Part shown: positions 1 to 35,978 of the stretch, in pieces
How the letters are laid out: each line of letters starts with the position of its first letter
How positions within the stretch are numbered: the first letter of the stretch is position 1
From: Streptobacillus notomytis
GTDB lineage: Bacteria; Fusobacteriota; Fusobacteriia; Fusobacteriales; Leptotrichiaceae
Length of the DNA stretch: 35,978 nt
Direction: 5' to 3'
NCBI GenBank assembly: GCA_001612575.1
Contig: LJRV01000245.1
Span: 1 to 35,978 of the forward strand
The notes under the pieces: generated by a model
What the model saw: only the letters and a program-made list of their open reading frames with translations
What the model was told of the DNA's origin: nothing
The model's database searches: none
Translations under genes and position numbers: made by a program

Positions 1-246
1 AAGACAATATCATTGTTTAGCACTTTGAACAAAACACAACCAAAACCAAGTAATAATGCTAATAATAACAACTTACATTTAAGTTCAAAGTATACATATA
101 AGGTGTATAATGAAAGTAAGTTAAAGTATAGTGTAAGAGAAAATATAAGTTTAACAGGTAAATTAGATATGAGTTATTCAGGAGGTATAAAATCAGATAA
201 GTTATATGAGAGTTTAAATAAGATAAAGAGAGATCAGAACTATTAA
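1..246 (+). CDS. 3' end of an unrecognised, probably surface-associated protein (partial)
   Basis: An open frame runs from base 1 (codon aag) to a TAA at 244-246, giving the last 81 residues of a gene that begins before the window. The peptide has an Asn-rich, Pro-containing linker (KPSNNANNNN) followed by alternating polar/hydrophobic stretches such as LKYSVRENISLTGKLDMSYS, which would suit beta strands. It ends with a charged tail, not the aromatic residue typical of an outer-membrane barrel. I cannot name a family. A surface or autotransporter-like passenger is possible but only a guess. The in-frame TTG at base 13 is not needed as a start because the frame is open to the window edge. Confidence 0.45.
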   Translation, partial: KTISLFSTLNKTQPKPSNNANNNNLHLSSKYTYKVYNESKLKYSVRENISLTGKLDMSYSGGIKSDKLYESLNKIKRDQNY

Positions 247-283
247 TGACACGAAGTTAAAGTATTTAGATGGTAGTAATTTC

Positions 284-312
284 TTGACAAAGCTCAAAAA
301 ATACTTTATTAT
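284..312 (+). promoter_or_regulatory. Promoter of the beta-glucoside operon
   Basis: Consensus -35 TTGACA (284-289), a 17-base spacer and -10 TATTAT (307-312). It lies upstream of the antiterminator hairpin and terminator, so the leader RNA would be transcribed before the first gene at 479. A 10-bp inverted repeat (258-267 and 299-308) brackets the -35 and overlaps the -10. Confidence 0.7.
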
Positions 313-376
313 ATTACTATGTTATAGGGTTATTAATAATAAGAGCTTGATATAATATAAATAATTAGAATAAAAA

Positions 377-409
377 AGAGTGTTATCACTTTAAAGTGAG
401 CAGGAATCT
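377..409 (+). promoter_or_regulatory. RAT: ribonucleic antiterminator site for a LicT/BglG-type protein
   Basis: The leader contains a hairpin with the RAT architecture. A closing AGA (377-379) pairs with TCT (407-409), followed by a GTGTTA internal-loop side, an upper stem TCACTT/AAGTGA (386-391 and 394-399) and a 3' GCAGG side. This resembles the GTTACTG...CAGGCAAA core of bgl/lic RATs, though the match is not exact. Its last bases (405-409) are also the first bases of the downstream terminator stem, so the two structures exclude each other, as expected for this mechanism. The downstream gene encodes the matching protein class. Confidence 0.7.
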
Positions 410-458
410 ATTTAAATGTTATTGGTGTACACCAAAATTTTTTAAGTAGATTTTTTTT
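405..458 (+). terminator. Leader terminator controlled by antitermination
   Basis: A long stem: 405-416 (aatctatttaaa) pairs with 441-452 (tttaagtagatt, one G-U), enclosing a perfect inner palindrome TTGGTGTACACCAA (422-435), followed by a T run through 458. It ends about 20 bases before the antiterminator gene and overlaps the RAT by five bases. Confidence 0.8.
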
Positions 459-478
459 ATTTTAGAAAGGAAAAATTT

Positions 479-1315
479 ATGATCATAAAACGAATATTAA
501 ATCATAATGCAGTTATAGCACAAAATAAAAAGGATATAGATATTCTTTTGTTTGGAAAGGGGATTGCATTTGGAAAGAAGGTTGGGGATAAAATAAATCC
601 CTCAATTATTGAAAAAAGTTTTTTGCTAAAAAATAGTGAAAATATGAATAAGTTTACCGAAATGTTTATTGTTGTTCCCATAGATGTTGTTTGTGTATGT
701 GAGAAAATAATAAATTTAGGAAAGATAACGCTTGGAAATCATTTTGATGAAATAATTTATATTAATTTAACAGATCATATAAATACTACAATTGAACGTC
801 ATAAAGAGGGGATTATTGTAGCTAATCCACTTAGATGGGAAATTGCAAAGTACTATAAAGAAGAATTTAAATTGGGAGAAAAAGCATTATCAATAATAAA
901 AAAGGATCTAAATGTTAAGCTTCCTATTGATGAAGCAGCATTTATAGCTTTGCATTTTGTTAATGCTAATTTGGAGAATAATTTTAAAGAATCATATCGT
1001 ATTACAGAAATCATTATGAGTATAGAGAAAATCATACAAGATTATTATTCAACAGAATTTAATCAAGATTCTATAGATTATTATAGATTCATAACTCATG
1101 TTAAATTATTTGCTCATCGTCTTTTAGAAAGGAATGACTATAATGATGAAGAAGATGGTGATCTTTTAGAGTTAATGAAAAAGAAATATATTAGAGAGTA
1201 TAAATGTGGGATATGTGTAGCAGATTTTATTAAAAATAAGTATGAATACTTGTTAAGTTCAAGTGAATTAGTTTATTTAATTGCTCATATCCGTCGTTTA
1301 ACCAAAAACCTATAA
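479..1315 (+). CDS. licT: LicT/BglG-family transcriptional antiterminator
   Basis: RNA-binding antiterminator that frees the downstream beta-glucoside genes from the leader terminator when the substrate is present. The 278-residue length matches the family. Order: N-terminal co-antiterminator RNA-binding domain (about 1-55), PRD1 (about 65-170), PRD2 (about 175-275). All four PTS-phosphorylatable histidines are visible: H100 (LTDHINTTIERH), H159, H207 and H270, at practically the same positions as in Bacillus LicT. Phosphorylation by the PTS is known to set the activity of this family. Start: ATG 479 with GAAAGG about 8 bases upstream. It is followed 15 bases later by the EIIBCA gene. The symbol is by family, not proven orthology. 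Confidence 0.92.
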   Translation: MIIKRILNHNAVIAQNKKDIDILLFGKGIAFGKKVGDKINPSIIEKSFLLKNSENMNKFTEMFIVVPIDVVCVCEKIINLGKITLGNHFDEIIYINLTDHINTTIERHKEGIIVANPLRWEIAKYYKEEFKLGEKALSIIKKDLNVKLPIDEAAFIALHFVNANLENNFKESYRITEIIMSIEKIIQDYYSTEFNQDSIDYYRFITHVKLFAHRLLERNDYNDEEDGDLLELMKKKYIREYKCGICVADFIKNKYEYLLSSSELVYLIAHIRRLTKNL

Positions 1316-1330
1316 CAAAGGAGATTAACT

Positions 1331-3172
1331 ATGGAATATAGAAATACGGCACTTAATATTTTAAATGCCATTGGTGGAGAGAAAAATATTATTAATGTTA
1401 CGCATTGTGCAACTAGATTACGTCTTAAACTTAAGGATTTAAATATAGTTTCAGATGAAATTTTAAAATCAACTGAGGGGGTAATAGGAGTTTTAAGAAA
1501 AAATGATCAATACCAAATTATACTAGGTAATGATGTCGCAAATTATTATAAAGAATTTATTAAACTTGGGAACTTTGAATTATCAAATATATCTTCTGAT
1601 AAAAAAGGATCAATTTTAAGTCAGATTATAGAATATATTGTAGATTCAATAACCCCTGTAATCCCAGCACTTCTTGGTGGAGGAATGCTAAAGGTATTAG
1701 TGATAATACTTCCTATGCTTGGTATTTTTAAAGCTGACTCTCAAACTATTTCGTTTTTAAATTTTTTTGGTGATGCACCCTATTATTTTATGCCAATATT
1801 TTTAGCATATTCAGCTTCTAAAAAATTAAATATTAATACTTCAATAGCTATGTCTGTCGGAGGGATATTATTACATCCTAGTTTTATTCAAATGATATCA
1901 ACTGGAAATGAACTTAAATTATTTGGAGCAATTGTTACACCAGCAAGCTATGGTTCATCAATTATTCCCATATTAATAACTATATATTTAATGAAATATA
2001 TTGAGAAATTCTTTAACAAAATAACTCCTGCTGGAACTAAAAGTTTTTTACAACCTACCCTTTTATTACTTGTTTCAGGATTTATAGCTATTGTTTTAAT
2101 AGGACCTTTAGGAGTAATTATTGGTAAATGGTTATCAATCTTAATTACACAAACATATAGTATTAATAGTTGGATTACATTAACTATTTTAGGTATTACT
2201 ATGCCATTTATAGTTATGACTGGAATGCACTGGGCATTTGCCCCTATTATTTTAACAGCCTCTATTACTACACCTGATGTACTTATCCTTCCAGCAATGC
2301 TAGGATCTAATTTAGCACAGGGAGCAGCTTCTATGGCTGTAGCATTTAAAAGTGAAAATAATAATACTCGGCAAGTGGCATTCACATCTGGATTTTCAGC
2401 ACTATTTGCAGGTATTACTGAACCAGCCCTATATGGAGTTACTTTGAAGTATAAAAAACCATTGTATGCTGCTATGATAGGTGGGGGATTATCAGGACTA
2501 TATGTTGGATTAACAGGAGTTAAATCATATATTTTTGTAGTTCCATCTATAATTGGATTACCTCAATTTATTTATTCAGGAGAACCTAAAAATATAGTGA
2601 ATGCTTTAATTGCAGCAGCAATTTCAATTATTGTAACTTTTGTTTTAGCATATATATTAGGTATTGATGAAGAAAATGATAAACAAGATTTAAATAATGT
2701 TAAATCTGGTATATCAAATAAAAAAAATGTATATGCTCCTATTTCTGGAAAAGTTATATCTTTAGAAAAAGTTAATGATTCAACATTTTCAAATAAATTA
2801 TTAGGCGATGGAATAGCAATTATTCCTAAAGATGGAAAAGTTTATGCTCCTTTTAATGGGATTGTTAGTAGTGTCTTTCCAACAAAACATGCAATTACAT
2901 TAAAGAGTGATGAGGGTGTAGAATTATTAATACATATGGGATTAGAAACAGTTAAATTAGAGGGTAAAGGATTTGAAAGTAAAATTTCAGAGGGAAATAG
3001 GATTACAAAAGGAGATTTAATACTTGAAATGGATTTAGAAACAATACTATCAGAAGGTTATGAAATAATAACACCAATAATTGTTACAAATACACAAGAT
3101 TATTTAGATATACTTTTAGTTCCAACAAATGATGAAATCATTCATTCTGATGAATTGTTGGCTATAATATAG
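1331..3172 (+). CDS. bglP: PTS beta-glucoside transporter EIIBCA
   Basis: Membrane permease that imports and phosphorylates beta-glucosides such as salicin, arbutin or cellobiose. Domains in order: EIIB with phosphocysteine C26 in THCATRLRLKL; EIIC of about ten membrane segments (about 100-450) with the substrate motif GITEPALYGV at 361-370; a short linker; EIIA of the glucose type with phosphohistidine H535 in ELLIHMGLETVKLEGKGF and a supporting H520. The 613 residues and BCA order are normal for BglF/BglP. A strong AAAGGAG lies before ATG 1331. It sits between the antiterminator and the phospho-glucosidase, so EIIB is the likely kinase or sensor for the antiterminator. The exact sugar cannot be read from sequence. 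Confidence 0.94.
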   Translation: MEYRNTALNILNAIGGEKNIINVTHCATRLRLKLKDLNIVSDEILKSTEGVIGVLRKNDQYQIILGNDVANYYKEFIKLGNFELSNISSDKKGSILSQIIEYIVDSITPVIPALLGGGMLKVLVIILPMLGIFKADSQTISFLNFFGDAPYYFMPIFLAYSASKKLNINTSIAMSVGGILLHPSFIQMISTGNELKLFGAIVTPASYGSSIIPILITIYLMKYIEKFFNKITPAGTKSFLQPTLLLLVSGFIAIVLIGPLGVIIGKWLSILITQTYSINSWITLTILGITMPFIVMTGMHWAFAPIILTASITTPDVLILPAMLGSNLAQGAASMAVAFKSENNNTRQVAFTSGFSALFAGITEPALYGVTLKYKKPLYAAMIGGGLSGLYVGLTGVKSYIFVVPSIIGLPQFIYSGEPKNIVNALIAAAISIIVTFVLAYILGIDEENDKQDLNNVKSGISNKKNVYAPISGKVISLEKVNDSTFSNKLLGDGIAIIPKDGKVYAPFNGIVSSVFPTKHAITLKSDEGVELLIHMGLETVKLEGKGFESKISEGNRITKGDLILEMDLETILSEGYEIITPIIVTNTQDYLDILLVPTNDEIIHSDELLAII

Positions 3173-4597
<1,425 letters not shown>

Positions 4598-4607
4598 AAA
4601 ATTATAT

Positions 4608-4640
4608 AACATGTACAATTTTGTACATGTTTTTAATTTT
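4608..4640 (+). terminator. Rho-independent terminator after the beta-glucoside operon
   Basis: Perfect 11-bp inverted repeat aacatgtacaa (4608-4618) / ttgtacatgtt (4621-4631), followed by TTT and an AT-rich tail. It closes the licT-bglP-bglA unit. Confidence 0.75.
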
Positions 4641-4644
4641 ATAT

Positions 4645-4673
4645 TTGATTTTATTAAAAATATTTAGTAGACT
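4645..4673 (+). promoter_or_regulatory. Possible promoter for the small outer-membrane protein gene
   Basis: TTGATT (4645-4650), 17-base spacer, TAGACT (4668-4673). The -10 is poor, but the position is right: just after the upstream terminator and 38 bases before ATG 4712. Confidence 0.35.
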
Positions 4674-4711
4674 ATATTAAAGAAAATCATTTAATAAATA
4701 AGGGAGATATA

Positions 4712-5230
4712 ATGAAAAAAGTTTTGTTTACATTTTTAATATTTTTTAATTTACTTAGTTTTTCAAGTACAAGTAAAGAAAGATATAGGATTGAAGGGAC
4801 TTTGGCATATGGGAGAAAATTTGCAGATGATAATAATAGTTCAGCATTTAATGAGTTAGATATTTCAGCAGGAGTTATGGTTGAATGGAAATATGGAATA
4901 TTAGAAAAATTAGATTTAACATTTGGACCAAAGGTTTCTTTGAGTGGACAATTTAATAAAGATAACTCAAGAATAGTTGGTGGTGGATCTCTTAATTTAA
5001 CACTTACAGGAGAGATCAACTATTTAATACATAAAAATATTAAGTTATATAGTGGAAGTGAATTAGGACTTGGATTATCGATTAGATATAAAAATAGTAT
5101 AAATGTAAAGCTTGAACCACTAGCTAAACAATCATTTGGAATTAAAATAGTAGATAGATATAACGTAGCTTTATTTGCTGGATATGGTAATAAGGGTATT
5201 GCAGGAATAGAAGCAGGATATACTTTTTAG
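4712..5230 (+). CDS. Small outer-membrane beta-barrel protein (paralog 1)
   Basis: 172 residues. It has an N-terminal signal peptide (MKK, then a hydrophobic core to about residue 18, with cleavage near LSFSS). The rest is beta-rich and ends in AGYTF, the terminal aromatic residue expected for insertion by the BAM machinery. I cannot assign a named family. It is clearly related to the two genes at 23973 and 24600, with shared segments YRIEG, LTFGPK, a HKNIKLYSGSE-like strand, YNVALFAGYG and a closing GIEAGYTF. A role as pore or structural surface protein is inference. GGGAGATATA precedes ATG 4712. It is transcribed alone, with a terminator directly behind it. Confidence 0.75.
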   Translation: MKKVLFTFLIFFNLLSFSSTSKERYRIEGTLAYGRKFADDNNSSAFNELDISAGVMVEWKYGILEKLDLTFGPKVSLSGQFNKDNSRIVGGGSLNLTLTGEINYLIHKNIKLYSGSELGLGLSIRYKNSINVKLEPLAKQSFGIKIVDRYNVALFAGYGNKGIAGIEAGYTF

Positions 5231-5259
5231 AAAACAAAAGATTTTTCTTTTGTTTTTTT
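5231..5259 (+). terminator. Rho-independent terminator
   Basis: Hairpin aaaacaaaaga (5231-5241) / tcttttgttt, followed by a T run to 5259, starting right after the stop codon at 5230. Confidence 0.8.
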
Positions 5260-5299
5260 ATTACAAATTATTTCAGTTTTTTGTGAAATGATCTAAATC

Positions 5300-5327
5300 T
5301 TGTTAAAAAGGTTTTTCAAGATATACT
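5300..5327 (+). promoter_or_regulatory. Promoter of the PRD regulator / fructose-type PTS operon
   Basis: TTGTTA (5300-5305), 16-base spacer, TATACT (5322-5327). The transcript would start near 5334, which rules out ATG 5332 as the translation start and supports ATG 5347. Confidence 0.6.
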
Positions 5328-5346
5328 TATTATGAAAGGAATATAT

Positions 5347-7365
5347 ATGATAGGAGATAGAGATTTTAAAATATTGGAGTTACTAAAGCAGGGTAAGAAT
5401 AATATATTTAATATATCAAGAGAATTAAATATAACTGAGAGGATGCTTAGGTATAATATAGAAATATTAAATCAAGTTTTTACCTATTATACATCATTAG
5501 AAATAGTAGGTGTAAAGAATGCTAATTTGAAGTTATTGATAAAAGATTATGAAGATAAATTATCATTAATCCCTTTTAAAGAATATGTTTTGAGTTCTTT
5601 TGAAAGACAGATATATATCATGTTAGATATATTTTTAGAAAATAATAAGTTTAAGTTACAAGAATTATCAAATAAGTATGATATTAGTAAATCAACGCTT
5701 AGAAATGTAATTAAAGATATTAACTTAGAAATAGAAAAATATGGTTTAAAAATAGATGTAGATTCTAATAAGGGGTATCATATATATGGTAAAGAATCAA
5801 AGATAAGATTTTATTTAATAAATAAATTGAAAAGTTTAAATAATAGTAATTTTAATATATATTTTTCTAATCAACTTAGAAAAAAATTATCTAATTATTC
5901 AAAAAATATAGATTTAGAAAAATCTAAAGAGCTAGTAAGAAAATTTACTGAAGATATTAAGCTTACTGATGAAGCATTTGATGTAATTTCATTTTATGTA
6001 TATATTAGTGAAAATAGAAATTTTGAAAATCATAAGTTACTTGAATATGAAGTGGATAATAAGGATTTTATTAAAAAAACTGAGGAGTATAAGAAAATAT
6101 CAAAGTGTCTTGTAACTGAAAATTTAAATGAGCTTGATATTGTAATGCTTACAGACATATATTTAGGTTTGTATACATATAATGAAGAAGATTGTATATA
6201 TTTTAATTACATAGAAACAGAAGAGATGGTAAATAATATAATTAATAATTTAAATCAAAAATTTTCTAGGGATTTTAGTAAGGATAAGATATTTAAAGAA
6301 GAGTTAACTTATCATATTAAACCTGCAATTTATAGAATGAATAAAAAGATAAGCCTCGGTGAGAGCATTAGTAAAGAGGTTATGAAAGAGTATGGTCAGC
6401 TGTATAATAAAACTAAGGAAGCTTTAGGATTTAAATGGAATAGTGAGGAAATATCTTTTGTAACTATTATGGTTAAAAGAGCCTTAGATAGAATGGATAA
6501 GAATGTTAAAAAAGATACGATTAAGGTGCTTGTTGTTTGTGGCTTAGGTTATTCAAGTTCTAAATTAATTGTAGAAAATCTTGAAGAAAACTTTGAAGTA
6601 GATGTAATAGATGTTATTCCATATAACAAGCTTAAAGATTATGAAAATATTGATGAAGTAGATTTAATAGTTACCACACTTGATATTTTAAGTAAAAGAG
6701 ATAAAGTTATAAAAGTTAATGCTATATTTAAAAAGGAGGATATAGAAAACCTTGAAAAATATGGATTATCTAGAAAAAATATTAAGATATCTGAAAGTAA
6801 GTTATTTGAGTTTATTAAAGAAAATTCTGGAAAAGAAGAAGAGGAAATTAGAAAAAATATTAGAAAAGTTTTAGGGCATTTAATATATATGGATGTAGAA
6901 GAAAAGAAATGTAAAAGGATATATGATTATTTAATACCGGAAAATATAAGATTAAATGTACAAGCCAATAATATTGATGAAGCATTAAAAATAGCGGTAG
7001 ATCTGATGGTGGAAAATAGGATAGTAGAAAAAGAATACTATAATAATTTAAAACAACAAATAGATAAATATGGTAAATATATACAAATAGGTGATATTAC
7101 TATACTTCCACACGGAAAGATAAAAAGTGAAGTAAAAAAAACAGGATTTACCCTTATAACCCTAAAAGATGAAATAGATTTTTTTGGAGGAAAAATAAGG
7201 ATAATTATAACACTTGCATCAAAGGATAAGGAAGAACATTTAGATGCAATACTTGATATTAATAAATGTTTGAGAACATATAATTTTGAAAAGGATTTAA
7301 TTAAAATAGAAAATAAGGAAGACATACCAAAATTTTTAAAAATGGTTCTAGAAGGAGAAAATTAA
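5347..7365 (+). CDS. PRD-containing transcriptional activator with EIIB and EIIA domains (MtlR/ManR-like)
   Basis: Regulator expected to activate the PTS genes behind it and to be tuned by PTS phosphorylation. 672 residues from ATG 5347, which has AAAGGA 7 bases upstream. The earlier in-frame ATG at 5332 lies at the predicted transcription start and lacks a ribosome site. Order: two N-terminal helix-turn-helix domains (about 5-60, and 85-155 with DISKSTLRNVIKDIN), PRD-type helical region (about 190-390), an EIIB-like domain with a cysteine in VLVVCGLGYSSSKLI (about residue 390), then a C-terminal EIIA-like domain with histidine in ILPHGK. Seven-base-scale spacing to the EIIA gene shows one operon. 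The substrate is unknown. Confidence 0.88.
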   Translation: MIGDRDFKILELLKQGKNNIFNISRELNITERMLRYNIEILNQVFTYYTSLEIVGVKNANLKLLIKDYEDKLSLIPFKEYVLSSFERQIYIMLDIFLENNKFKLQELSNKYDISKSTLRNVIKDINLEIEKYGLKIDVDSNKGYHIYGKESKIRFYLINKLKSLNNSNFNIYFSNQLRKKLSNYSKNIDLEKSKELVRKFTEDIKLTDEAFDVISFYVYISENRNFENHKLLEYEVDNKDFIKKTEEYKKISKCLVTENLNELDIVMLTDIYLGLYTYNEEDCIYFNYIETEEMVNNIINNLNQKFSRDFSKDKIFKEELTYHIKPAIYRMNKKISLGESISKEVMKEYGQLYNKTKEALGFKWNSEEISFVTIMVKRALDRMDKNVKKDTIKVLVVCGLGYSSSKLIVENLEENFEVDVIDVIPYNKLKDYENIDEVDLIVTTLDILSKRDKVIKVNAIFKKEDIENLEKYGLSRKNIKISESKLFEFIKENSGKEEEEIRKNIRKVLGHLIYMDVEEKKCKRIYDYLIPENIRLNVQANNIDEALKIAVDLMVENRIVEKEYYNNLKQQIDKYGKYIQIGDITILPHGKIKSEVKKTGFTLITLKDEIDFFGGKIRIIITLASKDKEEHLDAILDINKCLRTYNFEKDLIKIENKEDIPKFLKMVLEGEN

Positions 7366-7367
7366 AC

Positions 7368-7796
7368 ATGAGGATAGTAGAAAAAGATAATATTATTATT
7401 AATTTTGATGAAACAAATAAGGAAGATATTATAGAAAATATGATAAGGACCCTAAATTTAGATGATGAAATATCAAAAAATATTAAAGATGAAATAATGG
7501 TTAGAGAAAAAATAGATAATACAGTTATAGGTTTTGGATTTGCTATTCCTCATTGTAAGACTAGAAATATTGATGAATCAAGGGTTATATATTTAAAATC
7601 TTTGAGACCTTTAATCTGGGATGAGGAAGAAGAATTAGTGAATCATGTATTCATGATAATAGTACCTGAAAATAATGCAGAAAAACATATAGATATATTA
7701 AAGGATATATCATCAAAAATATTAAACTCAGAATTTAGAAATAAATTAAATGAGTTGGAGGATAAAATAGAAATAGAACAAATATTAAATAGTTAG
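7368..7796 (+). CDS. PTS EIIA, fructose/mannitol type
   Basis: Cytoplasmic phosphocarrier that passes phosphate from HPr to the EIIB encoded next. 142 residues, the normal size for a stand-alone EIIA of the fructose-mannitol class. Phosphohistidine H62 sits in GFGFAIPHCKTR, followed by the conserved core that ends HIDILKDISSKIL. It starts 2 bases after the regulator stop, with AGAAGGAG overlapping the end of that gene, so translation is probably coupled. Confidence 0.9.
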   Translation: MRIVEKDNIIINFDETNKEDIIENMIRTLNLDDEISKNIKDEIMVREKIDNTVIGFGFAIPHCKTRNIDESRVIYLKSLRPLIWDEEEELVNHVFMIIVPENNAEKHIDILKDISSKILNSEFRNKLNELEDKIEIEQILNS

Positions 7797-7809
7797 GAAG
7801 TGTTAAATT

Positions 7810-8112
7810 ATGAAAAAAGTAGTAGCAATATGTGCCTGCCCTATGGGTCTTGCTCATACATTTATGGCAGCAGATTCACTAAAAAAGGCAGCAGATGAAT
7901 TAGGAATTGAAATTAAAATTGAAACTCAGGGTGCAGACGGCATTCAAAATGAATTGACTCACAAGGATATACGAGAAGCTGACGCTATAATTCATGCTGT
8001 TGCAATAACACCTCAAGGTATAGAAAGATTTGATGATTATGAGGTATATGAAGTCAGCTTAAAAGAAGCTATAAGAGAAGCAAAAGATATTTTACAAGAA
8101 GTTTTTAAATAA
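7810..8112 (+). CDS. PTS EIIB, fructose type
   Basis: Phosphotransfer subunit that phosphorylates the sugar during import. 100 residues. Active-site cysteine C10 in the signature ACPMGLAHTFMAADSL (family form ACPTGIAHT), then the usual IKIETQGADGIQN segment. It lies between EIIA and EIIC with short gaps. Stand-alone IIB proteins of this class occur where the subunits are not fused, unlike fruA at 27357 in the same window. Confidence 0.92.
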   Translation: MKKVVAICACPMGLAHTFMAADSLKKAADELGIEIKIETQGADGIQNELTHKDIREADAIIHAVAITPQGIERFDDYEVYEVSLKEAIREAKDILQEVFK

Positions 8113-8128
8113 AAATTAGGAGGTAATT

Positions 8129-9316
8129 ATGGAGATCAAGAAAAGAGGTAGAAAAGTTTCAGGACTACAAGCTTTTTACAAACATATAATGACAGGTATT
8201 TCATATATGATACCTATACTAATAATGGGAGGATTAATAGGAGCTTTTTCACAAGTTATACCTTATGTGTTATTAAAAATAGACCCTAGTGTAAATATAT
8301 TAGGAGCAATTAATTCTGGGCAGTTTAATGGATTTAGTTTACAATTATTGAAAATTTCTCATTTAATGGAAAGTTTTGGATTTACATTATTTGGATTTGC
8401 AATACCTATGTTTGCGGCATTTGTTGCAAATTCTATAGGTGGTAAAACTGCCTTTTCTGCTGGATTTATTGGAGGATATATTGCAAATAAACCTATTCAT
8501 ATAATTAAATTATTAGATAATGGAGTTTATGATAAGGTTGCTCCAGTTCCAAGTGGATTTTTTGGGGCGATAATTATAGGTATATTTATTGGATATATAG
8601 TTAAATGGTTAAATCAAAATATTAAATTATCTGAAAAATTTTTGGCGTTTAAAACAACATTTTTAATACCATTACTTGCTGCTTTAATTTGTATGATAGC
8701 GATGATATTCGTAATTACGCCAGTAGGTGGTTGGTTAAATATTCAAATCAGAAATATATTAGAAATAGCAGGAAAACAAGGAGAATATGTTTATGCTCTA
8801 ATATCATCAGCTGCAACAGCTTTTGATTTAGGAGGTCCAGTTAATAAGGCTGCAAGTTTTGTAGCTATTGGATTTAGTACAGATAAAATTTTACCTCTAA
8901 CAGCAAGAAATATAGCTGTGGTAATACCTTCTATAGGACTTGGACTTTCTACATTAATAGATAGAAAATTAGTTGGTAGAAGAGTATATAATAAAGAGTT
9001 TTATAACGCAGGTAAGACTTCGATATTTTTAGCATTTATGGGAATATCAGAGGGAGCCATACCATTTGCTTTAGAAAATCCAGTATTTGTTGTCCCTTTA
9101 TATGTTATTTCAGCAATGATAGGTTCTATGACAGCCGTGATGTTAGGTGCTGTTCAATGGTTTCCTGAATCAGCAATATGGGCATGGCCGCTTGTAAGTA
9201 AATTACCAAGCTATATTTTAGGTATTTTTGTTGGATCTATAATAATAGCTATAGTAAATGTGTTTTATAGAAATAATAAAATTAGAAAAGGTGAATTAGA
9301 AGTAGACGAGGACTAG
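8129..9316 (+). CDS. PTS EIIC, fructose type membrane permease
   Basis: Sugar channel of the split fructose-type system. 395 residues with about nine to ten hydrophobic segments. Family motifs: GISYMIPILIMGGLIGAF near the N-terminus, FDLGGPVNKAA, and SEGAIPFALENP in the second half. AGGAGG precedes ATG 8129. It belongs to the operon with the regulator, EIIA, EIIB and the PLP enzyme that begins one base after its stop codon. The substrate is not determined; the accompanying MalY-like enzyme hints that it may not be plain fructose, since a complete fructose system is present elsewhere (26452-29216). Confidence 0.92.
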   Translation: MEIKKRGRKVSGLQAFYKHIMTGISYMIPILIMGGLIGAFSQVIPYVLLKIDPSVNILGAINSGQFNGFSLQLLKISHLMESFGFTLFGFAIPMFAAFVANSIGGKTAFSAGFIGGYIANKPIHIIKLLDNGVYDKVAPVPSGFFGAIIIGIFIGYIVKWLNQNIKLSEKFLAFKTTFLIPLLAALICMIAMIFVITPVGGWLNIQIRNILEIAGKQGEYVYALISSAATAFDLGGPVNKAASFVAIGFSTDKILPLTARNIAVVIPSIGLGLSTLIDRKLVGRRVYNKEFYNAGKTSIFLAFMGISEGAIPFALENPVFVVPLYVISAMIGSMTAVMLGAVQWFPESAIWAWPLVSKLPSYILGIFVGSIIIAIVNVFYRNNKIRKGELEVDED

Positions 9317-9317
9317 T

Positions 9318-10466
9318 ATGGGAAATAATTTTGAAATAAAGGTAGATTCTAAATTTGATCTGAGAAGAAAATGGGATAGGAATTTAATAGAAAAAGAATT
9401 TAATATTAATCTTCCTAAAGAATTTATACCTCTTTGGATAGCTGATATGGATTTTTTACTCCCAGAAAAATTATCAAAAATATTACAAGATTATATTACT
9501 AAGGGAAGTTTGGGCTATACTTCCCTTACCCTAGATTTCTATAATGCTATAATAAATTGGCAAAAAAGAAGACATAATGTAAATGTTAAAAAAGAATGGA
9601 TAAATATAGGTTATGGTACAGTATCTACATTACATTTATTAAATAAAACATATTTAAATAGGGGAGAATATATATTAATTAGTACTCCTGCATATGAACC
9701 TTTCTATAATTCTGCTATTAATAGTGGAAATAAAGTGATTTTTTCACCTTTAAAAGAAGAAAATAATATGTATTTTATAAACTATGAAGATATGGAAGAA
9801 AAGATGAAAAAATATTCACCTAAGTTATTTATTTTCTGTAATCCACATAATCCTTCTGGGAGAATATGGACAAAATTTGAGATAGAAAAGGTAGCAAGTC
9901 TTTGTTTGAAATATAATGTTATACTTGTATCTGATGAAGTGCATTCTGAAATGATATTTGATAAAAAACATGAAAGTAGTTTAGGTTTAGATGAAAAATA
10001 TCTACAAAATTTAATATTTCTTTCATCGCCTAATAAAGCATTTAATTTAGGTGGTCTTAAGACATCATATAGCATAATACCTAATAAGGATTTAAGAGAA
10101 AAATTAAAGATTAAAATGAAAGAAAATTCAATTACTTCTCCAAATATCTTAGGTCTTGTTTCATTAATTGGTGCATATAATATATGTGAGGATTGGTTAG
10201 ATGATTTAAGTAAGTATATTTATCAAAACTATATTTTCATAAAAGAAAAACTTGAAAATAAATATATTGTATTTCCTATGGAATCATCTTATCTTTTATG
10301 GGTAAAGGTTAAAAATGGTGAAAAATTAACTAAAAAACTTGCTGAAAAAGGAGTATTAGTTGAAAGTGGGACACATTTTGTTTCAGGTGGAGAAGAATTT
10401 ATTAGAATAAATTTAGGAACAGCTAGAAAATATTTAGAAATGGCAGTAAAAGAGATAGTAAAATAG
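9318..10466 (+). CDS. MalY/PatB family PLP-dependent aminotransferase / C-S lyase
   Basis: Fold-type I PLP enzyme. Characterised relatives are cystathionine beta-lyases (MalY, PatB), which cleave cysteine-S-conjugates to pyruvate, ammonia and a thiol. 382 residues, a normal length. It opens with the family marker FDLRRKWDRN and has FCNPHNPSGRIWT, the cofactor aspartate in SDEVHSEMIF and Schiff-base lysine K240 in SPNKAFNLGGLKTSY. It starts one base after EIIC and is the last gene before the terminator. E. coli malX-malY is a known case of a PTS permease beside MalY. Its actual role here, metabolic or regulatory, is unknown. Confidence 0.88.
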   Translation: MGNNFEIKVDSKFDLRRKWDRNLIEKEFNINLPKEFIPLWIADMDFLLPEKLSKILQDYITKGSLGYTSLTLDFYNAIINWQKRRHNVNVKKEWINIGYGTVSTLHLLNKTYLNRGEYILISTPAYEPFYNSAINSGNKVIFSPLKEENNMYFINYEDMEEKMKKYSPKLFIFCNPHNPSGRIWTKFEIEKVASLCLKYNVILVSDEVHSEMIFDKKHESSLGLDEKYLQNLIFLSSPNKAFNLGGLKTSYSIIPNKDLREKLKIKMKENSITSPNILGLVSLIGAYNICEDWLDDLSKYIYQNYIFIKEKLENKYIVFPMESSYLLWVKVKNGEKLTKKLAEKGVLVESGTHFVSGGEEFIRINLGTARKYLEMAVKEIVK

Positions 10467-10493
10467 AAAGAGCAAAATATTTTGCTCTTTTTT
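10467..10493 (+). terminator. Rho-independent terminator after the PTS/MalY operon
   Basis: Perfect 11-bp stem aaagagcaaaa (10467-10477) / ttttgctcttt (10480-10490), continuing into a T run. Confidence 0.88.
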
Positions 10494-10512
10494 ATATATT
10501 AAAAATAAAGTG

Positions 10513-10541
10513 TTGAAATTTATTACTTTTTATTGTATAAT
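10513..10541 (+). promoter_or_regulatory. Promoter of the tRNA-Val/tRNA-Asp unit
   Basis: TTGAAA (10513-10518), 17-base spacer, perfect TATAAT (10536-10541), 14 bases before the first tRNA. Confidence 0.8.
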
Positions 10542-10555
10542 AACTAGACTAATGT

Positions 10556-10631
10556 GGTCGCATAGCTCAGTTGGGAGAGCACCTGCCTTACAAGCAGGGG
10601 GTCACTGGTTCGAGCCCAGTTGTGACCACCA
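10556..10631 (+). tRNA. tRNA-Val (anticodon TAC)
   Basis: Full cloverleaf: acceptor GGTCGCA with TGTGACC (one G-U), D arm TAGCTCAG-TTGGGAGAGC, anticodon stem CCTGC/GCAGG with loop CTTACAA, T arm ACTGG-TTCGAGC-CCAGT, discriminator A and encoded CCA (10629-10631). Confidence 0.97.
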
Positions 10632-10636
10632 TTTAT

Positions 10637-10713
10637 GGAGGTGTAGCTCAGTTGGTTAGAGTGCTTGCCTGTCACGCAAGATGTCGCGAGTTCGAGTCTC
10701 GTCACTTCCGCCA
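10637..10713 (+). tRNA. tRNA-Asp (anticodon GTC)
   Basis: Acceptor GGAGGTG pairs with CACTTCC (one G-U), D arm with GTAGCTCAG, anticodon stem CTTGC/GCAAG with loop CTGTCAC, T loop TTCGAGT, discriminator G and encoded CCA (10711-10713). It is separated from tRNA-Val by five bases, so the two are co-transcribed. Confidence 0.97.
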
Positions 10714-10730
10714 GTATATTAAATTAATGT

Positions 10731-10754
10731 GCTTCTTTGATAGAGGCTTTTTTT
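10731..10754 (+). terminator. Terminator of the tRNA pair
   Basis: Six-bp stem gcttct (10731-10736) / agaggc (10742-10747, one G-T), followed by seven T. Confidence 0.75.
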
Positions 10755-10774
10755 ATTTATAAAGTCTTTGAGCG

Positions 10775-10803
10775 TTGCTTTTTTGTTATAAAAATTGTAT
10801 AAT
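10775..10803 (+). promoter_or_regulatory. Promoter of the murC-murB-dusB operon
   Basis: TTGCTT (10775-10780), 17-base spacer, TATAAT (10798-10803). The -10 overlaps the upstream in-frame TTG at 10795, which therefore cannot be the murC start. Confidence 0.7.
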
Positions 10804-10833
10804 TTAATTTTAGAAATATGGAGGTTTAATATT

Positions 10834-12171
10834 ATGAAAAAAGCTTTTTTTAGTGGCATTAATGGTATAGGAATGAGTGGACTTGCATTAATACTTAAAG
10901 AGTTAGGTTATAAAGTATTTGGTTCAGATATAACATATAAGGATATAACTAAGAGATTAGAGGATAATGGAATTAATGTATATATAGGTCAAAAAAGAGA
11001 AAATGTTGAAGATAAAGAAATAGACATTTATGTATACTCTACGGCTATAAAAAAAGATAATCCAGAATATATGTATATGGTAGAAAAAAAAATTAAAATG
11101 GTTAGGCGTGGTGAATTACTTGCTGAAATCATGGATAAATTACCTTTAGGTATAGCTGTTGCTGGAACTCATGGAAAAACTACTACTTCATCTCTTGCAA
11201 CTGTAGCTTTTTTAGATAAAGATCCATATGTAGCTGTTGGTGGAATAATTCCAGAAATAGCATCTAATTCTAAGGTAGGAAGTTCAGAGTATTTTATAGC
11301 CGAAGCTGATGAAAGTGATAATTCTTTTTTATACATGCATCCATATTATTCTATAATAACAAATATAGAGCCGGATCATTTAGAGTTTCATGGTAGTCTG
11401 GAAAATATTAAAAAATCTTTTGGGCAATTTATTGAACAAACTAAATATAAAGTTCTTGCCTGTTTTGATTGTGATGAGATAAGAACATATAAAGATGATA
11501 AATTAGTATTTTATTCAGTTGATGAAAAAAATAGTGATAAGGTAAGTATATATGCTAAAAACATTCATAGTTTAAACTCTATTACATACTTTGATGTAGT
11601 AAAAAATGGATTAGAATTAGGAACATTTAAATTATCTATACCAGGTATACACAATGTATCTAATGCATTAGCAGTAATATATATAGCTCATGAAGAAAAA
11701 CTTGATATGGATAAGGTTAAAGAAAGAATAGAAAACTTTAGGGGTGCTAATAGAAGATATCAAGTAATATATGATGAAAATTTCAGAATAATAGATGATT
11801 ATGCTCATCATCCTACGGAAATTAAGGCAACTATTAATGCAGCTAGAATGAATGAAAAAAAAGAAATAATAGTAATTTTTGAACCGCATAGATATTCAAG
11901 AACTAAGTTTTTTCTTGAAGAATTTTCAGAAAGTTTAGCATTAGCAGATAGGGTATTACTATTACCTATATATTCAGCTAGCGAAGATAATATATATGAT
12001 GTAAGCTCTGAGGATTTATCTAAATTGATAGGGAAACATTCTAAAGTATATGAAAAGGAAGAATTAACTAAGCTATTATTAGAAGAAGATAAAAAAGGAA
12101 AGGTTTACATATTTATGGGAGCAGGAAGTGTGTCAGCTTACGCTCATAATTTTGTAGAAATGGTAAAATAA
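10834..12171 (+). CDS. murC: UDP-N-acetylmuramate--L-alanine ligase
   Basis: Cytoplasmic ATP-dependent ligase that adds L-Ala to UDP-MurNAc, the first peptide step of peptidoglycan precursor synthesis. 445 residues from ATG 10834, chosen because GGAGG (10820-10824) lies 9 bases upstream and the longer frame begins inside the -10 box. N-terminal UDP-binding Rossmann region (FFSGINGIGMSGLA), ATP-binding GTHGKTTTSS (111-120), EADESD, NIEPDHLEFH, then the C-terminal Mur-ligase domain with DDYAHHPTEI and EPHRYSRT. The stop overlaps the murB start by one base, so the two are translationally coupled. Confidence 0.97.
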   Translation: MKKAFFSGINGIGMSGLALILKELGYKVFGSDITYKDITKRLEDNGINVYIGQKRENVEDKEIDIYVYSTAIKKDNPEYMYMVEKKIKMVRRGELLAEIMDKLPLGIAVAGTHGKTTTSSLATVAFLDKDPYVAVGGIIPEIASNSKVGSSEYFIAEADESDNSFLYMHPYYSIITNIEPDHLEFHGSLENIKKSFGQFIEQTKYKVLACFDCDEIRTYKDDKLVFYSVDEKNSDKVSIYAKNIHSLNSITYFDVVKNGLELGTFKLSIPGIHNVSNALAVIYIAHEEKLDMDKVKERIENFRGANRRYQVIYDENFRIIDDYAHHPTEIKATINAARMNEKKEIIVIFEPHRYSRTKFFLEEFSESLALADRVLLLPIYSASEDNIYDVSSEDLSKLIGKHSKVYEKEELTKLLLEEDKKGKVYIFMGAGSVSAYAHNFVEMVK

Positions 12172-13022
12172 TGAGAATATTAAAAGATGTGAGCATAAAA
12201 GAATACTCTAATATGAAGGTTGGAGGAACTGCAAAAGAATTAATATTTATACATGATAAAAATGAGTTAAAAGAAATATATGATAGTAGAGATAGAATAT
12301 ATTTAATAGGAAATGGAACAAATACTTTAATAGCAGATGGTTATTTAGATATATCTTTTGTAACATTAAATGAAATGAATGATATAGTTATAGAAGAAAA
12401 AAATGATGATTATGCTTTAGTAAGAGCATATTCTGGAGTAGATTTTAATGATTTTATTAAATTTATGAAAGAAAATAATTTATCAGGTATAGAAAATATG
12501 TCAGGTATACCAGGAAGTTTTGGGGGGATAACTAATATGAATGCTGGAGCTTATGGTACTGAAATATTTGATGTAATAGAAGAAGTGGAAGTATTTGATA
12601 AAAAAACTGGAATTAAAATACTTAAAAAAGAGAATATGGATTTTAGGTACAGAGGAACTGAAATTAAAGATAATAAGTGGGTAGTGATATCAACATTATT
12701 AAAATTAACTTACGGATTTAACAGTGAAGCTAGTGAAGATAAGTATAATCAAAGAAGAACTAAACATCCATTAAATTACCCTAATTTAGGATCTACATTT
12801 AAAAATCCAGTAGGGAATTTTGCAGCACAATTAATATCAGATTGTGGACTAAAAGAATTTAGAATTGGAAATGCTCAAGTTTCACCAATTCATCCTAATT
12901 TTATTACTAACCTAGGTAATGCTAAATTTAGTGATATACAAGAGATAATTAAACATGTAAAAAAAGTTGTAAATGAAAAAACTGGAATAAGTCTTGAAAC
13001 AGAGATAATAACAGTGGAGTAA
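12171..13022 (+). CDS. murB: UDP-N-acetylenolpyruvoylglucosamine reductase
   Basis: FAD- and NADPH-dependent reductase that makes UDP-MurNAc, the substrate of MurC. 283 residues. N-terminal FAD region (SNMKVGGTAKELIF, LIGNGTNTL), GIPGSFGGITNMNAGAYG, YRGTEI, and the catalytic serine in NLGSTFKNP; the C-terminus ends with a typical VNEKTGISLETEI helix/strand. The length and spacing look like the shorter MurB type found in Gram-positives. ATG 12171 shares one base with the murC stop. Only two bases separate it from dusB. Confidence 0.97.
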   Translation: MRILKDVSIKEYSNMKVGGTAKELIFIHDKNELKEIYDSRDRIYLIGNGTNTLIADGYLDISFVTLNEMNDIVIEEKNDDYALVRAYSGVDFNDFIKFMKENNLSGIENMSGIPGSFGGITNMNAGAYGTEIFDVIEEVEVFDKKTGIKILKKENMDFRYRGTEIKDNKWVVISTLLKLTYGFNSEASEDKYNQRRTKHPLNYPNLGSTFKNPVGNFAAQLISDCGLKEFRIGNAQVSPIHPNFITNLGNAKFSDIQEIIKHVKKVVNEKTGISLETEIITVE

Positions 13023-13024
13023 AA

Positions 13025-13963
13025 ATGAGTGTGAAAATATATACTGCCCCTATGGCAGGAGTTACAGACTATACTTTTAGAAAACTTATAGAAGATTTTA
13101 GACCTGATTTAACTTTTACTGAAATGGTGAGTGTAAATCAATTATCTTATACAGAAGTACCTAAAATATTGAAGCTTAGAGAAAATAATATTGTGCAAAT
13201 TTTTGGTAAAGATATACACTTAATGCAAAAGGCTGCTAAATATATAGAAAGTATGGGAGTAAAGGAAATTAATTTAAATTGTGGGTGTCCTATGAAGAAA
13301 ATAGTTAATTCAGGACATGGTTCAGCATTAATTAAAGATCCTAAAAAAATAGAAGAAATATTATTATCATTAAGAGAAGTTCTTAAGCCTGAAACTAATC
13401 TTTCTTTGAAAATTAGGGTGGGATATGATAAACCTGAAAACTATTTAGAAATAGCAAAAATAGCTGAAAAACTTAAATGTTCTAGTATTACTATACATGG
13501 TAGAACAAGAGAGCAAAAATATACTGGAGAGGCAGATTGGAACTATATCAAAGAAGTTAAAGATAATGTTAATATTAAAGTTATTGGTAATGGAGATATA
13601 TTTGATGCAAAAGATGCAGTAGAAAAGATAAAATATTCTAATGTAGACGGTATAATGCTTGCAAGAGGAATATTAGGAAATCCATGGTTAATTTTACAAA
13701 TTAGAGAATTACTTGAATTTGGCAAGATAAGAACAGTTGTTAAAGATATGGATAGGGTTAATATGGCTATTAAACATGTAAAAGAATATGCCATAGATAA
13801 TGAAAATATATATTTCCCAGATATTAGAAAATATATAATGTGGTATATTGAAAATATTCAAGGAATAGAGGATGTTAAAACATTAATTAATCAAAGCTTT
13901 GAATATGATGAAACTGTGGAATTATTAGAGAGAATAAAGGTAGGGAGCTTTGATAAACTGTAA
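13025..13963 (+). CDS. dusB: tRNA-dihydrouridine synthase
   Basis: FMN enzyme that reduces specific uridines in tRNA D-loops. 312 residues: APMAGVTDYTFRK at the N-terminus, QIFGKD, catalytic cysteine C88 in LNCGCPMKK, HGRTREQKYTGEADW, VIGNGDI and the FMN-phosphate motif GIMLARGILGNPW, followed by the helical C-terminal tRNA-binding domain. Third gene of the murC operon, two bases behind murB. The exact Dus subtype (B or another) is not certain from motifs alone. Confidence 0.93.
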   Translation: MSVKIYTAPMAGVTDYTFRKLIEDFRPDLTFTEMVSVNQLSYTEVPKILKLRENNIVQIFGKDIHLMQKAAKYIESMGVKEINLNCGCPMKKIVNSGHGSALIKDPKKIEEILLSLREVLKPETNLSLKIRVGYDKPENYLEIAKIAEKLKCSSITIHGRTREQKYTGEADWNYIKEVKDNVNIKVIGNGDIFDAKDAVEKIKYSNVDGIMLARGILGNPWLILQIRELLEFGKIRTVVKDMDRVNMAIKHVKEYAIDNENIYFPDIRKYIMWYIENIQGIEDVKTLINQSFEYDETVELLERIKVGSFDKL

Positions 13964-13974
13964 AGTAAAAAGGC

Positions 13975-14003
13975 TTGACAACTCACCTTATTTAGTATAA
14001 AAT
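13975..14003 (+). promoter_or_regulatory. Promoter of rpmH and the following genes
   Basis: TTGACA (13975-13980) followed by TATAAAAT. The -10 may be read as TAAAAT (13998-14003, spacer 17) or TATAAA (13996-14001, spacer 15). It starts 12 bases after the dusB stop. Confidence 0.7.
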
Positions 14004-14049
14004 ATGTAAGTATTATAATGTTTGAAATAAAGGAAAGGAAAATAATATA

Positions 14050-14184
14050 ATGAAAAGAACATACCAACCAAATAAAAGAAAAAGAAAAATGGATCATGGA
14101 TTCAGATTAAGGATGGAAACTAAGAGCGGAAGAAACGTTCTTAAAAGAAGAAGAGCAAAAGGAAGAGCGAAATTATCAGCATAA
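14050..14184 (+). CDS. rpmH: 50S ribosomal protein L34
   Basis: A 44-residue, very basic ribosomal protein. The translation begins [20 protein letters not shown] and ends in a [13 protein letters not shown] tail, which is the complete L34 signature (family form MKRTFQPSxRKRxxxHGFRxRM). Start ATG 14050, with GGAAAGGA upstream. Conserved order rpmH-rnpA-yidD-yidC-khpB-mnmE follows. A strong hairpin sits between it and rnpA and probably sets the excess of L34 over RnpA. Confidence 0.97.
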
Positions 14185-14215
14185 CCGGTGACATTTTATT
14201 ACACCGGTTTTTTTT
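14183..14215 (+). terminator. Strong terminator/attenuator between rpmH and rnpA
   Basis: GC-rich 8-bp stem AACCGGTG (14183-14190) / CACCGGTT (14202-14209) plus a T run to 14215. It overlaps the rpmH stop codon. There is no obvious promoter between it and rnpA, so partial read-through is the likely mode. Confidence 0.85.
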
Positions 14216-14233
14216 AAAAACATGGAGTAAAGT

Positions 14234-14578
14234 ATGGAGAAGTTGAGAAAAAACAAGGAGTTTAATAGGGTATATAACAAAGGTAGAAAGTTATCAGGTA
14301 AATATGTCCTAATTTTTGAATGTAATGCAAAAAAACAAAAGTTAGGTTTTGTGGCTAGTAAAAAAACAGGAAATTCAGTATATAGATCAAGAGCTAAAAG
14401 ATTGTTAAGAGAAGTAACAAGGTTGAATATAGATTTATTCAGATTAGATAAGGAATATGTAATTGTAGCAAAGAGTATTTTTAAAGATAAAATGAAGGAA
14501 ATAAGATATAAAGATATAGAACAAGATTTATGTAATATGTTTAAAAGAAAGAAAAAACATGAAGAAAGTACTAATTAG
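14234..14578 (+). CDS. rnpA: Ribonuclease P protein component
   Basis: Protein subunit that, with the RnpB RNA, trims tRNA 5' leaders. 114 residues: N-terminal [16 protein letters not shown], central [24 protein letters not shown] (the RNR box, here R-S-R-A-K-R), and the usual YVIVAKS strand. ATG 14234 has GGAGTAAAG upstream. It overlaps the yidD start by 20 bases, in a different frame. The rnpB RNA is not in this window. Confidence 0.95.
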
Positions 14579-14768
14579 TATAATTAACTTTTACCAGAAA
14601 TATATTTCAAAATATACACCAAGAGTATGTAGGTTTTATCCAACATGTTCAGAGTATTCTAAACAAGCTATAATAAAATACGGAGCCTTAAAAGGAACGT
14701 ATTTGGCTATTAGAAGAATACTTAAATGCCATCCTTTTAATCCAGGTGGAAATGACGCTTTAGAATAG
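14559..14768 (+). CDS. yidD: YidD, membrane protein insertion efficiency factor
   Basis: Small amphipathic protein that assists YidC-dependent insertion at the cytoplasmic membrane. 69 residues with the complete family core: [24 protein letters not shown], three conserved cysteines (two in CRFYPTC and one in [10 protein letters not shown]), and the ending [15 protein letters not shown] 14559 lies inside the end of rnpA, a common arrangement that suggests translational coupling. Twelve bases separate it from yidC. Confidence 0.96.
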
Positions 14769-14780
14769 AAAGGGAGTATT

Positions 14781-15461
14781 ATGACGTTAGGAATTTATTT
14801 AACACCAAAATGGCTAGTAGATGCAGCAGTTAAGTTATTAGATGTAATTTATGGATTTGTAGGTAACTATGGAATTGCTATTATTGTTACAACATTTTTA
14901 GTTAGGCTTTTATTATTGCCTATAACTTTAAAACAAGAAAAATCAATGAAGAGAATGAGAGAAATTCAACCTATGATAGATGCTATAAAGGAGGAGTATA
15001 AGGACGATAAGCAAATGCAGAATCAAAAAATCATGGAGCTTTATAAAAATGAAAAAGTAAATCCTGCAGGAGGTTGTTTACCTTTACTTATACAATTACC
15101 AGTATTTGTAGCACTTTATCAAGCGTTTACTAATAACGCATTACCTTCAAATGCAAGTTTTTTATGGTTTAATTTAAGTAAGCCAGATGCCCTATTTACT
15201 TTAGGAAAATTTACAATCAATTTATTACCATTATTAACAGGAGTATTTACATTTATTCAACAAAAATTAATGCAATCTAAAATGGATAATAGTGCTAATG
15301 ATCCTGCAGCAAGTAGTATGCAAACAATGATGTATGCTATGCCTGTATTAATGCTATTTCTTTTCTATAATATGCCTTCGGGACTTAACCTTTATTATTT
15401 TGTAAACACTTTATTATCAGTATTACAGCAGGTTTATGTTATGAATAGGAGAGATATGTAA
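14781..15461 (+). CDS. yidC: YidC/OxaA membrane insertase (short form)
   Basis: Inserts and folds inner-membrane proteins, alone or with SecYEG. 226 residues with about five membrane helices: YGIAIIVTTFLVRLLLLPITLKQ (TM containing the hydrophilic-groove arginine), a cytoplasmic coiled hairpin MREIQPMIDAIKEEYKDDKQ, NPAGGCLPLLIQLPVFVALYQAF, and the C-terminal pair with FLFYNMPSGLNLYYFVN. It lacks the large periplasmic P1 domain of proteobacterial YidC and shows no lipoprotein signal peptide. The stop overlaps the khpB start by one base. Confidence 0.95.
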   Translation: MTLGIYLTPKWLVDAAVKLLDVIYGFVGNYGIAIIVTTFLVRLLLLPITLKQEKSMKRMREIQPMIDAIKEEYKDDKQMQNQKIMELYKNEKVNPAGGCLPLLIQLPVFVALYQAFTNNALPSNASFLWFNLSKPDALFTLGKFTINLLPLLTGVFTFIQQKLMQSKMDNSANDPAASSMQTMMYAMPVLMLFLFYNMPSGLNLYYFVNTLLSVLQQVYVMNRRDM

Positions 15462-16195
15462 TGGAAAAAATATTTCATTCAAAGAGTGAAGAAGAATTAA
15501 GGGTAAAAATTAAGGAATTAATTACTTTGGCAGATGATGAAACTATAGTTATTAAAGAATTAAGAAAACCTTTTAAGTTTTTATTTTTCCAACTAAACGG
15601 AAAATATTTAGTTAATATAGTTAAAAAAGGTATGGAAAAAGAAAAAGTAATTAATAAGCCAAATAAAAAAGAATTAATAAAAAAAGCTAATGTTAAGAAA
15701 GAAAAAACTGCTAAAAAACAGGTAGTAAAAACAGTTGTTGAAAAAGATAAAAAAGCTGATAGATTAAATGTAATAATTAAAGAGTTTTTAGCTACAGCTA
15801 ATTTAAATATTAATATTAAAGATATTACAGTTAATGATAATGTATATAAAGTAGAATTAGTTGGTGATGAGATTAGATATATTATAGGGGAAAAAGGAAT
15901 ATCTTTAGTTTCTTTAGAGTATTTATTAATGTCACTTGAAGAATTTAAAAATATAAAGGTATTTATAGATTCTAATAACTATAAGGAAAAAAGAGAAAAT
16001 ATTTTAAGAGAATTAGCACAAAAAACAGCTAAAAATGTTATAAAAACACAAAGAAAAGTTAAGTTAAATCCTATGCCTTCAAGAGAAAGAAAAATTATAC
16101 ATGAAGAAATAAGTAAAATAGATGGATTAGAAACTATTAGTATTGGTGTAGAACCAAAAAGATGTCTAATAATTAAATTGAAAAATAAGAAATAA
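15461..16195 (+). CDS. khpB: KhpB/Jag RNA-binding protein
   Basis: Cytoplasmic RNA-binding protein (also called Jag or EloR), tied in other bacteria to cell elongation and division. 244 residues in the classical order: N-terminal Jag-N domain (about 1-50, HSKSEEELRVKIKELI), a Lys-rich linker (about 60-105), a KH domain with GEKG (YIIGEKGISLVSLEYLL), and a C-terminal R3H domain with NPMPSRERKIIHEEI. Overlaps yidC by one base. The KhpA partner is not in the window. Confidence 0.93.
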   Translation: MEKIFHSKSEEELRVKIKELITLADDETIVIKELRKPFKFLFFQLNGKYLVNIVKKGMEKEKVINKPNKKELIKKANVKKEKTAKKQVVKTVVEKDKKADRLNVIIKEFLATANLNINIKDITVNDNVYKVELVGDEIRYIIGEKGISLVSLEYLLMSLEEFKNIKVFIDSNNYKEKRENILRELAQKTAKNVIKTQRKVKLNPMPSRERKIIHEEISKIDGLETISIGVEPKRCLIIKLKNKK

Positions 16196-16199
16196 TCAT

Positions 16200-16220
16200 A
16201 GCCCTTTAATCAGGGCTTTT
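16200..16220 (+). terminator. Weak hairpin terminator between khpB and mnmE
   Basis: AGCCCT (16200-16205) / AGGGCT (16212-16217) followed by only three further T. mnmE starts 20 bases later with no clear promoter, so read-through is likely. Confidence 0.55.
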
Positions 16221-16239
16221 AACATATATGGGAGGATAA

Positions 16240-17607
16240 ATGTTTTTTGATACAATAGCAGCAATATCAACTGCAAGAGGAGAATCAGGAATAGGAATAG
16301 TTAGAATTTCCGGTGATGAAGCATTTAAGATATTAAATGAAATATTTGTTCCCTTTACTAAAAATAAAGATTTAGGAAACTATAAATTAAATTATGGATA
16401 TATATATGATGACGGTAAGGCTGTAGACGAGGTATTGGTAAGCAGAATGAAAGGACCTCGTTCATATACTACAGAAGATGTTGTTGAGATTAATTGCCAT
16501 GGTGGATATTATACTACTAAAAAAATTCTTGAAGTAGTATTAAAAAAAGGTGCTAGAATGGCAGAAATAGGAGAGTTTACAAAAAGGGCTTTCATGAATG
16601 GTAGAATAGATCTATCTCAAGCAGAAGCAGTAATAGATATTATACATGGAAAAACAGAAAAATCTGTTTCTTTATCTTTGGATCAATTAAAAGGAAGTTT
16701 AAGAGATCAAATTAAAGAATTTAAAGAAGCATTTTTAGATATTACAGCTCATGTAAATGTAGTCATGGATTATCCGGAAGAAGGTATAGATGATCCTTTG
16801 CCATTAGAATTAAGAAAAAAGCTTGAAGAAGTTTATAGAAAAGCTGATAATTTAATTTCTTCATATGATAAAGGTAAGAAAATAAAAGAAGGAATTAAAA
16901 CAGTAATAGTAGGTAAACCTAATGTAGGTAAATCTACTTTATTAAATACCTTACTTCAAGAAGAAAGAGCAATAGTTACATCTTTTCCTGGAACAACAAG
17001 GGACATTATAGAAGAAATAATAAATATTAAAGGAATACCTTTGGTTTTAGTTGATACTGCTGGAATTAGAGAAACAGATGATATAGTTGAAAATATAGGA
17101 GTAAAAAAAAGTTTAGAATTTATAGATAAGGCAGATTTAGTTCTGTTAGTTTTGGATAGTTCTAAAGAAATTGAGGAAGAGGATATTAGAGTAATAGAGA
17201 AAATATTGGAGCTTGATAAACAATATATAGTGTTGTTAAATAAGATAGATTTAGAAAGAAAATTAGACATATCTAGGTATAATTTAAAAAATATAGTTGA
17301 AATATCAGCACAAAATAATATAAATATGGATAAAATGGAAAATGAAATTTATGAATTTATTACAGACAATGAGATAGATGATAGTTCAGAAAAATTAATT
17401 TTAACAAATATTAGACATAAAACAGCTTTAGAAAAAACTAAAGAATCTATAAAAAATATATTTGAAACTATAGATATGGGAATGCCTTTAGATTTAATAT
17501 CAGTGGATTTAAAAGAGGGTCTTGATTCATTATCTGATATTACAGGTGAGATTACGTCAGAAGATATATTGGATCATATTTTTGCTAAATTCTGCGTAGG
17601 TAAATAA
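16240..17607 (+). CDS. mnmE: tRNA modification GTPase MnmE
   Basis: GTPase that, with MnmG, builds the 5-carboxymethylaminomethyl group on wobble U34. 455 residues, normal length. N-terminal folate-binding domain beginning [24 protein letters not shown], helical middle with [21 protein letters not shown] domain with P-loop GKPNVGKST from residue 225, [15 protein letters not shown] and NKIDL, and the C-terminal catalytic FCVGK with its conserved cysteine. GGGAGG lies just upstream of ATG 16240. The usual partner mnmG is not next to it here. Confidence 0.97.
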
Positions 17608-17625
17608 AATATTTTTTTAACAAGC

Positions 17626-17670
17626 ACCCTATAAATAGGGTAGACAAATATGTATATAATGTTGTATAAT
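17626..17670 (+). promoter_or_regulatory. Predicted ftsQ promoter with a palindrome at its -35
   Basis: TAGACA (17641-17646), 18-base spacer, TATAAT (17665-17670); a second TATAAT is at 17655-17660. A 6-bp palindrome ACCCTA-TAAA-TAGGGT (17626-17641) touches the -35. It has no T run on either strand, so it looks more like a protein-binding site than a terminator. Confidence 0.45.
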
Positions 17671-17707
17671 TAGTTTGAATAACTACATATAGTATGAAAG
17701 AGGAAAT

Positions 17708-18361
17708 ATGAAAGGATACATTATTAGATTGTTATTATTAATAGCTTTTGTATATGTTATTTTCTTGTTTATTGAAAGTGATTTCTTTTTGGTTAAAAAT
17801 GTAAATGTTGAGGGTAACATTTATTTAGTTAAAGAAGATATTGTATCTAAGTTTGATAATTTAAAAGGACAATCTTTATTTTTACTAGACTTATCAGAAA
17901 TGAGAAATAAGATAGAAGAAGATGTTAGAATTGATAGAATAGATATATCAAGAAAATTTCCAGATACTATAAATATTAATGTAAATGAAAGAATACCTAT
18001 AGGTATAATAAGTAAAAACCATAAATATTACTATATAGATAAAAAATTAAATATTTTTGCATATTATAAAGAAATAAAAGATGATAATCTTCCTATAATA
18101 GAAATAAAGGAAGAAAAGATAGAGGATTTAAAGGAATTATTACTAAATATTTTAGATACAAAATTATATCATTTAATTTCAGAAATATATAGTGATAATG
18201 AGATGTTTGTTTTAACTTTACTTGATGGAACTAACGTATATACAAACAAAGATATTAAGAATAAAAAATATGAATTAGCCTATAAAGTATATTCTGAAGA
18301 AATTAAGGAGAATAATTTAGAATATATAGATATAAGATTTAGAGATATAGCGGTGAAATAA
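17708..18361 (+). CDS. ftsQ: Cell division protein FtsQ/DivIB
   Basis: Bitopic membrane protein of the divisome. 217 residues. A short cytoplasmic N-terminus is followed by one membrane helix (about 5-23), then a POTRA domain that begins FFLVKNVNVEGN and contains a DISRKFPDTININVNERIPIG segment characteristic of FtsQ. The C-terminal beta domain is short. AAGAGGAAAT precedes ATG 17708. ftsZ follows after 20 bases, with no ftsA between. Confidence 0.9.
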   Translation: MKGYIIRLLLLIAFVYVIFLFIESDFFLVKNVNVEGNIYLVKEDIVSKFDNLKGQSLFLLDLSEMRNKIEEDVRIDRIDISRKFPDTININVNERIPIGIISKNHKYYYIDKKLNIFAYYKEIKDDNLPIIEIKEEKIEDLKELLLNILDTKLYHLISEIYSDNEMFVLTLLDGTNVYTNKDIKNKKYELAYKVYSEEIKENNLEYIDIRFRDIAVK

Positions 18362-18381
18362 TTAAAACGGAGGAATGAAGA

Positions 18382-19506
18382 ATGGACAATAATATTTATA
18401 ATGGGCAAAAATCACAACAGGTATATATTAATCATAATAATCAATATCAAGCAGTTAACGCTAATATTAAAGGAGCTAAAATTAGTATTATAGGAGTAGG
18501 TGGCGGTGGAGGAAATGCTGTTGACTACATGAAAGAATATAATATTGAAGGGGTTCAATATATAGCAATAAATACAGATTATCAAGATTTAGAAAAAAAA
18601 GCAGCAGATATTAAATTATCTATAGGAACTTTAGGAGCAGGTGGAGATCCATCTGTTGCAAGAGCAGCTGCCGAAGATATGAGAAGTGAAATTAAAAAGA
18701 TAATTCAAGGTCAAGATATGATTTTTATTACTGCAGGTATGGGTGGTGGAACAGGAACAGGTGCCTCTCCAATAGTTGCAGAAATTGCTAGAGAATTAGA
18801 TATATTAACTATAGCAGTAGTAACAACTCCATTTAAATTTGAAGGTCCTAGAAGAAAAAGTAATGCAGAAAATGGAATAAATGAACTTAAAAAAAATGTA
18901 GATACTTTAATAGTAATACCTAATGACAAGTTATTAACATATAAGACAGCAACAAATAAAGTTAAAAGTATGTTCTTAGCTCCAAACGAGGTATTATTTA
19001 GATCAGTTAAGGGTATAGCTGAAATAATAACTAAAGAAGGATTAATTAATATAGATTTTGCTGATGTTAAACAAATAATGAAAGATTCAGGAGAAGCGGT
19101 TGTTGGACTTGGAATTGCAGAGCAAGGAAAAGATGTATTAACAGCAGTTAGAGAAGCTATTGAAAATCCATTACTTGATAGAAATATTAAAGGAGCTAAA
19201 AAATTATTATTAAATATTACTATGTCGCCAGATGCAGCATTTGAAGATTTCCATAATATAGCAGAAGAAGTAACAATATATTCTGAAAATCCAGATATAG
19301 ATGTAATGCTTGGTATAATGACAGAGGATAATATAACTGATACAAGAGTAACAATAATTGCTACAGGATTTGAAACAGAAGTTAAATCTATTGCATCTAC
19401 AATAGATAGCTCTCATGTTGAAGTTCAAAGAAATGTAGAAGAAGATGATGATAGAGAAATTTCTTCGGTTGAACAACCATTTGTTTATCCAAGATTTGAT
19501 GATTAG
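18382..19506 (+). CDS. ftsZ: Cell division protein FtsZ
   Basis: Tubulin-like GTPase that forms the Z ring. 374 residues. A polar, Asn/Gln-rich N-terminal extension of about 30 residues precedes the GTPase domain (ISIIGVGGGGGNAV). Tubulin signature GGGTGTG at 121-127, the FEGPRRKSNAE loop and the T7 loop NIDFADVK, all intact. The C-terminal tail is short and acidic, ending FVYPRFDD; the usual FtsA/ZipA-binding peptide (close to D-I-P-x-F-L) is not clearly recognisable. GGAGG lies 8 bases before ATG 18382. A strong terminator follows. Confidence 0.97.
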   Translation: MDNNIYNGQKSQQVYINHNNQYQAVNANIKGAKISIIGVGGGGGNAVDYMKEYNIEGVQYIAINTDYQDLEKKAADIKLSIGTLGAGGDPSVARAAAEDMRSEIKKIIQGQDMIFITAGMGGGTGTGASPIVAEIARELDILTIAVVTTPFKFEGPRRKSNAENGINELKKNVDTLIVIPNDKLLTYKTATNKVKSMFLAPNEVLFRSVKGIAEIITKEGLINIDFADVKQIMKDSGEAVVGLGIAEQGKDVLTAVREAIENPLLDRNIKGAKKLLLNITMSPDAAFEDFHNIAEEVTIYSENPDIDVMLGIMTEDNITDTRVTIIATGFETEVKSIASTIDSSHVEVQRNVEEDDDREISSVEQPFVYPRFDD

Positions 19507-19516
19507 TAAAGATAGT

Positions 19517-19550
19517 AGAAAGCTTTTAGGTTACTAAAGGTTTTCTTTTT
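19517..19550 (+). terminator. Rho-independent terminator after ftsZ
   Basis: 13-bp stem agaaagcttttag (19517-19529) / ctaaaggttttct (19534-19546) with two G-T pairs, tetraloop and a T run. Confidence 0.85.
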
Positions 19551-19574
19551 ATATATAAAAATGAAAGGAAAATT

Positions 19575-20924
19575 ATGAAAAAAATATTAGAGAAATTAAT
19601 TAATTATCCTATTACTATATTTTGGTCATTATTATTAATTGTATATATTAATTTGATAAAAAATGTATTTGAAGAAAATACAAATATATTAGGATTTATT
19701 GTAATAGGCTTAATATCTACAGGGTTATTTTATAGAATATATGAAAGCAAGAAATATAAACAAGTTATAGTTTTATCTATGTCATTAATATATTCATTTT
19801 CATCATATTTACTTATAGGAAATGGTATGTTAAATGTTAGAAATCAAAAAATGTTAGTAGCATTAATTGGAATATTAATGTTTCTTTATTTTTCAAAATT
19901 ACTATCAGAAGGTCAAGATTTTAATAATATATCTATTAATTTTGTGATTCATTTAGGACTAGGATTTTTATCAACTTTACTATATTCATTTTTAGTATTG
20001 ATTGCATCAGAATTATTTAAGTTAAATATTGAAATGAAAGCTATAGTATCTATGTGGTTAGTAATATTTACTGTTATATTTATACTTTATTATACATCAA
20101 AAAATAGAGTACAATCTAAGGCTTTAAATAACATATTTTCTATGTTTTTAATATCATTTATAACTATACTTTATCTAGGTTTATTTTCAAAACAACAAAG
20201 TATTATGATACATTTAATATTATGGCTTGGATATATTATGGTGGGACTTAATACTGTAATTAGGAAAAAATATGTTTCTATATTTACCCTACCTTTAGTC
20301 TTATATATGATATTTACAGTAATAAAGCAGATAAGAATGTATGATATTACAGAAAATAGATACTTTATTTTAACTTTTGGGATCTTATTATTAGCTATAT
20401 TAATTTTACAATTAGTTAAAGATATAGATACTTCAAAATGTGCTAAAGTTTTCGCTTTGTTTATAATTATGGTATTTTTTATTCCATATTTTAATGCTTT
20501 TTCTATAACTGAAAGAAGAATGATGTCTAACTTTCTATATTTATATAATTTAGAAAATCTTACATATGAGCAGAAAAAAGATTTAAATTCATATTATAAT
20601 TATTTAATTTCAAGAGATGTTAATTTTAAAGAATTAAATGATTATAAAAATATGGACGTTGATAACATTTACAAGAATTATTATTTCAACATGGAAGCTG
20701 GAGTTAAAAAGATTGGTAATGTAACATATATTAATGAAAAAGATATAAAAAATGAGTATATATATGTTATTAATGGAGAAAGTATAGATTTAGTAAATAA
20801 ATTAATTAATAAAGAGCTTGAAAATGAAAAATATATAATACATCCATTGAATTATTATTTTGAGAAAAATTTAAAAGATAAGGGAATTAGTGGAAGTTTA
20901 GAAATATTAATAGAAGAAAAATAA
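19575..20924 (+). CDS. Multi-pass membrane protein, possibly DUF4153-like
   Basis: 449 residues. The first about 310 residues are almost entirely hydrophobic and could form about ten membrane helices (for example FWSLLLIVYINLI, IGILMFLYFSKLL, LILWLGYIMVGLN). The C-terminal 130 residues are soluble-looking and Tyr/Asn/Lys-rich, starting after a SITERRMMSNFLYLYNLENL segment. The overall layout resembles DUF4153 membrane proteins, but I am not certain. AAAGGAAAA precedes ATG 19575. It stands alone between two terminators. Function unknown. Confidence 0.7.
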   Translation: MKKILEKLINYPITIFWSLLLIVYINLIKNVFEENTNILGFIVIGLISTGLFYRIYESKKYKQVIVLSMSLIYSFSSYLLIGNGMLNVRNQKMLVALIGILMFLYFSKLLSEGQDFNNISINFVIHLGLGFLSTLLYSFLVLIASELFKLNIEMKAIVSMWLVIFTVIFILYYTSKNRVQSKALNNIFSMFLISFITILYLGLFSKQQSIMIHLILWLGYIMVGLNTVIRKKYVSIFTLPLVLYMIFTVIKQIRMYDITENRYFILTFGILLLAILILQLVKDIDTSKCAKVFALFIIMVFFIPYFNAFSITERRMMSNFLYLYNLENLTYEQKKDLNSYYNYLISRDVNFKELNDYKNMDVDNIYKNYYFNMEAGVKKIGNVTYINEKDIKNEYIYVINGESIDLVNKLINKELENEKYIIHPLNYYFEKNLKDKGISGSLEILIEEK

Positions 20925-20929
20925 AAAAT

Positions 20930-20957
20930 AATGCACATCATTAATTTGATGTGCATT
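20930..20957. terminator. Bidirectional terminator between convergent genes
   Basis: Perfect 11-bp stem aatgcacatca (20930-20940) / tgatgtgcatt (20947-20957). On the minus strand it is followed by TATTTTTTAT, and on the plus strand by GTTTATTTC, so it can end both the + gene at 20924 and the - gene at 20960. Confidence 0.8.
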
Positions 20958-20959
20958 GT

Positions 20960-22711
20960 TTATTTCTTATTTTTATGTCTTAATTCATGAGATATATGTA
21001 ATTTAGGCTTTGAATTTTCATCTATAATATATTCAGAATCCATAACCCTCATTATCTCCTTTATTAATATTTCAGCACCAATTTCGTTAACATGAACCCT
21101 ATCTTTTCTGAAATATTCATAATGATCCTTAGATAAAGAATACCAGTCAATTATATTAATATCCTTATATAAATCTCTTGCTTCTTTTAATGTCTTATTT
21201 ACTCCTCTACTCCATTTTCTAGGAACATTAATATTTATGAAGAAAAGATTGGCCCTGTTAAATGTCTCCCTTATTTTCTCTATTTCTTTTAGTGTTATAG
21301 CTCCATTAGTTCCAAGCATAATTACAACATTTGAATCAGGTTCATTGTAATGTGTATATTTTTTTGAAACTTCTATTGCATCATGTAGAAATCTTCCGGT
21401 TTGTGCATCTACTTCAAGTATTGGAAGAACTTTTGCCCATGCATATGCAATATTGATGCCAAGTGAATCCCCTAACATTAATACTTTACTTATTTTTTTC
21501 TTTTCTTCATTTTTAACTTCATTTTTAATATCTATATTTATTTTATTCACATTTAAGTCAAGTGATTTAGTTCCCACTTCTTTTTCATCAATTAGCCTGT
21601 AAGACCATAATTCTAAGTCCATTCCAGCTATTGATAGGAATGAAAATACAAATAATAAAAGAGTTATTATAGATACAACTGAATTTTCAAAGTATTTTTT
21701 AAATCCATTTTTTCTTATAGGTTCTTCAATAAAATGGAATGATAAAATAGAAATAAATAATGTGAATACTATTCTAATTATAACATTTGTAAGATTTGGT
21801 TCTAAATATTCTTCATAAGGTGTTGTTAATACAAATATTACATAATGCCAAATATATATACTATATGATAATTTACCTATATAATTAAATAATCCAAGTA
21901 TCTTTGATGTTGAAAGAAATAGTATAATAAATCCAAAAACAATTGAATAAATTAATACACCTAAATACTTGTATAAAAATACAGATTTTTCATCTACTAT
22001 AGTCATAGTATATATTGATATTGTCAAAAGTATGAATCCTAAAATTTTTGTCATAATAGGAATATTCTTTTTTGAAAGCTTTGATAAGGGTATAAATGTA
22101 GAAAATATACCGCCTATACATAAAGCGTAAATTCTAGCAATTAATAAGTAATATATAACTGATAAATTTTTATTATCATTTAAGTATAATATATTTATAC
22201 AAGCTATGGATATAAAAGATAAAGTTATTAATATTTCTTTAATATATTTTCTTCCAAAATTAGTCAAAAATATTAGTGGAAATAAAAAATAAAATTTCAT
22301 TTCTATTGCAAGAGACCATAGGTGTTTAACTGGAGAAGCTATAGAAAAATTATCAAAATAATTAGATTTACTGAGTATATAATGAAAATTAGAATTATAT
22401 ATACTACTATGTAATATATTCATTTTTTCTTTGATTAACCAATCTTTATTAGTTAGTGTTAATACTACAGTTAGAATAAGTAGCATAGAAAAAGAAACTG
22501 GAAATAATCTTTTAAATCTTTTATAATAAAAATCCTTTATATTTAAATTATTTTTCTCTATTAATATTGAAGTGATTAAATATCCTGATAACACAAAAAA
22601 TAGGTCAACTCCTAGAAATCCACCAGAAAGTATATTAGGGAAAAAATGATAAACAATAACAAGGATTACAGCGACTGCACGTAATCCATTAAGTCCTTTT
22701 AACTCTTTCAT
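20960..22711 (-). CDS. oatA: OatA-type O-acetyltransferase (AT3 membrane domain plus SGNH domain)
   Basis: Transfers acetyl groups across the membrane to a cell-envelope glycan, in known OatA proteins to peptidoglycan MurNAc, which gives lysozyme resistance. 583 residues. N-terminal acyltransferase-3 domain of about 10-11 helices with GLRAVAVILVIVYHFFP (R11, H22) and FFVLSGYLIT; C-terminal extracytoplasmic SGNH domain with Ser416 in MLGDSLG, Asn in LGTNGA, and D537/H540 in DRVHVNEIGA. AAAAGGAG precedes the ATG at 22711. It is the only minus-strand gene in the window. Peptidoglycan as the acceptor is an inference; other glycans are possible. Confidence 0.88.
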   Translation of the reverse strand: MKELKGLNGLRAVAVILVIVYHFFPNILSGGFLGVDLFFVLSGYLITSILIEKNNLNIKDFYYKRFKRLFPVSFSMLLILTVVLTLTNKDWLIKEKMNILHSSIYNSNFHYILSKSNYFDNFSIASPVKHLWSLAIEMKFYFLFPLIFLTNFGRKYIKEILITLSFISIACINILYLNDNKNLSVIYYLLIARIYALCIGGIFSTFIPLSKLSKKNIPIMTKILGFILLTISIYTMTIVDEKSVFLYKYLGVLIYSIVFGFIILFLSTSKILGLFNYIGKLSYSIYIWHYVIFVLTTPYEEYLEPNLTNVIIRIVFTLFISILSFHFIEEPIRKNGFKKYFENSVVSIITLLLFVFSFLSIAGMDLELWSYRLIDEKEVGTKSLDLNVNKINIDIKNEVKNEEKKKISKVLMLGDSLGINIAYAWAKVLPILEVDAQTGRFLHDAIEVSKKYTHYNEPDSNVVIMLGTNGAITLKEIEKIRETFNRANLFFININVPRKWSRGVNKTLKEARDLYKDINIIDWYSLSKDHYEYFRKDRVHVNEIGAEILIKEIMRVMDSEYIIDENSKPKLHISHELRHKNKK

Positions 22712-22737
22712 TTGAAAACTCCTTTTTTATATAGATA

Positions 22738-22767
22738 ACTATACCATAAAATAATGGTTAATAGCAA
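22738..22767 (-). promoter_or_regulatory. Predicted promoter for the O-acetyltransferase gene
   Basis: Read on the minus strand: TTGCTA (22767-22762), 18-base spacer, TATAGT (22743-22738), with the start codon about 27 bases further on. Confidence 0.5.
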
Positions 22768-22810
22768 GAGAATAAAGTGTGTATTATGTGAATTTTAAGA
22801 GATATTTTTT

Positions 22811-22860
22811 GTCAAACACGTATAAATTGTAAAGCAACTTGACAAATACGTATAAATTAT
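22811..22860 (+). repeat. 20-bp direct repeat spaced 30 bp, before tRNA-Cys
   Basis: GTCAAACACGTATAAATTGT (22811-22830) and GACAAATACGTATAAATTAT (22841-22860) agree at 17 of 20 positions and start exactly 30 bases apart. The second copy includes the -35 region of the tRNA-Cys promoter and a perfect ATACGTAT palindrome. Confidence 0.7.
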
Positions 22861-22868
22861 GATATATT
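22839..22868 (+). promoter_or_regulatory. Promoter of tRNA-Cys and probably the two genes behind it
   Basis: TTGACA (22839-22844) and TATATT (22863-22868), spacer 18. It ends 11 bases before the mature tRNA. No hairpin terminator follows the tRNA, so transcription may continue into the gene at 22989. Confidence 0.6.
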
Positions 22869-22879
22869 TACCATAGTGT

Positions 22880-22954
22880 GGCGATATGGTCGAGGGGCTT
22901 AGGCAGAGGTCTGCAAAACCTTTTACATCAGTTCGAGTCTGATTATCGCCTCCA
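22880..22954 (+). tRNA. tRNA-Cys (anticodon GCA)
   Basis: Acceptor GGCGATA/TATCGCC is a perfect 7-bp stem, anticodon stem GAGGT/ACCTT with loop CTGCAAA, T loop TTCGAGT, discriminator T and encoded CCA (22952-22954). Confidence 0.96.
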
Positions 22955-22988
22955 TTTTTTTATACTTATATTTCTCTAGGAGGGTAAT

Positions 22989-23513
22989 ATGAAAATTTCT
23001 GTTTATTGTGGAGCAAGTGTTGGAAGTAATGAAAATTTTGCTTTATCAGCAACTAAATTAGGGGAATTGATAGCAAAAACTAAAAATGTTTTAGTATATG
23101 GTGCTGGAAGAATTGGACTTATGGGATTATTAGCTGAAGCTGCACTTTCTTTAGATTGTGAAGTTATAGGTGTTATGCCAGAATTTTTAACTCATGGAGA
23201 AAGAGTGCATAATGGTCTTTCTAAATTAATTATAGTGGAAACTATGGCTGAGAGAAAAAAGATATTATTTGAAAGTGATATGTATATAGCTCTTCCTGGT
23301 GGAGTAGGTACATTAGAAGAAATTAGCGAAGCTTATTCTGGTGTTAGATTAGGATTAAGTAATTCAAGATGTGTACTATTAAATATAGATGGTTACTATA
23401 ACGAATTTATAGCATATTTAGATAAAATGGTAGAAAATGGATTTTTAAGTCAAAAAGATAGGGATATACTTGAAGTATATAATAGTATTGAGCAATTGGG
23501 TGAAAATTTATGA
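22989..23513 (+). CDS. LOG-family (TIGR00730) Rossmann-fold protein
   Basis: Members with known activity are phosphoribohydrolases that release a base from a nucleoside 5'-monophosphate (the plant LOG reaction on cytokinin ribotides). In most bacteria the physiological substrate is not known. 174 residues: ISVYCGASVGSNENF at the N-terminus, VYGAGRIGLMGLLAEAA, MAERKKILFESDMYIALPGGVGTLEEISEAY with the catalytic PGGxGTxxE from residue 103. TAGGAGGGTAAT gives a strong ribosome site. Overlaps the next gene by four bases (ATGA). Confidence 0.93.
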   Translation: MKISVYCGASVGSNENFALSATKLGELIAKTKNVLVYGAGRIGLMGLLAEAALSLDCEVIGVMPEFLTHGERVHNGLSKLIIVETMAERKKILFESDMYIALPGGVGTLEEISEAYSGVRLGLSNSRCVLLNIDGYYNEFIAYLDKMVENGFLSQKDRDILEVYNSIEQLGENL

Positions 23514-23869
23514 ATGAATATTTAGAATTGGTTAATAATGATGATTTTATAGATATTTGCTTATACCTAACAGAAGATAAACCTTATGAAATAGGTGAAA
23601 AAATGGAAGCTATAGATAAAAGAGCGTATATGAATGGTGAAAATTGGGCAGTTTTTTTTGAGTATTATGTAAAAACATATAGACCTGAACTTTTATTAGA
23701 TCTTCAACATGATTTTGATGCTGGAATATATGTAGGATTTTATATCTCTATACCAGAAAATATTTCAAGGGCTAAACAATATATGGAAATGATAAAAGAA
23801 TTATTGGAAAATGAAAACAAAATATATAGAATAATTAAAGAAAAAGGAAATGAAATAAATTGGAAATAA
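23510..23869 (+). CDS. Small acidic protein resembling the Imm51 immunity family
   Basis: 119 residues, acidic, no signal peptide or membrane helix. The pattern MNGENWAVFFEYYVKTYRPE, then LQHDFDAGIYVGFYIS and a C-terminal helix (AKQYMEMIKELLENENKIYRII) resembles the Imm51 class of polymorphic-toxin immunity proteins. The resemblance is from memory, not a search. It overlaps the LOG gene by four bases and is followed by a terminator. No toxin gene is adjacent, so if it is an immunity protein it is an orphan. A domain of unknown function with the same fold is equally possible. Confidence 0.6.
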   Translation: MNEYLELVNNDDFIDICLYLTEDKPYEIGEKMEAIDKRAYMNGENWAVFFEYYVKTYRPELLLDLQHDFDAGIYVGFYISIPENISRAKQYMEMIKELLENENKIYRIIKEKGNEINWK

Positions 23870-23870
23870 T

Positions 23871-23895
23871 AGAGTGTTATTAACGCTCTTTTTTT
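23871..23895 (+). terminator. Rho-independent terminator
   Basis: Stem agagtgtt (23871-23878) / aacgctct (23882-23889, one G-T) followed by seven T, directly after the stop at 23869. Confidence 0.82.
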
Positions 23896-23912
23896 AGTTA
23901 TAATAAAAATTG

Positions 23913-23941
23913 TTGACAAATATACGGGGGGGGGGTATAAT
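23913..23941 (+). promoter_or_regulatory. Promoter with a ten-G homopolymer spacer, probably phase variable
   Basis: Consensus TTGACA (23913-23918) and consensus TATAAT (23936-23941). The 17-base spacer is aatatac plus ten consecutive G (23926-23935) that abut the -10 box. At this tract length the spacing is optimal; gain or loss of G by slippage would move it to 15, 16, 18 or 19. The promoter drives two outer-membrane protein genes. Confidence 0.85.
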
Positions 23942-23972
23942 GTTTCTGGAAAAAAATGATTAGGAGTATAAT

Positions 23973-24575
23973 ATGAAAAAGTTAATATTATCTATAATGT
24001 TGTTAATAGGTTTATTTTCATTCTCTTTTGAAATAACAGGACCAAGATATAAAATAGATGTTACTGTGGGAGCAGGATATAAACCAGATCCTCATGACAG
24101 GGAGACACAGTGGAAAAAATTTGTTGGAAACTTTGTAAATATAGATGCAGGTATAGGATTTTCTTCTGAATGGACAATTGAAATTAATAGAAAATTTGGA
24201 ATAACATTTGGACCTAAGATTACAACAAATATATTCACAACAACTTATGAAACATATATTGATTATGATATACATAGACAACTAGATTTTAGTCTTAGTA
24301 CAGGTATTAGAACAGATTTGGAATATAGATTAAAAAATAATATTAAAATATATACCGGAGTAGAAGCAGCTTTAACTGTAAGCCCGGATATACATATTTC
24401 ATATGCTTCTCCTGGTGAAAAAGGTAAAAGATATTTATATCTAGGAATATACCCAATAGTACTTGGTAAAGTTTCGTTAGGGTCAAAGATAAAGAAATAT
24501 AGTATAGGGATTTACACAGAATTTGGTTTTGGAAAACAATTAGTTGGTGGAGTAGAGGTAGGATATACTTTTTAA
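23973..24575 (+). CDS. Small outer-membrane beta-barrel protein (paralog 2)
   Basis: 200 residues. Signal peptide with MKK start and hydrophobic core to about residue 17 (cleavage near FSFS). The mature part begins ITGPRYKIDVTVGAGY, has strands such as FGITFGPKITTN and NNIKIYTGVEAALTV, and ends VGGVEVGYTF with the terminal Phe of BAM substrates. Related to the genes at 4712 and 24600, in the same order of strands. TTAGGAGTATA precedes ATG 23973. It is the first gene behind the poly-G promoter. Function unknown; a surface-exposed antigenic barrel would fit the control. Confidence 0.78.
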   Translation: MKKLILSIMLLIGLFSFSFEITGPRYKIDVTVGAGYKPDPHDRETQWKKFVGNFVNIDAGIGFSSEWTIEINRKFGITFGPKITTNIFTTTYETYIDYDIHRQLDFSLSTGIRTDLEYRLKNNIKIYTGVEAALTVSPDIHISYASPGEKGKRYLYLGIYPIVLGKVSLGSKIKKYSIGIYTEFGFGKQLVGGVEVGYTF

Positions 24576-24599
24576 AAATATAGAAAGGAAATATGAAAT

Positions 24600-25490
24600 A
24601 TGAGAAGATTAATTTTATCAATATTATTAATTATAGGTATAACTTCATTTTCAGCTAAGAAAGATAGACGAAATTCTGTATTAAATAAAAGATATGAAAT
24701 TAAGAAAGTTAGAGATAGAAAAAATAGAAAATCTGTTAATTTAAATAAAGAAAATACAGTTAAAGAAGAAAATATTATAGATAAAAAAGATTCTAATTTG
24801 AATAAAGAATTAGAATTAAATAAAGAAAATGAAGAGTCTAAAAAAGATATACAAGAAGATAAAAAAGATTTTAATTTAAATGAAAAAAATGTAATCATAG
24901 AAGAAAATAATATGAATACTAAAACTAGATTAAAAATAACAGGACCAAGGTATAGGTTAGAGGGAAGTATTAGTACATTACCTGTATATAATGATAAAAC
25001 TAAACAAGTTGGATATTATGCATATAAGTCACTTTCATTTTTATCTGAATGGAAAAAACAGGTTACTAAAGATATAGATATAACATTTGGTCCTAAATTT
25101 TCTGCTAATCTTATCTTTTCTAGGGATTATTCCAAAGAATTAGTTAAAGTAGATAAAAGTCAAATTATAAGTACAATATCATTAGGTACAGAGATTGATT
25201 TTAATTTTATGATACGAAAAAATGTAAAAATATATATAGGTTTAGAGACTTCAATAGGAGTAGGGATAAAAATTAATACTTTCAATGGTGCGGATGTATT
25301 ACCTGAAAAAACTAAAGAAGGTAGAGATATGTACAAGGTTTATTTTGATGATGAGATTTTTAAAAGTTTAAAATATATGTATATAATTAAGGGATCACTT
25401 GGATTTAAGATAAATGATAAATATAATGTAGCATTTTTTGCTGGACATGGTAAGGGGCATTTTGGGATAGAAATTGGTCATACTTTTTAA
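24600..25490 (+). CDS. Outer-membrane beta-barrel protein with long charged N-terminal region (paralog 3)
   Basis: 296 residues. Signal peptide (MRRLILSILLIIGITSFSA), then about 85 residues rich in Lys, Glu and Asn with repeated patterns such as NLNKE and KKDxNLN (about 20-108), probably an extended or coiled periplasmic segment. The barrel starts at ITGPRYRLEGS and carries the family strands DIDITFGPKFSAN, RKNVKIYIGLETSIGVG and YNVAFFAGHG, ending FGIEIGHTF. Only 24 bases follow the previous gene, so both share the poly-G promoter. I chose ATG 24600 because AGAAAGGA lies about 11 bases upstream; the ATG at 24593 is out of frame. Function unknown. Confidence 0.78.
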   Translation: MRRLILSILLIIGITSFSAKKDRRNSVLNKRYEIKKVRDRKNRKSVNLNKENTVKEENIIDKKDSNLNKELELNKENEESKKDIQEDKKDFNLNEKNVIIEENNMNTKTRLKITGPRYRLEGSISTLPVYNDKTKQVGYYAYKSLSFLSEWKKQVTKDIDITFGPKFSANLIFSRDYSKELVKVDKSQIISTISLGTEIDFNFMIRKNVKIYIGLETSIGVGIKINTFNGADVLPEKTKEGRDMYKVYFDDEIFKSLKYMYIIKGSLGFKINDKYNVAFFAGHGKGHFGIEIGHTF

Positions 25491-25620
25491 TAATATATTT
25501 TGTAAATATTTACATTTGTATAATGTAATTGCTTTTGATGTATATTTATGATAATATAGATTATAATATGATGACCTCAGATATTATTTTCTAGAATTAA
25601 GAGGCTATAAGCCTGATTAA
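25491..25620 (+). other. Intergenic region with a possible small RNA or leader
   Basis: No protein-coding frame is evident. It contains TATAAT-like boxes (for example 25562-25567), then a GACCTC...GAGG pairing and a perfect AGGCT-ATA-AGCCT hairpin (about 25602-25614), followed directly by the strong terminator at 25621. It has the shape of a short untranslated transcript, but I recognise no RNA family and no good -35 box. Confidence 0.25.
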
Positions 25621-25648
25621 AAAACCTACTTTTTTAAAGTAGGTTTTT
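25621..25648 (+). terminator. Rho-independent terminator
   Basis: Stem aaaacctacttt (25621-25632) / aaagtaggtttt (25636-25647) with T run. It ends transcription 130 bases after the outer-membrane gene pair. The acctacttt/aaagtaggt core recurs in the terminator at 29223. Confidence 0.85.
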
Positions 25649-25696
25649 ATTAATTTAAATATTTTCAAAAAAAATCATTTTTTTCATTTTTGCTCA

Positions 25697-25724
25697 TTGA
25701 CAAAATCAAATATGGGGGTATAAT
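25697..25724 (+). promoter_or_regulatory. Promoter of the fruR-fruK-fruA operon
   Basis: TTGACA (25697-25702), 16-base spacer, TATAAT (25719-25724). The spacer ends with five G (25714-25718) against the -10, echoing the ten-G promoter at 23913. Confidence 0.85.
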
Positions 25725-25744
25725 GTATCGAGGAGGACATGATT

Positions 25745-26455
25745 ATGAGTAAAAATTTACAAAAAGAGAGATTTGATTTAATCTTGAAAATGGTAAAAGA
25801 AAATGATTATGTTAAGTATACAGATTTAGAAAAAAAATTAAATATTTCAATAGCGACAATAAGAAGAGATGTTATAAAACTTGAAACTCAGGGTAAATTA
25901 AATAGAATTTCTGGAGGTATAGAATATAGGAATCCTAATTTAGATGAGGATTATCATATTAGGAGTGTTAAATATTCTGAAAAAAAGAGAGCGATTTCAA
26001 AAAAAGCTTCTAAATATATTAAATCTAATACTTTGATATATTTAGATGCAGGAACTACTGTTTTTGAGATTATATCTTATTTAAAAAACATGAATGTAAT
26101 TGTAGTAACTAATGGTGTAGAACATATTAATGAACTTATTAAAAATGAAATTTCATTTATATTACTTGGTGGAGAGGTAAAGCCTAAGACTAAAGCCATA
26201 ATAGGAGTAACTGCAATGAAACAGTTAGAACAATATAATTTTGATTTGGCATTTATGGGGACTAATGCTGTAAATGAAGAATTTGGGTTTTCTACTCCAG
26301 ATATTGAAGAAGCTATAATTAAAGAAAAAGCAATTAGTAAGTCTCAAAAAGTAATAGTACTTGCTGATTCTACTAAATTAAATAATATTTCAAGAGTTAA
26401 ATTTGCAGATTTTAAAGACGCTATTTTAATTACTGAAAAAAAGGAGAATAAATGA
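25745..26455 (+). CDS. fruR: DeoR-family transcriptional repressor of the fructose operon
   Basis: DNA-binding sugar-phosphate sensor; DeoR-type FruR proteins respond to fructose-1-phosphate. 236 residues: N-terminal winged helix (QKERFDLILKMVKENDYVKYTDLEKKLNISIATIRRDVIKLE), then the DeoR C-terminal sensor domain with YLDAGTTVFEI, VTNGVEHINEL and VIVLADSTKLN. I prefer ATG 25745 because AGGAGG (25731-25736) is 8 bases away; the in-frame ATG at 25739 is only two bases from it. Overlaps fruK by four bases. First gene of the operon it most likely represses. Confidence 0.92.
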   Translation: MSKNLQKERFDLILKMVKENDYVKYTDLEKKLNISIATIRRDVIKLETQGKLNRISGGIEYRNPNLDEDYHIRSVKYSEKKRAISKKASKYIKSNTLIYLDAGTTVFEIISYLKNMNVIVVTNGVEHINELIKNEISFILLGGEVKPKTKAIIGVTAMKQLEQYNFDLAFMGTNAVNEEFGFSTPDIEEAIIKEKAISKSQKVIVLADSTKLNNISRVKFADFKDAILITEKKENK

Positions 26456-27360
26456 TTTATACTTTAACACTAAATCCAGCATTAGATTATGATATTTATT
26501 TAAATAAGACGGAATTAGGGAATTTAAATTTATCTAAAGATGTAAATTTTAGAGCGGGTGGAAAAGGGATAAATGTTTCAATCATGCTTAAAAATTTAGG
26601 TATGGATTCTATAGCCTTAGGATATGTTTCAGGATTTACTGGAAAGTTTATTAAAGGAAGCTTAGATGAAATGAATATATCTAATAATTTTATAGAAATA
26701 GACGGTATTACAAGAATTAATGTTAAAATTAATGATAGTAATGGTGAAACTGAAATTGCAGGTATTTCACCTAGAATATCTAATATTGATATAGAAAAAC
26801 TTTTAGGGGTTATAAAGAGTTTAAAAAAAGATGATATATTAGTACTTGCAGGATCTATTCCAGAAAATTTACAAAAAGACATATATAAAGTTATATCTAT
26901 GGAAACTCAGGCTAAGATAATACTTGATACTAGGGGAGATAAATTAAATGATAATGTTTATAATAACATATTAATTAAACCTAATATTAAGGAACTTGAA
27001 GATGTATTTAATGTTAGTCTTAATAGTGATGAAATGATATATGAGTATGCAAAGAAATTTATAGAAAATGGAATAGAAAATGTTTTAGTTTCTATGGGAA
27101 GTAAAGGAGCAATACTTGTAAAAAAAGGTAGGTATTATAAAGGGAATATACCTAGTGGGAAATATATTAATTCTATAGGAGCAGGAGATTCTATGGTTGC
27201 AGGATTTACCTATGCTTATGTAAATAAATATAGAGATGAAGATATTTTAAAACTTGCTATAGCTTGTGGCTCATCGACAGCTTATTCATATAATATAGGA
27301 GAAAAAGAATTAATAGATAAATTATTATTAGACATCAAAATAGAGGAGGTAAAATTATGA
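26452..27360 (+). CDS. fruK: 1-phosphofructokinase
   Basis: Cytoplasmic kinase converting fructose-1-phosphate to fructose-1,6-bisphosphate. 302 residues, PfkB fold: YTLTLNPALDYDIYL at the N-terminus (typical of 1-PFK and tagatose-6-P kinase), FRAGGKGINVS substrate motif, and the C-terminal anion-hole/catalytic GAGDSMVAGF. Its place between fruR and fruA (4-base overlaps on both sides) favours fructose-1-phosphate over tagatose-6-phosphate. Confidence 0.95.
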   Translation: MIYTLTLNPALDYDIYLNKTELGNLNLSKDVNFRAGGKGINVSIMLKNLGMDSIALGYVSGFTGKFIKGSLDEMNISNNFIEIDGITRINVKINDSNGETEIAGISPRISNIDIEKLLGVIKSLKKDDILVLAGSIPENLQKDIYKVISMETQAKIILDTRGDKLNDNVYNNILIKPNIKELEDVFNVSLNSDEMIYEYAKKFIENGIENVLVSMGSKGAILVKKGRYYKGNIPSGKYINSIGAGDSMVAGFTYAYVNKYRDEDILKLAIACGSSTAYSYNIGEKELIDKLLLDIKIEEVKL

Positions 27361-29216
27361 AATTAACAGAATTATTAAGAGAAAATCAGGTTATCTTCAA
27401 TTTAAATGCAGATAATAAAAAAGATGCAATAATTGAAATGGCAAAGGTATTTAAAGCAGATGTAATTAATGATCAAGAAAAATTCATTGAAGACTTATTT
27501 GCAAGAGAATCATTATCACATACTGCACTAGAGCTTGGAGTTGCAACTCCACATGCTAAATCTCATGGGGTAAGTAAACCAGCACTGGTTATAGCCATAA
27601 AAAAAGAGGGGATAGATTTTAGTGAAGGTCAAGAGGATAAATCAAAACTATTTTTTATGATAGCTGTTCCTGAAAATGAGGGTAATTTACATATAGATAT
27701 ATTAACTAAACTTGCAGATGTAATGTTAGATAATGATAAACTAAATGCATTATTAAATTCTACAAGCTATGATGAAGTTATAGATATTATAGAAAAGGAA
27801 AAAATTATGGAAAATAAAGAAAGTGAAAAATTTGTAGTAGCTGTAACAGCATGTCCTACAGGTATAGCTCATACATTTATGGCAAAAGATGCTTTAATTA
27901 AAGCAGCTAAAGAATTAGGAGTGAATATTAAGGTTGAAACTAATGGGACAAATGGAAGAAAAGATGAAATTACTAAAGAGGATTTAGAAAAAGCAAGTGG
28001 AGTAATACTTGCTATAAATAAGAGTGTTAATGAAGAAAGATTTAATGGATATAAGGTAATAAAGGTTGGAGCAAAAGACGGTATTAATAAAGCAAAAGAG
28101 TTAATTTTAGATACTTTAGCTGGTAAGGGAACTATTGCTAATTTTGAAAGTTCTGGAAATTCTACTTTTATGAATAATAGTAAAAAAGGTATGTATAATC
28201 ACTTAATGTCAGGTGTTTCATACATGTTACCATTAGTAATAAGTGGTGGAATATTAATAGCACTTGCTTTCTTATTTGATAGTTTAGCAGGAAATTCTAA
28301 TGTTGGTGGAGGATTTGGATCTACTTCTAAACTTGCAGCGACATTTATGCAAATAGGTGGAGCAGCTTTCGGATTATTTGTTCCTATACTTGCAGGATAT
28401 GTTGCATATAGTATAGGTGAAAAATCATCTCTTGCAGCAGGACTTGTAGCTGGAGCTCTTGCATCAAGTGGTGGTTCAGGATTTTTAGGAGCATTAGTTG
28501 GTGGATTATTTGCAGGATATGTAACTAAATTTTATTCTAAGGTTACTTCAAATATTAAAAAACAATTACAAGGAATTAATCTTATACTATTTACACCTGT
28601 TATAACAGTTTTACTTACAGGGCTTGTTATGCTATTTTTATTAAATCCTATGGTTAGTGGTATTAATACTGGAATAACTAATTTCCTTGAAAGTATGAGT
28701 GCAAGCTCAAGAATACTTTTAGGTGCATTACTTGGTGGTATGATGGCTGTAGATATGGGTGGACCAGTTAATAAGGCAGCATATGTATTTGGTACAGGAA
28801 CATTAGCTGCAACAGTTTCTACTGGTGGTTCATCAGCTATGGCGGCAGTTATGGCAGGGGGTATGGTTCCTCCACTTGCAATAGCTATTGCAACTACTGT
28901 ATTTAAGAATAAGTATAATAAGGATGAAAGAGAAGCAGGAATTTCAAACTATATCATGGGTATTTCATTCATAACTGAGGGAGCAATACCATTTGCTGCA
29001 GCAAATCCTTTAAGAGTTTTACCTGGAGCAATAATAGGTGCAGCAATTTCAGGATCATTAACTATGTTATTTAACATTAAAATACCAGCGCCTCATGGAG
29101 GAATACTTGTAATGTTTTTAAGTTCTAATTTCTTCTTGTACTTACTTGCTATAATGATAGGTTCAATAATAGGGGCTATTATTTTAGGAATATTAAAAGA
29201 AAAAGATGTAAGATAA
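27357..29216 (+). CDS. fruA: PTS fructose transporter EIIABC
   Basis: Imports fructose as fructose-1-phosphate. 619 residues in fused A-B-C order: EIIA with phosphohistidine H66 (GVATPHAKSHG), EIIB with phosphocysteine C166 (TACPTGIAHTFMAKDAL), EIIC from about residue 275 with roughly nine helices and motifs DMGGPVNKAAYVFG and TEGAIPFAAANP. AGGAGG inside the end of fruK precedes ATG 27357. Last gene of the operon, ending in a terminator. Confidence 0.96.
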   Translation: MKLTELLRENQVIFNLNADNKKDAIIEMAKVFKADVINDQEKFIEDLFARESLSHTALELGVATPHAKSHGVSKPALVIAIKKEGIDFSEGQEDKSKLFFMIAVPENEGNLHIDILTKLADVMLDNDKLNALLNSTSYDEVIDIIEKEKIMENKESEKFVVAVTACPTGIAHTFMAKDALIKAAKELGVNIKVETNGTNGRKDEITKEDLEKASGVILAINKSVNEERFNGYKVIKVGAKDGINKAKELILDTLAGKGTIANFESSGNSTFMNNSKKGMYNHLMSGVSYMLPLVISGGILIALAFLFDSLAGNSNVGGGFGSTSKLAATFMQIGGAAFGLFVPILAGYVAYSIGEKSSLAAGLVAGALASSGGSGFLGALVGGLFAGYVTKFYSKVTSNIKKQLQGINLILFTPVITVLLTGLVMLFLLNPMVSGINTGITNFLESMSASSRILLGALLGGMMAVDMGGPVNKAAYVFGTGTLAATVSTGGSSAMAAVMAGGMVPPLAIAIATTVFKNKYNKDEREAGISNYIMGISFITEGAIPFAAANPLRVLPGAIIGAAISGSLTMLFNIKIPAPHGGILVMFLSSNFFLYLLAIMIGSIIGAIILGILKEKDVR

Positions 29217-29222
29217 ATAAAG

Positions 29223-29249
29223 ACCTACTTTAAAAAAGTAGGTTTTTTT
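29223..29249 (+). terminator. Rho-independent terminator after fruA
   Basis: Stem acctacttt (29223-29231) / aaagtaggt (29235-29243) plus seven T. The stem sequence is the same as in the terminator at 25621, though the loop differs. Confidence 0.87.
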
Positions 29250-29259
29250 ATATACACTA

Positions 29260-29287
29260 TTGACTTTTAAAAAAATGTAGATATAAT
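29260..29287 (+). promoter_or_regulatory. Promoter of kdgR-kdgK-kdgA
   Basis: TTGACT (29260-29265), 16-base spacer, TATAAT (29282-29287). An operator lies directly downstream at 29302. Confidence 0.8.
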
Positions 29288-29301
29288 AATATTGAAAAAA
29301 C

Positions 29302-29317
29302 TAGAAAACGGTTTCTA
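29302..29317 (+). promoter_or_regulatory. LacI-type operator, copy 1
   Basis: TAGAAAACGGTTTCTA: imperfect palindrome with the central CG typical of LacI-family sites, just after the start point. A copy differing at one base lies at 31976, before the PL8 gene. Likely target of the LacI protein encoded at 29333, giving autoregulation. Confidence 0.75.
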
Positions 29318-29332
29318 AAAGAGGTGAAATTT

Positions 29333-30358
29333 ATGAAAAAAACAATAATAGAAGTTGCAAAACATGCTGGAGTATCAAAAACAACTATATCAAGATATCT
29401 AAATGGGAAATATGAATTTATGTCTGCAGAAACGAGAAAAAGAATTGCTAAAAGCATTAAAGAACTTGATTATGTTCCTAATGGTATGGCAAGAAGTTTG
29501 AAAAACAAAAAAAGTAAGATAATAGGTTGTACTATTGCAGATATAGGTAATCAGTTTTCTAGCTATATTTTTAAGGGAATATCTGAAATATGTCAAAAGA
29601 ATGGTTATAGGGTTTTAGTTACTGAAATAAGTAATAATGAAGAAGATGAAATAGAAGCAATAGAATCTTTAATTTCATATAACATAGATGGGTTAATAAT
29701 TAATACATCAGGAAGTAACGATGATTATTTAATAAATCTAGTTAATGAGAAAAAATTTCCTGTGGTTTTAGCAGATAGAAGTATACATAAAAAAAATATT
29801 ATAGATACAGTTACTATAAACAATCATGAAATTACTCATAAGGCTATGAAACATATATATTCTAGTGGTTATGATGAAGTAGCTTTCTTTAGTTTTGAGT
29901 TAAGTAATAATATAAGGGAAATAAAGCATAATGCATATGTTGAATCTCTTGAGAAATATTTTAATGTTAAAGATGATATCACATATATTTATGAGGAAAA
30001 GGATAAAAAAGATTTAGAAAGTAAGATATTAGACTTTTTAGAAAGGAATAATAAAAGAAAAGCCATTTTTTGTATGAATGGTAAAGTTTTATTAGAAATA
30101 TTACAAAGTATTAAAAAATTAGGTTTAGACATAGAAGATGATGATATAGGTATATGTAGTTTTGATGATTGGGGTTGGGCAGAACTCGTAAATAAAGAGG
30201 GGATTACAACCATAAGTCAAGAATCTTATGAGTGTGGAGTTAAATGTGCAGAAGTTTTACTAGAAAGAATAGAAAATATGGAAAAGGCTGTGGAATATAT
30301 AGAGTTGCCAGCTAAGTTAATAAAAAGAGGCTCAATAAAGAATAGGGGAAAGAAATGA
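29333..30358 (+). CDS. kdgR: LacI-family transcriptional regulator of the KDG/uronate genes
   Basis: 341 residues. N-terminal LacI helix-turn-helix (IIEVAKHAGVSKTTISRYLNG, about 4-24, with the hinge VPNGMARSLK), then the periplasmic-binding-protein-like sensor domain (GCTIADIGNQFSSYIFKGI, CSFDDWGWAELV, GVKCAEVLLERI). Start ATG 29333, which has GAGGTG 6 bases upstream; the in-frame GTG at 29324 falls inside that ribosome site. Its 3' end overlaps kdgK by four bases. Two matching operators in the window mark it as the local regulator. The inducer is probably KDG or a related intermediate (inference). Confidence 0.88.
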   Translation: MKKTIIEVAKHAGVSKTTISRYLNGKYEFMSAETRKRIAKSIKELDYVPNGMARSLKNKKSKIIGCTIADIGNQFSSYIFKGISEICQKNGYRVLVTEISNNEEDEIEAIESLISYNIDGLIINTSGSNDDYLINLVNEKKFPVVLADRSIHKKNIIDTVTINNHEITHKAMKHIYSSGYDEVAFFSFELSNNIREIKHNAYVESLEKYFNVKDDITYIYEEKDKKDLESKILDFLERNNKRKAIFCMNGKVLLEILQSIKKLGLDIEDDDIGICSFDDWGWAELVNKEGITTISQESYECGVKCAEVLLERIENMEKAVEYIELPAKLIKRGSIKNRGKK

Positions 30359-31302
30359 AAAAAGTGTTACTGGTTGGAGAAGCTATGATGCTTTTTATGG
30401 CTGAAAATGGAGGAAATTTATCTTCTGTAGAAAAATATTTAACAGGTATATCAGGAGCAGAACTTAATGTATGTGTGGGACTGACAAGATTAGGATTTTA
30501 TTGTGAGTATTTAACAAGACTGGGTAATGATCCTTTTGGAGAAAGGATACAAGATTTTCTTAAAAAAGAAAATATAGGTATGAAATATATTGAAATAGAT
30601 AATGAAAATAGAACAGGATTACAGTTAAAATCTAAAGTAGAAAATGGAGACCCACTAACATACTATTTTAGAAAAGGATCTGCTGCAAGCAAGATATGTA
30701 AAGAAAATATTGAAAAAATAGATATAGATGAATTCGATTTAATACATATAACTGGGATACCTTTAGCTTTAAATGATAATTTAAGGGAGGCTATAATACA
30801 TTTAATGGAAAGGGCTAGAGATAAAGGTAAATATATTACCTTTGATCCTAATTTAAGACCAACTATATGGGAAAATAAAGAAATTATGATAAAGGTAATT
30901 AATGATGTTTCTAAAAAGGCGGATTTAATATTACCTGGAATAAATGAGGCAAGGATATTATTAAAAAAATATGATATTTATGAAATAGTAAAAGAATATA
31001 AAAATATGGGGATAAATAATATAGTAATAAAAGAGGGGGAAAAAGGTTCTCATTACTATAACAAAGAACATCACTATTTTATGCCCTGCTTTAAAGTAAA
31101 TGAGGTTGTAGATACAGTAGGTGCTGGAGATGGATTTGCAGTTGGTATAATATCAGGTATATTAGATAATTTAGATTATATTAAAATGCTTGAAAGGGCA
31201 AATGCTATAGGTGCAATACAGGTAGGATGTAGGAGTGATAATGAAGGTCTTCCTAATAAGGACGAGTTAGATAGGTTTATAGAAAATAATAAAAAGGGGT
31301 AA
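30355..31302 (+). CDS. kdgK: 2-keto-3-deoxygluconate kinase
   Basis: PfkB-family sugar kinase making 2-keto-3-deoxy-6-phosphogluconate from KDG. 315 residues: GEAMMLFMAENGG at the N-terminus, SGAELNVCVGLTRLGF, TRLGNDPFGERI, YFRKGSAAS (the substrate loop of KDG kinases), FDPNLRPTIW and the catalytic GAGDGFAVGI. ATG 30355 overlaps kdgR, and kdgA starts four bases after its stop. The substrate call rests on motif plus neighbours. Confidence 0.92.
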   Translation: MKKVLLVGEAMMLFMAENGGNLSSVEKYLTGISGAELNVCVGLTRLGFYCEYLTRLGNDPFGERIQDFLKKENIGMKYIEIDNENRTGLQLKSKVENGDPLTYYFRKGSAASKICKENIEKIDIDEFDLIHITGIPLALNDNLREAIIHLMERARDKGKYITFDPNLRPTIWENKEIMIKVINDVSKKADLILPGINEARILLKKYDIYEIVKEYKNMGINNIVIKEGEKGSHYYNKEHHYFMPCFKVNEVVDTVGAGDGFAVGIISGILDNLDYIKMLERANAIGAIQVGCRSDNEGLPNKDELDRFIENNKKG

Positions 31303-31306
31303 AGTT

Positions 31307-31954
31307 ATGAAAGATAAGATTTTAAAAATGATAAAAAAAGAAAAACTAGTAGCAGTAATAAGAGGAAGAGATGAAGAAGAAGCGTACTTAATCTCAAAGA
31401 AGGTAATAGAGGGTGGAATAAGGATAATAGAGTTAACATTTACAACACCATTTATAGAAAACACTATAGAAAGATTAACAAAGGAGAATATAGAAGGAGT
31501 AATAATAGGAGCAGGAACAGTATTAGATGCTATTACAGCAAGAATAGCAATAATGAAGGGAGCAAGATTTATAGTATCACCACATTTAGATGTAGAGATA
31601 TCAAAATTATGTAATAGATATAAGGTAATATATATGCCAGGTTGTTCAACAATAACAGAGATATTAAAAGCATTAGAAAGTGGAGTAGATTTAGTTAAAT
31701 TATTCCCAGGAGATTTACTTAAACCAAGCTTTATAAAAAACAGTAAAGGACCATTACCTCAAGCAGAGATGATGCCATCAGGAGGAGTAAGTATAGATAA
31801 TATGGATGAGTGGTTAAATGCAGGAGCTTATGCATTAGGAATAGGAAGTGCTTTAACTAAATATATATCAACAAAGGGTTATGATAGTGTAAGAGAAGAA
31901 AGTGAGAAATTTAGTAAAAAATACATGGAGGTTATTGACATCTTAAAGAATTAA
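31307..31954 (+). CDS. kdgA: KDPG (2-keto-3-deoxy-6-phosphogluconate) aldolase
   Basis: Class I aldolase that splits KDPG to pyruvate and glyceraldehyde-3-phosphate. 215 residues, a normal Eda size. Glu42 in IIELTFTTP and Schiff-base Lys131 in DLVKLFPGD correspond to E45 and K133 of E. coli Eda; also IGAGTVLDA and MPSGGVSIDNM. The gene body is richer in A-ending codons and poorer in T than its neighbours. The promoter of the next gene overlaps its last codons. Confidence 0.94.
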   Translation: MKDKILKMIKKEKLVAVIRGRDEEEAYLISKKVIEGGIRIIELTFTTPFIENTIERLTKENIEGVIIGAGTVLDAITARIAIMKGARFIVSPHLDVEISKLCNRYKVIYMPGCSTITEILKALESGVDLVKLFPGDLLKPSFIKNSKGPLPQAEMMPSGGVSIDNMDEWLNAGAYALGIGSALTKYISTKGYDSVREESEKFSKKYMEVIDILKN

Positions 31955-31962
31955 GGTATAAT
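31935..31962 (+). promoter_or_regulatory. Promoter of the PL8-kduD-kduI-ABC unit
   Basis: TTGACA (31935-31940), 16-base spacer, TATAAT (31957-31962), overlapping the kdgA stop. The start point would fall near the operator at 31976. Confidence 0.75.
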
Positions 31963-31975
31963 TTATTGACTATAA

Positions 31976-31991
31976 TATAAAACGGTTTCTA
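31976..31991 (+). promoter_or_regulatory. LacI-type operator, copy 2
   Basis: TATAAAACGGTTTCTA, 15 of 16 identical to the site at 29302, located between the promoter and the PL8 start codon. The same distance class from its -10 as copy 1 suggests repression by the same protein. Confidence 0.75.
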
Positions 31992-32003
31992 AAGGAAAAG
32001 TTA

Positions 32004-33860
32004 ATGTATGAATTATTATTAAAAAGAAAAGAATATTTAATAGGAAATTTTAAAAATTTGCCATTAAATAAGCAAAAACAAATAGAAGCAGAACAAGAAA
32101 AAAATATAGAAAAGTTAAAATGTTTAGAAAATTTAAATATAGCTGAGGTAAAACTTAGGTACAATAACATATTAGAAATTTCTAAAGCATATAATCAGAT
32201 AGGAAATAGGAGATATAAGGATAGTGGGATAAAAGAACTTATACTTAAATCTTTGGAAATATTAAGATTAACTTACTATGACTTATCATCAGTAGAAAAA
32301 ATGAATTGGTGGCAATGGGAAATAGGAATACCTTTATTATTAAATGATATATTCATATTGATGAATGAAGAAGAATTTGAGATTGAGAAAGAAAAGAATT
32401 TACAAACTAGTATGTATTTTCAAGGAGACCCTAGATATTCAGGAAATAATCCTGTTGCTATACATCCAAGTAATAAGCCATTTAGGGTATCTACTGGTGG
32501 AAATAGGGTTGATACAGTTAAAATTTCAGTATTTAGATCTTTATTATTAAATAATGAAGATGAATTAAAACTTGCATTAGAGTCTTTGCCCATTGTTTGG
32601 GAACGCAAAAAAAATATAAATAAATTAGAAACCGATACACAAAGAGATGGGTTCTATGATGATGGATCATTTATACAACATGGAAGTGTGGCATACAATG
32701 GTACATATGGTAATGTCTTATTACAGGGTATAGGAGAAATACTTTATGTTATAGGGGATAGCAAATATTTAAAATATCTTTCTGGAGTTTGTAAGTTAAA
32801 AGAAATAATATTTAATAGCTTTAAACCATTTATGTATAAGGGTTCATTTCCTGATATGTTAAATGGCAGGGCAATTACAAGGGAAAATTCATCTGATAAA
32901 ACTATAGCTCATATGTTATTAAATTCAATATTGTTAATATCTTATGGTTTAAATGATGAGGATTTAAAAAATTTTGTTGCAAGTGAAATGTTAAAATATG
33001 AAGATTATTCATATTTTGATAATGAGCTTTCTCCCTTTATGTACAACTTGGCTAAAAATAATATGAGGGGAAGAGAAAAAGAAGAATATTTACCTTTAGT
33101 TAAAGTCAGTAATGTTATAAATAGAGTATTTATTAAAGATGAAAAAAAGGCTATAGCTATTGTAGGACATAGTAATAATATTTCAAATTATGAGAGTTTT
33201 AATGGTGAGAACACAAAGGGTTGGTATACAGGTGATGGAATGATATATATCTATACCAGTGATGTTACATATACTAATTACTGGAATAATGTTGATATGA
33301 GATATATGGCAGGGACTACAGAAGTTTATGAAGATTTAGAAGGTATAAATACATCACAAATCTTAGGCGTTAATATGAGTAATGCTAAAATAGTTAGGGC
33401 TATAGAAAAGAATAATAAGATGATGTTTTTTATGGAATTTGAAAATCATAATAAGAGCTTAAAGATGTATAAATCATATGTGTATACAGGAAATAAAATT
33501 ATTTGTTTAAATACTAATATTAGAACAAAAGAAAAAATATATACAACTATTGAAAATAGGTTATATAAACAAAAACCTAAAATAGTAATAGAAGATAGAA
33601 GAATATCAATTAATGGTTTGATATTTAATATAATTACAGACCATGAATTTAATTTTGATATTAAAGAAAGTGAATTTGGATATTTTGTAAAAGTATGGAT
33701 AGAACATAAATCTAATGAAAATCTTTATTATGAAATAATATTTGAGGATAATAATGATATATTAAATATTGAAGATTATAAACATAATATTATAATAACA
33801 AACGCTAATAAAAAATATGAGATAAACATAAAAGAGAAAGAGGTGTTGAGATTTGAATAA
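32004..33860 (+). CDS. Polysaccharide lyase family 8 (hyaluronate/chondroitin lyase-like), no signal peptide
   Basis: Beta-elimination lyase for uronate-containing glycosaminoglycans, giving unsaturated oligosaccharides. 618 residues. N-terminal alpha-toroid with the NWWQWEIG patch (101-108), the catalytic set N167 (TGGNRVD), H226 (SFIQHG) and Y235 (YNGTYG), and the arginine motif GRAITR (R289, R293); then beta-sandwich domains. His-Tyr (9) and Tyr-Arg (54) spacings equal those I recall for pneumococcal hyaluronate lyase (399/408/462). The N-terminus (MYELLLKRKEYL) has no signal peptide, and the protein is shorter than secreted PL8 enzymes. It is therefore probably cytoplasmic, acting on imported oligosaccharides. 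Exact substrate unknown. Confidence 0.88.
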   Translation: MYELLLKRKEYLIGNFKNLPLNKQKQIEAEQEKNIEKLKCLENLNIAEVKLRYNNILEISKAYNQIGNRRYKDSGIKELILKSLEILRLTYYDLSSVEKMNWWQWEIGIPLLLNDIFILMNEEEFEIEKEKNLQTSMYFQGDPRYSGNNPVAIHPSNKPFRVSTGGNRVDTVKISVFRSLLLNNEDELKLALESLPIVWERKKNINKLETDTQRDGFYDDGSFIQHGSVAYNGTYGNVLLQGIGEILYVIGDSKYLKYLSGVCKLKEIIFNSFKPFMYKGSFPDMLNGRAITRENSSDKTIAHMLLNSILLISYGLNDEDLKNFVASEMLKYEDYSYFDNELSPFMYNLAKNNMRGREKEEYLPLVKVSNVINRVFIKDEKKAIAIVGHSNNISNYESFNGENTKGWYTGDGMIYIYTSDVTYTNYWNNVDMRYMAGTTEVYEDLEGINTSQILGVNMSNAKIVRAIEKNNKMMFFMEFENHNKSLKMYKSYVYTGNKIICLNTNIRTKEKIYTTIENRLYKQKPKIVIEDRRISINGLIFNIITDHEFNFDIKESEFGYFVKVWIEHKSNENLYYEIIFEDNNDILNIEDYKHNIIITNANKKYEINIKEKEVLRFE

Positions 33861-34623
33861 ATTTTTAACTGAGATGTTTTCACTAGAGGGGAAACTTGCA
33901 ATAGTTACTGGTGGTAATACAGGACTTGGACTAGCTTATTCAAAAGCTTTAATGGAATCAGGAGCAGATTTATTAATATCTACTTTTGATGATAATGTAA
34001 GTGAAGTTATGGAATATGCTGATAAATTAGGTAAAAAAGTAATATTTGTAAAAGGAGATTTAACTAAAAAAGAAGTTAGGGAAGAAATAGTTATGAAAGC
34101 TATTAATGAGTTTGGGAAAATAGATATACTTGTTAATAATGCAGGAACTATAAGACGTGCTCCTCTTTTAGAATATAGTGAAGAAGATTGGAATGCAGTA
34201 ATGAATATTAATTTAAATGCTTTATACTTTTTATCTCAAAGAGTAGCAAAGGTTATGGTTGAACAAGGACATGGAAAAATAATTAATATAGCATCAATGC
34301 TTTCATTCCAAGGTGGTAAATTTGTTCCACCATATACAGCAAGTAAACATGGTGTAATGGGACTTACAAGAGCATTTGCAAATGAGCTTGCAGAAAAAAA
34401 TATACAAATTAATGCAATTGCACCAGGATATATTAAAACAGCAAATACACAACCTATAAGAGATGATATTAAGAGAAATCAAGAAATTTTAAACAGAATA
34501 CCTGCAGGTAGATGGGGAGAAACTGAAGACTTAATGGGTGCGGTAATATTCCTGTCATCTAAGGCATCAGATTACATTAATGGACATGTACTAGCAGTAG
34601 ATGGTGCATGGTTATCAAGATAA
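33853..34623 (+). CDS. kduD: 2-deoxy-D-gluconate / 2-keto-3-deoxygluconate dehydrogenase (KduD, SDR family)
   Basis: NAD(P)-dependent short-chain reductase turning 2,5-diketo-3-deoxygluconate into KDG. 256 residues: cofactor loop TGGNTGLG (19-26), NNAG (95-98), catalytic Ser148, Tyr161 and Lys165 in YTASK, and the FSLEGKLAIVTGG opening typical of KduD. The start is TTG 33853 (overlapping the lyase stop by eight bases), with AAGAGGTG upstream; the family length supports it over ATG 33877. Could in principle be another SDR, but kduI follows after 18 bases. Confidence 0.92.
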   Translation: MNKFLTEMFSLEGKLAIVTGGNTGLGLAYSKALMESGADLLISTFDDNVSEVMEYADKLGKKVIFVKGDLTKKEVREEIVMKAINEFGKIDILVNNAGTIRRAPLLEYSEEDWNAVMNINLNALYFLSQRVAKVMVEQGHGKIINIASMLSFQGGKFVPPYTASKHGVMGLTRAFANELAEKNIQINAIAPGYIKTANTQPIRDDIKRNQEILNRIPAGRWGETEDLMGAVIFLSSKASDYINGHVLAVDGAWLSR

Positions 34624-34641
34624 TAAATTTAGGAGGAAAAT

Positions 34642-35478
34642 ATGAAATTAGATATCAGATATTCAGTACATCCAAGAGATATGAAAAAATATGACACTAA
34701 GGAATTAAGAGAAAACTTTTTAATAGAAGAAGTATTTGTTGAAGATATTGTAAATTTAATTTACTCACATGATGATAGAATGATTACAGGTGGAGTAAAA
34801 CCAGTTAATAAAGAAGTTATTTTAGGAGAAGTTAAAGCATTAGGAACAGACTTCTTTTTACAAAGAAGAGAAATGGGATTAATTAATGTTGGTGGAAAAG
34901 GTAAAGTTATAATAGATGGAACAACTTATGAAATGAATAAGAGAGACGGGCTATATATAGGAATGGGGAATAAGGAAATTATATTCACCTCTGATAATAG
35001 TGATAATCCTGCTAAATATTATATAGTTTCTGCCCCAGCCCATAAAGAATACCCTATAGTTAAAATAGATATAGATAAGGCAAATCCTGTAAAACTTGGA
35101 GCCTTAGAAACTTCTAATGAAAGAACTATATATAAATATGTAGATCCTTCGGTTTGTAAGTCTTGTCAGTTATTAATGGGTATGACTATACTTGAGACTG
35201 GAAGTATATGGAATACTATGCCAGCACATACACATGATAGAAGAATGGAAACATATTTTTACTTTGATATGGAAGAAAATACTAGAGTATTTCATCTTTT
35301 AGGTGAACCTGATGAAACTAGACATTTAGTGATGAAAAATGAACAAGCAACAATTTCTCCTTCATGGTCTATACATGCAGGAGCAGGTACAGGAAGTTAT
35401 ACATTTATTTGGTCTATGGCCGGAGAAAATCAAAATTATGCTGATATGGATGTAGTTCCTATGAGCGATTTAAAATAG
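34642..35478 (+). CDS. kduI: 5-keto-4-deoxyuronate isomerase
   Basis: Zinc cupin-fold isomerase that converts 4-deoxy-L-threo-5-hexosulose uronate, the open form of the unsaturated uronate, to the substrate of KduD. 278 residues, exactly the family size. Zinc ligands H196, H198, E203 (AHTHDRRMETYFYF) and H245 (WSIHAGAG) fall at the same numbers as in E. coli KduI. Ends GENQNYADMDVVPMSDLK. AGGAGGAAA precedes ATG 34642. Its presence shows that unsaturated uronic acids are made in this cell. Confidence 0.97.
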   Translation: MKLDIRYSVHPRDMKKYDTKELRENFLIEEVFVEDIVNLIYSHDDRMITGGVKPVNKEVILGEVKALGTDFFLQRREMGLINVGGKGKVIIDGTTYEMNKRDGLYIGMGNKEIIFTSDNSDNPAKYYIVSAPAHKEYPIVKIDIDKANPVKLGALETSNERTIYKYVDPSVCKSCQLLMGMTILETGSIWNTMPAHTHDRRMETYFYFDMEENTRVFHLLGEPDETRHLVMKNEQATISPSWSIHAGAGTGSYTFIWSMAGENQNYADMDVVPMSDLK

Positions 35479-35488
35479 GAGAGAATAA

Positions 35489-35978
35489 ATGGCAGAAGTA
35501 AAATTAAAGAAGGTAGAGAAACAATATCCGAATGGATTTAAGGCTGTACATGGAATAGATTTAGAAATAAGAGATGGAGAGTTCATGGTATTTGTAGGGC
35601 CATCAGGATGTGCAAAATCAACGACACTAAGAATGATAGCAGGACTAGAAGATATAACAGGAGGAGAAATATATATAGGAGATACATTGGTAAATGATGT
35701 ACCACCAAAAGATAGAGGGATAGCAATGGTGTTTCAAAACTATGCCCTATATCCACATATGAGTGTATATGAAAATATGGCATTTGGATTAAAACTAAAG
35801 AAGACACCAAAAGAAGAGATAGATAGAAGAGTAAAAGAAGCAGCAGAGAAATTAGAGATAACAGAACTATTAGATAGAAAACCAAAGGAGATGTCAGGAG
35901 GACAAAGACAAAGAGTAGCCTTAGGACGTGCAATAGTAAGAGAACCCAAAGTATTCTTATTTGATGAACCATTATCAA
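35489..35978 (+). CDS. ugpC: ABC transporter ATP-binding protein, UgpC/MsmK/MalK type (partial, runs off the end)
   Basis: Energises a CUT1-type sugar importer. The 163 codons present begin [20 protein letters not shown] and include Walker A GPSGCAKS (37-44, Ala in place of the usual second Gly), Q-loop [10 protein letters not shown] (82-91), signature MSGGQRQR (135-142) and Walker B VFLFDE (155-160). The C-terminal regulatory domain is beyond the window. AGGAGAG precedes ATG 35489, 10 bases after kduI. It probably serves an importer for glycosaminoglycan oligosaccharides encoded further on, but MsmK-type ATPases can serve several importers. The coding strand is purine-rich with few T. Confidence 0.94.

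Follow-up and report, generated by a model that had tools for sequence, protein, structure and literature searches.

A pair of predicted outer-membrane barrel genes in Streptobacillus notomytis stands behind a promoter whose spacer ends in ten G. This promoter is interpreted as a slippage promoter of the type reported for porA of Neisseria meningitidis and tp0126 of Treponema pallidum, and as one of a large set in Streptobacillus; the reading is given a probability of about 0.88. The window, i.e. the whole stretch of 35,978 nucleotides analyzed here, is contig C245 of a 1.73 Mb assembly in 823 contigs (GenBank GCA_001612575.1), and the features of the locus are listed in Table 1. Direct reading confirmed the layout described earlier from the letters alone: the promoter (23913-23941) is TTGACA-AATATAC-GGGGGGGGGG-TATAAT, with two perfect hexamers, a spacer of exactly 17 bp, and a pure homopolymer of at least eight G between -35 and -10 that directly adjoins the latter. 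The same reading had held that the run is not due to chance, and this is borne out by the shuffles, as the window has no second G10 and not one of 100 dinucleotide-preserving shuffles contained a G10. A further perfect TTGACA/TATAAT pair (25697-25724), whose 16-bp spacer ends in G5, precedes a DeoR-PfkB-PTS operon and is possibly a shortened relic of the poly-G design.

Table 1. The poly-G promoter, the two barrel genes and the flanking hairpins in the window
Feature	Positions	Strand	Basis
Terminator-like hairpin ending the upstream Imm51-like unit	23871-23889	+	stem AGAGTGTT/AACGCTCT, then TTTTTT
-35 hexamer TTGACA, perfect consensus	23913-23918	+	read directly
Spacer, fixed part AATATAC	23919-23925	+	read directly
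G10 tract, predicted slippage site; brings spacer to 17 bp	23926-23935	+	sequence, shuffles, ortholog comparison
-10 hexamer TATAAT, perfect consensus	23936-23941	+	read directly
Shine-Dalgarno-like AGGAG of gene 1	23962-23966	+	read directly
Gene 1, 200 aa, predicted 8-stranded outer-membrane beta-barrel with signal peptide	23973-24575	+	ORF, alignment, AlphaFold2, PDB matches
Gene 2, 296-aa paralog; charged N-terminal insert, then the same barrel domain	24600-25490	+	ORF, alignment, profile
Terminator-like hairpin closing the two-gene unit	25620-25648	+	hairpin

The two downstream products had been taken for paralogous surface barrels, and this assignment is supported. Genes 1 and 2 are 31% identical and match one profile with E values of about 1e-53 each. 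In an alignment that includes 35 relatives, taken from this genome and two sister genomes, the motifs ITGPRY, LPEWK and FGPK and a C-terminal GYTF are shared, with ITGPRY and GYTF seen in gene 1. The AlphaFold2 model of gene 1, computed with the family alignment as input, contains a signal helix followed by eight strands (residues 20-37, 54-70, 75-93, 100-121, 124-144, 153-173, 176-185, and 188-199; mean pLDDT 81.8, pTM 0.71), and in Foldseek it matched OmpA, Ail, OprF, OmpX, and NspA, with PDB E values down to 1e-6. As modeled, gene 1 has the eight antiparallel transmembrane strands after a signal peptide that mark OmpA/OmpX/Ail-type proteins. Its likeness to the OmpA, Ail, OmpX and NspA barrels lies in predicted fold and export features, whereas sequence identity to them is only about 10-13% and curated families do not cover it: Pfam gave no match for either window protein and NCBIfam none for gene 1. 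A scan of 37 family members against curated families yielded weak, scattered matches only, e.g. OMP_b-brl, and by sequence the window proteins fall in no curated family of OmpA/OmpX/Ail-type outer-membrane proteins. From the signal helix, the 8-stranded model and the C-terminal Phe, the window promoter would control a protein predicted to be surface-exposed. The genes are 24 bp apart with terminator-like hairpins on either side, so the unit resembles a self-contained two-gene operon; co-transcription is likely, in line with the proposal that both barrels would be switched together. Directly 5' of the operon lies an Imm51-type immunity-protein gene (23510-23869), which has a lysine-decarboxylase-like gene as neighbor.

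The genome contains 27 runs of at least eight G, and 23 of these are located in -35/-10 spacers, three are within barrel-family genes, and one separates a Shine-Dalgarno-like sequence from a start codon. Besides the window promoter there are 22 more poly-G spacer promoters, nearly all of them before surface proteins. The sequence-only reading thus was supported on the architecture, the barrels and the likely joint operon but missed the scale, with one switch seen against about two dozen in the genome. In the stretches of S. moniliformis (G095) examined, 35 of 39 runs are poly-G spacer promoters. The tract directly adjoins the -10 in 69 of 75 promoters of the genus; tract lengths range from 8 to 13 G, clustering at 9-11 G, and spacers from 15 to 22 bp. 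A strict form of the spacer pattern, searched phylum-wide in 98 genomes, gave 19, 19, 10, and 1 matches in four Streptobacillus genomes and one or two matches each in five other genomes, with no match to the reversed control pattern in the same search. The proteins 3' of the genus tracts group as 26 barrels, 25 YadA-like trimeric autotransporters, 8 classical (pertactin-type) autotransporters, and three smaller families with 7, 6, and 3 members. Judged from the sequences, the architecture would drive at least five unrelated exported families in the genus. All 38 runs of at least nine G on the S. moniliformis chromosome are co-oriented with replication, which is weakly unusual (P about 0.02); this leading-strand bias was set aside because some 90% of background genes have this orientation anyway. 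The literature searched, mostly without subscription papers, held no report of phase variation in Streptobacillus.

The barrels form an expanded paralog family: matches to its profile number about 40 here, 43 in S. moniliformis, 23 in genome G096, and 3 in genome G094, against 0-3 per genome elsewhere in the bacterial family. In the barrel arrays the G-tract is usually found before the first gene of a tandem set. One further member in the window (4712-5230, profile E 2e-38) is without a poly-G promoter, and another at C587:1503 is without a G-tract. Other barrel paralogs carry G9-G10 tracts in the 5' part of the coding sequence, mostly in codons of the signal peptide. The copy at C236:20764 (G10) is out of frame (OFF), and those at C236:18245 (G9), C497:9326, and G095:1437810 (G9) are in frame. 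These coding tracts may constitute a second, translational mode of switching in the barrel family, frame switching being the simplest reading. At C347:26577, a G9 separates GAGGAG (Shine-Dalgarno-like) from the ATG of a DUF481-like outer-membrane protein, where a change in tract length would alter the spacing of the ribosome site.

Promoters of this kind are known from other phyla. According to PMC7864442 (citing Giacani 2015), poly-G spacing controls transcription of the outer-membrane protein gene tp0126, an OmpW homolog of T. pallidum, with an optimum at 17 nt. The tp0126 promoter shares with the window promoter the poly-G between -35 and -10 and the position before a small outer-membrane barrel, but belongs to an unrelated phylum and barrel family, whereas here both hexamers are perfect, the operon has two barrels, and the genome carries 23 such promoters. 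For porA, surface levels of PorA were reported as graded, 11G above 10G above 9G (PMC3639595); porA also has its poly-G in the promoter spacer, but is a single porin gene with the highest reported level at 11G and is unrelated in sequence. The opc promoter of N. meningitidis shares a homopolymer in an outer-membrane protein gene promoter and graded expression, but there the poly-C spans the -35, and its presumed effect is on a regulator, not on spacing (PMC7864442). The earlier comparison with porA and opc therefore stands for porA and is loose for opc.

In this genome the commonest spacing of ordinary TTGACA-TATAAT pairs is 17 bp. The share of poly-G promoters at 17 bp is 6/23 against 23/47 ordinary pairs in this genome (P 0.08, the shift not significant), 2/35 against 9/14 in S. 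moniliformis (P 4e-5), and 7/123 against 14/26 in other phyla among the matches listed (P 4e-8), with sites in one genome not being independent in these P values. A separate sample of Clostridia had 0/8 poly-G promoters at 17 bp. A dip exactly at 17 was considered, as the raw loci among the matches listed number 19 at 16, 7 at 17, and 30 at 18, but it was lost on genome weighting: the weighted sites, from a set that overlaps in part with the first, rise to one maximum at 18-19 and tail off to the left. What is claimed is therefore that 17 is underrepresented compared with ordinary promoters, and not that the distribution is firmly bimodal. The distribution looks as if the sequenced majority of poly-G promoters were off-optimum; the other reading is a longer optimal spacing for G-tract DNA. 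Published data point both ways, to 17 for tp0126 and to 11G above 10G for porA. Since most poly-G promoters of S. moniliformis and of other phyla are off 17, the 17 bp of the window promoter represents a minority state, and from its canonical spacing this promoter is predicted to be active (ON). The suggestion that the present length gives the strongest state is plausible in view of the tp0126 optimum and the peak of ordinary promoters, but meningococcal porA, in which 11 G exceeds 10 G, keeps it from being secure.

Tract lengths differ between orthologs of different species, and assembled homopolymer lengths may be off by one in this comparison. C236:56232 and G095:368792 have 10 and 11 G with 99.0% flank identity, C92:4357 and G095:480780 have 10 and 11 G with 97.9%, and C508:23488 and G095:1621895 have 11 and 10 G with 97.0%. 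The window promoter and its more diverged S. moniliformis counterpart (G095:112146) have 10 and 11 G with 89% flank identity; there the spacer is 19 bp and the place of AATATAC is taken by AATATACA. With the window pair excepted, indels outside the tract number 0-2 per 600 bp in the closest ortholog pairs. The differences between near-identical alleles that would mark a variable tract are thus found, between species only (97-99% flanks; 89% in the window pair). Some near-identical pairs have equal tracts, e.g. C92:36299 and G095:445357 (both G10), and one equal-tract pair is 99.8% identical. Taken together, the pairs point to the tract as a mutational hot spot between species; as the orthologs come from different species, the length differences could be fixed, and switching within populations is what we infer from them. 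The S. moniliformis ortholog of gene 1 (G095:112193) has an early stop near the C-terminal end and retains the poly-G promoter (G11, spacer 19).

In the proposed mechanism, G10 would be a slippage-prone tract within a consensus sigma-70-type promoter. Each G gained or lost through strand slippage at replication would shift the distance between -35 and -10 to either side of 17 bp, and the two barrel genes would be transcribed more or less strongly in a heritable and reversible manner. Most of the poly-G promoters of the genus would drive different exported or surface units, so that independent slippage at many of them would yield many surface combinations. An effect on transcription, and a benefit in host colonization or immune evasion, would be expected.

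Among the alternatives, the poly-G spacer could be a fixed structural or regulator-binding element, with stiff A-like DNA setting promoter strength and a length that is constant within the population. The near-constant junction with the -10, the clustering at 9-11 G, an ortholog pair of equal tract length, and the expression of T. pallidum tprL, which tract length alone does not fully explain, are all in keeping with such an element. However, tracts of 8-13 G and spacers of 15-22 bp are unexpected for a binding site, single-base differences occur between promoters otherwise 97-99% identical, and the coding tracts in related barrel genes, where frame switching is the simplest reading, favor switching over a protein-binding site; a fixed element is judged improbable. 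Little room is likewise given to a promoter cassette that hitch-hiked with duplicating paralogs, leaving an inherited tract without a switching role, and it is rated a shade lower. Many sites do stand before members of the same expanded families, but across the genus the architecture also precedes five or more unrelated families and it recurs in Bacilli, Clostridia, Saccharibacteria, Spirochaetes, and Helicobacter, some family members are without the tract, and at about 26% G+C an unselected tract of pure G9-13 should erode.

An assembly or sequencing artefact, such as dark-cycle poly-G or collapsed homopolymers, comes to mind with 823 contigs and several sites close to contig ends, but the same sites with matching flanks are present on the finished S. 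moniliformis chromosome of 1,662,578 bp, and the tracts lie exactly between two consensus hexamers, a placement that is not random; its probability is close to nil. The slippage promoter is the reading preferred over all three.

A wide genome scan found the same architecture, among the matches listed, in Bacilli, Clostridia, Saccharibacteria, Spirochaetes, Helicobacter, and others. Among these matches, 75 of 103 ORFs 3' of poly-G promoters begin with a hydrophobic N-terminus, compared with 149 of 568 control ORFs at the same loci. The single window locus joins a known promoter type; noteworthy are how large and uniform the Streptobacillus set is, and a rule that seems to hold across phyla. It is tentatively suggested, with somewhat less than even confidence, that poly-G spacer promoters are a repeatedly evolved general device for stochastic control of exported proteins, normally off-optimum in that assembled alleles keep away from the 17 bp favored by ordinary promoters, and the main surface diversifier in Streptobacillus, with about 23-35 promoters per genome that slip independently. 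The cross-phylum census provides a testable rule, namely that poly-G promoters mark exported proteins and, in S. moniliformis as in the other phyla that were sampled, mostly lie off the 17-bp optimum. Streptobacillus includes the rat-bite-fever bacterium. If the reading is true, this organism and its relatives carry a large, uniform set of promoter switches before much of their adhesin and barrel repertoire, and serology, the choice of diagnostic antigens, and strain typing would be affected. Among Clostridia sampled evenly the architecture is rare, with 7 of 391 genomes having it (centre genome included), and viral contigs gave two matches only, too few to be informative. An uncultured member of the Bacilli with a 1.0 Mb genome (G103; L102, L119, and L164) has 20 poly-G spacer promoters whose prefixes, e.g. 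TTGACAATGACACTCC, closely resemble one another, apparently an independent genome-wide expansion in an unrelated lineage.
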